DNA of 64,000 nucleotides from contig NZ_JANLCM010000002.1 in NCBI RefSeq assembly GCF_024979235.1, forward strand, positions 682,001 to 746,000. Direction: 5' to 3'. Source of the stretch: Herbiconiux aconitum. GTDB taxonomy: Bacteria > Actinomycetota > Actinomycetes > Actinomycetales > Microbacteriaceae. Shown here piece after piece: positions 1-64,000 of the stretch. Positions within the stretch are counted from its first letter, which is position 1; every line of letters begins with the position of its first letter. The notes below the pieces were generated by a model. That model was not told the origin of the DNA and did not search any database. It saw only the letters and a list, made by a program, of their open reading frames with translations. The position numbers were made by a program, and so were the translations under genes.

Positions 1-18
1 CTGCGGCGACACGCAAGA

Positions 19-24
19 ATTCTA
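19..24 (-). promoter_or_regulatory. Putative leaderless -10 hexamer at left edge
   Basis: On the minus strand TAGAAT is followed after 6 nt by a GTG at 12 to 10, which would open a reading frame (M-S-P-Q) running off the left edge. The geometry matches the other leaderless starts in this window. Only four codons are visible, so the downstream gene cannot be named. Confidence 0.3.
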
Positions 25-62
25 GTTCGTGCGCGGGGTGCCGCAGACTCTCCGCCGCCGCA

Positions 63-983
63 TCAGTTCCCTGAAGCGGTCGGCAGGACGCCCAGGATGT
101 CGACGACGTAGGCCGTGGCCGTGCCACCCGCCGCATCCGGAAGCACCACGAGCACCTCGGAGCCGACCGTCTGACCCACCAGGAACGGCGTGATGCCGGC
201 CGGTGTGGTCGACGTCGAGCCCGCGGCCGGAGTCTCGGTCATCTCCCAGAGCAGCGGCGAACCGTCTTCCCAGGTCGATGACGCCACCTTGTCGGGCGTG
301 GCGTAGGAGACGGCCAGCGACTGCACGATGATCGAGTCGCCCTCGGCGACCACCGGGCCGCCACCCTTCTTCAGCAGAGCCGACTTGGCCTCGGTGGGTG
401 TGTCACCCGAGACGATCGTGATGCCGGGCCGCCCGGTCGAGTCGTGCACGACGCTGGGGAATCCGGCCTGCGCCGGCTGGTCGGCTCCGGTCGCGGTGCG
501 CGGGAAAGTCGAGGTGATGTCGAACACCATCACCACCGAGCCGGTGGCGCCGCTGAAGATCGTGGTCGCCTGGTCGTTCGGGAGCACGATCGCGACGCGC
601 TCTCCGGCGCTGGTGCAGAGCAGACCGTTGCGGAGGCCCTCGGGCAGCGAGTCGGCGAGCACCAGCGCAGTGGACTGCGGGGCGCCGGCGGCGGCTCCGG
701 TCTCGCCGTCGTAGACGGAGTAGTCGACCACCACGGTGCTGCCGGGGCCGACCAGCTCGCCGGAGCCGGGGATGAGCACCGAGCGCTCCGCGTTCTGCGC
801 GACCAGCGGGAACGGGAAGCTGGCCGCAGGGTCTGCGCCCAGCTTGCCGGTGGCCGTGATGGCCTCGCTCGAGTCACCGGGCGGCGTGGCCGTCGAACAG
901 TCGGGAGCTGCGGGCGAGCCGCTGCACGCGGCGAGCGACAGCAGAAGCCCTGCCGACAGAATGAGCGCGAGAGACTTGCGCAC
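63..983 (-). CDS. FKBP-type peptidyl-prolyl isomerase-like lipoprotein
   Basis: A 306-residue secreted lipoprotein. The N-terminus has two basic residues, a hydrophobic stretch and a lipobox LAAC with Cys20, so it should be lipidated and anchored to the outer face of the membrane. The mature part shows two successive segments of the form 'VVVDYSVYDG...GLRNGLLCTSAGERVAIVLP' style, typical of degenerate FKBP folds (about residues 70 to 155 and 185 to 300). The family usually catalyses prolyl isomerisation or acts as a chaperone; catalytic aromatic residues are poorly conserved, so enzymatic activity is uncertain. The start is GTG with GAGG five bases upstream. Actinobacteria commonly carry such a gene beside trmI, as here. 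Confidence 0.72.
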   Translation of the reverse strand: MRKSLALILSAGLLLSLAACSGSPAAPDCSTATPPGDSSEAITATGKLGADPAASFPFPLVAQNAERSVLIPGSGELVGPGSTVVVDYSVYDGETGAAAGAPQSTALVLADSLPEGLRNGLLCTSAGERVAIVLPNDQATTIFSGATGSVVMVFDITSTFPRTATGADQPAQAGFPSVVHDSTGRPGITIVSGDTPTEAKSALLKKGGGPVVAEGDSIIVQSLAVSYATPDKVASSTWEDGSPLLWEMTETPAAGSTSTTPAGITPFLVGQTVGSEVLVVLPDAAGGTATAYVVDILGVLPTASGN

Positions 984-1031
984 GGATCCTCATTTCCTGC
1001 ATTCGACGAGCCGTCGGCCCGGTGAGCGAAA

Positions 1032-2054
1032 CTATCCTATTTCATCGTCGGGAAGCTGGATTCCGCCCGACTCCCGCTCTTCGCGGGCCTTTGCGGCATC
1101 GGCGGTGGCCGTAGCGGCCCGCACGCGCTTGCGGAGGCTCTTCGCGCTGATGCCGCGCTCCCCCAGTGCGCCCGGGGTCCAGGCCTCGACGTCGTCTTCG
1201 GAGAAGTCGCTCTTCGAGGCGCGACGCTTCAGTTCGGGCAGGATCGCTCCGGGCGCGAGCCGCCTCGCCGTCACGAGAAAGCCGGTGTGGCCGATCATCC
1301 GGTGGTCGGGCCGCACGGCGAGTCCTTCGACGTGCCAGCCGCGCACCATGGTCTCACTCGGGATCGGGTTGGTGAAGACATCCGATTCGCGGATGGCCTC
1401 GACCACCCGCGAGAGCTGGGTCACGGTCGCGACGTAGCAGAGCACCACGCCGCCGGGCTTGAGTGCAGCTGCGACGGCGTCGACGCATTCCCAGGGCGCG
1501 AGCATGTCGAGCACCACGCGGTCGACGGTGTGATCCGGATGCGTGGCCGGCAACGCTTCGACGAGGTCGCCGACGGTCACGGTCCACGACTCGGGGTCGC
1601 GCCCGAAGTAGGCGGCGACGTTGGCGCGTGCCACGTCGGCGAACTCGTCCCGCCGTTCGAAACTCGACAGATGGCCCTCAGGACCGATCGCCCGGAGCAG
1701 CCAGAGCGAGAGCGCGCCCGATCCGACGCCGGCTTCCACGACCGTGGCTCCCGGGAAGATGTCGGCCTGAGCGAGGATCTGCGCGGCATCCTTCGGGTAG
1801 ATGATGGCGGCGCCGCGAGGCATCGACATCACGAAGTCGGTCAGCAGCGGGCGGAGCGCCAGGTGCTCCACGCCGACGGAGTTCTTCACGACCGAGCCGT
1901 CGGGCAGGCCGATCAGGGCGTCGTGGTCGATGAAGCCGCGGTGCGTGTGGAAGACCTTGCCCGATTCGAGGGTGATGCTGTTGAGCTTGCCCTTGGGGCC
2001 GGTGAGCTGCACCCGGTCGCCTTCACGGAACGGGCCGCTGTATTGCGCGGTCAT
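1032..2054 (-). CDS. trmI: tRNA (adenine-58-N1)-methyltransferase TrmI
   Basis: A 340-residue SAM-dependent enzyme that methylates N1 of adenosine 58 in the T-loop of tRNAs. An N-terminal beta-barrel-like segment (FREGDRVQLTGPKGK) precedes a Rossmann methyltransferase domain with the SAM-binding glycine motif VVEAGVGSGAL and a later DMLAPWE segment, both typical of the TrmI/Rv2118c family. I use the ATG at 2054, which overlaps the stop of the upstream HAD gene as ATGA, instead of an upstream in-frame start that would lie inside that gene. This predicts translational coupling. The neighbourhood PAC2-HAD-trmI is conserved in actinobacteria. Confidence 0.93.
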   Translation of the reverse strand: MTAQYSGPFREGDRVQLTGPKGKLNSITLESGKVFHTHRGFIDHDALIGLPDGSVVKNSVGVEHLALRPLLTDFVMSMPRGAAIIYPKDAAQILAQADIFPGATVVEAGVGSGALSLWLLRAIGPEGHLSSFERRDEFADVARANVAAYFGRDPESWTVTVGDLVEALPATHPDHTVDRVVLDMLAPWECVDAVAAALKPGGVVLCYVATVTQLSRVVEAIRESDVFTNPIPSETMVRGWHVEGLAVRPDHRMIGHTGFLVTARRLAPGAILPELKRRASKSDFSEDDVEAWTPGALGERGISAKSLRKRVRAATATADAAKAREERESGGIQLPDDEIG

Positions 2055-2743
2055 GCGCTCTGGCCCGCGTCGCTGCGCACCTCGGCGAGCACGGTCGCCA
2101 GGTCGTCGGGCGTCACGCCCTCGAGGGTGTTCCACACCCGGTCCGCACCCGAGTCGTCGAGGTTCAGCAAGTGCTGCACTCCGATCACGGCCGCCCCCGA
2201 GGCGACGGCGGAGGTGACGCCGGTCACCGAATCCTCGATCGCGACGGTGTGCGCGATGTCGACGCCGAGCGTCTGGGCGGCAGTGAGGTAGGCCTCCGGA
2301 TGCGGCTTGCTCTGCGTCACGACATCGGCCGACACGACCGTCGCGAAGACGTCAGCGGGCACGAAACCGGCCACGTGACGGGCCATCCGGCCGATCGACA
2401 TGGTCACGAGCGCCTGCGGCACTCCGCGCTCGTGCAGGGCGGTGAGCAGCTCGAGCGCTCCGGGCCGCCAGGGCACGTGCTCGCTGATCTGCTCCATCAC
2501 TTTGGTGGAGAGGAGCTGGATGATCTCATCGGCCGGCATCTCGACGCCGAACTCCTGCATGATGCGAGCACTGCGGTCGAGCCCCGAGCCCACCAGGGTC
2601 ATCGCGGCCTCATGCGTCCAGGTGCCGCCGTAGGATTCCACCAGCTCTTCCTGAGCGCGCATCCAATACGGCTCGGTGTCGACGATGGTGCCGTCCATGT
2701 CCCAGAGGACTGCGGCGGGCAAGGCAGGTGCGGATTCGGTCAC
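2051..2743 (-). CDS. HAD-superfamily phosphatase / phosphoglucomutase-like hydrolase
   Basis: A 230-residue HAD hydrolase of the beta-phosphoglucomutase-like subgroup. The catalytic nucleophile motif is WDMDGTIVD near the N-terminus, motif II is LVTMS, the motif III lysine is in QSKPHPEAY and the metal-binding acidic motif is VAIEDS. The helical cap lies between motifs I and II. The substrate cannot be read from the sequence; a small sugar phosphate is the usual guess. I chose GTG 2743 because a TAGACT -10 box lies 8 nt upstream; a longer in-frame start at 2779 would pass through that promoter. It is cotranscribed with trmI through a 4-nt overlap. Confidence 0.85.
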   Translation of the reverse strand: MTESAPALPAAVLWDMDGTIVDTEPYWMRAQEELVESYGGTWTHEAAMTLVGSGLDRSARIMQEFGVEMPADEIIQLLSTKVMEQISEHVPWRPGALELLTALHERGVPQALVTMSIGRMARHVAGFVPADVFATVVSADVVTQSKPHPEAYLTAAQTLGVDIAHTVAIEDSVTGVTSAVASGAAVIGVQHLLNLDDSGADRVWNTLEGVTPDDLATVLAEVRSDAGQSA

Positions 2744-2751
2744 GGGCGACA

Positions 2752-2757
2752 AGTCTA
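2752..2757 (-). promoter_or_regulatory. Leaderless -10 (TAGACT) of the HAD gene
   Basis: TAGACT on the minus strand ends 8 nt before the GTG start at 2743, with no Shine-Dalgarno sequence between. This supports both the start choice and leaderless transcription of the HAD-trmI pair. Confidence 0.55.
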
Positions 2758-2805
2758 CGGCGTCGCGATCCGGCCTCACTTTTCCTCACCTCTCGGTGGA
2801 ACGCC

Positions 2806-2811
2806 TATCCT
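2806..2811 (+). promoter_or_regulatory. Putative -10 (TATCCT) of the PAC2 gene
   Basis: TATCCT lies about 59 nt before the GTG start of the PAC2 gene. The leader would contain a small hairpin (CCGCAC/GTGCGG) and GAGG about 12 nt before the start codon. No convincing -35 is visible. Confidence 0.35.
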
Positions 2812-2869
2812 TGACTGACGGCACCCGCACCGTGCGGACGTCTCGGAAGGCAGTGAGGTACCCATCACG

Positions 2870-3796
2870 GTGACAGACAACGGATTCCTCCGCGGACGGC
2901 TGCTGCTGGTCGCGTTCGAAGGCTGGAACGACGCCGGCGAAGCGGCCACCGGTGCGCTCCGGGTGCTCAAGGAGCAACTCGAGGTGGTTCCGATCAGCGA
3001 GGTCGACACCGAGGAGTACTTCGACTTCCAGTTCAACCGGCCGACGGTCTCGGCCGACGACGAAGGCCGGCGCGTGCTCACCTGGCCGGGCGCGACCGTG
3101 TACGGGCCCGATGGCGCCGTCGACACGGAGGCGACGGCGACGCCGGGCTCATCCGTCGATGCCGACGACGACTCGCACGTCTATCTCCTGATCGGCTCCG
3201 AGCCCTCCCGCAACTGGAAGAAGTTCACGGCCGAGATCATGTCGGCGGCAGTCGCCGAAGACATCAGCGGGGTGCTGCTGCTCGGGGCGATGCTCGCCGA
3301 CGTGCCGCACACCCGGCCCATCTCGGTCTTCGCCACCAGCGAGAACCCACTGGTGCGCAGTGAGCTCGACATCGAGCGCAGCTCCTACGAAGGACCGGTG
3401 GGCATCCTCAGCGTCATCGCCGACGCCGCCGAGAACGCGGGCATCCCCGCCATCTCGATCTGGGCATCCGTGCCGCACTACGTGCACAACGCGCCCTCCC
3501 CGAAGGCCACTCTGGCCCTGATCGACAAGATCGAAGAGCTCATCGACGTGCAGATCGACCGGGGTGAACTCGTCGAGGAGTCGAGCGCCTGGGAATCGGG
3601 CATCGACGCGTTGGCGGGCGAAGACGAAGACATGGCGGCGTACATCCAGCAGCTCGAGCAGGCGCGCGACACCGTCGACTCGCCCGAGGCGAGCGGCGAG
3701 GCCATCGCTCAGGAGTTCGAGCGCTACCTCCGCAAGCGCGGCGACGGTCGCGCCGGCGGCGATGGTCGGCCCGACGAGCCCTGGCGTCGCGACTGA
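2870..3796 (+). CDS. PAC2 family protein
   Basis: A 308-residue PAC2-family protein, named after archaeal and eukaryotic proteasome assembly chaperone 2. The N-terminal part (GRLLLVAFEGWNDAGEAATG) and the later ISIWASVPHYV segment are characteristic of the actinobacterial branch, for example mycobacterial Rv2125. The C-terminus is acidic and then basic, and probably flexible. The function in bacteria is not established. Actinobacterial members sit near proteasome and Pup genes, but no proteasome gene is present here. It is divergent from the HAD-trmI operon and is followed by a long repeat-filled convergent gap. The start is GTG. Confidence 0.85.
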   Translation: MTDNGFLRGRLLLVAFEGWNDAGEAATGALRVLKEQLEVVPISEVDTEEYFDFQFNRPTVSADDEGRRVLTWPGATVYGPDGAVDTEATATPGSSVDADDDSHVYLLIGSEPSRNWKKFTAEIMSAAVAEDISGVLLLGAMLADVPHTRPISVFATSENPLVRSELDIERSSYEGPVGILSVIADAAENAGIPAISIWASVPHYVHNAPSPKATLALIDKIEELIDVQIDRGELVEESSAWESGIDALAGEDEDMAAYIQQLEQARDTVDSPEASGEAIAQEFERYLRKRGDGRAGGDGRPDEPWRRD

Positions 3797-4330
3797 GTTG
3801 GTTGCCTCGGGCGCCGTGCTTCGCGCGGCGTCCTCGGGCGTCGCCGGTCCTTGCCCGGCGCCGCGCGACATGCTCGCGTGCGGTCGCTGACGCGGCCGCG
3901 CGCTCACCCTGGGTCGTCGAGTAGGGCCTGTTGCGTGGCGTGCCGTGCGCTCGTGTGCGAAACGACGGAGTTTCGGGGCCCACACCGGAAACGACGGAGG
4001 CTCCGCCCGCAGTTCCGCGCCCCCTCCGTCGTTTCGTTCTCGTTCTCGTTCTCGTTTCCCAAGTCGTGGGGCGCGAGACCGCAGGCCGCGGGCCGCTCCC
4101 GGATGACCCAGGGTGAGGCCGAGGCCGCGTCAGCGACCTCAGCCGAACATGTCGCCTCGCGCCGCAGAAGCGGCGGCGCGAGAAATGAGCGCCGAGCTAC
4201 CCGGCAGGGCAGCTCAGCGCGGGCAGTGGCGAGGCGGTACAGAAGCGGCGGCGCGAGCAATAAGGGCTCGCCCAGCCGAAGGCCGGGCGAGCCCGAAGAA
4301 TGCGGCGCGGTACCCAGTTCCCCGGCCCCC
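3797..4330. repeat. Interspersed intergenic repeat, copy A (inverted pair of half-modules)
   Basis: This 548-bp gap between convergent genes holds no credible gene. A plus-oriented half-module at 3866 to 3920 and a minus-oriented one at 4102 to 4154 face each other. The half-module reads CGACATG-TCG, a GC-rich stretch with GGTCGCTGACGCGGCC, then CTCACCCTGGGTCGTCGA. Left of the first lies a hairpin around CCGGTCCTTGCCCGG (cap b). Right of the second lies a hairpin around GCCGC-AGAA-GCGGC (cap a), then GGGCTCGCCC. The centre holds three copies of the ACGACGGAG motif or its complement. The same unit recurs, inverted, at 10117 to 10568. Confidence 0.88.
4034..4057 (+). repeat. 6-bp tandem repeat CGTTCT
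   Basis: Three perfect CGTTCT units followed by a degenerate fourth (CGTTTC) lie in the centre of repeat copy A. The equivalent place in copy B has one unit, so the tract length differs between copies. Confidence 0.7.
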
Positions 4331-4344
4331 GCAACAGCCGGTAC

Positions 4345-5643
4345 CTACAGCCGAATCCCCAAAAGCGCATCCAACATGCGAGCCGCCAGCGCGTTCGACG
4401 CCGCCGAGTGCGGCACTGCGTACCAGGCGTCGAACTCGTCGAGGGCGCCGGGGGTGTCGAGGTCGTCGTGCAGGCGCAGGCGCACGCGCTCCAGGAGTAG
4501 CAGCGCGTCATCCGCGTCGAGGCCCTCGTCGAATTCGTCGTCGACGAGCGGACGGACGGTGGATGCACGCCAGCCCGCCAGGCGCTCGGCAGCCCGCAGC
4601 TCGTCGCCGCGGTGCCACTCCCAGTCGTCGCGGTAGCAGTGCGAGAGGATGGCCAGGCGGATGGCGGCCGGTTCGACACCCGCTTCCCGCAGCTGTGAGA
4701 CGAGCACGAGATTGCCGAGCGACTTGCTCATCTTCTCGCCGTCGAAGGCCACCAGACCGCCGTGGGCGTTGACCCGCGCGAAGCGCTGACCGGTGAGGGC
4801 CGTGGCGTGTGCGGCGCTGAACTCGTGGTGCGGGAAGACGAGGTCTCCTCCCCCGCCCTGCACGCAGATCGTGTCGCCCAGGGTCTCGCGGGCGATGACG
4901 GAGCACTCGATGTGCCAGCCGGGTCGCCCGCGGCGGATCTCGGCATGAGACGTCTGCCAAGCGGGTTCGCCGGCGCGCTCGACGCGCCAGAGCAGCGGAT
5001 CGAGGGGGTCGCGCTTACCGGGGCGGGCCGGGTCTCCCCCGCGTTCCGCGAAGAGGCGGCTCATCGTCTCGCGGTCGAGGCCGCTCTCCGAACCGAGCAC
5101 CCAGGGCGTCGACCGCTCGGCCGCCGCGATGTCGAAGTACCAGTCCGAGGCCGACGCGTCGACCGCATCCGGAGTCGGCACGGTGTAGGCGATACCCGCG
5201 GCGCGCAGTTCGTCGACGGCGCGTGCGATGTCGTCGATGGTCTCGGTGACGCCGACGTAGGCATCCGGTGGCCGCACGCCGAGCGCCGCCATGTCGGTGC
5301 GGAACAACTCGATCTGGCTCGCGGCGAGCTCTCTCCAATCGACGCCGGTGGCGGTCGCACGTTCGAGCAGCGGGTCGTCGACGTCGGTGATGTTCTGCGT
5401 GTACGAGACGTCCAGACCCGCGTCGATCCAGGAGCGGATCAGGGTGTCGAAAGCCAAGTAGGTGGCCGCGTGCCCGATGTGCGTGGCGTCGTAGGGCGTG
5501 ATGCCGCAGACGTAGAGTGTCGCGGCGCCGCCGGCGCCCGTGACGGTGGAGTCGAGGAAACGGCCGCTCGAATCGTCGTGGATGCGCGGCGCTTCACCGC
5601 GCCCGGGGAGCTCGGGGATGTCGGGACGGGGCCAGGAATGCAC
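4345..5643 (-). CDS. mshC: L-cysteine:1D-myo-inositol 2-amino-2-deoxy-glucopyranoside ligase (MshC)
   Basis: A 432-residue class I aminoacyl-tRNA-synthetase-like enzyme that joins cysteine to GlcN-inositol with ATP, the step before acetylation in mycothiol synthesis. The sequence has the HIGH-type motif in YDATHIGHA, the KMSKS loop KMSKSLGN, zinc-ligand cysteines in YVCGITPYD and HIECSVIA, and FPHHEFSAAHA. The N-terminal MHSWPRPDIPELPG differs from CysS and is typical of MshC, and the length is also that of MshC. The start is GTG with a TAAGCT -10 box 6 nt upstream and no Shine-Dalgarno sequence. Mycothiol replaces glutathione in actinobacteria, so this gene is a lineage marker. Confidence 0.95.
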   Translation of the reverse strand: MHSWPRPDIPELPGRGEAPRIHDDSSGRFLDSTVTGAGGAATLYVCGITPYDATHIGHAATYLAFDTLIRSWIDAGLDVSYTQNITDVDDPLLERATATGVDWRELAASQIELFRTDMAALGVRPPDAYVGVTETIDDIARAVDELRAAGIAYTVPTPDAVDASASDWYFDIAAAERSTPWVLGSESGLDRETMSRLFAERGGDPARPGKRDPLDPLLWRVERAGEPAWQTSHAEIRRGRPGWHIECSVIARETLGDTICVQGGGGDLVFPHHEFSAAHATALTGQRFARVNAHGGLVAFDGEKMSKSLGNLVLVSQLREAGVEPAAIRLAILSHCYRDDWEWHRGDELRAAERLAGWRASTVRPLVDDEFDEGLDADDALLLLERVRLRLHDDLDTPGALDEFDAWYAVPHSAASNALAARMLDALLGIRL

Positions 5644-5649
5644 CGGTCA

Positions 5650-5655
5650 AGCTTA
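5650..5655 (-). promoter_or_regulatory. Leaderless -10 (TAAGCT) of mshC
   Basis: TAAGCT on the minus strand ends 6 nt before the mshC GTG. The gap between uppP and mshC is only 44 bp, so mshC may have both its own leaderless message and read-through from uppP. Confidence 0.5.
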
Positions 5656-5687
5656 GTTGCGTTCCCTGAAGGAATCCGTGTAGCCGC

Positions 5688-6524
5688 CTAGGCCGCGATG
5701 ACGCCCGTCGAGAGCAGCACGATCAGCACGCCGCCGAGCGCGATCCTATAGATGACGAAGGGCAAGAAGCTGCGCTTGGAGATGTAGCTCATGAAGAACG
5801 CGATCACCACGAGGCCGACGATGAACGCGATGACCGTCGCCACCAGCGTCTCGAGAGGGCCGAACCCGCCCGACACGGTCTCACTGCCACCGAGGCTCTT
5901 CGCCACCTGGAACAGGCCACTCCCGAACACCGCGGGAATCGCGAGCAAGAACGAGTAGCGCGCAGCGGCGCGGCGCTCGTAGCCCATGAAGAGGCCGGCC
6001 GTGATCGTGCCGCCCGAGCGGGACACGCCGGGGATGAGTGCGAGCGCCTGGGCGAAGCCGAAGATGATGCCGTGCGGCACCGTGAGGTCTTTCAACCGCC
6101 GCCGTTTCGCTCCCACGTAGTCGGCGATGCCGAGCAGGATGCCGAAGACGATCAACGTCGTCGCCACGATCCAGAGCGAGCGGAACGTCGTCTCGATGTC
6201 GTCTTGGAACAGCACGCCGAGGATCACGATCGGGATGGAGCCGATGATGATCAGCCAGCCCATCCGCGCATCCGGATCGTTGCGGGGAACGCGACCCGCC
6301 AGCGATTTGGCCCAGCGGGAGACGATCCGCACGATGTCGCGCCAGAAGAACACGACCACAGCGGTCTCGGTTCCGAGTTGAGTGATGGCGGTGAACGCAG
6401 CACCCGGGTCTTTCGCACCGGGGAGCAATTCCCCCACGATGCGCAGGTGCGCGCTCGACGAGATCGGCAGGAACTCGGTCAGGCCCTGGACGAATCCGAG
6501 GATGACGGCGTTGAGAAAGTCCAT
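5688..6524 (-). CDS. uppP: Undecaprenyl-diphosphatase UppP (BacA family)
   Basis: A 278-residue polytopic membrane enzyme that dephosphorylates undecaprenyl pyrophosphate to recycle the lipid carrier for peptidoglycan. It shows the two family signatures, [11 protein letters not shown] near residue 20 and PGVSRSGGT in the second half, and about eight hydrophobic segments. The start is the ATG at 6524, 5 nt after AGGGAG; an in-frame extension to 6566 has no support. It lies upstream of mshC on the same strand, as in mycobacteria. Confidence 0.95.
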
Positions 6525-6621
6525 GTCTCCCTTTTGGAGTGATCGTGCGCGGATGCGGACTCGCATCCCGCGCGCCGGTCGCGACCACGTGGTCGCAATG
6601 CGGCCGTTCTGCGGCGCGGTG

Positions 6622-7935
6622 TCAGTACCGCAGCAGCAGGTCGGTCAGAACGTCTGAGCCAAACCCTAGCGCGTCGAGCGGCACGCGCTCGTCAACGCCG
6701 TGGAACATGGCGGGAAAGTCGAGGGTGGGCGGCAGCTGCAGCGGGGCGAACCCGAATCCACGGATGCCGAGCAGACTCAGTGCTTTGTTGTCGGTGCCTC
6801 CGGAGAGCAGATACGGCAGCACCTCGGCGCCCGGGTCGTGTCGTTGCAGCGACGCGACCATGGCGTCGACGAGCTCGCCGTCGAAGGTGGTCTCCAGTCC
6901 GATGTCGCGGTGCGAGATCACGATCTCGATGTCGTCGCCCACGATCGCGCGGATCTCTTCGAGCACCGCATCCTCCTCGCCCGGCAGCACCCGCACGTCG
7001 ATCATCGCCTCCGCGCGGTCGGGGATGACGTTGTGCTTGTAGCCGGCGGTGAGCCCCGTGGGATTCGTGGTGGTGCGGAGGGTCGCCGTGATGAACCGCG
7101 AGGTGGTGCCCGTCGCGAGCGCGATCTCGTCGGGGCTCAGCAATTGCGCGTCCTTGCCGAGCAGTTCCGCGACGCGGTCGAGCAGCTGCCGCGTGGTGGC
7201 TGTGAGGTGCATCGGCCACTCCCGGGCGCCGATCGCGGCCACCGCACGGGCCAACCGCGTGACGGCGTTGTCGCGGTTGATCTGCGAGCCGTGGCCGGCG
7301 GTTCCGCGCGCAACGAGCTTCAACCAGATCAGCGCTTTCTCGCCGGTCTGCACCAGGTAGGCACGCTTGCCGTCGAGGTCGATGGAGTAGCCACCCACTT
7401 CGCTGATCGCCTCGGTGGCACCGGCGAAGAGCTCCGGATGCTCGGTGACGAGGTGATGGGAGCCGAAGACTCCCCCGTTCTCCTCGTCGGCGAAGAAGGC
7501 CACCACGAGGTCGCGTTCGGGCTGCCGACCCGACGAGAGGATGCGGTCGAGCGCGGAGACGATCATCGCATCCATGTTCTTCATGTCGACGGCGCCCCGA
7601 CCCCAGAGCATGCCGTCGGCGATCACGCCGCCGAACGGGTCGACCGACCAGTCCTCCGCAATGGCCGGCACGACATCCGTGTGGCCGTGCACGACGAGTG
7701 CCGGTTTGGAATGGTCGCGGCCCTCCACACGGGTCACGATGCTCGTGCGGCCGGGAGCCGCATCGAAGGATTGCACGGTCAAACCCAGTCGCTCGAGGTG
7801 GGCCGCGAGGTACTCGGCGGCCTCGGTTTCGCCGTTCGACCGGCCCTCTCCGAAATTCGAGGTGTCGAACCGGATGAGGTCGCGCGCGATGCGTGTCGTC
7901 AGGTCGGGTTCGGCGCTCGGAGGAGTGGACGTCAT
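6622..7935 (-). CDS. M20 family metallopeptidase (DapE/ArgE/acylase-like)
   Basis: A 437-residue cytosolic M20 amidohydrolase with a probable di-zinc site. Motifs in order are [19 protein letters not shown] (bridging Asp), [13 protein letters not shown] (catalytic and metal-binding Glu pair) and FHGVDERVP near the C-terminus (last His ligand). A dimerisation lid domain lies between them. The family hydrolyses N-acyl amino acids, succinyl-diaminopimelate or dipeptides, and the substrate is not decided by sequence. The syntenic mycobacterial gene is named dapE2, which is not proof of a DapE role. I chose ATG 7935 because a TAGCGT -10 box ends 7 nt upstream and GAGGGG overlaps it. Confidence 0.88.
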
Positions 7936-7942
7936 ACCCCTC

Positions 7943-7948
7943 ACGCTA
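7943..7948 (-). promoter_or_regulatory. -10 (TAGCGT) of the M20 peptidase
   Basis: TAGCGT ends 7 nt before the ATG at 7935. The intervening GAGGGGT would be too close to act as a normal ribosome binding site on a leadered mRNA, so a leaderless start is favoured. Confidence 0.45.
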
Positions 7949-8041
7949 CCGTTCCGCGGGAGCCGCACCGGTGGATTTGCCGGGTGCGCATCCGTGCTAT
8001 TGTCTTTCCTTGGCTGGTTGAGCAATCAATCACCGGCACCA

Positions 8042-8126
8042 GTCCGGGTGGCGGAAATGGCAGACGCGCTAGCTTGAGGTGCTAGTGCCCGTATAGGGCG
8101 TGGGGGTTCAAGTCCCCCCTCGGACA
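8042..8126 (+). tRNA. tRNA-Leu(GAG)
   Basis: An 85-nt class II tRNA. The acceptor stem pairs GTCCGGG with CTCGGAC (one G-T pair), and the discriminator is A. The anticodon stem pairs CTAGC with GCTAG around the loop TTGAGGT, giving anticodon GAG at 8076 to 8078, which reads CUC and CUU. A long variable arm (GCCC-GTAT-GGGC) and a T-arm GGGGG-TTCAAGT-CCCCC follow. CCA is not encoded. A terminator lies 28 bp downstream, so it is a single-gene unit. Confidence 0.97.
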
Positions 8127-8153
8127 CACTGGTTGAGACAGTGAACGAAAAGA

Positions 8154-8182
8154 AGGCCTGGCATGACGCCAGGTCTTTTTTT
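8154..8182 (+). terminator. Rho-independent terminator after tRNA-Leu
   Basis: A perfect stem CCTGGC-ATGAC-GCCAGG is followed by TC and a run of seven T. This is the only classical GC-stem plus T-tract terminator reading rightward in the window. Confidence 0.9.
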
Positions 8183-8236
8183 CGTTAACCCGCATCCTCT
8201 ACGCTCGTAAAAAACGGAGAAAGGTTTCACACACTC

Positions 8237-8737
8237 ATGGCCGATTTGATCGTCATCGCCTTTGACAACGAAAAAGACGCCGAAGGCGCCTACGAGAAGG
8301 TGCAGGAGCTCCAGGGCGACCTGATCGTGCAGCTCTCCGGCCTCGCTCTGGTGAAGGTCGACGAACAGGGCAAAACCCATGTGGAGCACCCCGGAGCGGC
8401 CGGCAACATCGGCCTCGGGGCGGCCGGGGGTGCGCTGTTCGGAACGCTCATCGGCATCCTGTTCTTCGTGCCGTTCTTCGGTCTCGTGTTCGGCGGTCTC
8501 ATCGGCGCCCTGTTCGCCGGCATCGACAAGACGGGCCTCAACAGCGAGTTCCGCGCCCAGGTCAAGGAGTCGGTCACCGCCGGCAAGTCGGCCGTGGTGA
8601 TCTACACGGTGAAACTCACCGAAGACAAGTTCGCGGCGGCCATCGCCCCCTTCAACGGCACGGTCATCAAGACCTCGCTGAGCGAAGAGGACGAGAAGAC
8701 GCTCATCCACGACCTCGCCGACAAGCCTCAGGCGTAG
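8237..8737 (+). CDS. DUF1269 domain-containing membrane protein
   Basis: A 166-residue protein that matches the DUF1269 family throughout. Residues 1 to 50 form a ferredoxin-like segment (DLIVIAFDNEKDAEGAYEKV). A glycine-rich membrane hairpin (LGAAGGALFGTLIGILFFV, then FFGLVFGGLIGALFAG) follows at about 58 to 95, and the C-terminus repeats the alpha/beta pattern. Such proteins may be stress-related, but the role is unknown. The start ATG has GGAGAAAGG about 13 nt upstream. TACGCT at 8200 to 8205 could be its -10. Confidence 0.85.
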   Translation: MADLIVIAFDNEKDAEGAYEKVQELQGDLIVQLSGLALVKVDEQGKTHVEHPGAAGNIGLGAAGGALFGTLIGILFFVPFFGLVFGGLIGALFAGIDKTGLNSEFRAQVKESVTAGKSAVVIYTVKLTEDKFAAAIAPFNGTVIKTSLSEEDEKTLIHDLADKPQA

Positions 8738-8766
8738 TCTTATCGCACCAACGGGAGGAGAGCACC

Positions 8767-9369
8767 ATGGGCATCGTGACCCCCGGATTCTTCGGGAAAA
8801 GGCGTGAGGCAGACCCTCATCTGCCACCTGGGCAATACGAGACGAAAGATTTCCCGGTGCTCTCCGCCGGCCCGACTCCCAACATCCATGAGGGAGAGTG
8901 GGAGTTCTCGATCACCAACGAGTCGGGCGACGTGAAGCGCTGGTCGTGGGACGAGTTCATGGCGCTGCCGATCGAGAACGTCGACACCGACATCCACTGC
9001 GTCACCCGCTGGTCGAAGTTCGACACGAAGTGGCGGGGGGTCTCGCTCGACACCCTGTTCGCCGAGATCGAGACGGATGCGGACTTCACGATGGCGCATT
9101 CCTACGGCGGCTACACCACCAACGTTCCGCTTGAAGACCTGCTGGAAGGCAAGGCCTGGGTCGCGTTCGAGTTCGACGGCGAACCCCTCGACCCCGAGCA
9201 CGGCGGCCCGGCACGACTGCTCGTGCCGCACCTGTATTTCTGGAAGAGCGCGAAATGGGTCACCGGCCTCACCATGCACGAGACCGATGAGCTCGGTTTC
9301 TGGGAGGTCAACGGCTACCACGCCTATGGCGACCCGTGGAAGGAACAACGCTATTACTACGACTCCTGA
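8767..9369 (+). CDS. Sulfite oxidase-like molybdopterin oxidoreductase
   Basis: A 200-residue single-domain molybdopterin enzyme of the sulfite oxidase/YedY fold. The predicted molybdenum-ligand cysteine is in DIHCVTRWSKFD, followed by WRGVSLDTLF, YGGYTTNVPLEDLL and LLVPHLYFWKSAKW, all typical of the family. There is no twin-arginine signal peptide and no dimerisation or haem domain, so the protein should be cytosolic and needs an external electron partner. The next gene, 18 bp away, encodes a flavin reductase and is the obvious candidate. The substrate is unknown. A GGGAGGAG ribosome binding site precedes the ATG. Confidence 0.88.
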   Translation: MGIVTPGFFGKRREADPHLPPGQYETKDFPVLSAGPTPNIHEGEWEFSITNESGDVKRWSWDEFMALPIENVDTDIHCVTRWSKFDTKWRGVSLDTLFAEIETDADFTMAHSYGGYTTNVPLEDLLEGKAWVAFEFDGEPLDPEHGGPARLLVPHLYFWKSAKWVTGLTMHETDELGFWEVNGYHAYGDPWKEQRYYYDS

Positions 9370-9387
9370 CGCCCGATACTGAACCCG

Positions 9388-10116
9388 ATGAAATGGGCAA
9401 TCGCCGACGTGGTCGGCGTTCGTGAGGAGACACCCACGGCGCGCACGATCATGCTGCGCATTCCCGGCTGGACCGGGGCTCTCGCCGGCCAGCACATCGA
9501 CATCCGGTTGACCTCACCCGACGGCTATCAGGCCGCTCGGTCGTACTCCCTGTCGTCGGCAGCGGGTGCCGAGTTCGCGTCGGTGAGCATCGAGCTGATG
9601 CCCGACGGGGAGGTCTCGCCGTACCTCGTGAGAGGTGTGAGCGTGGGTGACCAGCTCGAGGTGATCGGGCCGCTCGGCGGCTGGTTCGTCTGGAAGCCGA
9701 CACAGCCCGAGCCGCTTCGGCTGATCGGCGGCGGTTCGGGCATCGCCCCACTCGTCTCGATGCTGCGCACCCACGCCGAGGCCAAGAGCACCGCACCGGC
9801 CCACCTGCTCTACTCGGTGCGCTCCCCCGACTACGTCTACTTCCGTGACGAACTCGATGCGCTGGCGGCGGCCGCCGACGCCGAGGTGACGATCCAGTAC
9901 ACCCGGCACGCCCCCCAGGGCTGGACGGGCACCGTCGGCCGCCTGGATGGCGCGCGGGTGACGTCGTGGGCGGCGAGCACCGCTCCGGCCGACGGCGGCA
10001 CGGTCTCCACGTACATCTGCGGGCCCACCCGCTTCGTCGAATTGGCAGCCGACACCCTGGTGGCGACGGGAGCCGACCCGCTGACGGTGCGCACGGAACG
10101 GTTCGGCGGGGCGTAG
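9388..10116 (+). CDS. FAD/NAD(P)-binding ferredoxin reductase-like protein
   Basis: A 242-residue FNR-type reductase. The FAD-binding motif RSYSLSS is at about residues 51 to 57. A GGGSGIAPLVSML motif for the pyridine dinucleotide domain follows near residue 113, and YICGP is near the C-terminus. No 2Fe-2S cysteine cluster is present, so it lacks the ferredoxin domain of phthalate dioxygenase reductase-like enzymes. It probably passes NAD(P)H electrons to the molybdopterin protein encoded just upstream. This pairing is inferred from the 18-bp gene spacing. Confidence 0.87.
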   Translation: MKWAIADVVGVREETPTARTIMLRIPGWTGALAGQHIDIRLTSPDGYQAARSYSLSSAAGAEFASVSIELMPDGEVSPYLVRGVSVGDQLEVIGPLGGWFVWKPTQPEPLRLIGGGSGIAPLVSMLRTHAEAKSTAPAHLLYSVRSPDYVYFRDELDALAAAADAEVTIQYTRHAPQGWTGTVGRLDGARVTSWAASTAPADGGTVSTYICGPTRFVELAADTLVATGADPLTVRTERFGGA

Positions 10117-10568
10117 GGGTACCGCGCCGCGTTCTTCGGGCTCGCCCGGCCTTCGGCTGGGCGGGCCCTTATTGCTCGCGCCGCCGCTTCTGCGGCGCGA
10201 GGCGACATGTTCGGCCGAGGTCGGAGGGCCCGGCCTGCGGTCGGACCCTCCGGCCTCGGCCTCACCCTGGGTCGTCGAGCGCGGCCCGCGGCCTGCGGTC
10301 TCGTGCCCCACGACTTGGGAAACGAGAACGAAACGACGGAGGCGGCGCGGCACTGCGGGCGGACGCTCCGTAGTTGCCGGTGTGGGGCCCGAAACTCCGT
10401 CGTTTCGCACACGAGCGCACGGCACGGCACGCAACAGGCCCTACTCGACGACCCAGGGTGACGGCGAGGCCGCGAAGCGACCTCACCGGAACATGTCGCG
10501 CGGCGCCGGGCAGGGACCGGCGCCGCCCGAGGACGCCGCGCGAAGCACGGCGCCCGAGGCAACCAGCA
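10117..10568. repeat. Interspersed intergenic repeat, copy B (inverted relative to copy A)
   Basis: This 455-bp gap between convergent genes holds no credible gene. It is the reverse complement of copy A over most of its length. It begins with GGGTACCGCGCCGC and the GGGCTCGCCC hairpin, then cap a, a plus half-module at 10203 to 10278 of a longer subtype, the ACGACGGAG centre, a minus half-module at 10445 to 10498 and cap b. It ends with CGAAGCACGGCGCCCGAGGC. Its right arm up to the ACGACGGAG centre is almost identical to the left arm of copy A. Confidence 0.88.
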
Positions 10569-10571
10569 CAG

Positions 10572-10922
10572 CTACCCAGCCTTCACGACGCACCACTCGT
10601 TGCCCTCGGGGTCGAGGAGCACCTGGAAGGTGCCCACCGCATCGCTGTGCACCGGCCCTTGTCGTGCCGCTCCGAGGCGCTCGGCGGCATCCGTCGCCTC
10701 CGGCACGTCGTCGACGGCGACGTCGAGGTGCACCCTGTTTTTCGCGTTCTTGCCCTCCGGCACACGCTGAAAGGCGATACGGAGCCCTGTGGGGCTGTCG
10801 AAGTACGACCAATCGGGGCTGCGGTCGGTCGGCGCCGACCCACCCAGCACCTGCTGCCAGAAGCGCACCAGGGCGGCCGGCTCCGCGCAGTCGAAGACCA
10901 CCTCGTCGAGTGAGCCGAGCAT
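10572..10922 (-). CDS. VOC family protein (glyoxalase/bleomycin-resistance fold)
   Basis: A 116-residue protein with one vicinal-oxygen-chelate domain. The beginning (LGSLDEVVFDCAEPAALVRFW) and end (FQVLLDPEGNEWCVV) are typical of the actinobacterial glyoxalase-like branch. Potential metal ligands include His66 and Glu109. The biochemical role is unknown. The ribosome binding site GAGGTGAGG overlaps the stop codon of the upstream POT transporter gene, with only 2 nt between the genes, so the two are translationally linked. Confidence 0.85.
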   Translation of the reverse strand: MLGSLDEVVFDCAEPAALVRFWQQVLGGSAPTDRSPDWSYFDSPTGLRIAFQRVPEGKNAKNRVHLDVAVDDVPEATDAAERLGAARQGPVHSDAVGTFQVLLDPEGNEWCVVKAG

Positions 10923-10924
10923 CC

Positions 10925-12400
10925 TCACCTCACCCCCTGCATCATCTTTCGCACCCACGGTGCGGCCGCGATCAGGGCAGCGCCCACACCGATCGCCACG
11001 AGCCCTGAGATGCCGAAGTAGGGCACCTCGTCGTTCTCGTTGTAGAAGGCGGCGAGGATGCCCGACAGGGCCGTTCCGAGGGCGATGGAGAGGAAGAACA
11101 GGGCCACCATCTGCGTCTGGAACACCTTCGGCGCGAGTTTGGTCGAGAGCGACAGCCCGACCGGCGAGAGCAGCAGCTCGGCGATGGTGAAGACGAACAG
11201 GATGCCGACCAGCGCGATGAGCGGTGTGCCGTGCGCCCCGGTGCCCGAGAAGGGGATGAACAGCAGGAAGGCGAGACCCATGACGATCGCGGCCGCGGCG
11301 AACTTGTACGGCGTGGCGGGCTGCTTCGCGCCCCATTTCGTCCAGATCGCCGCGAAGACCCCGGAGAGGATGATGATGAAGATCGGGTTGATCGACTGCA
11401 CCCACGCCACCGGCATCTCCCAGCCGAACAGGTTGAGGTTCAGGCGATCGTTGGCGTACAGGGTCACGACGGTGAACTGCTGCTGGTAGAGGGCCCAGAA
11501 CGCGACGCTCGTGATGAACATGGGGATGAAGGAGAACACCCGGCTCCGCTCGGTTCCGCTGATGCGCTTGCTCGAGAGGATGATCACGAAGTACGCGATC
11601 GAGGCCGCGAGGGTGATGATCGCGACGGCGGCGGCGAGATTGTCGGCGTTCAGCACACCGATGAGCACGGCCACGACGATCAGCACCACCGCCCCGACCG
11701 CGACACCCACCATGATGAGCCGGTGGTTGCGGGGCAGCGGGTTCGGCACGGCCTTCGCTTCGGGCGGCAGCGAACGACGTCCGAAGGAGTACTGGGTCAG
11801 GCCGATGGCCATCCCGACCGCCGCCACGGCGAACCCCACGTGGAAGCCGAAGGAGGTCTGCAGGAGTCCGGTGAGCAGCGGCCCCAGGAACGCTCCCAGG
11901 TTGATGCCGAGGTAGAAGATGGAGAACCCGGCGTCGCGTCTCGGATCTTTCTCGGTGTAGAGCGTGCCCACGACCGAGGTGGCGTTGGCCTTCACCCCGC
12001 CGGATCCGAGGGCGATCAGGATGAGACCGGCTGCCAGCCCGGGGATGCCCGGGATGAGCGAGAGCGCGATGTGCCCGGCCATGACGACGATGGCCGAGTA
12101 GAACAGGGTGCGCTCGGAGCCGAGCAAACGGTCGGCGAGCCACGCGCCGAGGATGGTGGCGAGATACACCGACCCGCCGTACGCCCCCACGATGCCCACC
12201 GCAACCGGTTTCGGGATGCCGAGACCGCCCTCGGCGACCGTGTAGAACATGTAGAGCAGCAGGATGCCCTGCATGCCGTAGAACGAGAACCGCTCCCACA
12301 TCTCCACGCCGAAGATGTGCACGAGGGCGAAGGGTTGCCCGAAGAAGGTGCGCTCCTTCTTCGTCGGAACTCCTGGAGGCGGCGCTGTCTCAGTCGTCAT
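10925..12400 (-). CDS. POT family proton-dependent oligopeptide transporter
   Basis: A 491-residue MFS-type membrane transporter of the POT/PTR family, which imports di- and tripeptides with protons. The family signature ERFSFYGMQGILLLYM is at about residues 36 to 51, and the second POT signature around FSIFYLGINLGAFLGP is near residue 160. Twelve to fourteen hydrophobic segments are visible. The N-terminus is short and cytosolic. No Shine-Dalgarno sequence precedes the ATG; CACTAT lies 6 nt upstream and may be a leaderless -10. The VOC gene follows at once. Confidence 0.93.
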   Translation of the reverse strand: MTTETAPPPGVPTKKERTFFGQPFALVHIFGVEMWERFSFYGMQGILLLYMFYTVAEGGLGIPKPVAVGIVGAYGGSVYLATILGAWLADRLLGSERTLFYSAIVVMAGHIALSLIPGIPGLAAGLILIALGSGGVKANATSVVGTLYTEKDPRRDAGFSIFYLGINLGAFLGPLLTGLLQTSFGFHVGFAVAAVGMAIGLTQYSFGRRSLPPEAKAVPNPLPRNHRLIMVGVAVGAVVLIVVAVLIGVLNADNLAAAVAIITLAASIAYFVIILSSKRISGTERSRVFSFIPMFITSVAFWALYQQQFTVVTLYANDRLNLNLFGWEMPVAWVQSINPIFIIILSGVFAAIWTKWGAKQPATPYKFAAAAIVMGLAFLLFIPFSGTGAHGTPLIALVGILFVFTIAELLLSPVGLSLSTKLAPKVFQTQMVALFFLSIALGTALSGILAAFYNENDEVPYFGISGLVAIGVGAALIAAAPWVRKMMQGVR

Positions 12401-12478
12401 GCAGCCATAGTGGCACGGTGAAAGCGCAAATCACGCGAGCTTTTCGCCCCTTGTTCCCGGGCGCCCGCTCGCGACCGC

Positions 12479-14296
12479 TCAGTGCCCGGCGGACATCCAC
12501 TTACGCACGGTGACGATGCGGGCCTGAAGCTGGGTGACGCTCGCCTGCGCGACGGCCGGGCCGCCGCAGATGCGCCGGAGCTCGGCGTGGATGAGACCGT
12601 GCGGCTCGTTCGCCGTCTTCGACCAGAGGCCGACCAGGCTGTTCAGAAGAGACCGCTGCTCCTTCAGAGTGCGGTAAAGGGGGGCGGGCACTCCCCCGTC
12701 GTCGGCCGCCGGGGTCGCCGCCTTGTTGGTCTTGGCGTGCTTCTGCTGGCGGGCCTGGCGGTGCTGCAACAGGTCTTTCACCTGCTCCGGCTCCAGGATG
12801 CCCGGCAGCCCCAGGAAGTCGAGCTCCTCTTCGCTGCCCACCACCGCTTCGAACCCGAACTCGCCGCCGTCGTAGACCACACGATCGAAGGTCGCTCCCG
12901 AACTGATGGCCTGGAAGGCGAACTCGTCCGTCAACCGCTCGGAGGCCTTGGAATCGCGGTTGGCCTCGGCCATCATGGCGTCTTCGGGGTTGTAGAAGTC
13001 GCCCTCGGGGTCGGAGCCGTCGTCGCGACGGTCGAGCGCGTGGTCGCGCTCCAGCTCCAGCTGGGCCGCCAGCGCCATGAGCGAGGGCACATTGGGCAGA
13101 AAGATCGAGGCCGTCTCGCCGCGTCGGCGTGCCCGCACGAAGCGGCCCACCGCCTGGGCGAAGAACAGCGGGGTGGAGGCGCTCGTCGCGTAGACGCCGA
13201 CCGCGAGCCGCGGCACGTCGACGCCTTCCGACACCATCCGCACTGCCACCATCCAACGCTTCGACGACTCCGAGAACTGCTGGATGCGGTCGGAGGCCTC
13301 TTTCTCGTCGGAGAGCACGACCGTCACGGACTCGCCGGAGATCGACTCGAGGATCGCGGCGTAGGCCCGTGCCACGGTCTGGTCGGTGGCGATCACCAGG
13401 CCTCCCGCATCCGGGATCGCCTGGCGCACCTCGGTGAGCCGTTTGTCGGCGGCGCCGAGCACCTGCGGAATCCACTCCCCGTTCGGATCGAGCGCCGTGC
13501 GCCAGGCCTGCGAGGTGATGTCTTTGGTGTTGCCCTCGCCGAGCCGCGCCTCCATCTCGTCGCCCGCCTTGGTGCGCCAGCGCATGTGCCCGGCATAGAC
13601 CATGAAGAGCACGGGGCGCACCACGCCGTCTTTGAGCGCGCGGCCGTAGCCATAGCTGTAATCGCTGCGGGAGACCCGGATGCCGTGCTCGTCGGGCGCA
13701 TATTCCACGAACGGGATGGGCGAGGTGTCGGAGCGGAACGGCGTTCCCGTGAGAGACAGCCGGCGGATGGCGGGCTCGAACGCCTCGCGCACGGCCTCGC
13801 CCCAGCTCAGCGCGTCGCCGCCGTGGTGCACCTCGTCGAGGATGACCAGCGTGTTCGCACCCTGGGTGAGTTCGCGGTGCAGCGCCGGCCGGGCCGCCAC
13901 TTGCGCATAGGTGAGCGCCACTCCGTGGAAGTGCCGCCCGAAACGGGATTCGCTGTTCTTGAATCCGGGGTTGAGGCGCACGCCCGCGCGGTCGGCCGCA
14001 TCCGCCCACTGCCGCTTCAGATGCTCGGTGGGCGCGACCACGATCACGCGGTCGACGGTGCGCCGGTGCAGCAGCTCCGAGGCGAGGCGCAGGGCGAAGG
14101 TGGTCTTGCCGGCGCCCGGTGTCGCGGCGGCGAGGAAATCGCGGGGCTCGTGTTCGAAGTAGGCCGTGAGCGCCTCTTCTTGCCAGGCGCGGAGGCGGCC
14201 GGCGGTACCCCACGGTGCGCGGCCCGGAAAGGAGGGCGGGAGGTGGCCTGCTGCACTCGTTCCCGGAGCGGGTTCGAACAGCGGCAGGTTGGTCAC
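12479..14296 (-). CDS. DEAD/DEAH-box superfamily II helicase
   Basis: A 605-residue SF2 helicase of the Hef/RAD25-like type. Walker A is ATPGAGKT at residues 58 to 65. The DEVHH box is at 154 to 158, and motif III SLTGTPFR is near 180. Motif VI AQAVGRFVRARRR is near 385 to 398. The C-terminal 200 residues are acidic and helical with no recognised domain. Actinobacterial homologues are widespread and uncharacterised; a repair or RNA role is possible. Nothing around it suggests a restriction or defence cassette. The start is GTG with a TATCCT box 8 nt upstream. Confidence 0.87.
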   Translation of the reverse strand: MTNLPLFEPAPGTSAAGHLPPSFPGRAPWGTAGRLRAWQEEALTAYFEHEPRDFLAAATPGAGKTTFALRLASELLHRRTVDRVIVVAPTEHLKRQWADAADRAGVRLNPGFKNSESRFGRHFHGVALTYAQVAARPALHRELTQGANTLVILDEVHHGGDALSWGEAVREAFEPAIRRLSLTGTPFRSDTSPIPFVEYAPDEHGIRVSRSDYSYGYGRALKDGVVRPVLFMVYAGHMRWRTKAGDEMEARLGEGNTKDITSQAWRTALDPNGEWIPQVLGAADKRLTEVRQAIPDAGGLVIATDQTVARAYAAILESISGESVTVVLSDEKEASDRIQQFSESSKRWMVAVRMVSEGVDVPRLAVGVYATSASTPLFFAQAVGRFVRARRRGETASIFLPNVPSLMALAAQLELERDHALDRRDDGSDPEGDFYNPEDAMMAEANRDSKASERLTDEFAFQAISSGATFDRVVYDGGEFGFEAVVGSEEELDFLGLPGILEPEQVKDLLQHRQARQQKHAKTNKAATPAADDGGVPAPLYRTLKEQRSLLNSLVGLWSKTANEPHGLIHAELRRICGGPAVAQASVTQLQARIVTVRKWMSAGH

Positions 14297-14304
14297 GATG
14301 TTCG

Positions 14305-14310
14305 AGGATA
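14305..14310 (-). promoter_or_regulatory. Leaderless -10 (TATCCT) of the helicase gene
   Basis: TATCCT on the minus strand ends 8 nt before the GTG start at 14296, with no ribosome binding site between. Confidence 0.5.
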
Positions 14311-14343
14311 CCCCGTGCCGCTGACACCGTCGGTCGTACCGCC

Positions 14344-14349
14344 TACTCT
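14344..14349 (+). promoter_or_regulatory. Putative -10 (TACTCT) of the SGNH hydrolase gene
   Basis: TACTCT lies 30 nt before the ATG at 14380, in an 83-bp divergent gap shared with the helicase promoter. AGGAG is 10 nt before the start codon, so this side looks leadered. Confidence 0.4.
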
Positions 14350-14379
14350 GGAAGACGGTTCGAAAGGAGCATCTCGCAG

Positions 14380-15171
14380 ATGACTCAGCCTCATCCCTGG
14401 CGACGGTATGTCGCCCTCGGCGATTCGTTCACCGAAGGCATCGGCGACCCCGAGCCGGAGAGCCCCGGCGGCTACCGCGGCTGGGCCGATCGCGTGGCGG
14501 AGACGCTCGCGATGACGGCCGATGGGGAGTTCTCCTACGCCAACCTGGCCATCCGAGGCCGGCTCCTGCAGCAGATCATGGACGAGCAGATCGAGCCGGC
14601 GCTCTCGCTGCAACCCGACCTCATCACGATCTCCGCGGGGGGCAACGACGTCATCCGTCCGGGCACCGATCCCGACGACATCGCGGCTCGATTCGAAGTG
14701 GGCATCCGGCGGCTGCGGCACGACGACGCGACCGTGGCGATCTTCACCGGGGTCGACACGAACTTCACGCCGGTGTTCCGCGGCATCCGCGGCAAGGTCG
14801 CCATCTACAACGAGAATCTGCGGGTGATCGCCGATCGCTACGACTGCATCGTGGTCGACCAGTGGGGCCTCAAGGCCATCCAGAACCCGCGGATGTGGGC
14901 CGACGACCGTCTGCACCTCAACCCGCTCGGCCACCACGAGGTCGCCCGGCGCGTGCTCGAAGCCCTGAACGTCGACAACAATCTGGTGCCGGGCGAGCCG
15001 GAGCCGCTCCCCCGCACCGGCTGGCGCCACGCGCGCGCCGAAGACCTGGTCTGGGCGCGGATGCACCTGGTGCCCTGGGTGATCCGCCGCATCACGCACC
15101 GCTCGAGCGGTGACGGTGTCGCGCCCAAGCGCCCCACCCCCCAGCCCATGGACGTGGCGAAAGACGAGTGA
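14380..15171 (+). CDS. SGNH/GDSL hydrolase family protein
   Basis: A 263-residue esterase/lipase-type hydrolase. Block I is RYVALGDSFTEG with the nucleophile Ser, block III is SAGGNDV and block V is the DDRLHLNPLGH segment with catalytic Asp and His. There is no signal peptide, so it should act in the cytosol. The substrate is unknown; such enzymes deacylate lipids or sugars. I chose ATG 14380 with AGGAG upstream; a longer frame would run into the helicase gene. It converges with the carboxypeptidase gene after 15 bp. Confidence 0.88.
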   Translation: MTQPHPWRRYVALGDSFTEGIGDPEPESPGGYRGWADRVAETLAMTADGEFSYANLAIRGRLLQQIMDEQIEPALSLQPDLITISAGGNDVIRPGTDPDDIAARFEVGIRRLRHDDATVAIFTGVDTNFTPVFRGIRGKVAIYNENLRVIADRYDCIVVDQWGLKAIQNPRMWADDRLHLNPLGHHEVARRVLEALNVDNNLVPGEPEPLPRTGWRHARAEDLVWARMHLVPWVIRRITHRSSGDGVAPKRPTPQPMDVAKDE

Positions 15172-15186
15172 GCTCGGCTTCGTGCG

Positions 15187-16437
15187 TCAGCGGAACGGAT
15201 GCGTGAGCCGCCACCACGCGTCAGGTCCGTCGAGCTCGCCCGCCAGGGTGAGCGGCACCGTGAGCTCCCCGCCGCCGAGCGTCGTGCCCGTCACCGTGTA
15301 GCGGGCCGTGCCGACCTCGGTTCCGGAAGCGCCGTTCGAGAGCTGCTGAGCCTCCACCTGGCGCGTGGCGTCGACCTGTGACCACACGATCTCGCTGAGG
15401 GAGCCGCCGGCGACGATGTCGGCCGTCGTTCCCCAGGGGGTGGAGTAGCTGCCGATGACGTCTCCGGCGGTCACGAGCGACAGCGTCTGGAAGCCGCTCC
15501 GCGCGCTCTGCAGCAGAGCCAGAACGGCAGCGTGCAACTCATCCTCGCCGGCCGCTCCGAGCACCACTCCGACGAGCTGCACCGTCTCGTCGCCGGCCGC
15601 GACGTCGGCGGAGAACAGCAGGCAGAAGCCCGCCTCGTCGGTGGTTCCCGTCTTCACGCCGTCGATGCCATCGGTGCCGATCAGTGTGTTCGTGTTCTCG
15701 ATCTCGCCGAGCTGCGGCAGCTGATCGCTCGCGGTGCCCACGATGCCCCCGAGCACCGGGTCGGCGAGCACCATCGACGCGATCGACAGCAGATCGCGGG
15801 TGCTGCTGCGACTGCCCGGGTCGAGCCCCGACGTGTCGACCACCGTGGTTCCACTGAGCCCATGGTCGGCCAGCCACGTGGCGGCCGCCGCGAGGTAGGC
15901 CTCGGTCGATCCGAAGGCCCAGTTCGTGAGGGTGACGCTGTAGTTGTTGGCCGATTCGAGCATCATGATCTCGAGCACCTGGCGCTCCGTCAGTACCTGA
16001 CCGGGGTAGACGGATGCCCACGAGCCGCCCTCCGCGATGGTCGCCTGCAGAATGGCGGCGTCGGCATCCGTCATCGTCAGTTCGGGGCCGTCGCCGCCCT
16101 CGGGGATGGGCTTCGCGTCGAGCACCACGAGAGCGGTGACCGATTTCGTGATGCTCGCGATGGGCACCGGATCGGCCGTTCCGCTCGTGCCGAGGGTCGT
16201 GACGGCGTCGGCGCCGGCGTCGCCGGCCGCGAGCCCGATCGCGCTCGCCCCCACCCCGGGTGTGGCGAGCGTGACGGCCGTCGATGACACGGGGGCGGCA
16301 TCCGGGATCACCGCTGTCGCCGCGGGAACGGGCGACAGCATCGCCACAGGAACGTAGGTGCCCAGCAGGGCGACGATCACCAGGAGGGAGCCCACCACGA
16401 TCCGCCGCCGCCGGTATTGCGCACGGCTAGGACTCAC
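15187..16437 (-). CDS. D-alanyl-D-alanine carboxypeptidase (peptidase S11, PBP5-like)
   Basis: A 416-residue secreted or membrane-anchored penicillin-binding protein that trims the terminal D-Ala from peptidoglycan stem peptides. The N-terminus is basic with one membrane segment at about residues 13 to 35. Catalytic motifs are SITK (95 to 98), SAN (162 to 164) and KTG (262 to 264). The region after 300 forms the C-terminal beta-rich domain. The start is GTG with TAGGAT 6 nt upstream and no Shine-Dalgarno sequence, implying a leaderless message. Confidence 0.9.
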   Translation of the reverse strand: MSPSRAQYRRRRIVVGSLLVIVALLGTYVPVAMLSPVPAATAVIPDAAPVSSTAVTLATPGVGASAIGLAAGDAGADAVTTLGTSGTADPVPIASITKSVTALVVLDAKPIPEGGDGPELTMTDADAAILQATIAEGGSWASVYPGQVLTERQVLEIMMLESANNYSVTLTNWAFGSTEAYLAAAATWLADHGLSGTTVVDTSGLDPGSRSSTRDLLSIASMVLADPVLGGIVGTASDQLPQLGEIENTNTLIGTDGIDGVKTGTTDEAGFCLLFSADVAAGDETVQLVGVVLGAAGEDELHAAVLALLQSARSGFQTLSLVTAGDVIGSYSTPWGTTADIVAGGSLSEIVWSQVDATRQVEAQQLSNGASGTEVGTARYTVTGTTLGGGELTVPLTLAGELDGPDAWWRLTHPFR

Positions 16438-16443
16438 CCGGCC

Positions 16444-16449
16444 ATCCTA
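16444..16449 (-). promoter_or_regulatory. Leaderless -10 (TAGGAT) of the D,D-carboxypeptidase
   Basis: TAGGAT ends exactly 6 nt before the GTG at 16437. The box lies in the 25-bp gap after the permease gene, so the carboxypeptidase has its own start despite the tight spacing. Confidence 0.55.
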
Positions 16450-16462
16450 TTGGCCGATGGCG

Positions 16463-18022
16463 CTACATCAGACCGCCGTCGACCGAGCGCAGGAGCACCG
16501 GCTCGTCTTCGGGCACCATCACGGCGGTGTCGCGGTTGAGGCTCTCGCCACGGTAGAACGGCTTCGACGCCGGGAAGAAGAACCACACCACCATCAGCAC
16601 CACGCCCACCGCCAATGCGCCGACGCCGACCACGAACACTCCACCGATGCCCCAGATGACCGTGTACCCGTAGTCGGGGTTGTACATGTCGATGGCCGAC
16701 TTGATGAAGGCTGCCGTGAGCATCAGGCCGCCCAGCAGCGGGAACAGGCCCTTGAAGAAGAAGTTGCGGGCGCTGGTGAAGATCTCGCGCTTGAAGTACC
16801 AAACGCAGGCGTAGGCCGTGATGGCGTAGTAGAACGCGATCGCGAGGCCGAGCGAGAGGATGGTGTCGGAGAGGATGTTCTCGCTCACCAGGGTCATGCC
16901 GATGTAGAAGGCGATGGCGACGACGCTCATGAAGATCGTGGCGAACCGCGGCGTGCGGAACTTCGGGTGCACCCGGCCGAACGCGGCCGGCAGCGCCTTG
17001 TAGGTGGCCATGGCGAGTGTGCCGCGTGCGGTCGGCAGGATCGTGGTCTGGGTCGACGAGATCGCGGAGACGCAGACGGCGATCACCAGCAACCACGCGA
17101 AGGGCCCGAAGATGGCTTCTTTCAGGGCGAGGAACACGTCTTCGGCGTTGTTCTCGTTGCCGAGCCCCATGCCGGAGGTGCCGAGGCCGGCGTAGGCCAT
17201 GGCGGCGACGGTGACCGAGACGTAGGTGACAACCAGGATGACGGTGGAGAGCACCGCCGCGCGCCCGGGTGTGTGCTTCGGATCCTTCGTCTCCTCGTTC
17301 AGCGCGAGACAGGTGTCCCAGCCCCAGTAGATGAACAGGCAGAGCAGGATGGCCTCGGTGAAGCCCGACAGGGAGGTGAAGGCGAAGGGGTTGAACCAGT
17401 CGGCTTGCGGCAGCGTCGAACCCTCGGGCGCGGTGCCGGCGAAGACGTTCCAGAGGGCGATGCCGACGAAGAGAGCCAGCGCGAGGTACTGGATGCCGAG
17501 CAGGACGTTCTGCAGCCGCTCCCCGAGCTCCAGGCCACGCACGCTCACGAACGTCATCACGGCGATGAAGACCACCCCGGTGGCAGTGACCAGCGGAACG
17601 TTGTCGTAGAGGTCGGGATTGTCGGTGAGGAGCCAGAGGTACTTGCTGCCGATCTGCGCGAGGTTCGCGAGCACGACGATGCCGGCCACCGCGAGACCCC
17701 AGCCGCCCATCCAGCCCACCCAGGGACCGAAGGCTTTCGTGGCCCAGGTGAAGGAGGTGCCGCAGTCGGGCACGGCACGGTTGAGTTCACGGTAGGCGAA
17801 CGCGGTGAGCAGCATCGGGATGAAGGCGAGGATCATCGCGATCGGCGCCTGCGCGCCGACGGCCAGCACCACGAATCCGATCGTGGCGGCGAGCGAGTAG
17901 ACCGGCGCAGTGGAGGCCAGGCCGATGACGGTCGATCCGAACAGGCCGAGAGTTCCGGCGGCCAGGCCTTTGCCAGAGGAGCGAGCCGGTGTTTCGGCTG
18001 GAATGGCGGTCTTCTCACTCAT
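16463..18022 (-). CDS. APC family amino-acid permease
   Basis: A 519-residue polytopic transporter of the amino acid-polyamine-organocation superfamily. The unwound-helix motif GLASTAPVYSLAATIGF and the later LNRAVPDCGTSFTWATKAFGP segment are typical. About 12 membrane helices are visible. The substrate is not determined; related actinobacterial proteins are annotated as amino-acid or amine permeases. The ATG at 18022 has a strong GGGAGGTG ribosome binding site, which favours it over the upstream in-frame start at 18055. Confidence 0.9.
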   Translation of the reverse strand: MSEKTAIPAETPARSSGKGLAAGTLGLFGSTVIGLASTAPVYSLAATIGFVVLAVGAQAPIAMILAFIPMLLTAFAYRELNRAVPDCGTSFTWATKAFGPWVGWMGGWGLAVAGIVVLANLAQIGSKYLWLLTDNPDLYDNVPLVTATGVVFIAVMTFVSVRGLELGERLQNVLLGIQYLALALFVGIALWNVFAGTAPEGSTLPQADWFNPFAFTSLSGFTEAILLCLFIYWGWDTCLALNEETKDPKHTPGRAAVLSTVILVVTYVSVTVAAMAYAGLGTSGMGLGNENNAEDVFLALKEAIFGPFAWLLVIAVCVSAISSTQTTILPTARGTLAMATYKALPAAFGRVHPKFRTPRFATIFMSVVAIAFYIGMTLVSENILSDTILSLGLAIAFYYAITAYACVWYFKREIFTSARNFFFKGLFPLLGGLMLTAAFIKSAIDMYNPDYGYTVIWGIGGVFVVGVGALAVGVVLMVVWFFFPASKPFYRGESLNRDTAVMVPEDEPVLLRSVDGGLM

Positions 18023-18065
18023 GGCGCACCTCCCTTGGTTCGGTAGGGAGAGCATAGTGCAGGGG

Positions 18066-18911
18066 TCAGCGTTGCGACATGAACCTCACGGCATAGAGCG
18101 CGACCGCGCTCGCCGACGCCACGTTCAGCGAGTCGACCCCGTGCAGCATCGGGATCTCCACGCGCACGTCGGCTGCCGCCAGGGCGCGACGGCTGAGTCC
18201 GTCGCCCTCGGTTCCGAGCACGATCGCGACCCGCTCCGGAAGCGCGGCCGCGAACTCCGGCAACGACACCGAGTCTTCGCCGAGGGCGAGCGCCGCGATC
18301 GTGAAGCCGGCCTCGTGCAGCATCGGCGCGGCATCCTTCCACTCACCGATGCGTGTCCACGGCACCTGCAGCACGGTGCCCATGCTCACGCGCACGCTCC
18401 GCCGGTAGAGCGGATCGGCGCAGCGCGGACTGATCAGCACCGCGTCGGCTCCGAGACCCGCCGCTGAACGGAAGGCGGCACCCACGTTGGTGTGGTCGAC
18501 GATGTCTTCGAGCACGACGACCGTGCGCGCCCCGGCCAGCAATTCGCGCGGGTCGGGCAGCGCGGGGCGGTGCATCGATGCGAGGGCGCCACGGTGCATC
18601 TGAAATCCGGTGAGCCGCTCGAGCTGCTCGTCGCTCGCCACGAACACCGGAACCTCGGGGAAGCGCTCGGCCACCCATGCGAGGTCGGGCAGCCATTTCT
18701 CCTGCAGCAGCACCGAGCGCGGCCGATGTCCGGCCGCCACCGCCCGCTCGATCACCTTGCTCGATTCGGCCAGATACAGTCCGCCCGCCGGCTCAAGAAT
18801 GCGACGGAGCGCCACGTCGGTCAGGTCGGCGTAGTCGGAGAGCTCAGGATGCTCGAGGCGGGCTTTGTCGAGGCTGTCGCTGTCGACGCCGGCGATGCGG
18901 ATGACGGGCAC
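18066..18911 (-). CDS. TrmH/SpoU family RNA 2'-O-methyltransferase
   Basis: A 281-residue SPOUT methyltransferase. The N-terminal 120 residues form the substrate-binding domain. The C-terminal knotted domain shows the three SpoU motifs: motif 1 VVVLEDIVDHTNVGAAFRSA, motif 2 around VAIVLGTEGDGLS and motif 3 IPMLHGVDSLNVASASAVAL. It should 2'-O-methylate a ribose in rRNA or tRNA with SAM; the target site is unknown. The start is GTG with AAAGGG 5 nt upstream. Confidence 0.92.
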   Translation of the reverse strand: MPVIRIAGVDSDSLDKARLEHPELSDYADLTDVALRRILEPAGGLYLAESSKVIERAVAAGHRPRSVLLQEKWLPDLAWVAERFPEVPVFVASDEQLERLTGFQMHRGALASMHRPALPDPRELLAGARTVVVLEDIVDHTNVGAAFRSAAGLGADAVLISPRCADPLYRRSVRVSMGTVLQVPWTRIGEWKDAAPMLHEAGFTIAALALGEDSVSLPEFAAALPERVAIVLGTEGDGLSRRALAAADVRVEIPMLHGVDSLNVASASAVALYAVRFMSQR

Positions 18912-18982
18912 GGTGCCCTTTCTGTCGGGAGGTTCGCGGTCAACTCTGCCAGGCCGGAAACATTCCGGAAAACTTCGCTGTT

Positions 18983-18988
18983 TAGACT
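18983..18988 (+). promoter_or_regulatory. -10 (TAGACT) and 5' UTR hairpin of the sirtuin gene
   Basis: TAGACT lies 37 nt before the ATG. In the leader a perfect 6-bp hairpin (GCCGGT/ACCGGC, 18997 to 19014) abuts the GAGGAGGT ribosome binding site. Pairing there could affect ribosome access. Confidence 0.4.
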
Positions 18989-19025
18989 CTCAAGTGGCCG
19001 GTCTCTCAACCGGCGAGGAGGTCTC

Positions 19026-19877
19026 ATGGTTTCGCTCGTGTCTTCGGCATCCGAGGCGCCGACGGAGCGTGCCCTCGACGAGGCCGTGGAGGTGCTCGGA
19101 GGCAAGCGGATCGTCGTGCTCACAGGAGCCGGGGTGAGCACCGACTCCGGCATCCCGGACTATCGGGGCGAGGGCGCCCCCAAGCGCAATCCGATGACCT
19201 TCGACCAGTTCCTCGGCAGCGAGTCGTATCGCAAGCGCTATTGGGCGGGCAGTCACCTCGGGTGGAAGATGTTCGACGCCGCCCGGCCGAATGACGGCCA
19301 CCGCATCCTCGCCGATCTCGAAGACGGGGGTCTCGTCACCGGCGTCGTCACCCAGAACGTCGACGGCCTGCACGCCCGCGCCGGCACCAAGCACCTGGTC
19401 GACCTGCACGGGTCGATGGACCGGGTGACCTGTCTGCGTTGCGGCCAGAGTTACGCCCGTGCCGGCATCGCGGAACGCATCAGCGAGGCCAATCCCTGGC
19501 TCACCGAGCCCGAGCTCGTGCGCATGGCACCCGACGGCGACGCCGAGGTCTCCGAGTACGAAGCCTTCGTGGTTCCCGCCTGCACCGTGTGCGGAGGCAC
19601 CCTGAAGCCCGACGTGGTGTTCTTCGGCGAATTCATTCCCACCGAGAAGTTCGCGGAGGCCTCCTCGATGGTGGCGTCGTCGGACGCGATGGTGATCGCC
19701 GGCTCCTCGCTCGTCGTGAACTCGGGCATCCGTCTGCTCGAGCAGGCGCGACGTCGCAAACTCCCGGTCGTGATCGTCAACCGCGGCATCACGAAGGGCG
19801 ACGGGCGCGCCACCGTGAAGATCGACGCCGGAACGACCGAGACGCTCCGCACGATCGCCTCGCGTCTCCTGCCGTAG
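19026..19877 (+). CDS. SIR2 family NAD-dependent protein deacylase
   Basis: A 283-residue sirtuin that removes acyl groups from lysines using NAD. Motifs are GAGVSTDSGIPDYRG (NAD and ribose binding), TQNVDGLHARAG (catalytic core) and the active-site His in LVDLHGSMDRV. A structural zinc site is made by CLRC and CTVC pairs. The closing GSSLVVNSGIRLL and VIVNRG segments bind NAD. The strong ribosome binding site GAGGAGGT fixes the ATG at 19026. Protein targets are unknown. Confidence 0.93.
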   Translation: MVSLVSSASEAPTERALDEAVEVLGGKRIVVLTGAGVSTDSGIPDYRGEGAPKRNPMTFDQFLGSESYRKRYWAGSHLGWKMFDAARPNDGHRILADLEDGGLVTGVVTQNVDGLHARAGTKHLVDLHGSMDRVTCLRCGQSYARAGIAERISEANPWLTEPELVRMAPDGDAEVSEYEAFVVPACTVCGGTLKPDVVFFGEFIPTEKFAEASSMVASSDAMVIAGSSLVVNSGIRLLEQARRRKLPVVIVNRGITKGDGRATVKIDAGTTETLRTIASRLLP

Positions 19878-19906
19878 CCTCTCTTCGGCACCCCGGGGCC
19901 GCCGCA

Positions 19907-19912
19907 TAGGAT
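19907..19912 (+). promoter_or_regulatory. Leaderless -10 (TAGGAT) of the histidine phosphatase
   Basis: TAGGAT ends 7 nt before the ATG at 19920. An in-frame ATG at 19911 overlaps the box itself, which argues for the later start. Confidence 0.5.
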
Positions 19913-19919
19913 GGTGGCG

Positions 19920-20546
19920 ATGACTACCTTCACCTTCGTGCGCCACGGCCAGACCGACTGGAACTTCCAGAAACGCATCCAGGGCTCGACCGACATCCCC
20001 CTGAACGAGATCGGTCGCGAGCAGGCGCGCGAGACCGGAGCCGCCCTGGCGGAGCGCACCTGGGACGGCATCGTCGCCAGCCCCCTGAGCCGCGCCCGGG
20101 AGACGGCCGAGATCATCGCCGGCATCGTCGGCCTCGGCGAACCCGAGCTCGTCGGCGCCCTGGTCGAACGCAGCTACGGCGAGGTCGAGGGCCTGAACGC
20201 AGCCGAACTCGCCGAGCGGTTTCCCGACCCGATGGCGGATGTGCCGGGCCGCGAGAAGCGCTCGCACGTGGTGCGCCGGGTGCTGCCCGCGCTCGAGAAG
20301 CTGGCGGCCGAGCATCCGGCTGAGTCCCTCATCGTGGTCTCGCACGGCGGCGTGATCGGCTCGTTGATCCGCTATGTCACCGAGAAGGCGCTGCCCCAGC
20401 AGGGCCACGCGATTCCGAACGGGTCGGCGCACGACTTCGTGGTCGACGGCGGCGAACTGTCGATCATCGCTTTCAACGGCGTGCCGATCGACCCGTCAAT
20501 CCGGTCGCGAGCACCGCTATCGCTCGAGCTGACGCTGCCCAACTGA
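19920..20546 (+). CDS. Histidine phosphatase family protein (phosphoglycerate mutase-like)
   Basis: A 208-residue cofactor-independent-type phosphatase of the PGM-like family. The phosphohistidine motif FVRHGQTDWN is near residue 5, the catalytic Glu lies around residue 82 and the second His is in VVSHGGVIG. The protein is shorter than dPGM glycolytic mutase and is more likely a broad phosphatase; the substrate is unknown. Its last 74 bp overlap, on the opposite strand, the end of the glycosyltransferase gene, which is unusual spacing for this window. Confidence 0.88.
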   Translation: MTTFTFVRHGQTDWNFQKRIQGSTDIPLNEIGREQARETGAALAERTWDGIVASPLSRARETAEIIAGIVGLGEPELVGALVERSYGEVEGLNAAELAERFPDPMADVPGREKRSHVVRRVLPALEKLAAEHPAESLIVVSHGGVIGSLIRYVTEKALPQQGHAIPNGSAHDFVVDGGELSIIAFNGVPIDPSIRSRAPLSLELTLPN

Positions 20547-21576
20547 AGCCCTCGGCCTGCCTGCGCGACGCGAGCGAGCGTCGCCGCCACTCGGCCGGAT
20601 CCTCCAGCCGTGCGACCGTCGCTGCGAAACGGGCGGCGTCGCGGGCGGGTGCGTAGAGCGCGGCCTCTCCCCCGATCTCGCGGAACACGGCGATGTCGCT
20701 CACCACGACCGGCGTGCCGTACCCCATCGATTCGACCAGCGGGATGCCGAAGCCCTCGTCGAGCGAGGCCGTCACGAGCGCCGTCGCCCGCCGCAGCAGC
20801 GCGTGGTACTCCTCGTCGCTGACCCCGTCGTGGAAGACGAGGTGCGCATCCGGAACGATCGCCTGCAATCGTCGCTTGTCGGCATCCGTCGCCCGACTGA
20901 GCAGGTGCAGCGTGTACCCGGGCAGCTCGCCCGTGGCCCGCACCAGGGTCTCGACGTTCTTGTAGGGCATGAACGAGCCCATGTAGACGAGCGACTTCGC
21001 GTCGGCGCGGTTCTCGGCGTCGGCGGCGGCCGCGGAGGCCTCGGACGGTCCGGGCAGGTCGGCGGCGTTCCTGGCCACCACGACGGGCCGCTTGGTGAGC
21101 GCGTGCTCGGCGATCAGACCCCGCGTGGTCTCGGAGACGGTGACGATGGCGTCGGCGCGGTTGAGGAGCATCCGCTGCGGCCACCAGGCCTTGTGGTAGA
21201 GCCGCCAGAGCACCCGCACGAAGGCGGGCAGATCGTGCGGCGGGGTGGGGTTCGAGTAGTAGATGAGGTCGTGCACGGTGAGCGCGAGGCGGTATCGGCG
21301 GCCGGCGGTGCCCATGGTCTGCATGGGGCTGATCACGACATCCGGATGCGCGCGGTTGACCTGACGGGCCACGAGCGGCTCGAGCACACTGGTGGGGCCG
21401 GAGACCTTGATCCAGGGCAGCTCGGGCAGCATCTCGAGTTGGCGCTCGTCGCTGATGATCATGGTGAGATCGAGGCCGTCGATCTTGGCCAGTTCGCCCA
21501 CCACACCGGCGGTGTACCGGCTGATGCCGTCGTGTCGGCCGATTCGCGTGTAGCGGCAGTCGAAGGCGAGTCTCAC
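20473..21576 (-). CDS. Glycosyltransferase family 4 protein
   Basis: A 367-residue GT-B enzyme. The N-terminal domain begins LAFDCRYTRIGRHDGISRY. The C-terminal donor-binding domain has SLVYMGSFMPYKNVETLV and the GT4 E-x7-E type motif in LDEGFGIPLVESMGYGTPVV. It should transfer a sugar from a nucleotide donor to a lipid or surface glycan; the acceptor is unknown. The GTG start overlaps the stop of the upstream hydrolase gene as GTGA. The 3' end overlaps the convergent phosphatase gene by 74 bp. Confidence 0.88.
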   Translation of the reverse strand: MRLAFDCRYTRIGRHDGISRYTAGVVGELAKIDGLDLTMIISDERQLEMLPELPWIKVSGPTSVLEPLVARQVNRAHPDVVISPMQTMGTAGRRYRLALTVHDLIYYSNPTPPHDLPAFVRVLWRLYHKAWWPQRMLLNRADAIVTVSETTRGLIAEHALTKRPVVVARNAADLPGPSEASAAAADAENRADAKSLVYMGSFMPYKNVETLVRATGELPGYTLHLLSRATDADKRRLQAIVPDAHLVFHDGVSDEEYHALLRRATALVTASLDEGFGIPLVESMGYGTPVVVSDIAVFREIGGEAALYAPARDAARFAATVARLEDPAEWRRRSLASRRQAEGFSWAASARAIAVLATGLTGRSARR

Positions 21577-22589
21577 GAGCCCACCGCGGTGTCGGCCGCC
21601 GGCGTCGTGCCCGCCGTCGACTGCAGGAACGCCTCGATGGCCCGCGCGGCCTCGATCGGGCGTTCGTAGTGAATGAGATGCCCCACGTCGTCGAGCACCA
21701 CGAGGCGCGCGTCGGGCATCGTGTCGCGCAGCCGGTGCTGGGCGGCGAGGGGCGTGATGTCGTCTTTGTCGGCTGCGATCAGCAGGGTCGGCGCCGTGAT
21801 GCGCGCGGCGTATTCGCCGACGTCGTTGCTCACGGAGGCGCGGAAGGCGTCGAGCACAACGGTGCGGTTCGCGAACGCGCTGAAGTAACGGTGGTGCTGG
21901 TCGTGGATCCAGCGCCGCAGCGCCTTGTTCTTCGTCTTGGCCATGGTGATGCTGATCACGCGCACCATCACGGGGCTCGAGAGGATGACGTGACCGAGCT
22001 TCTCGGGGGCCGCGGCGCCGAGCCGGTAGTAGCCGATGGCGACCCGGCTCATCACACCCCGTGGGCCTTTCAGTGCGGGGGCGGCGATAGGGTTGATGAG
22101 AACGGCGTCGTCGACCTCGATGCCCGGGCGGTTCGGGCTGCCGGGGGTGCCGGGCGTGCCGGGGGTGCCGGGGCCGCCCGCCAGGGCTGCCGCCACGACG
22201 ATGGATCCGAAGGAGTGCCCGACGATCACGAGCCGGGCGAGGGGTGACTCGGCTCGCACCACGTCGACGAACTCGTGCAGCCACTCGACGTAACCGTCGA
22301 GGTCGTGCACCGCCCGCAGGGGCGTCGAGACCCCGAAGCCCGGAAGATCGGGCGCCACGATGCGGTACCCGGGATGATTCAGCTGGGCGATCACGGGCTC
22401 GAGGCCATGGTGGTCGCCGCGGTAGCCGTGCACCACCACCAGCAGGGTGCCGGCGTTCGCTCGCGTGTCGGCATCCGACCCCGACTCGCCGTATTCCCAC
22501 AGGTGGGTCGTGCTGCCGGCGACCGGGAGCACGCGCGTGGTGACGGGCATCCGGGAGAGTTCGACGGCATAGGGCGAGGCGACGGTCAT
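21573..22589 (-). CDS. Alpha/beta-fold hydrolase
   Basis: A 338-residue alpha/beta hydrolase. Oxyanion-hole motif VVVHGYRGDHHG is near residue 52, the nucleophile elbow GHSFG has Ser126, and the His of the triad is in DVGHLIHYERP. An odd insertion of Pro-Gly-Thr repeats follows the nucleophile helix at about 139 to 152, encoded by a 9-bp tandem repeat. I chose ATG 22589, with TATGCT 7 nt upstream; the frame stays open far upstream only as a shadow of the trehalose synthase gene. It is coupled to the glycosyltransferase. Confidence 0.85.
   Translation of the reverse strand: MTVASPYAVELSRMPVTTRVLPVAGSTTHLWEYGESGSDADTRANAGTLLVVVHGYRGDHHGLEPVIAQLNHPGYRIVAPDLPGFGVSTPLRAVHDLDGYVEWLHEFVDVVRAESPLARLVIVGHSFGSIVVAAALAGGPGTPGTPGTPGSPNRPGIEVDDAVLINPIAAPALKGPRGVMSRVAIGYYRLGAAAPEKLGHVILSSPVMVRVISITMAKTKNKALRRWIHDQHHRYFSAFANRTVVLDAFRASVSNDVGEYAARITAPTLLIAADKDDITPLAAQHRLRDTMPDARLVVLDDVGHLIHYERPIEAARAIEAFLQSTAGTTPAADTAVGS
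22141..22176 (+). repeat. 9-bp tandem repeat encoding Pro-Gly-Thr
   Basis: Four units of CCGGGGGTG or a one- to three-base variant lie inside the hydrolase gene and encode (PGT)n on the minus strand. The copy number could vary between strains without frameshift. Confidence 0.8.
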
Positions 22590-22596
22590 CCGGTCC

Positions 22597-22602
22597 AGCA
22601 TA
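22597..22602 (-). promoter_or_regulatory. Leaderless -10 (TATGCT) of the hydrolase-glycosyltransferase pair
   Basis: TATGCT ends 7 nt before the ATG at 22589 in the divergent gap with the trehalose synthase gene. No ribosome binding site is present. Confidence 0.5.
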
Positions 22603-22718
22603 GACGGGGCGAACGGTGCGTTCCTGTGGTGTGCTGGGTGCTCCATTGCGTGTCGGTGACCTGGGCTATCGTGAAACCGAACACCCTGGCCGGTCATCGA
22701 TGTTCCGAAAGGACGCCC

Positions 22719-24443
22719 GTGAACTTCACCGCTCCCATCCAGTTGCCGGGCCTCACGCTCGACCCGCAGTGGTACCGGAGATCGGTCTTCTACGAAGTCA
22801 TGATCCGCTCGTTCGTCGATTCGAACGGCGACGGCTTCGGCGACATCGCGGGCCTCATCTCGAAGCTCGACTACTTGCAGTGGCTCGGCATCGACGCACT
22901 CTGGTTGCCGCCCTTCTTCCAGTCGCCGCTCCGCGACGGCGGCTACGACGTCTCCGACTTCAAGGCGGTGCTGCCCGACTACGGAACGGTGGAGGAATTC
23001 CGCGACCTGGTCACCAAGGCGCACGAGCGCAACATGCGCATCATCATGGACTTCCCGCTCAACCACACCTCCGACCAGCACGAGTGGTTCCAGCAGTCGC
23101 GTGAAGACCCCGAAGGCCCCTTCGGCGACTACTACGTGTGGAGCGACACCGACGAGAAGTACGAGAACATCCGCGTCATCTTCGTCGACACGGAGGAGTC
23201 GAACTGGACCTTCGATCCCGTGCGCCGGCAATTCTTCTGGCACCGCTTCTTCTCGCACCAGCCCGACCTCAACTTCGAGAACCCTGCAGTGCAGGAGGCC
23301 GTGTTCGACATCTGCCGGTTCTGGCTCGACATGGGGGTCGACGGACTGCGGCTCGACGCCATCCCCTACCTGTTCGAATCCGAGGAGGGCAACGGTGAGG
23401 GCGAGCCGAAGACGCACGACTACATCGTGCGCCTGCGCCAGATGATCGACACCGAATACCCGGGGCGCATGCTGGTGGCCGAGGCGAACCAGTGGCCGCG
23501 CGAGGTGGCCGCGTTCTTCGGCACCGAGGAGGAGCCCGAATGCCACATGGCATTCGACTTCCCGGTGATGCCGCGCATCTACTACTCGCTGCGGTCGCAG
23601 AAGGCCGATGAGCTCATTCGTGTGCTCTCCGAGACCACGACGATCCCCGAGGGGGCCGCCTGGGGCGTGTTCCTTCGCAACCACGACGAGTTGACGCTCG
23701 AGATGGTGTCGGAGGAGTACCGGCAGGCCATGTACGGCTGGTATGCCTACGACCCGCGGATGCGCTCGAACATCGGCATCCGGCGCCGCCTCGCTCCCCT
23801 GCTCGACAACTCGCGGGCCGAACTCGAACTCGCCCACGCTCTGCTCTTCGCGCTCCCCGGGTCGCCGTTTCTCTACTACGGCGACGAGATCGGTATGGGC
23901 GACAACATCTGGTTGCCCGACCGGGACTCCTCGCGCACGCCGATGCAATGGACACCGGATCGCAACGCCGGCTTCTCCACCGCCGACCCGGGCAAGCTCT
24001 TCCTGCCCGTCGTGCAATCGCTGGTCTACAACTACAACCTGGTGAACGTGGAGTCGCAGCTCGCGCAGTCGCGCTCGCTGCTGCACTGGGTGCGCAACGT
24101 CATCCACGTGCGGAAGGCGCATCCGACGTTCGGGCTCGGGTCGATGGAGGTCGTGGGCAGCGACCACGAGTCGGTGCTCGCCTTCGTGCGCTCCTACCAG
24201 GGCTCGGGCGCCTACTTCGGCGACGGACCCGAAGACGTGCTCTGCGTGTTCAGCTTCGCCCACAATCCGGTGTCGGCCACCATCACGGCACCGCAGTTCG
24301 CGGGGCGACGGCTGTTCGATCTCTTCGGGCACGGCGAGTTTCCCGCATTCGACGAGAACGGCACCGTTACGCTCACTTTCGGAACCCAAGCGTTCTACTG
24401 GCTGCACGTCGGCCAGTCCACCGAACAAGAACAGGGGCGCTAA
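22719..24443 (+). CDS. treS: Trehalose synthase / maltose alpha-D-glucosyltransferase
   Basis: A 574-residue GH13 enzyme that interconverts maltose and trehalose. The opening WYRRSVFYEVMIRSFVDSNG is diagnostic for TreS. The (beta/alpha)8 barrel carries the nucleophile Asp in DGLRLDAIPYL, the acid/base Glu in LVAEANQWP and the transition-state Asp in FLRNHDELTL. The length fits stand-alone TreS without a maltokinase domain. The start is GTG with AAAGGA about 8 nt upstream. In many actinobacteria a maltokinase (pep2) follows, but here an exonuclease gene does. Neighbouring glycogen genes lie 3 kb away. Confidence 0.93.
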   Translation: MNFTAPIQLPGLTLDPQWYRRSVFYEVMIRSFVDSNGDGFGDIAGLISKLDYLQWLGIDALWLPPFFQSPLRDGGYDVSDFKAVLPDYGTVEEFRDLVTKAHERNMRIIMDFPLNHTSDQHEWFQQSREDPEGPFGDYYVWSDTDEKYENIRVIFVDTEESNWTFDPVRRQFFWHRFFSHQPDLNFENPAVQEAVFDICRFWLDMGVDGLRLDAIPYLFESEEGNGEGEPKTHDYIVRLRQMIDTEYPGRMLVAEANQWPREVAAFFGTEEEPECHMAFDFPVMPRIYYSLRSQKADELIRVLSETTTIPEGAAWGVFLRNHDELTLEMVSEEYRQAMYGWYAYDPRMRSNIGIRRRLAPLLDNSRAELELAHALLFALPGSPFLYYGDEIGMGDNIWLPDRDSSRTPMQWTPDRNAGFSTADPGKLFLPVVQSLVYNYNLVNVESQLAQSRSLLHWVRNVIHVRKAHPTFGLGSMEVVGSDHESVLAFVRSYQGSGAYFGDGPEDVLCVFSFAHNPVSATITAPQFAGRRLFDLFGHGEFPAFDENGTVTLTFGTQAFYWLHVGQSTEQEQGR

Positions 24444-24446
24444 GCG

Positions 24447-25514
24447 GTGCCGATGCCCGAATCATCCCGCCCGGTCGTGGTGGAGGTGCCGCTGTTCGAC
24501 TTCGACGACGAGAGGCTGGATGCGGGGGCGGCGCCCGAAGCGCAACCTGTTGCGCCGGCACCCGTCGCAGCACCTGCGACGCCGGTGCCGCTCGCCGCTG
24601 TGAACGGCGAGGTGCACGTCGGTTCGATCGTGGTGCTGGAGCGGGAAGACACCACGACGCTCGACCGCGACGACACGACCGTGATCGAGGTCGATGCTGC
24701 GGCGGTGCTCGAGACGGGTCGGGCAGCCGTGCTCGACGACCTCGAGGAGGTGGTGCAGGCTGCACCCGAACCCGAGTACGTCGTCGACACCGAGATCACC
24801 CTTCCGCTTCTGCCCCGGCCGGCCTGGGCCGATCGATTGGCCGTCTTCGACCTCGAGACCACAGGCATCGACGTCGAGACCAGCCGCGTGGTGACCGCGA
24901 ACATCAGCCTGCTGGATGCCGCGGGCCAGGTGGTGAGCCGTCGTGACTGGTTGGCCGATCCGGGTGTTCCGATTCCCGAGCAGGCCACCGCGGTGCACGG
25001 CGTCAGCACCGAGCACGCGCGAGCGGCGGGTCGCCCGGCGGCCGAGGTGGTGGCGGAGATCGTGGCCGAGCTCCGCCGAGTCTTCGACGAGGGCTATGCG
25101 CTCGTCGTCTACAACGCTCCCTACGACCTCACGCTGCTCAATCGCGAAGCGTCACGACACGGCAGTGAGCCGCTCGACACGCCTCCTGCGGTGGTCGATC
25201 CGCTGGTGATCGACAAGCAGATCGATCGTTACCGGAGGGGCAAGCGCACGCTCGAGGTGTCCGCCGCGTTCTACGGCGTGGCACTCACGGATGCCCACGA
25301 CGCCGGTGCCGACGCCATCGCGGCGGGGCGCGTGGCCCAGGCTCTGGCCTCGAAGTATGCGGTCGACCTCGACCTGACGCTCGAGCAACTGCACGCGGCG
25401 CAGGCAGCTTGGCATGACGCCCAGTCCGACTCCTTCGAGGACTACATGCGCCGCACCCGCGACCCCACGTTCACGTCCCGTCGCGGATGGCCCGAGTCCC
25501 CGCGCCCTGCCTGA
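24447..25514 (+). CDS. DEDD-type 3'-5' exonuclease with N-terminal extension
   Basis: A 355-residue protein whose residues 130 to 310 form an RNase T/DNA polymerase III epsilon-like exonuclease domain. Exo I is FDLETTG (Asp135, Glu137), exo II is YNAPYDLTLL and exo III is HDAGADAIAAG. The domain should use two metal ions to degrade single-stranded DNA or RNA ends. The first 125 residues are acidic, rich in Ala, Pro, Val and Asp, and have no recognised fold; usual homologues of about 230 residues lack this part. GTG 24447 has AGGGGC 8 nt upstream; the ATG at 24453 is the alternative. Confidence 0.82.
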   Translation: MPMPESSRPVVVEVPLFDFDDERLDAGAAPEAQPVAPAPVAAPATPVPLAAVNGEVHVGSIVVLEREDTTTLDRDDTTVIEVDAAAVLETGRAAVLDDLEEVVQAAPEPEYVVDTEITLPLLPRPAWADRLAVFDLETTGIDVETSRVVTANISLLDAAGQVVSRRDWLADPGVPIPEQATAVHGVSTEHARAAGRPAAEVVAEIVAELRRVFDEGYALVVYNAPYDLTLLNREASRHGSEPLDTPPAVVDPLVIDKQIDRYRRGKRTLEVSAAFYGVALTDAHDAGADAIAAGRVAQALASKYAVDLDLTLEQLHAAQAAWHDAQSDSFEDYMRRTRDPTFTSRRGWPESPRPA

Positions 25515-25870
25515 CCCGCCGTCCGCCCCTACCCGCTCGGTCGGCCCCAGCCGCCCCCACCCTCACCCAAACGACGGAGTTTCGCCCCGAGAACCCGAAG
25601 CGACGGAGGCACACTCCGCGTGTCGCGAAGAACTCCGTCGATTCGCACCTGGGCGAACCTGCGCGAGTCGACCACGAGCATCCGCACCTCCTGATCGAGG
25701 TGCCAGCCGCCGCCGGCTCCCATCGCGATCGCAGGCCGCGGGCCGCGCTCGACGACCTAGGGTGAGCGCGAGGCCGCGTCAGCGACCTCACGCGAACATG
25801 TCGCCTCGCGCCGCAGTAGCGGCGGCGCGAGCAGTGAGCGACGCGCGACCGCAGGCCGCGCATCGCGGGA
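25515..25870. repeat. Interspersed intergenic repeat, copy C (single half-module)
   Basis: The gap between the convergent exonuclease and bL31B genes holds a centre with ACGACGGAG motifs (25572 to 25655, ending in ACTCCGTCG) and one minus half-module at 25749 to 25803, capped by a GCCGC-AGTA-GCGGC hairpin (cap a). The left half-module seen in copies A, B and E is missing. No gene is seen. Confidence 0.8.
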
Positions 25871-25887
25871 GGCGCAGGAATAGCAAG

Positions 25888-25915
25888 AACCCCGCCGACC
25901 GGAGTCGACGGGGTT
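25888..25915 (-). terminator. Terminator of rpmE2
   Basis: A 12-bp stem (AACCCCG-CGAC paired with GTCGACGGGGTT, one G-T pair) with a 4-nt loop lies just beyond the bL31B stop codon at 25940. The T-tract after it on the minus strand is weak. Confidence 0.65.
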
Positions 25916-25939
25916 CCCGTGCGTTTGTGGAGACGGAGC

Positions 25940-26200
25940 TTACTTGCTCGCGCCGCCGAAGCCCTTGTAGCGGCTGTTGAACTTCTCGACGCGACCGGCC
26001 GAGTCGAGGATGCGCTGCTTGCCCGTGTAGAACGGGTGCGACTCCGACGAGATCTCGACGTCGATCACCGGGTAGGTGTTGCCGTCTTCCCACTCGATCG
26101 TCTTCGACGACGACACGGTCGAACGGGTGAGGAAGGTGGCGCCGGACGCGAGGTCTCGGAAGACCACAGCTTCGTACTTCGGGTGGGTGTCAGTCTTCAT
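25940..26200 (-). CDS. rpmE2: Ribosomal protein bL31 type B
   Basis: An 86-residue large-subunit ribosomal protein. The beginning [16 protein letters not shown] and the segment [14 protein letters not shown] are characteristic of bL31. The zinc-binding CxxC pairs of the A type are absent, so this is the zinc-independent B paralogue. The ATG at 26200 has AAGGA 8 nt upstream; the in-frame start at 26263 would fall inside the leader. A TAAACT -10 at 26284 gives a 5' UTR of about 70 nt. No Zur-like operator was recognised. Confidence 0.95.
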
Positions 26201-26278
26201 AGTGGAGTCCTTGTTTACACAGTGGTGATTTTTGAGCACAGCGGGGATGAAATCGTGGGCCACACGGGCCAGCTAGAC

Positions 26279-26284
26279 AGTTTA
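26279..26284 (-). promoter_or_regulatory. -10 (TAAACT) of rpmE2
   Basis: TAAACT lies 78 nt before the rpmE2 ATG, leaving one of the longest 5' UTRs in the window. It is placed right after the stop of the upstream ABC ATPase gene. Confidence 0.4.
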
Positions 26285-26307
26285 GCAGATCTGATTCCGG
26301 ATGAGCG

Positions 26308-27090
26308 TCAGGATGCGCGTGCCGTGTAGCGGCCGTCTTCTTCGTTCAGCGTGATCGGAAGCCCGAAGGTCGTCTCGAGGTTCTCGGAGGTGAGCACCTC
26401 GCCGATCGGGCCGCTCGCGACGATCCCGCCCTGGTTCAGGAGCAGCGCGTGGGTGAACCCGCGCGGGATCTCCTCGACGTGGTGGGTCACCATCACGATC
26501 GCGGGCGCCTCAGGTGCCGAGGCGTAGCCGCCGAGCAGCTGCAGCAGCTCCTCGCGAGCGCCGAGGTCGAGCGACGCGGCCGGCTCGTCGAGCAGCAGCA
26601 GCTCGGGGTCGGTCATCACCGAGCGGGCGATCTGCACGCGCTTCTGCTCGCCGTCACTGAGCGAACCGAAGAGCCGCTCCGAGAGATGGTCGAGCTTCCA
26701 CTCGCCCAGCACCCGTTGCGCCCGGCGCAGGTCGATGTCTTCGTAGGCCTCGTTCCACCGGCCGGTGACGGAGTAGGCGGCTGTGAGAACCACGTTCAGC
26801 ACCGTCTCGTTGCCCGGGAAGCGGCGGGCCATCGCGCTCGACGCGAAGCCGACACGCGGGCGCAGCTCGAACAGGTCGACCTCGCCGAGCTTGCCGTCGA
26901 GCACATGCACGGTGCCGCCCGAAGGATGGTTCATCGCCGCGGCGATCTGCAGCAACGTCGTCTTGCCGGCGCCGTTCGGCCCCAGCACCACCCATCGCTG
27001 GTCGCCGTCGACCGTCCAGTTCACGTCGGTGAGGATCTGATTTCCATCACGGATGACAGAGACGTTCTGCAGGTCGAGCACGTTGGGCAT
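26308..27090 (-). CDS. ABC transporter ATP-binding protein
   Basis: A 260-residue ABC ATPase. Walker A is LGPNGAGKTT near residue 37, the signature is GSLSDGEQKR near 143, Walker B is LLLLDEP and the switch His is in MVTHHVEEI. The signature has LSDGE instead of LSGGQ. It resembles the YlmA/ModF-like ATPases that appear without a permease; no membrane partner is nearby. The transported substrate or regulatory role is unknown. ATG 27090 has TAAACT 6 nt upstream and no ribosome binding site. Confidence 0.86.
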   Translation of the reverse strand: MPNVLDLQNVSVIRDGNQILTDVNWTVDGDQRWVVLGPNGAGKTTLLQIAAAMNHPSGGTVHVLDGKLGEVDLFELRPRVGFASSAMARRFPGNETVLNVVLTAAYSVTGRWNEAYEDIDLRRAQRVLGEWKLDHLSERLFGSLSDGEQKRVQIARSVMTDPELLLLDEPAASLDLGAREELLQLLGGYASAPEAPAIVMVTHHVEEIPRGFTHALLLNQGGIVASGPIGEVLTSENLETTFGLPITLNEEDGRYTARAS

Positions 27091-27096
27091 GAAAGA

Positions 27097-27102
27097 AGTT
27101 TA
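27097..27102 (-). promoter_or_regulatory. Leaderless -10 (TAAACT) of the ABC ATPase gene
   Basis: TAAACT ends exactly 6 nt before the ATG at 27090. Confidence 0.55.
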
Positions 27103-27169
27103 TCGGGCGGCGTCAGGTGTATTTGACGAACGGTGCTTGGGTACCACATCGCCACTTCCCACGATGCGC

Positions 27170-27292
27170 CGGCCTGCGGCTGGCGCGTCGCTCATTGCTC
27201 GCGCCGCCGCTTCTGCGGCGCGAGGCGACATGTTCGCGTGCGGTCGCTGACGCGGCCGCGCGCTCACCCTGGGTCGTCGAAAAAGGCCCGCA
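27170..27292 (+). repeat. Interspersed intergenic repeat, copy D (single half-module)
   Basis: A plus half-module at 27226 to 27280 differs from the left one of copy A at one of 55 positions. It is preceded by the GCCGC-TTCT-GCGGC hairpin (cap a). This copy lies between two genes on the same strand, downstream of glgA and upstream of the ABC ATPase gene. The remaining bases to 27378 show no feature. Confidence 0.85.
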
Positions 27293-27378
27293 GCCCGCAA
27301 TATCGTGCTCCCCTATCAGGCTCCTGGCTTGCTTCCGCCGACCCTCAGTCGCCTGGCTGGCTCCCGCCGGCTACGGGC

Positions 27379-28563
27379 TCACCCCACGAGCGACCGGTAG
27401 ATCCCCGCCGTCTGGGCCGCGATCGACGACCAGCTGAACTCGGCCTCGGCTCGGGCGCGTCCGGCCTCGCCCATCCGTGCCGCACGCACCGGATCGGTGA
27501 CGACCTCTGTCAGCGCGCGCGCCAGGTCGGTCACGAAACGGTCGGGGTCGGTGGGGGTTCCGGTGCCGTCCTGCAGCTGGTCGATCGGCACGAGAAGTCC
27601 GGTCACCCCGTCGTCGACGACTTCGGGGATGCCCCCGGTCGCCGTGCCCACCACCGGCAGCCCGCAGGCCATCGCCTCGAGGTTCACGATGCCGAGCGGT
27701 TCGTAGATCGAGGGGCAGACGAACACGGTAGCGGTGGTGAGGATGGCGGTGAGCGAGGGCTGCGGCAAGATCTCCTCGATCCAGACGATGCCGCCTCGTG
27801 TCTCCTGCAGCGCCCGCACCGCCGTGCTCACCTCGTCGAGAATGGCCGGCGTATCCGGTGCGCCTGCGCACAGCACGACCTGCACCTCCGCGGGCAGCAG
27901 AGCGATGGCGCGCAGCAAGTAGGGCAGACCCTTCTGCCGGGTGATCCGACCCACGAACACCACGGTGGGGCGCGTGCTGTCGATACCGTGCCGGGCGAGC
28001 ACCTCCTCGTCGTAGTGCGGCTTCCACTTCTCGAGGTCGATGCCGTTGTAGACCACGGTCACTTTCGACTCGTCGAGAGCGGGATAGGAGCGCAGGATGT
28101 CGCGGCGCATCCCATCGCTCACCGCGATGACGGCGTCGGCCGACTCGAACGCATCCTTTTCGATCCACGACGAGACGCGGTAGCCGCCGCCGAGCTGCTC
28201 GGCCTTCCACGGTCGCAACGGCTCGAGCGAGTGGGCGGTGACGACATGGGGCACGACGTGCAGCAGGGCCGACAGCCGGCCCGCCGCATTGGCGTACCAG
28301 GTGTGCGAGTGCACGAGGTCGGTGCCGGCGGTGGCCTCGGCGATCTGCAGATCGACGCCGAGGGTCGTCAAAGCGGGGTTCGCTCCGTCGAGCTCGGCGG
28401 GCACCCGGTAGGCGAAGACCCCTTCCTCCGAGCGGGGTGCGCCGAAGCACCGCACCGTCACGTCGAGGTGGGCGCGGAGTCCTTTCACCAGTTCGGCGAC
28501 GTGCACTCCCGCCCCTCCGTAGACCTCGGGCGGATACTCTCGTGAAATCACATCTACTCGCAT
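27379..28563 (-). CDS. glgA: Actinobacterial glycogen synthase / maltose-1-phosphate synthase
   Basis: A 394-residue GT4 GT-B enzyme. It starts with RVDVISREYPPEVYGGAGVH, whose glycine-rich loop binds the donor, and has the FVGRITRQKGLPYLL segment and the EPLGIVNLEAMACGLPVVGT donor site. In mycobacteria the orthologue GlgM, also divergent from glgC, makes maltose-1-phosphate from ADP-glucose, so a maltose-1-phosphate product is as likely as glycogen extension. The ATG is 6 nt after a TACCGT -10. Pairing with GlgC places it in storage alpha-glucan synthesis. Confidence 0.9.
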   Translation of the reverse strand: MRVDVISREYPPEVYGGAGVHVAELVKGLRAHLDVTVRCFGAPRSEEGVFAYRVPAELDGANPALTTLGVDLQIAEATAGTDLVHSHTWYANAAGRLSALLHVVPHVVTAHSLEPLRPWKAEQLGGGYRVSSWIEKDAFESADAVIAVSDGMRRDILRSYPALDESKVTVVYNGIDLEKWKPHYDEEVLARHGIDSTRPTVVFVGRITRQKGLPYLLRAIALLPAEVQVVLCAGAPDTPAILDEVSTAVRALQETRGGIVWIEEILPQPSLTAILTTATVFVCPSIYEPLGIVNLEAMACGLPVVGTATGGIPEVVDDGVTGLLVPIDQLQDGTGTPTDPDRFVTDLARALTEVVTDPVRAARMGEAGRARAEAEFSWSSIAAQTAGIYRSLVG

Positions 28564-28569
28564 AGTTGA

Positions 28570-28575
28570 ACGGTA
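28570..28575 (-). promoter_or_regulatory. Leaderless -10 (TACCGT) of glgA
   Basis: TACCGT ends 6 nt before the glgA ATG at 28563, in a divergent gap of only 48 bp. Confidence 0.45.
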
Positions 28576-28598
28576 GTACGGACCGGGGGAAACCTCAT

Positions 28599-28604
28599 TA
28601 GGGT
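28599..28604 (+). promoter_or_regulatory. Leaderless -10 (TAGGGT) of glgC
   Basis: TAGGGT ends 7 nt before the glgC ATG at 28612. The glgA and glgC -10 boxes are only 23 bp apart, so the two polymerase sites must overlap. Confidence 0.5.
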
Positions 28605-28611
28605 TGGGGTC

Positions 28612-29856
28612 ATGGCTGCATCAAAGAAGATCTTCGGCATCGTCCTGGCCGGAGGTGAGGGCAAGCGACTCATGCCCCTCACGGCAGACCGGGCCAAGCC
28701 TGGCGTTCCTTTCGGAGGCGGCTACCGCCTGATCGACTTCGCGCTTTCGAACCTCGTGAACTCGGGTCTCCGCCAGATCGTGGTGCTCACGCAGTACAAG
28801 TCGCACAGTCTCGACCGCCACGTCTCGCAGACCTGGCACCTCGACGGCCTGCTGAACTCCTACATCGCGTCGGTGCCCGCTCAGCAGCGGCTCGGCAAGC
28901 GCTGGTTCAGCGGATCGGCCGACGCCATCCTGCAGTCGCTCAACCTGATCCGCGACGAGAAGCCCGACATCGTCGTCGTGGTCGGCGCCGACCACGTCTA
29001 CCGAATGGACTTCGGGCAGATGATCCAGGCCCACATCGAGTCGGGCATGGGGGCGACGGTCGCCGCCATCCGGCAGCCGATCGAGCTCTCCGACCAGTTC
29101 GGCGTCATCCAGACCTCCGCCGACGACCCGAAGCTCATCGACGAGTTCCTCGAGAAGCCGAAGAACGCGGTGGGTCTCGCCGACGCGCCGCACGAGGTAC
29201 TCGCGTCGATGGGCAACTACATCTTCGACGCCGATCAGCTGATCGACGCCGTCATCCGCGACGGCGAGCGGCCCGAGTCGAGCCACGACATGGGCGGCGA
29301 CATCATCCCCGACTTCGTGGCGCGCGGCAACGCCGCCGTCTACGACCTGAACCGCAACGAGGTCCCCGGTTCGACCGACCGCGATCGGTACTACTGGCGC
29401 GACGTGGGAACCATCGAGTCGTTCTACGACGCCCACCAAGACCTCATCTCGGCGCTCCCCGTCTTCAACCTCTACAACGAGAAGTGGCCCATCTACACGC
29501 AGCAGCTCAATTCGCCGCCGGCGAAGTTCGTGCGCGACAGCAAAGGCAACCCCGGGGTGACGGTCGAATCGATCGTGTCGCTCGGCTGCCTGATCTCCGG
29601 CGCGCGCGTCGAGGGCAGTGTCGTCGGCCCGTGGACGACGGTCGATTCCGGCGCGCTGGTGCAGCAGTCGGTGCTGTTCGACCGTGTGCACATCGAACCG
29701 GATGCCGTCGTGCGCCGCGCTATTCTGGACAAGAACGTCGTCGTCGTCGCGGGCGCCCAGGTGGGCGTCGATCCCGAACGCGATCGGGAACGCGGATTCA
29801 CCGTGACCGACACGGGGATCACGGTCGTTGGTAAAGGAGTCCGCGTAGTTCCATGA
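28612..29856 (+). CDS. glgC: Glucose-1-phosphate adenylyltransferase
   Basis: A 414-residue ADP-glucose pyrophosphorylase that makes ADP-glucose from glucose-1-phosphate and ATP. The nucleotide-binding motif [13 protein letters not shown] is at residues 10 to 22. [22 protein letters not shown] and [15 protein letters not shown] are family signatures, and the C-terminal left-handed beta-helix follows. It is the committing enzyme of alpha-glucan synthesis. Its stop overlaps serB as ATGA. Confidence 0.97.
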
Positions 29857-30548
29857 CGCAGCAGCTGCTGGCACACGATTCTTCGCCCGCGAGCCAGCCG
29901 ACCGCCGATCGATCGCGCTTCCTCGTCGTGCTCGACGTCGATTCGACGCTGATCGAGAACGAGGTCATCGAGATGCTCGGCGATCTGGCCGGATGCCACG
30001 CCGAGGTGGCCGAGATCACTGAACGCGCCATGCGCGGCGAACTCGATTTCGCGCAGAGCCTCGCGGCCCGGGTCGCGCTGCTCGAGGGACTGTCCGACAC
30101 CTCCTTCGCCGAGGTCGGCGCCGCCATCCGCGTCACCGCAGGGGTCCCCGAGATGATCACCGCGGTACACGCTGCCGGCGGCGCCGTGGCCGTCGTCTCA
30201 GGCGGCTTCCACGAGGTGCTCGACCCGCTGGCCACGTCGCTCGGCCTCGACCACTGGCGCGCGAACCGCCTCGGTGTGCGCGGCGGAGTCCTCACCGGCA
30301 GCGTCTCGGGCCCGATCATCGACCCCCAGAGCAAAGCGGATGCCCTGATCGAGTGGGCAGGTTCACGCGGCATCCCGCTCTCCCGCACCCTCGCAGTCGG
30401 CGACGGCGCCAACGACCTCCGCATGATGGAGGTCGCAGGCCTCTCGGTCGCCTTCGACGCCCGACCCTTGGTACGGGAGCACGCCGACATCATCATGGAC
30501 GTGCGCGACCTCTCGCAGCTGCTCCCCTTACTGGGCCTCCGCGGCTAA
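29853..30548 (+). CDS. serB: Phosphoserine phosphatase SerB
   Basis: A 231-residue HAD phosphatase for the last step of serine synthesis. The nucleophile motif is [31 protein letters not shown], the Lys in DPQSKADAL and [11 protein letters not shown] complete the set typical of SerB. It lacks the N-terminal ACT domain of longer SerB proteins. It overlaps glgC by 4 nt, so serine and glycogen genes share a transcript. A long bidirectional hairpin follows. Confidence 0.93.
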
Positions 30549-30559
30549 AGCGCGGGACC

Positions 30560-30644
30560 GCTCGGTGGGGGCGGATATCACCCTCCGCCTAGGGGTTGAG
30601 CGGAGCTCAAAGGCGGCGGAGGGCGACATCCGCCCCCACCGAGC
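30560..30644. terminator. Bidirectional terminator between serB and fabG
   Basis: Nearly perfect inverted arms of about 30 bp (from GCTCGGTGGGGGCGGAT and its complement) enclose an inner TTGAGC/GCTCAA hairpin. It fills the gap between the convergent serB and fabG genes. There is no T-tract. Confidence 0.8.
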
Positions 30645-30651
30645 TATCGGG

Positions 30652-31383
<732 letters not shown>

Positions 31384-31437
31384 CTAACTTCGGGGAGACG
31401 GTGGTGCCGTACCAGCTTAGGAGCAGTTTTCGAAGCG

Positions 31438-31443
31438 TAGGCT
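31438..31443 (+). promoter_or_regulatory. -10 (TAGGCT) of the DUF3099-SURF1 operon
   Basis: TAGGCT ends 11 nt before the ATG at 31455, so the leader would be only about 4 nt. This is near-leaderless. Confidence 0.4.
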
Positions 31444-31454
31444 AGAGGCACACC

Positions 31455-31763
31455 ATGAGACATGCGCCGCAGTCCATCACGAGCATCCCGCGGTCCCCCG
31501 AGGACGAGCGGCGCTCGCGCATGACCAAGTACTTGGTCACGATGAGCATCCGCATCGTCTGCCTCATCCTCATGCTGTTCGTGCAGGGCTGGTGGCTCGC
31601 GGTTTGTGCGGCCGGCGCCATCCTGCTCCCCTACTTCGCCGTGGTGCTCGGCAACGTCGGAACCTCGTGGGTGAGCCGCGCCGAGCGGCCCACCGCCATC
31701 GAGGTGTACCGCCGTCCGGAGGCGCCGACGAACCCGGCCGAACCTGAGGAGCCGCGTCCGTGA
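31455..31763 (+). CDS. DUF3099 domain-containing membrane protein
   Basis: A 102-residue protein with the actinobacterial DUF3099 pattern: a short basic N-terminus (ITSIPRSPEDERRSRM), two membrane helices at about residues 25 to 67, and a Pro/Glu-rich cytosolic tail. The function is unknown. It heads a tightly overlapping three-gene operon ending in SURF1, which suggests a link to cytochrome oxidase assembly, but this is only context. Confidence 0.85.
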   Translation: MRHAPQSITSIPRSPEDERRSRMTKYLVTMSIRIVCLILMLFVQGWWLAVCAAGAILLPYFAVVLGNVGTSWVSRAERPTAIEVYRRPEAPTNPAEPEEPRP

Positions 31764-31990
31764 TCTCGCTCGGCCTCGATCCGATCGCAGAGGAATGCTC
31801 GCGCGCTGCGTGCCGCGCGGCGGCCACCTGGCGCATCGACTGGCGCAACCCGCGCATCCACGCCGAAGACCGTCGCAAGACCTGGCTCGCGTGCGATGAG
31901 CACGTCGACTACCTGCGCGAGTTCCTGGATGCGCGCGACTTCCCGCTGATGGTCGCCCCGTTGACATCGGCGGGAGCAGTCGACGCATGA
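31760..31990 (+). CDS. Small conserved Cys/His protein of unknown function
   Basis: A 76-residue soluble protein. Cys13, Cys18, His34, Cys45 and His48 could form a metal site, with the C-terminal pattern WLACDEHVDYLREFLDARDFP. I believe the family is widespread in actinobacteria and often misnamed from distant hits; I do not assign a function. It overlaps DUF3099 upstream (GTGA) and SURF1 downstream (ATGA), so all three genes are translationally coupled. A role in metal or haem handling for cytochrome oxidase is possible. Confidence 0.75.
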   Translation: MISLGLDPIAEECSRAACRAAATWRIDWRNPRIHAEDRRKTWLACDEHVDYLREFLDARDFPLMVAPLTSAGAVDA

Positions 31991-32826
31991 CCGGCTGGCG
32001 GTTTCTGCTCAGCCGCCGCTGGGCCGGCTATCTCGCGCTCGTGATCGTGTTCGCGATCGTCTGCGTGCTGTTGGCCATGTGGCAGCTCGCCCGGCGCGAC
32101 GAGGCGGTGGCCGAGATCGACCGGGTCGCCACGAACTTCGACGCCGATCCGACCGCGCTCACGTCGGCACTCCCCGAACTCGACTCCTACGACCCCTCGC
32201 AGGAGTGGCTCACGGTGTCGATGCAAGGCCACTACCTCGTCGACGACCAGGTGCTCGTCCGCAATCGCCCGCTCGGGGGCGACGTGGGCTTCGACGTGCT
32301 GGTGCCGTTCCAGCTGACGAGCGGTGAGGTGTTCATCGTCGATCGCGGCTGGGTTCCGACGGGTCAGAAGCAAGACGTTCCGGATGCGATCCCGGCGGCC
32401 CCCACCGGAACGATCTCGGTCGTCGCCCGACTGAAGGCCGGCGAACCGCACCTCGACAACCGCAGCGCGGTTCCCGGGCAGATCGCCACGATCGAACTGC
32501 CCGTGCTTGCCGATCAGATCGGCCTCCCCACCTACACGGCGGCCTACGGCCTGCTGGCGTCGGAGAACCCGGCACCGGCCGATCGCCCCACGGCTGCGGT
32601 GAAGCCGACACCGGATGAGGGCGCCCACCTCTCCTACACCTTCCAGTGGTTCGCGTTCGGGCTGCTCGGATTCGTGGCCCTCGGCTACATCGTGCGCCAG
32701 GAGTTCCGTCGCGTGAACGAAGACGACCCGGAGGAGCAGGAGCGCGCCGCCGAGCGGGAACGCAAGCGCCTGGCCCGCAAGACCGACGCCGAGATCGAAG
32801 ACGAGATCATCGACAACCGGAGCTGA
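31987..32826 (+). CDS. SURF1 family cytochrome oxidase assembly protein
   Basis: A 279-residue membrane protein of the SURF1/Shy1 family, which helps insert haem A into cytochrome c oxidase. Membrane helices lie at about residues 13 to 33 and 217 to 236, with a large external loop between them. Family motifs are LAMWQLARRDEAV, VLVRNRP and VFIVDRGWVP. The C-terminal 45 residues are charged and probably coiled. It is coupled by ATGA to the preceding gene. ctaA and ctaB lie 7 to 9 kb to the right. Confidence 0.92.
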   Translation: MTGWRFLLSRRWAGYLALVIVFAIVCVLLAMWQLARRDEAVAEIDRVATNFDADPTALTSALPELDSYDPSQEWLTVSMQGHYLVDDQVLVRNRPLGGDVGFDVLVPFQLTSGEVFIVDRGWVPTGQKQDVPDAIPAAPTGTISVVARLKAGEPHLDNRSAVPGQIATIELPVLADQIGLPTYTAAYGLLASENPAPADRPTAAVKPTPDEGAHLSYTFQWFAFGLLGFVALGYIVRQEFRRVNEDDPEEQERAAERERKRLARKTDAEIEDEIIDNRS

Positions 32827-32835
32827 GGCGCGTGC

Positions 32836-32853
32836 CCGGATGAGGGCATCCGG
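32836..32853. terminator. Short hairpin between convergent SURF1 and ABC-F genes
   Basis: CCGGATG and CATCCGG form a perfect 7-bp stem with a 4-nt loop in the 30-bp gap between two convergent genes. It lacks a T-tract and could work on both strands. Confidence 0.5.
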
Positions 32854-32856
32854 AGA

Positions 32857-34455
32857 TCAGGCCAGCGAGATCAAGTCTGCGTAGTCCTTGTTCCAGTGAT
32901 CCTCGACGCCGTCGGGCAGAATCAGCACCCGCTCGGGGTTGAGCGCCTCGACCGCGCCCTCGTCGTGGCTCACCAGCACGACCGCGCCCTCGTAGTGCGC
33001 GAGCGCATCCAGGATCTCCTCGCGGCTGGCCGGGTCGAGGTTGTTCGTCGGTTCGTCGAGCAGCAGAACGTTCGCTCCGCTCACGACGATCATGGCCAGG
33101 GCCAGACGCGTCTTCTCTCCGCCCGAGAGCACGCCGGCGGGTTTGTGCGAGTCGTCGCCGGTGAACAGGAACGAGCCGAGAACGCGTCGCGCCTCGGTCT
33201 CGGTGAGGTTCGGCGAAGCCGACACCATGTTCTCGAGCACCGAACGCTTCACGTCGATGGTCTCGTGCTCCTGGGCGTAGTAGCCGACGCGCAGCCCGTG
33301 ACCGGGTTCGATCTGACCGGTGTCCGGCTTGTCGACGCCGCCCAGGATGCGCAGCAACGTGGTCTTGCCCGCACCGTTCAGTCCGAGAACGACGACTTTC
33401 GACCCACGGTCGATCGCCAGATCGACGGCCGTGAAGATCTCGAGTGAGCCGTAGCTCTTCGAGAGATTCGAGGCCATGAGGGGCGTGCGTCCGCAGGCCA
33501 CCGGGGTCGGGAACCGCAACTTGGCCACGCGGTCGACCGCGCGCACCTCTTCGAGACCCGAGAGCATCTTCTCGGCGCGTGCCACCATCTGGTGGGCGGC
33601 GGCGGCTTTCGAGGCCTTGGCGCCGAAGCGGGCGGCCTGCATCTGCAGCTGCGTCGCCTTCTTCTCGACGTTGACGCGCTCCTTCTTGCGGCGCTCCTCG
33701 TCGGCTTCGCGCTGCTTGAGGTAGTTGCGCCAGTTCATGTTGTAGACGTCGATGATCTGCCGGTTCGCGTCGAGGTAGAACACCCGGTTCACGGTCTCGC
33801 CCACGAGTTCGATGTCGTGGCTGATCACGATGAATCCGCCGTTGTAGCTCTTCAGGAACTCGCGCAACCACACCACGGAGTCGGCATCGAGGTGGTTGGT
33901 GGGCTCGTCGAGAATGAGTGTCTCGGCGTCGGAGAACAGGATGCGCGCCAACTCGATGCGCCGGCGCTGACCACCCGAGAGGGTTCGGAGGGGCTGGTCG
34001 AGGATGCGGTCCGGCAGGCTCAGGTTGCTCGCGATCGACGCGGCTTCCGCCTCGGCGGCATATCCACCGAGTGCGTCGAAGCGCTCGGTGAGGTTGCCGT
34101 ACTTCTTCATCGCGGCGTCGCTGACCTTGCTGTCGCTGCTCGCCATCTCCATCGACGACTGCTGCATGCCGAGTACCAGCGATCCGAGACCGCGGGCATT
34201 CAGGATGCGCGTGCGAGCCAGTTCGTCCGGATCGCCCGAGCGGGGATCCTGCGGCAGGTAGCCGAGCTCGCCCGTGCGATGAACAGCCCCGGCGGAGGGC
34301 TGGAGTTCGCCGGAGAGCACCTTCGTGAGAGTGGTCTTTCCCGCCCCGTTGCGGCCGACGAGACCGACTTTGTCGCCGGCTCCGACTCGGAACGACACGT
34401 CCTCCATGAGGGTTCGTGCGCCGACCCGGATGGCCAGGTCTGTAACGCTGAGCAC
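32857..34455 (-). CDS. ABC-F family ATPase (translation factor / ribosome protection)
   Basis: A 532-residue soluble protein with two ABC ATPase domains and no membrane part. Walker A motifs are VGRNGAGKTT and LGLNGAGKTT, and signatures are LSGGQRRR and LSGGEKTR. Each Walker B ends in LDEPTN. The charged linker between the domains (around EERRKKERVNVEKKATQ) is the P-site tRNA interaction motif of ABC-F factors. It probably acts on stalled ribosomes. I chose GTG 34455; a TTG four codons upstream is possible. Longer frames give a Trp/Gly-rich nonsense extension. Confidence 0.9.
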   Translation of the reverse strand: MLSVTDLAIRVGARTLMEDVSFRVGAGDKVGLVGRNGAGKTTLTKVLSGELQPSAGAVHRTGELGYLPQDPRSGDPDELARTRILNARGLGSLVLGMQQSSMEMASSDSKVSDAAMKKYGNLTERFDALGGYAAEAEAASIASNLSLPDRILDQPLRTLSGGQRRRIELARILFSDAETLILDEPTNHLDADSVVWLREFLKSYNGGFIVISHDIELVGETVNRVFYLDANRQIIDVYNMNWRNYLKQREADEERRKKERVNVEKKATQLQMQAARFGAKASKAAAAHQMVARAEKMLSGLEEVRAVDRVAKLRFPTPVACGRTPLMASNLSKSYGSLEIFTAVDLAIDRGSKVVVLGLNGAGKTTLLRILGGVDKPDTGQIEPGHGLRVGYYAQEHETIDVKRSVLENMVSASPNLTETEARRVLGSFLFTGDDSHKPAGVLSGGEKTRLALAMIVVSGANVLLLDEPTNNLDPASREEILDALAHYEGAVVLVSHDEGAVEALNPERVLILPDGVEDHWNKDYADLISLA

Positions 34456-34574
34456 AGAAGTATCCAATTCTTGTTGCGAAGGGGGAACGCTCCAGTCTAT
34501 CCGCCCTGCGCCGCCACCCTCCCCCCGCTCGCCCCCAGCGCAATCCGCCGCCCCACCCCGCGCCGCGCCTGACC

Positions 34575-34648
34575 CCGGAGTTCTCCAAACGAGACCGCAC
34601 CCGCAGCGCCCTGGCGTTGACCATGCCGTCTCGTTTGGAGAACTCCGG
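34575..34648. terminator. Long palindrome P1 (21-bp perfect arms)
   Basis: Perfect 21-bp arms (CCGGAGTTCTCCAAACGAGA at 34575 and on to 34595; complement at 34628 to 34648) enclose a 32-nt spacer. It starts 5 nt after the stop of the DUF559-type gene. The arm resembles that of P2 on the gene's other side. Confidence 0.85.
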
Positions 34649-34652
34649 CCAG

Positions 34653-35546
34653 TCAGGGCACGAGAAGTGCGCCGCGCCGATGTCGCGCAGCCCACCGGTG
34701 CTCGCCGCGGCGCATCAGGTCGCGGATGACGGCGAGCACCCGCTCCCATTGGAACATGACCTGCTCGTAGCTCAGCCGGATCACCAGGTACCCCATCGAG
34801 ACGAGCGCCAAATCCCGCCGCTTGTCCTCGCGAAACGACTTCTTGTCGGAGTGCCATCGGCGCCCGTCGACCTCGATGACGAGCCGATCCCCCACCACGA
34901 GATCGACGTCACCGACACCCGAGACGGAGACCTGGCTTCTGCATCGAATCCCCGCGGCGCGCAGACCGAGACGTGTGTGCGTCTCGACTCCCGACTCGGC
35001 AGGCGCGAGCACCTGAGCGAACTCGCTGTACCGGCGGGGTAACGTGTCGAGCAGTTCGAGAACTCGGGGCTGCCGGATCACCCTCAGATGCAGCGCAGAC
35101 TCCAGCGACGCGATCGCATCGAGCCGAGGTTGACACATCGTCGCGTGCAGCAGCGCCCACTCGATCGAGTCGACACCGCCCCGGGCGGGTGTCGGCGTGC
35201 TCGTCGGCCACGACCTGTGAATGTGCAGCCCATCAGCGGCAGCGCTCGGCGCGATCTTGTCGAAACGCGGTACCCGTACGTGCAGAAGGCGGGACTCTGG
35301 CGTATCCGCTGTCCAGACATCCCGAGCACGCAGTACTGACACGCAGGAGAGCGTTCCGCGCGCGGCGACCGAGCGCACCACCTCGGGCGGGGCACCCGGG
35401 AGCGCGACCCACCCGCGGCGGACGCGTCTCACGGCGCCGGCCGCCACTGAGGCGTCGATCGCGCGCAACGAGAAGCCGCGGGCAGCCAGCTCTCCGGTGG
35501 ACGCGACCCCTCCGAGCGCAGCGACAGATTCGGCGACGGTGTGCAT
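34653..35546 (-). CDS. AbiEi-like winged helix / DUF559 putative endonuclease
   Basis: A 297-residue protein. Residues 1 to 50 resemble the AbiEi-type winged-helix domain (GGVASTGELAARGFSLRAID...VRRVRRGWVALPG). Residues 180 to 285 resemble DUF559/Vsr-like PD-(D/E)XK nucleases: Glu188 in ESGVETHTRLGL, Asp213/Asp215 in GVGDVDLVV and Glu225/Asp227 in VIEVDGRRWH, followed by DKRRDLALVSMGYLVIRL. Proteins of this build are common in Microbacteriaceae and their function is unproven. It is bracketed by the related palindromes P1 and P2 and splits the sufT and ABC-F genes. The ATG at 35546 has no clear ribosome binding site. Confidence 0.75.
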   Translation of the reverse strand: MHTVAESVAALGGVASTGELAARGFSLRAIDASVAAGAVRRVRRGWVALPGAPPEVVRSVAARGTLSCVSVLRARDVWTADTPESRLLHVRVPRFDKIAPSAAADGLHIHRSWPTSTPTPARGGVDSIEWALLHATMCQPRLDAIASLESALHLRVIRQPRVLELLDTLPRRYSEFAQVLAPAESGVETHTRLGLRAAGIRCRSQVSVSGVGDVDLVVGDRLVIEVDGRRWHSDKKSFREDKRRDLALVSMGYLVIRLSYEQVMFQWERVLAVIRDLMRRGEHRWAARHRRGALLVP

Positions 35547-35643
35547 GCCGCGAGCCTGCCCGAACAAGGCGGCAGCCGGCCCTGGCCGCACACATCTGTG
35601 GACAACAGAACTACGCCGGGCCCTGTGGACAACGGCGGACGCT

Positions 35644-35713
35644 GGAGTTCTCCAAACGAAACGGCCACCGACGCCCTAGGGCGGTGCGGTGGCCGTTTCG
35701 TTTGGAGAAGTCC
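35644..35713. terminator. Long palindrome P2 (26-bp arms)
   Basis: Arms of 26 bp with one mismatch (left GGAGTTCTCCAAACGAAACG at 35644 and on to 35669; right 35688 to 35713) enclose an 18-nt spacer that contains GCCCTAGGGC. It lies 13 nt past the sufT stop. The outer 18 bases of its arm match P1 except for one G/A change. Confidence 0.85.
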
Positions 35714-35726
35714 GGGGAGGCGCGGG

Positions 35727-36056
35727 TCAGATGGAGAAGCCGAGGGCCCGCATCATGTCGCGCCCGTCGTCGGTGATCTTGTCGGGGCCCCACGGCGGCA
35801 TCCACACCCAGTTGATGCGGAACTGCTCCACCACGCCGTCGAGCGCCTCGGCCGTCTGCTCTTCGAGCACGTCGGTGAGCGGGCAGCCTGCGCTGGTGAG
35901 GGTCATGCTGATGACCAGAGCGTCCTGCTCCGCATCCCAGCCCAGATCGTAGATGAGGCCGAGGTCGACGATGTTCACGCCGAGCTCAGGGTCCATCACG
36001 TCTTTCAGCGCCTCTTCGACCTGGTCGAAGAGTTTCGGTTCGAGTGTCGTGACCAT
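35727..36056 (-). CDS. sufT: Iron-sulfur assembly factor SufT (MIP18/DUF59 family)
   Basis: A 109-residue protein of the MIP18/PaaD-like family, which helps mature Fe-S proteins. Diagnostic parts are VMDPELGVNIVDLGLIYDL, the conserved Cys in MTLTSAGCPL, and WMPPWGPDKI. It is the last gene of the suf cluster, 4 bp after sufC. In most actinobacteria sufS and sufU lie between sufC and sufT; here they are absent. Confidence 0.92.
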   Translation of the reverse strand: MVTTLEPKLFDQVEEALKDVMDPELGVNIVDLGLIYDLGWDAEQDALVISMTLTSAGCPLTDVLEEQTAEALDGVVEQFRINWVWMPPWGPDKITDDGRDMMRALGFSI

Positions 36057-36060
36057 ATCG

Positions 36061-36825
36061 TTATCCTACGTTCGAGCTTTCGAGAAAGCGATCGTATCCC
36101 TCGTTCTCCAGTCGCACGGCGAGCTCGGGCCCGCCCTGCTCGGCCACGCGGCCGGCGACGAACACGTGCACGAAGTCGGGGTGCACGTAACGGAGGATGC
36201 GGTTGTAGTGGGTGATCAGCAGGATGCCGAGCCCGGTGTTCGCCTTGGCTCGGTTCACACCCTCGGAGACGACCTTGAGCGCATCCACGTCGAGTCCGGA
36301 GTCGGTCTCGTCGAGCACCGCGAACTTCGGCTTCAGGAGTTCGAGCTGCAGGATCTCGTTGCGCTTCTTCTCGCCACCCGAGAAGCCCTCGTTCACGTTG
36401 CGCTCCCGGAACGACTTGTCCATCCGCAGCGCCTGCATCGACGCGTCGAGGTCTTTGATCCAGCCGCGGATGGCGGGCGCCTGCCCGTCGATCGCGGTCT
36501 TCGCGGTGCGCAGGAAGTTCGACACCGACACCCCCGGGATCTCGACCGGGTACTGCATCGCCAGGAACAGGCCCGCACGAGCACGCTCATCGACCGTCTT
36601 GGTGAGCATCTCCTCACCGTCGAGCGTCACGGAGCCGCCCTCGACGTGATACTTCGGGTGACCCGCGATCGCGTACGCGAGTGTCGACTTACCCGACCCG
36701 TTCGGGCCCATGATCGCGTGCGTCTCGCCCTCACCGATCGTGAGGTCGACGCCGCGCAGGATGTGCTTGGTCCCCTGCTCGGTCTCGACGCTCACCTGGA
36801 GGTCTTCGATCTTCAGAACCGACAT
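36061..36825 (-). CDS. sufC: Fe-S cluster assembly ATPase SufC
   Basis: A 254-residue ABC-type ATPase that binds SufB/SufD and powers cluster assembly in the cytosol. Walker A is MGPNGSGKST, the signature is FSGGEKKRNEI with the SufC-specific KKRNE, and Walker B is FAVLDETDSGLD. I use ATG 36825; an in-frame TTG at 36834 would overlap the Rieske gene. Only 1 nt separates it from the Rieske gene. Confidence 0.95.
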   Translation of the reverse strand: MSVLKIEDLQVSVETEQGTKHILRGVDLTIGEGETHAIMGPNGSGKSTLAYAIAGHPKYHVEGGSVTLDGEEMLTKTVDERARAGLFLAMQYPVEIPGVSVSNFLRTAKTAIDGQAPAIRGWIKDLDASMQALRMDKSFRERNVNEGFSGGEKKRNEILQLELLKPKFAVLDETDSGLDVDALKVVSEGVNRAKANTGLGILLITHYNRILRYVHPDFVHVFVAGRVAEQGGPELAVRLENEGYDRFLESSNVG

Positions 36826-36826
36826 G

Positions 36827-37153
36827 CTAATCAATCACTTTCGTCACGGTTGGGTCGATGTAGATGTCCCCGTCGATCACCTGGACCTCGAAGACGGGAA
36901 CGGGCTCGTAGGCCGGGAGCGACAGAGGCTTCCCGGTCTCGAGCGAGAACTTGGAGCCGTGGGCCCAGCATTCGAGGGTGTCGTCTTCGACGAAACCCTC
37001 GGACAACGAGATGTCACCGTGAGTGCAGGTGTCGCCGATGGCGTGGCATTCACCCGCCGAGTCCTTCACCAGAGCGATGGCCACGCCCCCCACCACGACG
37101 CGCAGCGCCTGGTTCACGGGAACGTCGTCGAACGCACAGACCTTCTCTGCCAT
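36827..37153 (-). CDS. Rieske [2Fe-2S] protein of the suf operon
   Basis: A 108-residue single Rieske domain. Ligand boxes are CTHGD near residue 43 and CWAHGSKF near residue 62, the pattern of dioxygenase-type ferredoxins. In this position between sufD and sufC it is found in many actinobacterial suf operons, where it may donate electrons for cluster assembly. No oxygenase gene is nearby, so a catabolic role is unlikely. It starts 2 bp after sufD. Confidence 0.9.
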   Translation of the reverse strand: MAEKVCAFDDVPVNQALRVVVGGVAIALVKDSAGECHAIGDTCTHGDISLSEGFVEDDTLECWAHGSKFSLETGKPLSLPAYEPVPVFEVQVIDGDIYIDPTVTKVID

Positions 37154-37155
37154 GG

Positions 37156-38382
37156 CTACTCCGCACCCTGGGAGCGGATGAGCTCCGCTTCGACGGCGGC
37201 AGCGAGCCGCTCCTCGAGCGCGGGCGATCCGATCTGCTGGATGATCTCCGCAAGGAAGCCGCGCACGACCAGTCGCCGCGCCTCCTCCTCGGAGATGCCG
37301 CGGGACTGCAAGTAGAACAACTGCTCGTCGTCGAACCGGCCGGTCGAGGACGCATGCCCCGCTCCGACGATGTTGCCGGTTTCGATCTCGAGGTTCGGGA
37401 TGCTGTCAGCCCGCGTTCCCTCCGAGAGCACCAGGTTGCGGTTCTGCTCGTAGCTGTCGGTGCCATCGGCGTGCGGGCCGATCAGCACGTCGCCCACCCA
37501 CACCGTGTGCGCGCCCTTGCCCTGCAAGGCACCCTTGTAGTTGACCCGGCTGCGCGTGTTCGCGGCGACGTGGTCGATGTACGGGCGCTGCTCCAAGAAC
37601 TGACCAGCATCGGCGAAATAGAGACCGAACGCATCCGTCGACGCCCCCTGCTCCACGAGATGGATGGCGGGATTGACCCGCACAACCGAACCACCGAGCG
37701 ACACGATGACGTGACGCAGGTTGGCATCGCGGCCGACCGTGGCGAAGTGACTGGAGAGATGCAGAGCCGAGTCATCCCACTCCTGAACGGTCACGACGGT
37801 CAGCTGAGCGCCCTCGCGCACGACGATCTCGACGTTCTCGACCAGATTCGCGGAGCCGGTGTGCTCCAGGATGACGGTGCCGCGGCTGTTCGGCGCCGCC
37901 TCGATCACCACGTGGGCGGCCCGCGGGGCGGTACCGAAACCACTGCGGCGCACGATCAGCTCACTGCTCTCCTCACCGGAGACCCGGATGTGCAGCGCCT
38001 TCTCCGCACTCGACCAAGCGTTCGCCGAGGCGCGGTCTTCGGGCGCACCGGCGGAGCCGATCAGCGCGTCGTCGCGCGCGATCCACTGGACAGAGAGACC
38101 CTCGATCGCGTCGGCGGCCGGCTCGAAGCCCACTTCCACCACCGAGCCGTCGAGCGGCTCCGCGGTGAGGTGTGCGATCTTCGCCATCGGCGCGAACTTC
38201 CACTCGAACTCCAGGCCCGTGACCGCGGCGAAGTCATCAGCCGAGGTGGACGTGAAGCGCCCGGAGCGTGTCTGCACCGGCACGAATGCCGATCCGCCGT
38301 CGGAGTGCGCCTGGAACCCATGCTGAACGGGTTCGACCCGGGCAGGAACGGACACGGGTGCGGTTGTTTCGGGTGCCGCCAT
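37156..38382 (-). CDS. sufD: Fe-S cluster scaffold subunit SufD
   Basis: A 408-residue SufB/SufD family protein. The C-terminal half holds the beta-helix core and the conserved region RVNYKGALQGKGAHTVWVGD, and later HASSTGRFDDEQLFYLQSRG with the conserved His. The N-terminal 150 residues are variable. It forms the SufBC2D scaffold with SufB and SufC. Its ATG follows the sufB TAA directly (TAAATG). Confidence 0.94.
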   Translation of the reverse strand: MAAPETTAPVSVPARVEPVQHGFQAHSDGGSAFVPVQTRSGRFTSTSADDFAAVTGLEFEWKFAPMAKIAHLTAEPLDGSVVEVGFEPAADAIEGLSVQWIARDDALIGSAGAPEDRASANAWSSAEKALHIRVSGEESSELIVRRSGFGTAPRAAHVVIEAAPNSRGTVILEHTGSANLVENVEIVVREGAQLTVVTVQEWDDSALHLSSHFATVGRDANLRHVIVSLGGSVVRVNPAIHLVEQGASTDAFGLYFADAGQFLEQRPYIDHVAANTRSRVNYKGALQGKGAHTVWVGDVLIGPHADGTDSYEQNRNLVLSEGTRADSIPNLEIETGNIVGAGHASSTGRFDDEQLFYLQSRGISEEEARRLVVRGFLAEIIQQIGSPALEERLAAAVEAELIRSQGAE

Positions 38383-39801
38383 TTAGCCGACGCTGCCTTC
38401 CATGCCCATTTCGATGAGCTTGTTGAGTTCGAGGGCGTATTCCATCGGCAACTCGCGCGCGATGGGTTCGATGAACCCGCGCACGATCATCGCCATCGCC
38501 TCGTCTTCGGGAAGACCGCGCGACATGAGGTAGAACAACTGCTCCTCGGAGACCTTCGAGACCGTGGCCTCGTGACCGAGCTGCACATCATCGACCCGGA
38601 TGTCGATGGCCGGATACGTGTCCGACCGCGAGATCGTGTCGACCAGCAGCGCGTCGCACCGCACCGTGTTCGCCGAGTGGTGCGCGTTCTCCGACATCCG
38701 CACCTCGCCGCGGTAACCGGCTCGGCCGCCTCCTCGGGCGATCGACTTCGACACGATCGACGACTGCGTGTAGGGCGCCATGTGGATCATCTTCGCGCCC
38801 GCGTCCTGGTGCTGGCCCGGGCCCGCGAAAGCGACCGAGAGCGTCTCGCCCTTGGCGTGCTCGCCGACCAGGTAGATCGACGGGTACTTCATGGTGACCT
38901 TGGAGCCGATGTTGCCGTCGATCCACTCCATCGTCGCGCCTTCGTGCGCGATGGCACGCTTGGTGACGAGGTTGTAGACGTTGTTCGACCAGTTCTGGAT
39001 CGTGGTGTAGCGAACGCGCGCGTTCTTCTTCACGATGATCTCCACCACGGCCGAGTGCAGCGAGTCGCTCTTGTAGATCGGCGCCGTGCAGCCCTCGATG
39101 TAGTGCACGTAGGAGCCCTCGTCGGCGATGATCAGGGTGCGCTCGAACTGCCCCATGTTCTCGGTGTTGATGCGGAAGTAGGCCTGCAGCGGGATCTCGA
39201 CGTGCACCCCCGGAGGAACGTAGACGAACGATCCGCCCGACCACACCGCCGTGTTCAACGCGGCGAATTTGTTGTCGCCCGAGGGGATGACGGTGCCGAA
39301 GTATTCGGTGAAGAACTCGGGATGCTCCCGGAGTGCGGTGTCGGTGTCCATGAAGATGACACCCTGCGCCTCGAGATCCTCACGGATCTGGTGGTACACC
39401 ACCTCCGACTCGTACTGCGCCGCGACGCCGGAGACCAGGCGCTGACGCTCGGCCTCGGGGATGCCGAGCTTCTCGTAGGTGTTCTTGATGTCGTCGGGCA
39501 GATCATCCCAGGTCTGGGCCTGCTTCTCCGTCGACCGCACGAAGTACTTGATGTTGTCGAAATCGATACCCGAGAGATCGGCACCCCACGTCGGCATCGG
39601 CTTACGACCGAAGATCTGCAGCGCCTTCAAACGGTTCTTCAGCATCCACTCGGGCTCGTCTTTCAACGCCGAGATGTTCGCGACCACCGATTCGTTGATG
39701 CCGCGCTTCGCGCTGGCACCGGCCGCGTCGGAGTCCGACCAACCGAACTCATACACGCCGAGGTTCTCGAGTTCGGGCCGGTCGATGAGCACATCTGACA
39801 T
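38383..39801 (-). CDS. sufB: Fe-S cluster scaffold subunit SufB
   Basis: A 472-residue scaffold on which the Fe-S cluster is built. Motifs include [32 protein letters not shown] (with a conserved Cys), [11 protein letters not shown] and [25 protein letters not shown] with the conserved catalytic Cys. It begins the operon sufB-sufD-Rieske-sufC-sufT. GGGAG lies about 6 nt before the ATG. No SufR-type repressor gene is next to it, unlike in mycobacteria. Confidence 0.97.
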
Positions 39802-39920
39802 GGCTGACTCCCTTCATTGCTGCTGACAACCTTCAACGAGTCAAAGGTCTCCGACATTCCATCGTCGCCGCGATCTATCTGCCGCGTGGCGATTCAGGGC
39901 GGATTGTGTGTCGGGCAGAA

Positions 39921-40886
39921 CTACGCGTTAAGAGCGTGTTCCCGAGATCCCATTGTATACGTGCCCGTCTGGGGCCGGGCGAAGAGTTGCGGATGCACAT
40001 CCAACAGCACCCGGAGCGCGCCTACCCAGACCAGGGCGGAGCCGAGCAGGTGCAGCACCACGAGCCATTCGGGCAAGCCGAGCAGAGCCTGGGTGACACC
40101 GAGGGCCGCCTGGAGAACGACCACCACCACGAACGTCAGTGCGCGCCGGCGGGCGATCTCCGCGCCCGGGATGCGCGACAGGGCCACCAGGAGAACGACG
40201 CCGAGACCGAGGGTGGCGAAGCCGAGCACGCCGTGCACGACGGCGACGTCGGCCCAGACGAACGCCATGCGGGGCACATCCGCGGAGTCGCCGGCGTGCG
40301 GGCCGGAGCCGGTCACGAGTGTGCCCACCAGGATGAGCACGGCGGTGACGCCCACGAGCACCCAGGCGAGGGCGCCGAGCCAGCGCGGGAACACGGTCTC
40401 GGCCGACTGACCGCGGTGCGCGCGATGCCAGGTGAGCGTCGTCGTGGTGAGCAGGGCGACGGCGAGCACGAAGTGCATGGCGACGATGTAGGGGTTCAGC
40501 TCGCTCAACACGGTCACACCGCCGGCCAAGGCGTTGATCACGACGAGCCAGAACTGCGACCAGGCCAGCCGCGTCATGGTGCGGTCGCGCGGCTTCTGCA
40601 ACCGGGCAGCGACGATCGCCCAGCCGACGGCCGCGATCAGCACTCCGGTGAGCGCCCGGTTGGTGAACTCGATGAAACCGTGGATGCCGAGTTCGGGAGT
40701 GGTGGTGAGCGATCCGGTGTCGCAGGCGGGCCAGGTCGGGCATCCGAGCCCCGAACCGGTGACGCGCACGACGCCGCCGGTGACGATGATGAGGATGCTC
40801 ACCACGAGCGCCGCCGTCGTGCCCCAGCGCAGAGCGCGGGGCGTGAGGGTCCAGCGGTCGGCAGCCCAGCCGAGGGGAGTTTTCAT
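39921..40886 (-). CDS. ctaA: Haem A synthase (COX15/CtaA family)
   Basis: A 321-residue polytopic membrane enzyme that oxidises haem O to haem A for cytochrome oxidase. About eight helices are visible. The conserved cysteine pair is in GCPTWPAC near residue 49, and haem-ligand histidines occur in GIHGFIEFTNRAL, AMHFVLA and VVHGVLGF. It lies 7 bp after ctaB on the same strand. The 119-bp gap to sufB shows no clear promoter, so read-through into suf is possible. Confidence 0.92.
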   Translation of the reverse strand: MKTPLGWAADRWTLTPRALRWGTTAALVVSILIIVTGGVVRVTGSGLGCPTWPACDTGSLTTTPELGIHGFIEFTNRALTGVLIAAVGWAIVAARLQKPRDRTMTRLAWSQFWLVVINALAGGVTVLSELNPYIVAMHFVLAVALLTTTTLTWHRAHRGQSAETVFPRWLGALAWVLVGVTAVLILVGTLVTGSGPHAGDSADVPRMAFVWADVAVVHGVLGFATLGLGVVLLVALSRIPGAEIARRRALTFVVVVVLQAALGVTQALLGLPEWLVVLHLLGSALVWVGALRVLLDVHPQLFARPQTGTYTMGSREHALNA

Positions 40887-40893
40887 GGCGCCC

Positions 40894-41814
40894 TCAGAAC
40901 GGCAGCAGCGGATCGATCGCCACGGCGAGGAAGATCAGCGTGAGATAGGTGATGGAGCCGTGGAACACGCGCATCGGCTTGATCGAGAGATCGCGGATCG
41001 AGCGGCTGTAGAGCCGGTGCGACTCGAACAGGAACCAGGCGCCGGCGGCGACGGCCGTGATCGAGTAGACCAGGCCCATGTGCCCGACCGGGATGAGCAG
41101 CAGCGAGCAGGCCACCATCGCCCAGGCGTAGAGCACGATCTGCAGGCCCACCACGACGCGGCCGCGAACCACGGCCAGCATCGGCACGCCTGCCGTCTTG
41201 TAGTCGGTGCGGTACTTCATCGAGAGCGGCCAGTAATGCGGCGGCGTCCAGAGGAAGATGATGCCGAAGAGGATGAGCGCCTGCCAGGAGAGCGAATTCG
41301 TGACGGCCGCCCAGCCGATCAGCACCGGCATGCAGCCGGCGGTTCCGCCCCAGACGATGTTCTGCGGGGTGCGGCGCTTCAGCACGAGCGTGTAGAGCAG
41401 CACGTAGATGAGGATCGCGAGCAGCGACAGGGATGCGGCGAGCAGGTTGGTGAAGACGGCCAGCCAGACGATCGAGATGACCCCGATGGTCCAGGCGAAG
41501 ACGAGCGCCTCCCGGTCGCTGAGCACGCCGGTGACCAGCGGCCGCTTCGACGTGCGGTTCATCACGCGATCGATGTCGCGGTCGAAATAGCAGTTGAAGG
41601 CGCCGGCGCTGCCGGCCGAAAGGGCTCCGCCGATGAGGGTGGCGAACACCAGCCAGATGTTGGGGATGCCGTTCTGGGCCAGGATCATGACCGGAACGGT
41701 GGTGACGAGAAGAAGCTCGATGACCCGCGGTTTGGTGAGGGCGAAGTACGCCTTCACCTTCTCCATCGGGCTGATTCGCCGATGCTCTATCCGGCCGTCA
41801 ACCGCTACGTCCAT
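40894..41814 (-). CDS. ctaB: Protohaem IX farnesyltransferase (haem O synthase)
   Basis: A 306-residue UbiA-family prenyltransferase that adds farnesyl to haem B. The first Asp-rich motif is [20 protein letters not shown], and the second lies around [13 protein letters not shown]. Nine hydrophobic segments are visible. The start ATG 41814 has GAGGAG 2 nt upstream, which is close; ATG 41766 is the alternative. It is divergent from tkt, as in mycobacteria. Confidence 0.93.
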
Positions 41815-41852
41815 TACTCCTCATTACGTGCCCGTTGGTGAACCCCTGGCCA

Positions 41853-41858
41853 AGTCTA
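41853..41858 (-). promoter_or_regulatory. -10 (TAGACT) of ctaB
   Basis: TAGACT lies 38 nt before the ctaB ATG on the minus strand, in the 137-bp divergent gap with tkt. Confidence 0.45.
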
Positions 41859-41891
41859 TTCGATGGCGGGCGGCGGCCCCGCCCGCGCCGA

Positions 41892-41897
41892 TATGAT
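41892..41897 (+). promoter_or_regulatory. -10 (TATGAT) of the tkt operon
   Basis: TATGAT is close to the sigma-70 consensus and lies 54 nt before the tkt GTG. The bases upstream are GC-rich and show no good -35. Confidence 0.5.
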
Positions 41898-41951
41898 TGG
41901 TGCGGACGATTCCTTAGACAGGAATTGCAATCGAGAAGGGTCATATACCTC

Positions 41952-44045
41952 GTGGCGACATTCCAATGGGAACCCATTGACGACAAAGCAGTGAAGACGG
42001 TCAAGGTACTGGCGGCAGACGCCGTCGAGAAGGTCGGGAACGGGCATCCCGGCACCGCGATCAGCCTCGCACCGGCCGCCTACCTGCTCTTCCAGAAGGT
42101 CATGCGCAAAGACCCGCGCGATCAGCATTGGCTCGGCCGCGACCGCTTCATCCTCTCGGTGGGCCACTCCTCTCTCACCCAGTACATCCAGCTCTATCTG
42201 GGCGGCTACGGTCTCGAGCTCGACGACCTGAAGGCGCTTCGCACCTGGGGTTCGCTGACGCCGGGCCACCCCGAGTACGGGCACACCGACGGGGTGGAGA
42301 TCACCACCGGCCCGCTCGGCCAGGGTCTCTCCTCGGCGGTCGGTTTCGCCTACGCCCAGCGCTTCGAGCGTGGCCTCTTCGACCCCGACGCGGAGCAGGG
42401 CACCAGCCCCTTCGACCACCACGTCTACTTCATCGCCGGCGACGGCGACCTCGAAGAGGGCATCACCAGCGAGGCCTCCTCGCTCGCCGGCCACCAGCAG
42501 CTCGGCAACCTGATCGGCATCTACGACTCCAACCAGATCTCGATCGAAGACGACACGAACATCGCCTTCACCGAAGACGTGAAGGCCCGTTACGAGGCCT
42601 ACCACTGGCACGTGCAGGTCGTCGACTGGAAGAAGACCGGCGACTACGTCGAAGACGTGCAGGCGCTGAACGACGCGATCGAAGCCGCCAAGGGCGAGAC
42701 GTCGAAGCCCTCGCTGATCATCCTGAAGACGATCATCGGCTGGCCGAGCCCGAAGAAGCAGAACACGGGCAAGATCCACGGATCGGCGCTCGGCGCCGAC
42801 GAACTGAAGGGCCTCAAGGAGGTTCTCGGCTTCGACCCGGAGAAGAGCTTCGAGGTCGACGCCGACGTGCTCGAGCACACCCGTGGCGCGATCGCCCGGG
42901 GCGCCGAGGAGCGCGCCGAGTGGCAGAAGGGCTTCGACGCGTGGGCCGAGGCGAACCCCGAGCGCAAGGCTCTGCTCGACCGCCTCGAAGCCGGCGAGCT
43001 CCCCGAAGACCTCGAGTCGGTGCTCCCCGTGTTCGAAGCGGGCAAGGATGTCTCGACCCGTGCCGCCTCGGGCAAGGTCATCAACGCCCTGGCCGAAGTG
43101 CTGCCGGAGTTCTGGGGCGGTTCGGCCGACCTCGCCGAGTCGAACAACACGACCATCGAGAGCGCCGCGTCGTTCGTGCCCGCCGAACACTCCACCCACG
43201 AGTGGACGGGCAGCCCCTACGGTCGTGTGCTGCACTTCGGCATCCGCGAGCACGCCATGGGCGCCATCCTGAACGGCATCGTGCTGCACGGCAAGACCCG
43301 CCCGTTCGGTGGCACCTTCCTCATCTTCAGCGACTACATGCGCCCGGCGGTGCGTCTGGCCGCGCTGATGAAGGTTCCCTCGATCTTCGTCTGGACCCAC
43401 GACTCCGTGGCCCTCGGCGAAGACGGCCCGACGCACCAGCCGGTCGAGCAGCTCACCGCACTCCGCGCGATCCCGGGTCTGGACGTCGTGCGACCGGCCG
43501 ACGCCAACGAGGTCGGTCACGCCTGGCTCACCATCCTGGGCCGCCACCACAACCCGGCCGGCATCGCCCTGACCCGCCAGAACATCCCGGTGTTCGAGCG
43601 CGGCGACGGCGACGCTTCGGGCGAGACCTTCGCCTCCGCGCGGAATGTTTCGAAGGGTGCCTACGTTCTCGCAGAAGCACCGAACGGAACCCCGGATGTC
43701 ATCTTCATCGCCACCGGCTCCGAGGTGCAGCTCGCCGTGAACGCGCGAGCCATCCTGAAAGAAGAAGGCATCAATGCCCGCGTGGTCTCGGCCCCGAGTC
43801 TCGAGTGGTTCGAGGAGCAGAGCGACGAGTACAAGGAGTCGGTGTTGCCGGCATCCGTGAAGGCTCGTGTCTCGATCGAAGCCGGAATCGGTCTCGGCTG
43901 GCGCCCCTACGTCGGCGACGCCGGCCGCAGCGTGTCGATCGAGCACTTCGGCGCATCTGCCGACTACAAGACCCTGTTCCGCGAGTTCGGTATCACCACC
44001 GAAGCCGCAGTCGAAGCAGCAAAGACGTCGCTGGCCGCCCTGTAG
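41952..44045 (+). CDS. tkt: Transketolase
   Basis: A 697-residue thiamine-diphosphate enzyme of the non-oxidative pentose phosphate pathway. Motifs include [19 protein letters not shown], the ThDP/metal motif [19 protein letters not shown], and in the second half [18 protein letters not shown] and [12 protein letters not shown]. The GTG start gives the N-terminus [11 protein letters not shown] and the usual family length; GAAGGG lies 14 nt upstream, a long spacing. It opens the operon tkt-tal-pgi-zwf-opcA-pgl. Confidence 0.96.
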
Positions 44046-44070
44046 GGCCCGGCAACCAAGGAGATATGAA

Positions 44071-45177
44071 ATGACGGAAGCAACACAGAAACTGTCCGAT
44101 GTCGGCGTGTCGATCTGGCTCGACGACCTGTCGCGGTCGCGCATCACGAGCGGTGGGCTGCAGAAGCTGATCGAAGAGCAGAACGTCGTCGGCGTCACCA
44201 CGAACCCCACGATCTTCGCCGGTGCTCTCGCCAAGGGCGAGGCGTACGACGAGCAGGTCGCGGTGCTGGCCAAGGCCGGCACGGATGTGACGACCGCCGT
44301 GTTCGAGATCACGACCGACGACGTCGCCGCGGCATCCGACATCTTCAAGCCGGTCTACGACGCGTCCAAGGGTTTCGACGGCCGCGTCTCGATCGAGGTC
44401 GAGCCCGGTCTCGCTCATGATGCAGCTGCCACGATCGAGCAGGCCAAGGCGCTGTACGCCAAGGTGAACCGTGAGAACGTGCTGATCAAGATCCCCGCGA
44501 CGGTCGAGGGCCTCGAGGCCATCACCGAGACCATCGCGGCCGGCATCTCGGTGAACGTCACGCTGATCTTCTCGCTCGAGCGCTACCGCGACGTCATCAA
44601 CGCCTACCTCGCCGGCCTCGAGAAGGCCAAGGAAGCCGGGCACGACCTGTCGAAGATCCACTCGGTCGCCTCCTTCTTCGTGTCGCGCGTCGACACCGAG
44701 ATCGACAAGCGCCTGGTGGCCATCGGCACCGACGAGGCCCTCGCCCTCAAGAGCAAGGCGGGCGTCGCGAACGCCCAGCTCGCCTACGAGGTCTACGAGC
44801 AGGCCTTCACGACCGAGCGCGCGAAGCTGCTGCTCGACGCCGGCGCCAACAAGCAGCGCCCGCTCTGGGCCTCCACCGGTGTGAAAGACCCGTCGGTTCC
44901 CGACACGACCTACGTCGTGCAGCTGGCGGCCCCCGAGGTCGTCAACACCATGCCCGAGAAGACGCTCGACGCGGTCTCCGACCACGGCGTCATCGAGGGT
45001 GACACCATCAAGGGTTCCTACGCCGGCGCCAACAAGGTGCTCGACGCCATCGGCGCTCTCGGTATCTCGTACGCCGAGGTCACCGAGCTGCTCGAGAAGG
45101 AGGGCGTGGAGAAGTTCATCGTCTCCTGGAACGAGCTCCTCGACACGGTCACCGCCGCACTGAACTCGGCCAAATGA
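44071..45177 (+). CDS. tal: Transaldolase
   Basis: A 368-residue transaldolase of the long actinobacterial type that transfers dihydroxyacetone units. The Schiff-base lysine is in [24 protein letters not shown] and [12 protein letters not shown] mark the N-terminus. AAGGAG lies 7 nt before the ATG at 44071. Its stop overlaps pgi as ATGA. Confidence 0.96.
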
Positions 45178-46778
45178 CCGTCGCGATCCACTCCTCGGGG
45201 GACGCCAAGAAGGCGATCCAGACCGTCGTTCCGCAGCTCGTGAAAGACCTGGTCGCATCAGGCATCACGGCTCAGGATCCGGCGCTCTGGGGCCCCAAGG
45301 CCGAGGCTGAGGCCGCCAAACGCCTCGGCTGGACCGAAGCGGTCTCGATCTCGCGACGCCTGGTCGCTCCGATCGAGGCCCTTCGCGCCCGGTTCCTCGA
45401 GGAGGGGATCGATCATTTCGTGCTGGCCGGGATGGGCGGCTCCTCGCTCGCCCCCGAGGTGATCACGCAGACGCTCGGTGTCGAGTTGACCATCCTCGAC
45501 TCGACCGACCCCGGGCAGATCCGTTCGGCTCTGGCCGACCGGCTGGCCAGCACGGTACTGATCGCCTCGTCGAAGTCCGGCGGCACGCTGGAGACCGACA
45601 GCCAGCGCCGCGCCTACGAGAAGGCGTTCCGTGACGCGGGCATCGACCCTTCGACGCGGATCGTGATCGTCACCGATCCCGGTTCGCCGCTCGAGGCCCT
45701 GGCCAAGGATGCCGGCTACCGCACGTTCCTGGCCGACCCGAACGTGGGCGGGCGCTACTCGGCGCTCACCGCATTCGGACTGGTGCCGTCAGGTCTGGCC
45801 GGTGCGAACATCGGGGAGCTGCTCGACGAGGCCGACGCGATCTCGCTGAACCTCGCCGAAGACGGCGATGAGAACTTCGGCCTCATGCTGGGCGCCGCGA
45901 TCGCCGGCACCCAGCCGCTGCGCGACAAGCTGGGCATCGTGGCCGACGGCACCCACATCGTCGGCTTCGCCGACTGGGCCGAGCAGCTGATCGCCGAGTC
46001 GACCGGAAAAGACGGCAAGGGGCTGCTGCCCGTGGTGCTCGACGTGAACTCCCCCGAGCTCACCGAGAACCTGCCCGACGTGCAGATCGTGCGTCTGGTC
46101 TCCGACGCGCACGAGTTCCATCTGCGCGAGAAGCACCCGGGCGAAGTGCTTCTGAGCGGATCGCTCGGCGCATTGCTGCTCACCTGGGAGTACGCGGCCG
46201 CGATCGCCGGACGACTGCTCGGCATCGATCCCTTCGACCAGCCCGATGTGGAGTCCGCCAAGGAGGCCGCTCGCGGTCTGCTCGACGAGCGCCCCGCCCC
46301 GTCCGCCCCGGCTTTCGTCGAGGCAGGCATCGAAGTGCGCGGCTCGGGTGACGCCCTCGTCGCTCCGGGCACCCTCGCCGGCTCCGTGGATGCGCTCCTC
46401 GCGCAGCTGCCCGCCGACGGCTACGTGGCGATAACGGCCTATGTCGACCGCCTCGCCCTCCCCCAGCTCGCCGAGCTCCGCGACCTGCTCGCGGCCCGCT
46501 CCGGGCGCCCCGTGACCTTCGGATGGGGACCCCGGTTCCTGCACTCCACCGGTCAGTACCACAAGGGCGGCCCGGCCGTCGGAGTCTTCCTGCAGATCAC
46601 CGCGGACAGCACCGACGACCTCGAGATCCCCGATCGTCCGTTCACCTTCGGACAGCTCATCCAAGCGCAGGCCGCCGGCGACGCCGGTGTACTGGCGGAC
46701 CACGGTCGACCCGTGCTCCGACTGAACCTGACCGATGCGTCTACCGACGTGTCGACGCTCTTCAGCGTCTTGCGCTGA
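45174..46778 (+). CDS. pgi: Glucose-6-phosphate isomerase
   Basis: A 534-residue isomerase of the shorter, divergent actinobacterial branch. SIS-type motifs are [31 protein letters not shown] and [14 protein letters not shown]; the catalytic region [15 protein letters not shown] lies near the C-terminus. It converts glucose-6-phosphate to fructose-6-phosphate and so links glycolysis with the adjacent zwf. Its start overlaps tal by 4 nt. Confidence 0.94.
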
Positions 46779-46806
46779 GCGGCCCACGCCCGATACAAGG
46801 AGTTCA

Positions 46807-48348
46807 ATGCCTCCCGTTGAGATAACGCCGGAGTACAACCCACTCAGGCTGCCGACCGATCGCCGGCTGAACCGGATCGCTGGGCCGTCAGGCCTCGTCA
46901 TCTTCGGTGTCACTGGCGACCTGTCGCGCAAGAAGCTGATGCCGGCGGTCTACGACCTCGCCAGCCGGGGGCTCCTGCCGCCCGGCTTCTCCCTGATCGG
47001 GTTCGCCCGGCGCGAATGGGAAGATCAGGACTTCGAGCGAGTCGTGCACGACTCCGTGAAGGAATACTCGCGCACCCCGTTCGATGAAGACGTCTGGCGC
47101 CAGCTGTCCGAGGGCATCCGCTTCGTCTCGGGCGAATTCGACGACGACGCCGCCTTCGAACAGCTGAAGGCCACGATCGACGAACTCGACCGCGACCGCG
47201 GAACCATGGGCAATTACGCCTTCTACCTGTCGATTCCGCCGAAGGCGTTCCCGCTCGTCACCGAGCAGTTGCGCCGTTCAGGCCTCGCCGACCAGCAGGA
47301 GGACCGCTGGCGCCGCGTCGTCATCGAGAAGCCCTTCGGCAGCGACCTGAAGACCGCGATCGAGCTGAACGAAGTCGTCGAATCGGTCTTCCCGCCCGAC
47401 TCGGTGTTCCGCATCGACCACTACCTCGGCAAGGAGACGGTTCAGAACATCCTGGCCCTCCGCTTCGCCAACCAGCTGTACGAACCCATCTGGAACGCGA
47501 ACTACGTCGACCACGTGCAGATCACGATGGCCGAAGACATCGGAGTGGGCGGCCGCGCCGGCTACTACGACGGGATCGGCGCCGCTCGCGACGTCATCCA
47601 GAACCACCTGCTCCAGCTCATGGCGCTCACCGCCATGGAGGAGCCCATCTCCTTCGACGCCGCCGACCTGCGCGCCGAGAAGGAGAAGGTGCTCGCTGCG
47701 GTGAAGCTTCCGGATGACCTCAGCACGGTGACGGCGCGAGGCCAGTACTCCGGAGGCTGGCAGGGCGGCGAGAAGGTGCTCGGCTTCCTGGAGGAAGACG
47801 GTATGAACCCGCAGTCCACCACCGAGACCTACGCCGCAGTGCGACTCGACATCGGCACCCGGCGCTGGTCGGGCGTTCCGTTCTACCTTCGCGCCGGCAA
47901 GCGGCTCGGCCGGCGGGTGACGGAGATCGCGGTCGTGTTCAAGCGTGCGCCGCAGTATCTCTTCGCCGAGAGCCAGACCTCCGAGCTCGGCCAGAACGCT
48001 CTCGTCATCCGCGTTCAGCCGGATGAGGGCGTCACGATCCGCTTCGGCTCGAAGGTGCCCGGCGCCGGTGTGCAGGTGCGCGACGTCACCATGGACTTCG
48101 GATACGGCCATGCCTTCACCGAGGCCAGCCCCGAGGCCTACGAGCGCCTCATCCTCGACGTGCTGCTCGGCGATCCGCCGTTGTTCCCACGTCAGAAGGA
48201 GGTCGAGCTCTCGTGGATGATTCTCGACCCCATCGAGGAGTACTGGACAACGCAGGGCCAGCCCGAGCAGTACCGCCCCGGAACCTGGGGGCCTGCTTCG
48301 GCTGACGAACTACTGGCCCGCGACGGAAGAACTTGGAGACGCCCGTGA
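46807..48348 (+). CDS. zwf: Glucose-6-phosphate 1-dehydrogenase
   Basis: A 513-residue enzyme that oxidises glucose-6-phosphate to 6-phosphogluconolactone and makes NADPH. The cofactor motif is VIFGVTGDLSRKKLMPA, and the catalytic signature is RIDHYLGKETVQNI with the active-site His. EKPFG is also conserved. AAGGAG lies 4 nt before the ATG. It overlaps its assembly factor OpcA by GTGA. Confidence 0.97.
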   Translation: MPPVEITPEYNPLRLPTDRRLNRIAGPSGLVIFGVTGDLSRKKLMPAVYDLASRGLLPPGFSLIGFARREWEDQDFERVVHDSVKEYSRTPFDEDVWRQLSEGIRFVSGEFDDDAAFEQLKATIDELDRDRGTMGNYAFYLSIPPKAFPLVTEQLRRSGLADQQEDRWRRVVIEKPFGSDLKTAIELNEVVESVFPPDSVFRIDHYLGKETVQNILALRFANQLYEPIWNANYVDHVQITMAEDIGVGGRAGYYDGIGAARDVIQNHLLQLMALTAMEEPISFDAADLRAEKEKVLAAVKLPDDLSTVTARGQYSGGWQGGEKVLGFLEEDGMNPQSTTETYAAVRLDIGTRRWSGVPFYLRAGKRLGRRVTEIAVVFKRAPQYLFAESQTSELGQNALVIRVQPDEGVTIRFGSKVPGAGVQVRDVTMDFGYGHAFTEASPEAYERLILDVLLGDPPLFPRQKEVELSWMILDPIEEYWTTQGQPEQYRPGTWGPASADELLARDGRTWRRP

Positions 48349-49319
48349 TCGTCGATCTGCCTGACACCACTACGAGCAAGATCTCGAAGTCGCTCGTCAA
48401 GATCCGAGAGGAGGGCGGCGCTGTCGCTCTGGGCCGCGTGCTCACTCTCGTGATCGTCACCTCGCTGGGCGAGGAGGAAGACGCGATCGAAGCGGCGAAC
48501 GACGCCTCCCGCGAGCATCCGATGCGCGTCATCGTGGTCTCCACCGACCACGAGAACGACGGCATGAACACCGGCCGCGGAGCGCGTCTGGATGCTCAGA
48601 TCCGGGTCGGCGGCGACGCCGGCGCGAGCGAGGTCATCGTGCTGCGCGCCTACGGTGCCGCTGCGAGCGACCAGGAGGGGCTCGTGACCGGCCTGCTGCT
48701 CTCCGACGCACCGGTGGTCGTCTGGTGGCCCGGAATGGCTCCCGACAACGTGTCGACCTCGAGCCTCGGCCGGATCGCCACACGGCGCATCACCGACTCC
48801 TCCAACCAGGCGAACCCGTACGAGGCGCTGCTCAGCCGCTCCAAGACCTACGCGCCCGGCGACACCGACTTCGCCTGGACGCGGTTGACCCTGTGGCGGG
48901 CGCAGCTCGCGGCCGTGCTCGACCAGCCGCCCTATGAGCCGGTGACCGATATCGAGGTCTCGGGCGCATCCGATTCGCCGTCGACCTTGCTTCTCGCCGC
49001 GTGGCTCCGGCACCAGTTGAAGGTGCCGGTGAAGTACGGCTTGGCGCCGCGCGCGAACGGCTCCAGCGGCATCCACGGCGTCATCCTCGCCCGGAGCGGC
49101 GGACCGATCGAGTTGGTGCGCGAAGTGCCCAACGTGGCCCGGCTCTCCCAGCCGAACCAGCCCACGCACGATCTGTCGCTTCCGCGCCGCAACCTCCGCG
49201 ATTGCCTGGCCGAGGAGCTGCGGCGACTCGACCCGGATGACCTGTATGGTGAAGTCATCTCCCAGGGCCTCGTCGAGTTGCTCGAGAAGAACGACGGCAG
49301 CGCGAGCGACGAGGTCTGA
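48345..49319 (+). CDS. opcA: Glucose-6-phosphate dehydrogenase assembly protein OpcA
   Basis: A 324-residue protein required for active G6PDH in actinobacteria and cyanobacteria. The family segments are REEGGAVALGRVLTLVIVT, a central DAPVVVWWPG and DTDFAWTRLTLWRAQLA. The GTG start overlaps the zwf stop (GTGA), which I prefer over a TTG four codons upstream. It likely binds Zwf and mediates redox control, as known for the family. Confidence 0.94.
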   Translation: MIVDLPDTTTSKISKSLVKIREEGGAVALGRVLTLVIVTSLGEEEDAIEAANDASREHPMRVIVVSTDHENDGMNTGRGARLDAQIRVGGDAGASEVIVLRAYGAAASDQEGLVTGLLLSDAPVVVWWPGMAPDNVSTSSLGRIATRRITDSSNQANPYEALLSRSKTYAPGDTDFAWTRLTLWRAQLAAVLDQPPYEPVTDIEVSGASDSPSTLLLAAWLRHQLKVPVKYGLAPRANGSSGIHGVILARSGGPIELVREVPNVARLSQPNQPTHDLSLPRRNLRDCLAEELRRLDPDDLYGEVISQGLVELLEKNDGSASDEV

Positions 49320-49328
49320 ATTTCTGGT

Positions 49329-49352
49329 TTTCTGCGCGTACGCGCGCAGAAA
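49329..49352 (+). terminator. Hairpin TTTCTGCGCG/CGCGCAGAAA after opcA
   Basis: A perfect 10-bp stem with a TACG loop starts 9 nt after the opcA stop and precedes pgl. There is no T-tract. A nearly identical stem follows tpiA on the other strand at 51423 to 51450. Confidence 0.65.
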
Positions 49353-49376
49353 TCGCCCGTGTGAAGGTATGGCTTG

Positions 49377-50147
49377 ATGACAACTGACCGCCGTGTACTC
49401 GTCCACCCCGACAAGGAGTCGCTCGCCGGCTCCGTGGCCGCCCGGTTCATCACCAAGGTCATCGACATCCTCGACGAGTTCGACGATGCGACCGTGGTGC
49501 TGACCGGCGGCACGATGGGGAGCGCGGTGCTCGCGGCGATCCGTTCGTCAGCGGCGTCGGACACGATCGACTGGTCGCGCATCAACTTCTGGTGGGGCGA
49601 CGAGCGATTCGTGCCGAAGGGCGATCCCGACCGCAACGACCTCCAGGCGCGGGAAGCCCTGCTCGACCACATCCCGGTCGACGAGTCGCGGGTGCACGCC
49701 TTCCCGGCGTCCGACGAAGTCTCCGACCTCGACGAGGCGGCCCGGGTGTACGCCCGCGAACTCGCGGCTGCAGCGCCCGAGGGTGCTGACTATCCGCGCT
49801 TCGACATCATGTTCCTCGGTGTGGGGCCCGACGGCCACATCGCCTCGCTCTTCCCCGGCCACGACGAGATCCGAATCACGGATGCGACGGTCGTGCCGGT
49901 GCGCAACTCCCCCAAGCCGCCGCCGGAGCGCCTCAGCCTCAGCTTGCCCGTCATCCAGTCCGCCGACCGCATCTGGATGGTGCTGGCCGGCGCTGACAAG
50001 GCTTCTGCCATCGGTCTGGCACTCGCGGGCGCGAGCACCGACGAAGTGCCCGTGGCCGGCGCGCAGGGCCGCAAGCGCACGGTCTTCTTCGTCGACCGCG
50101 AGGCGGCGGCAGAGGTTCCGGAGTCGCTCATCGCGCCGAGCTACTAG
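49377..50147 (+). CDS. pgl: 6-phosphogluconolactonase
   Basis: A 256-residue lactonase (DevB type) that hydrolyses the Zwf product. Motifs are VLTGGTMGSAVL, FWWGDERFVP and the catalytic GVGPDGHIASLFPGH. The ATG at 49377 follows an in-frame TTG at 49374. It ends the tkt operon and faces rbpA across a repeat-rich gap. Confidence 0.94.
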   Translation: MTTDRRVLVHPDKESLAGSVAARFITKVIDILDEFDDATVVLTGGTMGSAVLAAIRSSAASDTIDWSRINFWWGDERFVPKGDPDRNDLQAREALLDHIPVDESRVHAFPASDEVSDLDEAARVYARELAAAAPEGADYPRFDIMFLGVGPDGHIASLFPGHDEIRITDATVVPVRNSPKPPPERLSLSLPVIQSADRIWMVLAGADKASAIGLALAGASTDEVPVAGAQGRKRTVFFVDREAAAEVPESLIAPSY

Positions 50148-50635
50148 CCGCCGTGCGGCCCGGGCTTCGCTCGGGCTGCCCGGGTCGCGCCGGTCCTTGC
50201 CCGGCGCGACGCGACACGTTCGCGGGCGGTCGGAGAGCGCGGCCTGCGGTCGCACCCTCCGGCCACGCGCTCACCGTGGGTCATCGAGCGCGGCCCGCGG
50301 CTTGCGGCCTCTTCCCGCCGTCTCCTCGGGCGTGTGACGAGCTGCGGCCCACCCCGGCACGTCTGAGCGCAGCCCGCCCCCTGCATCCTCGTTCCGCACG
50401 TCGCGGCTCGAGGGCTCGCCCATCGAGTCGCCAAAACACGCCGCAACGCCGCGCCGCATTCCGACAGTTTTTGGCGAATGGGTGACGGAAGTCTCATCGA
50501 GGGCCGCGGGCCGCACTCAGACGACCCAGCGTGAGCGCGCGGCCGCGTCAGCGACCGCACGCGAACATGTCGCGGAGCGCCGGGCTGGGACCGGCGCGAC
50601 CCGAGGAGGCCGCGCGAAGCACGGCCCCCGAGGCA
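50148..50635. repeat. Interspersed intergenic repeat, copy E (inverted pair)
   Basis: This gap between convergent pgl and rbpA holds no credible gene. A plus half-module of the longer subtype at 50212 to 50287 faces a minus half-module at 50519 to 50572. Both carry cap b hairpins (CCGGTCC-TTGC-CCGG and GGGCTGGGACCGG types). The centre lacks ACGACGGAG motifs and instead has TCGCCAAAA (50428 to 50436) paired with TTTTGGCGA (50469 to 50477). The right end repeats CGAAGCACGG-CCCGAGGCAAC of copies A and B. Confidence 0.85.
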
Positions 50636-50677
50636 ACAAAAAGGGAAGCACCCCACGCCGTCGTGAGGGCTTCCCTT
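50636..50677 (-). terminator. Terminator of the gapA-rbpA region
   Basis: On the minus strand AAGGGAAGC pairs with GCTTCCCTT across a 19-nt loop and is followed by five T. It lies 19 nt past the rbpA stop. Confidence 0.85.
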
Positions 50678-50696
50678 CAGGTTTCAGAGACCTAGG

Positions 50697-51056
50697 TCAG
50701 GACGCGGTGCCCCGACGGGCGCGCAGCTGCTGCAGCGCGTCTTCGAGGAGCTGCTCCGCTTCTTTCTCGGTGCGCCGCTCCTTCACGTAGGCGAGGTGTG
50801 TCTTGTACGGCTCGAGCTTCGCCACCGACGGCGGGTTCTCTTTGTCGCGACCGGCCGGCAGCCCTGAGGCGGGGCAGTCGATGGTCTCGGGGATCTCCTC
50901 GTCGGGCAGGTTCGCCGCGAAGTACCGCACCGTCTCGTTGCCCAGTGCGTCCCAATAGGAGACCTGGATACGCTCCGCGTGGAAACCTCGGTCTTGCTCA
51001 CCCATTGGCCCTGCGCCGACGCGGGATCCGCGGATCGCGCTTCCTCCTGATGCCAT
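50697..51056 (-). CDS. rbpA: RNA polymerase-binding protein RbpA
   Basis: A 119-residue actinobacterial transcription factor that binds the principal sigma factor and stabilises open complexes. The core YWDALGNETVRYFAANLPDE, the CPASG segment and the C-terminal sigma-interaction region VKERRTEKEAEQLLEDALQQL are typical; the basic N-terminus contains AIRGSRVGAG. Only one Cys is left of the zinc site, as in many homologues. It follows secG after 11 bp. Confidence 0.95.
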   Translation of the reverse strand: MASGGSAIRGSRVGAGPMGEQDRGFHAERIQVSYWDALGNETVRYFAANLPDEEIPETIDCPASGLPAGRDKENPPSVAKLEPYKTHLAYVKERRTEKEAEQLLEDALQQLRARRGTAS

Positions 51057-51067
51057 GCTGTTGCCCC

Positions 51068-51319
51068 CTAAAGGCTGGTGTCGAACTTGGTGATCAGCCC
51101 GAGGACGACGATGCTGCCGACCCAGACCAACCCGAGGATGACGGTGATGCGGTTGAGGTTGCGCTCGGCCACACCGGACGCGCCGAGGTTCGAGGTGACA
51201 CCGCCGCCGAACATGTCGGACAGACCGCCGCCCCGGCCCTTGTGGAGAAGGATGAGAAGGGTCAACAGCAGGCTCGTGATACCGAGCACCACCTGGAGGA
51301 TGACCTGAAGGATTTGCAC
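51068..51319 (-). CDS. secG: Preprotein translocase subunit SecG
   Basis: An 83-residue membrane protein with two helices (about residues 3 to 25 and 57 to 77) and the conserved loop LLHKGRGGGLSDMFGGG. It supports SecYEG-mediated export. The GTG start has AAAGG 9 nt upstream. Position after tpiA is conserved in actinobacteria. Confidence 0.95.
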   Translation of the reverse strand: MQILQVILQVVLGITSLLLTLLILLHKGRGGGLSDMFGGGVTSNLGASGVAERNLNRITVILGLVWVGSIVVLGLITKFDTSL

Positions 51320-51374
51320 TGCTTGCCTTTCACATACGGGAGAGCGGGGTCGCTACCCCCGAAGACCACGAGCT

Positions 51375-51380
51375 AGTATA
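51375..51380 (-). promoter_or_regulatory. -10 (TATACT) of secG-rbpA
   Basis: TATACT, preceded by GT, lies 55 nt before the secG GTG. It is among the best -10 boxes here and allows secG and rbpA to be expressed apart from tpiA. Confidence 0.55.
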
Positions 51381-51422
51381 ACCCGCCACAGAACTCGAGG
51401 CTGACTCCAACCTCGGCCCAAC

Positions 51423-51450
51423 GATTTCTGCGCGTGTACACGCAGAAATC
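51423..51450 (-). terminator. Hairpin GATTTCTGCG/CGCAGAAATC after tpiA
   Basis: A perfect 10-bp stem with an 8-nt loop (CGTGTACA) starts 8 nt past the tpiA stop on the minus strand. There is no T-tract. The stem matches the hairpin after opcA. Confidence 0.65.
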
Positions 51451-51457
51451 CATCGGC

Positions 51458-52246
51458 TCAGACTCCGACGTGCTTCTGGAAGCGCACGATCGCGGCGAAC
51501 TCCGCGATGTCGAGGCTCGCTCCGCCCACCAGGGCGCCGTCGACGTTCGGCTCGCGCATGAAGCCGGCGATGTTGCCCGACTTCACCGAGCCTCCGTAGA
51601 GGATGCGTGTAGCGGCCGCCGCGTCGGCGCTGAGGCTCTCGGCGACGACGGCTCGCAGGGCTGCGCCCACGGTCTCCGCCTGCTCGGGAGTGGCGGCCTG
51701 TCCTGAGCCGATGGCCCAGACGGGCTCGTAGGCCACGACCACATCGGCATCCGGCTTGAGCCCCTCGAGAGCCACTTTCAGCTGAGCGACCGGAACGGCG
51801 CTCTGCCCGTGCTTCTCGAGGTCGTCGGCCGTCTCGCCCACGCAGATCACGGGCACGAGGCCGTGCTTCACGGCCGCTTTGACCTTCGCTGAGACGATTT
51901 CGTCGGTCTCGCCGTGCAGCGTGCGCCGCTCGGAGTGGCCGATGATGACGTACTGGCAGTCGAGCCGGTTGAGGAACTCGCCCGACACCTCGCCGGTGTA
52001 GGCGCCGGAGTCGTGCTGCGACACATCCTGACCGCCGTAGCGGATGGAGAGCTTGTCAGCTGACACCAGGGTCTGCACCGAACGCAGGTCGGTGAACGGT
52101 GGGAACACCGCCACCTCGACGTCGTCGAAGTTGTGCTTCGCGTCATCGAGCGACCAGGCCAGCTTCTGCACGAAGGCGATGGCCTGCAGGTGGTCGAGGT
52201 TCATCTTCCAGTTTCCCGCGATGAGCGGGGTGCGCTTCAGGACCAT
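51458..52246 (-). CDS. tpiA: Triose-phosphate isomerase
   Basis: A 262-residue TIM barrel. Active-site residues are Lys in AGNWKMN, His in IIGHSERR and Glu in VVAYEPVWAIGSG; the phosphate loop is ILYGGSVKSGN. It interconverts dihydroxyacetone phosphate and glyceraldehyde-3-phosphate. Its start overlaps the end of pgk by 10 bp. Confidence 0.97.
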   Translation of the reverse strand: MVLKRTPLIAGNWKMNLDHLQAIAFVQKLAWSLDDAKHNFDDVEVAVFPPFTDLRSVQTLVSADKLSIRYGGQDVSQHDSGAYTGEVSGEFLNRLDCQYVIIGHSERRTLHGETDEIVSAKVKAAVKHGLVPVICVGETADDLEKHGQSAVPVAQLKVALEGLKPDADVVVAYEPVWAIGSGQAATPEQAETVGAALRAVVAESLSADAAAATRILYGGSVKSGNIAGFMREPNVDGALVGGASLDIAEFAAIVRFQKHVGV

Positions 52247-53451
52247 CCGAGGACCTCCAGGCCGGGGAGACGCTTGCCCTCGAGGAATTCGAGACTGGCA
52301 CCGCCTCCGGTTGAGATGTGACCGAACTGGTCGTCGGAGAAACCGAGCGCACGAACGGCCGCCGCGGAATCTCCCCCGCCGACGACGCCGAGGCCGTCGA
52401 CTTCGGTGAGCGCCGCTGCGACTGCACGGGTGCCCTCGGCGAACGGGGCGAGCTCGAACACGCCCATCGGGCCGTTCCAGAACACGGTCCTCGAGTCGGC
52501 GATGACGCCTGCGAAGGTCTTCGCCGTGTCGGGCCCGATGTCGAGCCCCAGACCGGATGCGCCGAACGGCGTGTCTTCGATGGCGTCGGCCGCGGTGATG
52601 ACGGTCTCCGCATCGGCTCCGAACTTCGAGGCCACCACGACGTCGGTGGGCAGCACGATCTCGACGCCGAGTTCTTCGGCCTTGGCGAGATAGCCGCGCA
52701 CGGTGTCGAGCTGATCCTCTTCGAGGAGGCTGGAACCGACGGCGTGACCCTGAGCCTTGAGGAAGGTGAAGAGCATCCCGCCGCCGATCAGCAGCGTGTT
52801 CACCCGCGGGAGCAGGTGACCGATGACTCCGAGCTTGTCGGAGACCTTCGACCCACCGAGCACCACCGTGTAGGGGCGCTCGGGGTTCTCGGTGAGCTTG
52901 TCGAGCACCTCGAGCTCGGTCTGGATGAGCAGACCAGCGGCGCTCGGCAGCAGCTCGGCGAGGTCGTAGACGCTCGCCTGCTTGCGGTGCACGACGCCGA
53001 AGCCGTCGGACACGAAGGCGTCTCCGAATGCGGCCAGCTGCTCCGCGAACGCTCCCCGCACCGCGTCGTCCTTGCTGGTCTCCCCCGCATTGAAGCGGAG
53101 GTTCTCGAGCAGGGCGACGTCGCCGTCTTCCAGGCTGCCGACCGCATCCTGAGCCGCCTGCCCGACCGTGTCGTGTGCGAACACCACCGGCTTGCCGAGC
53201 AACTCACTGAGGCGCTGAGCCACCGGCTCCAGGGTGTACTTGGTGTCGGGGGCGCCGTCAGGGCGGCCGAGGTGGCTGACCACCACCACCCGGGCGCCCT
53301 GGTTGATCAGGGCGTTCAGGGTGGGCAGGCTCGCGCGCACGCGCCCATCGTCGGTGATGACCCCGTCCTTCACAGGAACGTTGAGGTCACACCGAACGAT
53401 GACGCGCTTGCCGGCGAGCGAACCCAGGGAGTCGAGAGTGCGGAGCGTCAC
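52237..53451 (-). CDS. pgk: Phosphoglycerate kinase
   Basis: A 404-residue glycolytic kinase that makes ATP and 3-phosphoglycerate. VIVRCDLNVPVKDG is the N-terminal signature; the ATP-binding region includes VLGGSKVSDKLGV, FWNGPMGVFE and VGGGDSAAAV. I prefer the GTG at 53451, which gives the usual N-terminus (T)LRTLDSLGSLAGK, over a TTG two codons upstream. It is between gapA and tpiA. Confidence 0.96.
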   Translation of the reverse strand: MTLRTLDSLGSLAGKRVIVRCDLNVPVKDGVITDDGRVRASLPTLNALINQGARVVVVSHLGRPDGAPDTKYTLEPVAQRLSELLGKPVVFAHDTVGQAAQDAVGSLEDGDVALLENLRFNAGETSKDDAVRGAFAEQLAAFGDAFVSDGFGVVHRKQASVYDLAELLPSAAGLLIQTELEVLDKLTENPERPYTVVLGGSKVSDKLGVIGHLLPRVNTLLIGGGMLFTFLKAQGHAVGSSLLEEDQLDTVRGYLAKAEELGVEIVLPTDVVVASKFGADAETVITAADAIEDTPFGASGLGLDIGPDTAKTFAGVIADSRTVFWNGPMGVFELAPFAEGTRAVAAALTEVDGLGVVGGGDSAAAVRALGFSDDQFGHISTGGGASLEFLEGKRLPGLEVLGWS

Positions 53452-53534
53452 ACGCAATCGCTTTCAGTAGAGCCGGCGGCGCAGCCGCAATGTGTCGAAC
53501 CTTGCGGGGGCGCCACCGGCTGGGTGGCATTGAC

Positions 53535-54644
<1,110 letters not shown>

Positions 54645-55268
54645 CTACGACAGTACCAGCAGGCCGGAGGTCTTCTCGCGGGCCGCGGAGAGGCGTTCGG
54701 CCACGTTCGCCCAGTTGGCGATGTTCCAGACGGCCTTGATGTAGTCGGCGCGCACGTTCAGGTAGTCGAGGTAGTAGGCGTGCTCCCAGACGTCGAGCAT
54801 GAACAGCGGCACGACGCCGAAGGGAATGTTGCCCTGCTGGTCGAAGAGCTGGAAGACGGTGATGTTGCCGCCGATCACGTCGTAGCCGAGCACAGCCCAG
54901 CCGGAGCCCTGGACACCCAGTGCCACGGCGGTGAAGTGGGCCTGGAACTTCTCGAACGAACCGAAGGCGTCGTTGATCGCCGCCGCGAGCTCGCCCTCGG
55001 GCGTCTGCGTGTCGGGGGTCAGGTTCGTCCAGAAGATGGAGTGGTTGACGTGGCCGCCGAGGTTGAACGCGAGGTCTTTCTCGAGTTTGTTGACGTTGGC
55101 GAGGTCGCCGGCTTCGCGAGCCGCGGCGAGCGAGGTGAGCGCGGTGTTCGCGCCCGCGACGTAGGTGGCGTGATGCTTGTCGTGATGGAGCTGCATGATC
55201 TTGCCGCTGATGTGCGGCTCGAGTGCCGCGTAGTCATACGGCAGTTCCGGCAGAGTGTACTCAGCCAT
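54645..55268 (-). CDS. sodA: Superoxide dismutase (Fe/Mn family)
   Basis: A 207-residue cytosolic superoxide dismutase. Metal ligands are His in QLHHDKHHATYV, His in NHSIFW, and Asp and His in LDVWEHAYYLDY. The residues around GSGWAVLGYD suggest Mn or cambialistic use. GAGGAG lies 9 nt before ATG 55268; longer frames extend through the whiA region and are not real. A separate promoter lies just upstream. Confidence 0.96.
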   Translation of the reverse strand: MAEYTLPELPYDYAALEPHISGKIMQLHHDKHHATYVAGANTALTSLAAAREAGDLANVNKLEKDLAFNLGGHVNHSIFWTNLTPDTQTPEGELAAAINDAFGSFEKFQAHFTAVALGVQGSGWAVLGYDVIGGNITVFQLFDQQGNIPFGVVPLFMLDVWEHAYYLDYLNVRADYIKAVWNIANWANVAERLSAAREKTSGLLVLS

Positions 55269-55332
55269 TGTGATGATCTCCTCGTGATAGAGGCCGCCGA
55301 CCCGATTCGCGGCGGCTGTGAGTGACCTCTCC

Positions 55333-55338
55333 AGTCTA
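55333..55338 (-). promoter_or_regulatory. -10 (TAGACT) of sodA
   Basis: TAGACT lies 64 nt before the sodA ATG. A TGATCC element 16 bp upstream overlaps the whiA stop codon and could be the -35. Confidence 0.5.
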
Positions 55339-55357
55339 TTGCGTTCCGCTGGGAGGA

Positions 55358-56335
55358 TCAGTCGTCGAGATCGGGAGGCAGGTTTGCTTCGGTGCCCGGG
55401 ATACCGAGGTCGGTGGCCTGCTTGTCGGCCATCGCCAGGAGGCGGCGGATGCGGCCGGCGATGGCGTCTTTCGTCATCGGCGGATCGGCATGATGGCCGA
55501 GCTCGTCGAGGCTGGAATCGCGGTGCGCCAGGCGCAACTCGCCCGCGTACTTCAGGTGCTCGGGGATGTCGTCGCCGAGGATCTCCATGGCCCGCTCGAC
55601 ACGTGCGCACGCGGCGACGGCGGCCTGCGCCGAACGCCGGAGGTTCGCGTCGTCGAAGTTCACCAGGCGGTTGGCTGTGGCCCGCACCTCGCGGCGCTGG
55701 CGCATCTCCTCCCACTTGGTGACCGTGTTCGCAGCACCCATGATGCCGAGCATCGCGGCGATCGCCTCACCGTCACGGATGACCACGCGATGCACTCCGC
55801 GCACCTCGCGCGCCTTCGTGGAGACGCCGAGCCGCGAGGCCGCGCCGACGAGGGCCATCGCGGCCTCGTTGCCGGGGCAGGTCACCTCGAGGGCCGCCGA
55901 GCGACCGGGGTCGGTCAACGATCCCGCGGCCAGGAATGCGCCCCGCCAGACGGCCGCGAGGTCGTCGCGGCCACCGGTGGTGAGACGATTCGGGAGCCCG
56001 CGGATCGGCCGGCGGCGCGCATCCAGCAGTCCGGTCTGGCGGGCCAGTGTCTCGCCGCCGTCGAGCACCCGCACCAGGTAGGTGCCTTCACGACGCACGC
56101 CCGAGGGCGCGATCATCGACACGTCACCCTTCACTCCGTAGAGCTCGGCGAGGTCGCGGAGCACGCGCTTCACGATGTCGGCGGTGTCGAGCTCGGCCTC
56201 GATCGCGATCCGCGAGGAGATCAGGTGCAGTCCCCCGGCGAACCGCAGGACCGTCGCGAGCTCGGCGGCCCGCACTGTCGTCTTACTGACCGCGACGCGG
56301 GCCAGTTCGTCTTTGACGTCGGCGGTGAGTGCCAA
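55358..56335 (-). CDS. whiA: Sporulation/cell-division regulator WhiA
   Basis: A 325-residue DNA-binding protein with an N-terminal LAGLIDADG-like domain (about residues 15 to 210) and a C-terminal helix-turn-helix ([20 protein letters not shown]). In Streptomyces it activates sporulation septation; non-sporulating actinobacteria keep it for cell division control. The start is TTG, with AAGG 8 nt upstream. It follows rapZ with no yvcK between. Confidence 0.94.
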
Positions 56336-56423
56336 TATGCAAACCTTCTTCTGTTGACGGGCATTCTTTCACGTGCTGTTCACCGAATGGGAGGAACACG
56401 AATCCCTCGCCCCGGCCGCGGAG

Positions 56424-57302
56424 TCACTCCCGACCGAGGTCGCGGTGTTTGACGTTCACGACGACCCCGGGGAACGTGCCGATCTTCTCGGCGAGTTCAC
56501 GCGCGATGGCGACGGAGCGGTGCTTGCCGCCCGTGCAGCCGATGGCGATGGTCGCGTGCCGCTTGTTCTCCCGCTGATACCCCGCGAGAACGGGTTCGAG
56601 TGCTTTGGCGTAGGCGTCGACGAACTCCCGCGCACCGGACTGGCCGAGCACGTATTCGCTCACGTCGGAGTCGAGGCCGGTGTGGGCGCGGAGCTCCGGC
56701 ACCCAGAACGGGTTCGGCAGGAACCGCGCGTCGGCGATCCCGTCGGCGTCGGTGGGAGCGCCGTACTTGAAACCGAAACTCATCACGGTCACCTGCACTC
56801 CCGCGGTGTCGGCGGCCGAGAACCGCTCCTGCACCACGGTGGCGAGCTGGTGGATGTTGAGATCGGAGGTGTCGATCACGATGTCGCTCGACTCGCGGAT
56901 GGGGCTCAGCCGCGAGCGCTCGGCGCCGATGCCGTCGAGCAGCGTGCCGTTGCCCTGCAGCGGATGGGGGCGCCGCACCTGCTCGAAGCGCCGCACCAGC
57001 GCTTGATCGGTGGCCTCGAGGAAGACAACGCGCAACTGGATGCCGCCACGGAGGTCTTTGATGATCTCCTGCAGGTCGGAGAAGAAGTCGCGACCGCGCA
57101 CATCCACCACGGCGGCGATGCGCGGCAGAGTCGACCCGGCGTGCTCGGCGAGATCGACCAGCGGCCGCAGCATCTGCGGCGGCAGATTGTCGACCACGTA
57201 CCAGCCGAGGTCTTCGAGGGCGTTGGCGACGGTCGAACGACCCGCACCGGACATGCCCGTGACGATCAGCACTTCCTGTTGCTGGGGTGGTTCCGGGGTC
57301 AT
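56424..57302 (-). CDS. rapZ: RNase adapter / nucleotide-binding protein RapZ family
   Basis: A 292-residue P-loop protein. Walker A is GMSGAGRST at residues 16 to 24, and the C-terminal domain has SFGFKYGAPTDADGIADARFLPNPF and IAIGCTGGKHRSV. In Escherichia coli RapZ controls glmZ RNA turnover; in actinobacteria its partner is unknown. It lies between uvrC and whiA. Confidence 0.93.
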   Translation of the reverse strand: MTPEPPQQQEVLIVTGMSGAGRSTVANALEDLGWYVVDNLPPQMLRPLVDLAEHAGSTLPRIAAVVDVRGRDFFSDLQEIIKDLRGGIQLRVVFLEATDQALVRRFEQVRRPHPLQGNGTLLDGIGAERSRLSPIRESSDIVIDTSDLNIHQLATVVQERFSAADTAGVQVTVMSFGFKYGAPTDADGIADARFLPNPFWVPELRAHTGLDSDVSEYVLGQSGAREFVDAYAKALEPVLAGYQRENKRHATIAIGCTGGKHRSVAIARELAEKIGTFPGVVVNVKHRDLGRE

Positions 57303-57337
57303 CGTGCGCTTTCGCTTCGAAATGGGATCGTGTGTCT

Positions 57338-57343
57338 AGCCTA
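57338..57343 (-). promoter_or_regulatory. -10 (TAGGCT) of rapZ-whiA
   Basis: TAGGCT lies 35 nt before the rapZ ATG in the 73-bp gap after uvrC. No clear ribosome binding site follows. Confidence 0.4.
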
Positions 57344-57375
57344 TCGACAGGAGTAGGCCTATCGGCACGGATCGG

Positions 57376-59307
57376 TCACCGAGACAGGGTCGAACGGATG
57401 CTCTCCGCCAGCGTCGGTCCGATTCCCTTGACCTCGGCGATGGCCGCCGAGTCGGCTTTCTTCAACTCCGACACCGAACCGAAGTGCTTCAGCAGCTCGC
57501 GCACCCGCGACGGGCCGAGCCCGGGAACCTCGCTCAGCACGCTCGAGATGTCGCGCTTGCGCCTGGCCCGCTGGTGGGTGATGGCGAAGCGGTGCGCTTC
57601 GTCTCGGATGCGCTGGATCATGAACAGGGCCTCGCTGCCGCGCGGCAGGATCACCGGGTAATCGGTGTCGGGCAGCCAGACCTCTTCGAGCCGCTTCGCG
57701 ATGCCGGCCAGGAAGATACCCTGCACCCCGGATTCCTCGAGGGCCCGCGCCGCCGCGTTCACCTGCGGCTGCCCGCCGTCGACGATGAGGAGATTCGGCG
57801 GGTAGGCGAACTTCTTCCTCCGCTCCTGCACGACCAGCTCCTCCGCAGTGCTCTCATCGGGGCCTTCGCCCTCGGTGAAGGTCTGGTCGGGAAGCGCCGA
57901 CGCATCCGTCGCAGCCTCGGCCGGCTGGTCTTTCAGGTAGGCCAGACGCCGCGTGATCACCTGGTAGATCGACTCGGTGTCGTCGGTTGAGTCGGCGATC
58001 GAGAAACGGCGGTACTGGTCTTTACGGGCCAGGCCGTCTTCGAACACCACCATCGAGGCGACGATGTTCGTGCCGGCCAGGTGCGAGACGTCGTAGCACT
58101 CCATCCGGAGCGGCGCATCCGTCATTCCCAGCGCCTCCTGGATGTCGGTGAGCGCCTGCGACCGCGCCACGAAGTCGGAGGAGCGGCGGGTCTTGTAGAG
58201 CATGAGGTTGTTCTTCGCGTTCATCGACGCGGTCTGCATGAGAGCGGCCTTCTCGCCGCGCTGCGCCGTGTGCAGCACGACCTTGCCCTTCGCGCGCCGC
58301 TCCCCCAGCCAGGTCTCGAGCTCGGCCGTGTCGTCGGGCAGGGCCGGCACGATGATCTCGCGGGGCGGCACATCGCCCTCGTAGGCCTGCTGCAGGATCG
58401 AGTCGACCAGTTCGGCGGTGTCGACGTCGATCTCTTTGTCGACCGTCCACGAACGCTCACCGCGGATGCGCCCACCGCGCACGATGAACTGCTGCACACT
58501 GGCGGCCAACTCGTCGTGCTCCACCCCGAAGACGTCGGCGTCGACACCGTCGCGCAGCACGACCGCGCTCTTCGCGAGCACGGCTTCCAGCGCCTGCAAC
58601 TGGTCGCGGTACTTCGCGGCCGCCTCGTAGTCCTGCCGCTCGGAGGCCTTCTTCATGTTCTTGCGCGCCGCCGTCACGAAGCGGGAGTCGCCGCCCGCCA
58701 TGAACGCCACGAAGTCGTCGACGATCTCGCGATGCTCCTCGATCGTCACCCGGCCGGAGCACGGGCCGCCGCAGCGACCGATCTGGCCCGGAAAACACGG
58801 CCGGCCGGTCTGCATCGCATGCTTGTAGCTCGAATCGGAGCAGGTGCGGATGGGGAACGCCTTGATCATCAAGTCGATGGTGTCTTTCACCGCCCAGATC
58901 TTCGGGTAGGGCCCGAAGTAACGGGCGCCCTTGATGCGATGGTTGCGCGTCACCATCACCCGCGGTGCCTCGTCGCCCAGCGTCACCGCCATGAAGGGGT
59001 AGGTCTTGTCGTCACGGAATTTGACGTTGAAGGGCGGGTCGAACTCCTTGATCCAGGTGTATTCGAGCTGCAGCGACTCGACATCCGTCGCCACCACCGT
59101 CCACTCCACGCCCGCGGCCGTGGTGACCATGCGCCGGGTGCGTTCGTGCAGGCTGCGGAGGGGTGCGAAGTAGTTGCTGAGACGCGCCCGGAGGTTCTTC
59201 GCCTTGCCGACGTAGAGCACGCGCCCGGATGCGTCTTTGAAACGATAGACGCCTGGTTGCGTGGGGATCTCCCCCGCTTTCGGGCGGTACGAAACAGTGT
59301 TTGCCAT
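57376..59307 (-). CDS. uvrC: Excinuclease ABC subunit UvrC
   Basis: A 643-residue nuclease that makes both incisions in nucleotide excision repair. The GIY-YIG domain begins [24 protein letters not shown] Cys-rich segment [14 protein letters not shown], a UVR motif near residue 210, the RNase H-like domain with [11 protein letters not shown] and [14 protein letters not shown], and C-terminal helix-hairpin-helix repeats ([18 protein letters not shown]) follow. I chose ATG 59307; the 11-residue upstream extension has no support. Confidence 0.96.
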
Positions 59308-59398
59308 GGTTGATCCAATTCTCGCATCCGGCGCCGACATCGAGCGCGTCTACGATCGGTGTGGAGTACGCGATGAGCGGACAGGAAGCAGGTGCGTG

Positions 59399-60769
59399 AT
59401 GGGTGTCAAGCGTCGACAACCTCGGCGACCCGTGCGTCGGAGCGCGGCCGGCTCGACGGCGACCGCCACGAAGGCCGTCTTGATCGCCTTCGAGCGCTGG
59501 TATGCGCGGCACCTGGTGTCCGTCGGAGACGACCACCTTCCGACCGACCGGACCGTTGCGCTGCTCAGCGATCTCTTCGACCGTAGCCGGGGCGCGCTGC
59601 ACGCCCCGACCGCCCCGGTGCTTGAGGGCCTGCTCGCCGGCATCGACGACGATCCCGAGCGCGCAGGCGAGCTGCCGGATGTCATCCAGACGCTCGAGCA
59701 CTACCTCGACTTCGCCGTGGAGACCGGCTCCTGGTCGGGCACCGACGATGAGATCGACGAGAGCGCGGAGCTCCTCGAAGTTGCGTTCGAACTGAGCACG
59801 GCGCTGCTCGGGTTCCTCGTGGACTCCCTCGACGAGGTCGAAGACGTTCCGGTGGATCGAGCCCGCGCTGCCCTGGAGACCCTGGCCCCGCCTTTGCGCA
59901 CGCCTGAAGCGCTGCTCGGGCGTCTGCGGGACGTTCTCGGAGGCGTCGATTCGACCGAACCGGGCGACGTGGCGGTTCAACGCGTCATCGGTCTGCTCTG
60001 CGTGGCCGTCGATCCGGGCTTGCTGCCAGAGAGGTCGGAGAAGCGCATCCAGGCGATGCTCGACACCGCAGCCGGTGCCACCGTCGACCAGGCCCGAATG
60101 GCCGACGTCGACACGACACGGATGCTGGCCCTCCTCGAGGGGGACGGGCTGATCGAACGGGTCAAGACGTCGGGAATCGACCGCTTCGAGACGCCGGAGG
60201 ACCTGCGACCGGCACTGGCCGATGCGGTCGTGGAGATCGCCGACGAGTTGGGCCTCCTCGACGACGACGTGATCAATCCGCACCCGGCCGGAACCGCCCT
60301 GCAGGTGAAGGTCGCCGTCGTCGGCACGGAGCCGGCCGAATGGCGACGGCTGCTGCTGGCCGCCGAGTCCGATCTCGGAGAGCTGCACCTCGCCGCCCAG
60401 CTGAGCCTGGATTGGCCGAACGAGGAGCCCCACGAGTTCACGGTGGCGGGCGAGCCCGACACCGTGTTCACGTCCTTCGGCCGGGTCACGAGCGATGCCT
60501 CTGCCGGAGCGGGCGTCGGGGTCGTTGCCGACACGGATGACGCTGAAGACGATCGGATCGACGAGAACGACGTGCAACTCGGCGAGCTGCTCATCGACGT
60601 CGGAGACGAGATCGAGTATCGCTACGGTGTCGAACCGCGTCGGCTGGTCATCAGGCTGGAGCGGATCGGAGAACCCGATGGCGGCCCGCTCCCCCGCTGC
60701 GTGGGAGCAACGGCCGGCATCGACCTCGTCGAGGCCGACGGACTCCTCGCGTCGCTCCGGCTGCGCTGA
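59399..60769 (+). CDS. Uncharacterised protein with PRiA4_ORF3-like C-terminus
   Basis: A 456-residue acidic protein. Residues about 301 to 440 resemble the plasmid pRiA4b ORF3-like fold (LQVKVAVVGTEPAEWRRLLL ... HEFTV ... LGELLIDVGDEIEYRY), but the usual DFGD motif is not conserved. The first 30 residues are very basic, and residues 30 to 290 are helical with no family I recognise. It is divergent from uvrC and converges with uvrA. ATG 59399 has AGGAAG about 12 nt upstream. The function is unknown. Confidence 0.7.
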   Translation: MGVKRRQPRRPVRRSAAGSTATATKAVLIAFERWYARHLVSVGDDHLPTDRTVALLSDLFDRSRGALHAPTAPVLEGLLAGIDDDPERAGELPDVIQTLEHYLDFAVETGSWSGTDDEIDESAELLEVAFELSTALLGFLVDSLDEVEDVPVDRARAALETLAPPLRTPEALLGRLRDVLGGVDSTEPGDVAVQRVIGLLCVAVDPGLLPERSEKRIQAMLDTAAGATVDQARMADVDTTRMLALLEGDGLIERVKTSGIDRFETPEDLRPALADAVVEIADELGLLDDDVINPHPAGTALQVKVAVVGTEPAEWRRLLLAAESDLGELHLAAQLSLDWPNEEPHEFTVAGEPDTVFTSFGRVTSDASAGAGVGVVADTDDAEDDRIDENDVQLGELLIDVGDEIEYRYGVEPRRLVIRLERIGEPDGGPLPRCVGATAGIDLVEADGLLASLRLR

Positions 60770-60800
60770 CCGCGTGCGCTGACCTCGTGCGCTGACCGCG
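60762..60800 (+). repeat. 13-bp tandem repeat at the 3' end of the PRiA4-like gene
   Basis: Three copies of TGCGCTGACCGCG (the middle with one change) start inside the last codons. The TGA stop lies in the first unit, so the extra units add in-frame or out-of-frame stops downstream. Confidence 0.85.
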
Positions 60801-60822
60801 TGAGCAGGCCACTCGCGACGGG

Positions 60823-63765
<2,943 letters not shown>

Positions 63766-63771
63766 CCCGAA

Positions 63772-63777
63772 AGTCTA
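63772..63777 (-). promoter_or_regulatory. Leaderless -10 (TAGACT) of uvrA
   Basis: TAGACT ends 6 nt before the uvrA GTG at 63765. No LexA-type operator (CGAAC-N4-GTTCG) is seen in the 120-bp gap from uvrB. Confidence 0.55.
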
Positions 63778-63885
63778 TGTCGACCCTCCGACACTGGCGT
63801 CGGATTACGCTCACGGCAACATCGCCCGCCGCGGATTGGCGGGAATCTCGGCCCCGCGCATCCGGTCGTTTCCCAGCGAAGGGGG

Positions 63886-64000
63886 TCAGCTGATGTGGCC
63901 GGCCTTCTCCATCTGCCGGAGTTCGCGCTTGAGCTCGGAGACCTCGTCGCGCAGTCGCCCGGCCAGCTCGAACTTGAGTTCGGCCGCCGCCTCGAGCATC
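63886..64000 (-). CDS. uvrB: Excinuclease ABC subunit UvrB, C-terminal end (partial)
   Basis: The last 37 codons of a gene that enters from the right edge. The peptide MLEAAAELKFELAGRLRDEV, followed by SELKRELRQME, is the UVR domain at the C-terminus of UvrB, which contacts UvrC. uvrB directly upstream of uvrA is a common order in actinobacteria. The rest of the gene lies outside the window. Confidence 0.85.
   Translation of the reverse strand, partial: MLEAAAELKFELAGRLRDEVSELKRELRQMEKAGHIS

Follow-up and report, generated by a model that had tools for sequence, protein, structure and literature searches.

ERIC, BOX, Correia and similar MITE-like repeats are structured intergenic elements of 100–200 bp, BOX being built of several parts, and occur in hosts unrelated to the one considered here; set against them by description, the Herbiconiux modules are alike in size and structure. 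REPs are described, in the parts of PMC3733652 drawn on here, as palindromes of 20–40 bp with an unpaired GTAG or CGTC tag at their end, the CGTC families being without a dedicated transposase. The same parts list tagged families for phyla other than that of our host and also name untagged REP-like families, for M. tuberculosis, which is an actinobacterium too, among others. For REPINs it has been argued, in the sections of PMC3116915 used here, that the inverted doublet is the copied unit and that solo elements are its remnants.

The repeat family of this study was noticed in a stretch of 64,000 nucleotides from Herbiconiux aconitum (hereafter the window). Like REPs and BIMEs as characterized in these parts of PMC3733652, it consists of high-copy, extragenic, imperfect palindromes, which lie in convergent and tandem gaps with few in divergent ones, form inverted pairs, contain G-U (G-T) pairs and supply a TAG stop from the element end. 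This is the organization of REP/BIME elements in the broad sense. Unlike the short REPs described there, the Herbiconiux module comprises three hairpins in about 160–190 nt. Beyond the copies, their structure, their placement and their presence or absence between species, which are direct observations, we consider it on balance probable that this is a genus-specific, REP/BIME-like family of non-autonomous dispersed repeats, which are recognized as a folded single strand and dispersed in trans.

All eight half-modules of about 55 bp that the first-pass annotation had described were recovered with identical coordinates and strands (Table 1), and the left copy of gap A and the copy of gap D do differ at one of 55 positions, as it had stated. 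Of the two conserved ends that had been proposed, the 3′ motif is clear: with up to three mismatches CTCACCCTGGGTCGTCGA matches the window eight times, exactly at the eight half-modules, as compared with 0.23 expected matches. The 5′ motif alone is weaker, with 22 window matches at up to two mismatches versus 11.6 expected. The five gaps that contain modules are indeed the five largest of the window (548, 455, 425, 288 and 549 bp, based on our own ORF calls and two Pfam-supported ORFs missed in these, 19911–20546 and 34653–35591), and four of them (A, B, C and E) are convergent, as claimed, with gap D being tandem. Inverted doublets occupy gaps A, B and E, solo modules gaps C and D. The repeat unit is longer than the 55-bp half-module and includes two hairpins upstream (hp0 and hp1) and a further helix downstream.

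Table 1. Modules and associated palindromes in the window.
Feature	Position	Strand	Remarks
Gap A, R-type module (hp0, hp1, core 3866-3920 with hp2, 3′ part)	3797..3957	+	begins directly after the TGA stop of gene 2870-3796
Doublet A, middle palindrome	3958..4041	.	GAAACGACGGAG at 3959-3970 and 3988-3999, complement at 4024-4035
Gap A, Y-type module (core 4102-4154)	4051..4239	-	starts within hp1 of the truncated older Y copy
Gap A, older Y copy, truncated (GGTACC at its 5′ end, hp0 and half of hp1)	4240..4314 (about)	-	
Gap B, Y-type module, long hp2 (core 10203-10278)	10117..10326	+	directly follows the TAG stop of gene 9388-10116
Doublet B, middle palindrome	10327..10406	.	GAAACGACGGAG at 10330-10341, complement at 10395-10406
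Gap B, R-type module (core 10445-10498)	10407..10571	-	behind gene 10572-10922, which stops with TAG
Gap C, Y-type solo module (core 25749-25803)	25715..25870	-	
Gap D, Y-type solo module (core 27226-27280; hp2 27236-27263)	27139..27313	+	
Gap E, R-type module, long hp2 (core 50212-50287)	50146..50319	+	supplies TAG as the stop codon of gene 49377-50147
Gap E, second R-type module (core 50519-50572)	50487..50637	-	

An alignment of the copies together with their flanks gave the order hp0, hp1, a joining segment GCGACATGTTC, hp2, TCACCCTGGGTCGTCGAG and GGCC, so that the module consists of three hairpins, a further short helix and conserved segments joining them. Two flank types can be distinguished, R (43 copies) and Y (44 copies), with two other copies being typed neither way. 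In R-type copies a YTRG tag, which reads CTAG, TTAG, CTGG or TTGG, precedes YTGCC and hp0 in 22 of the 32 copies that could be parsed (of 43), and the consensus 5′ end of Y-type copies is GGGTACCGCC. The stem of hp2 has 12 mostly G-C pairs; a pattern parse, successful in 146 of 158 cases, yielded 42 different arm pairs and 103 fully paired stems, the rest being made up in part of long-loop variants which the pattern misparses. By eye, the long form of hp2 (10203-10278, 50212-50287 and others) carries an apical hairpin like the tip of the Y-type hp0, GCGGCCTGCGGTC, and looks as if hairpins had been swapped like cassettes.

The first-pass annotation had held that its reading would fail if no copies existed beyond these eight. 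This was not the case: with 150 of its 3652 candidates scored, a covariance model built from the eight window copies identified at least 89 copies of full length in the assembly (4.16 Mb), and a second search, of the fetched regions and the window, again gave 89. Across 60 genomes, including this one, 14 of 16 from the genus but none of 44 outside it matched the model, with counts per genome being lower bounds (68 candidates each). A shallower scan, limited to 20 candidates per genome and filtered more strictly, gave three matching genomes among 199 of the family. All three are of the same genus, and none of the 195 outside it matched; the fourth genus member in this set, G001, had no match. 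A search for the exact-end pattern in one genome each of 84,980 species returned 25 stretches, which carry the name Herbiconiux or 'Corynebacterium-like bacterium B27'. Searches of plasmid and phage collections and an exact-pattern scan of viral contigs revealed no match to the repeat. Within the genus, copy numbers are patchy, with 0, 1, 7, 15, at least 66 and, in this genome, at least 89. No match was found in G001 and G009 and a single one in G013. These three genomes probably form one clade, as in all three the orthologue of gene 29928-30548 is inverted, an inversion that is found in no other of ten relatives compared. In Rfam, only a tRNA reached the gathering cut-off in the whole window, and a scan of 27100-27400 at permissive settings yielded a single match, at chance level and outside the module. 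We found this family described neither in Rfam nor in the literature searched, mostly outside subscription journals, in agreement with the first-pass annotation, to which no such family was known. PMC10011130, on the pangenome of Herbiconiux, does not use the terms 'palindrom', 'intergenic', 'transposase' or 'mobile', and uses 'repeat' once in another sense.

The hairpins are well supported by covariation. In structure-free alignments, mutual information lets the stems of hp0, hp1 and hp2 emerge in both R and Y types, with off-register and background pairs also ranking among the top scores. In the alignments fitted to the structure of the model (A3 and A4), 96.8% of 2342 cells pair in this genome and 16 of 27 pairs changed on both sides with pairing kept, which was reached by none of 500 shuffles, and among 65 distinct rows from loci of relatives 96.3% of cells pair and 13 of 27 pairs show changes on both sides; since compensatory pair types may have spread by exchange between copies, these cells cannot be counted as independent events. 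Of the two U-G pairs of hp2, the inner is conserved as such in 86 of 87 distinct rows from this genome and in 65 of 65 from relatives, whereas for the outer the figures are 79 of 87 and 47 of 65. The helix behind hp2 likewise contains a U-G pair, kept in 74 of 87 rows here and in 63 of 65 from relatives. As the opposite strand would give A-C in place of U-G, the folded strand is the strand read here, and the paired double changes together with the almost invariant inner U-G pair argue that selection acts on one of the strands in its folded, single-stranded form. Hairpin-templated correction is unlikely to be the source of the covariation, because the U-G pairs persist. Single copies fold modestly better than shuffled sequences on the strand read here (z −1.0 to −4.8), and copy D, the only one for which both strands were compared, does so on the plus strand (z −2.4) but not on the minus strand (+0.4). 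The strand-specific U-G pairs, the covariation and the behavior of copy D would also suit a cis-acting RNA element at mRNA 3′ ends, such as a terminator, a stabilizer or a protein-binding site under host selection, an alternative which on the sequence evidence we regard as possible but rather unlikely. Covariation and wobble pairs are unexpected if the modules were the long inverted ends of a MITE, with R and Y modules being read as double strands by a DDE transposase, which is one reason why we consider a MITE very improbable.

The arrangement of the doublets bears on the same question. Among close pairs in this genome (<600 bp) 16 of 17 are inward-facing and one is same-strand, and among distinct pairs within 1 kb at loci of relatives 14 of 16 are inward-facing and two same-strand. 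The inner gap measures 136–148 bp in 13 of the 16 doublets. Such regularly spaced, inward-facing ends are what a MITE would show, as is the copying of composites as wholes, which also speaks for the dispersed-repeat reading: two composites located at unrelated places share 93% identity across 465 bp as well as a nested truncated copy, and the Y-in-truncated-Y arrangement of gap A recurs at the unrelated place G000:C1:162892. Yet the outer termini differ (YTRG-YTGCC in R, GGGTACCGCC in Y), 57 copies lie outside doublets and 32 within them, and no target duplication was seen in the gaps read by eye, in which the junctions are diverged. By eye, similar 5′ remnants precede the copies at C2:185424, C2:890263 and C2:1439404. 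Where both 3′ halves of a doublet could be typed, 12 of 13 combine R and Y, and the 5′ halves of the 16 doublets are R/Y in ten, R/R in three and Y/Y in three; these mixed combinations indicate that halves have been exchanged between copies. An exact GAAACGACGGAG or its complement occupies the middle of 12 of 16 doublets. It forms a separate repeat family, for which the genome has 82 exact sites as compared with none for the reversed control. One or two copies are followed by a complementary one at a distance of about 36 or 65 bp, and the family is also found at G000:C1:207353, C1:640180 and other places as well as away from any listed module. In gap A orthologues of G003, G011, G012 and G013, different imperfect palindromes of roughly 60–90 bp were seen by eye, which may be counterparts of this middle palindrome. 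Like in REPINs, as far as these are covered in the sections used of PMC3116915 and PMC8049555, the inverted doublet is likely the copied unit with solos as remnants, and inheritance is mostly vertical. Unlike in REPINs, the spacer of the Herbiconiux doublets often holds another palindrome family, no RAYT was found in this genome, and conservation is not clearly higher in doublets than in solos (R type, 0.849 versus 0.849, p 0.51; Y type, 0.874 versus 0.841, p 0.12).

Modules are placed predominantly at gene ends. Of all copies, 59 lie in convergent gaps, 14 in sense and 13 in antisense orientation in tandem gaps, two in divergent gaps and one within a called ORF (G000:C2:1123350-1123450, in a putative ORF of 417 aa on the minus strand). 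The share of convergent gaps, for which the first-pass annotation had suggested a genome-wide count, is 46 of 71 copy-bearing gaps, with 23 tandem and two divergent, as compared with 43 convergent, 217 tandem and 83 divergent gaps without a copy, all of them in regions that were chosen for holding a copy and analyzed with our own ORF caller. In the same regions and ORF calls, the stop codon is TAG in 39 of 59 genes that have a sense module no more than 100 nt away, versus 92 of 351 others (Fisher p 6e-9). Among the orthologues in G001, in which no copy was found, TAG ends 7 of 19 genes on the module side and 28 of the 80 other genes. The TAG excess thus does not predate the element, and TAG as a pre-existing target was rejected. 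With the protein end being at the same codon in 15 of these 19 orthologues, the element seems to bring or favor the TAG while leaving the protein end unchanged. The orientation of solo modules is balanced (C1 16/14, C2 13/12); no replication-strand bias was seen, the origin not being mapped, and there is thus no sign of a lagging-strand bias.

The position behind stop codons and the convergent bias are also in line with a cis-acting RNA element, in which case a doublet would provide each convergent gene with its own 3′ element. However, the 14 sense and 13 antisense copies in tandem gaps are not what a pure 3′-UTR role would lead one to expect, and such a role also fits poorly with three genus genomes having no copy or one and with the orthologous genes of most relatives compared being without a copy. 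The regular presence in convergent gaps, which are where supercoils gather, and the exchange of halves between copies could further point to sites that are bound by gyrase or a nucleoid protein and have spread through gene conversion. As this would leave both the strand-specific fold and the presence at new places unexplained, we consider it scarcely probable.

A role as bidirectional terminator, which had been raised in the first-pass annotation, obtained partial support from hp0 of the Y type, and none from the R type or the remaining parts of the module. Between 2500 and 12000 nine terminator-like sites were predicted versus 3.4 in shuffled sequences, three of the strongest being located in Y copies, and the Y-type hp0 appears terminator-like in gaps A and B. 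At least four T within eight positions at the end of hp0 are present in 30 of 44 Y but only in 2 of 43 R copies, so that R-type hp0 is mostly without a T tail, and the scan gave no terminator-like site for the gap E modules. If the Y-type hp0 does terminate transcription, the most constrained part of the module (hp1, core and hp2) would fall behind the terminator, which speaks against the RNA reading. In gap E, moreover, a separate hairpin between an A-run and a T-run (about 50638-50680) was seen by eye in all ten relatives; it is absent from the simple scan but looks like a native bidirectional terminator.

Of the roles offered in the first-pass annotation, that of a non-autonomous mobile unit is best supported, although no mobilizing enzyme was found. 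A RAYT, for which a nearby search had been suggested there, was not found: the Y1 transposase/RAYT family (PF01797) has no match in this genome while the E. coli control was positive, and a RAYT was rejected as mobilizer for this genome. Within the genus, PF01797 occurs in one of 16 genomes, G001, in which no copy was found. Reverse transcriptases are present in 3 of 16 genomes (G001, G007 and G009), and IS110 is above the cut-off in G006 and below it in G003; both are missing from this genome, and neither fits the copy numbers. A search for IS91-like Y2 enzymes matched none of the 16 genomes, but gave no match in the control genomes either. Among 139 of 140 genes neighboring modules no family occurs more than three times and none of the 25 commonest of 281 families is a transposase, in a scan that left out L121:3914-7330 and could miss a lone transposase beside one copy. 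Under dispersal in trans, the three-hairpin module would be recognized as a folded single strand of one defined orientation and copied around the chromosome, often as an inward-facing doublet, by a trans-acting enzyme, which may since have been lost, acting on a folded DNA strand. Insertion would take place at or just behind gene 3′ ends, with the element end often supplying the TAG stop, and would be tolerated between convergent genes but not in promoter gaps; doublets would then decay to solos. Against mobility stands that no movement was seen.

As to classification, the REP/BIME resemblance put forward in the first-pass annotation applies to the layout, but not to the two REP marks that were tested, the foot tag and a RAYT. 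Unlike the tagged REPs in the part of PMC3733652 used here, the modules carry no GTAG or CGTC tag at the foot of hp2. GTAG or GTGG within 0–2 nt 5′ of the hp2 foot is found in 2 of 89 copies, and 6 of the 43 R-type and 9 of the 44 Y-type copies hold it in the segment 5′ of hp0. At the 5′ foot of hp2, CGTC, TGTC or CCTC is found in none of 89 copies, CGTC REPs being defined by a tag at the foot of an 8–9 bp stem with A-T first pairs; 59 of the 89 copies do have CGTC in their 3′ half, but behind hp2. As both tag and RAYT tests failed, the family is REP-like in organization and is not filed under the GTAG or CGTC families. That it represents a third REP-like superfamily with a variant tag (the R-type YTRG in place of GTRG before hp0), with several hairpins, a non-Y1 enzyme and insertion at stop codons, in an actinobacterial genus, appears doubtful. 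The Herbiconiux repeats would give Actinobacteria a well-resolved example of REP-like elements with inverted doublets. REP-like repeats that lack a RAYT pose a standing puzzle, for which this genus, with its varied copy numbers, kept synteny and strong covariation, allows asking which gene tracks the number of copies and whether it is DNA or RNA that folds.

The dispersed-repeat reading is further supported by the presence of modules differing gap by gap between close species, the genes being syntenic. The window gaps were compared in ten relatives across up to 70 kb of kept synteny. In gap A the model matched once in G002 and twice in G012, and in gap E once in G002; gaps B, C and D gave no match in the relatives compared, gap B being laid out only in G002 and G011. 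G011 has one match, in another gap. Of 24 further gaps, 22 were readable in G002, with 13 containing a full match, two a fragment recognized by eye (loci 11 and 21) and seven none, and three G002 matches fall outside the compared gaps. In G001 none of 11 readable gaps has a copy and none of 17 fetched stretches matches the model. The gaps with a copy common to G002 imply that many copies are old, and thus speak for age as well as for turnover. At the 13 common loci, seven G002 copies have the same orientation as here and six the opposite one; locus 3, one of the seven, is R here and Y in G002. The fragment at locus 11 is in opposite orientation, and that at locus 21 has the same orientation but the other type. 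Locus 23 contains a whole R module here, and in G002 the first bases of R and a Y module in the other orientation, which is best read as an ancestral doublet of which a different half was lost in each lineage. For the other shared gaps, independent insertion into the same gap is possible. Gap D measures 288 bp here versus 28–184 bp in the ten relatives, and in G011, with 184 bp, it includes by eye an apparent degenerate 3′ remnant of a module.
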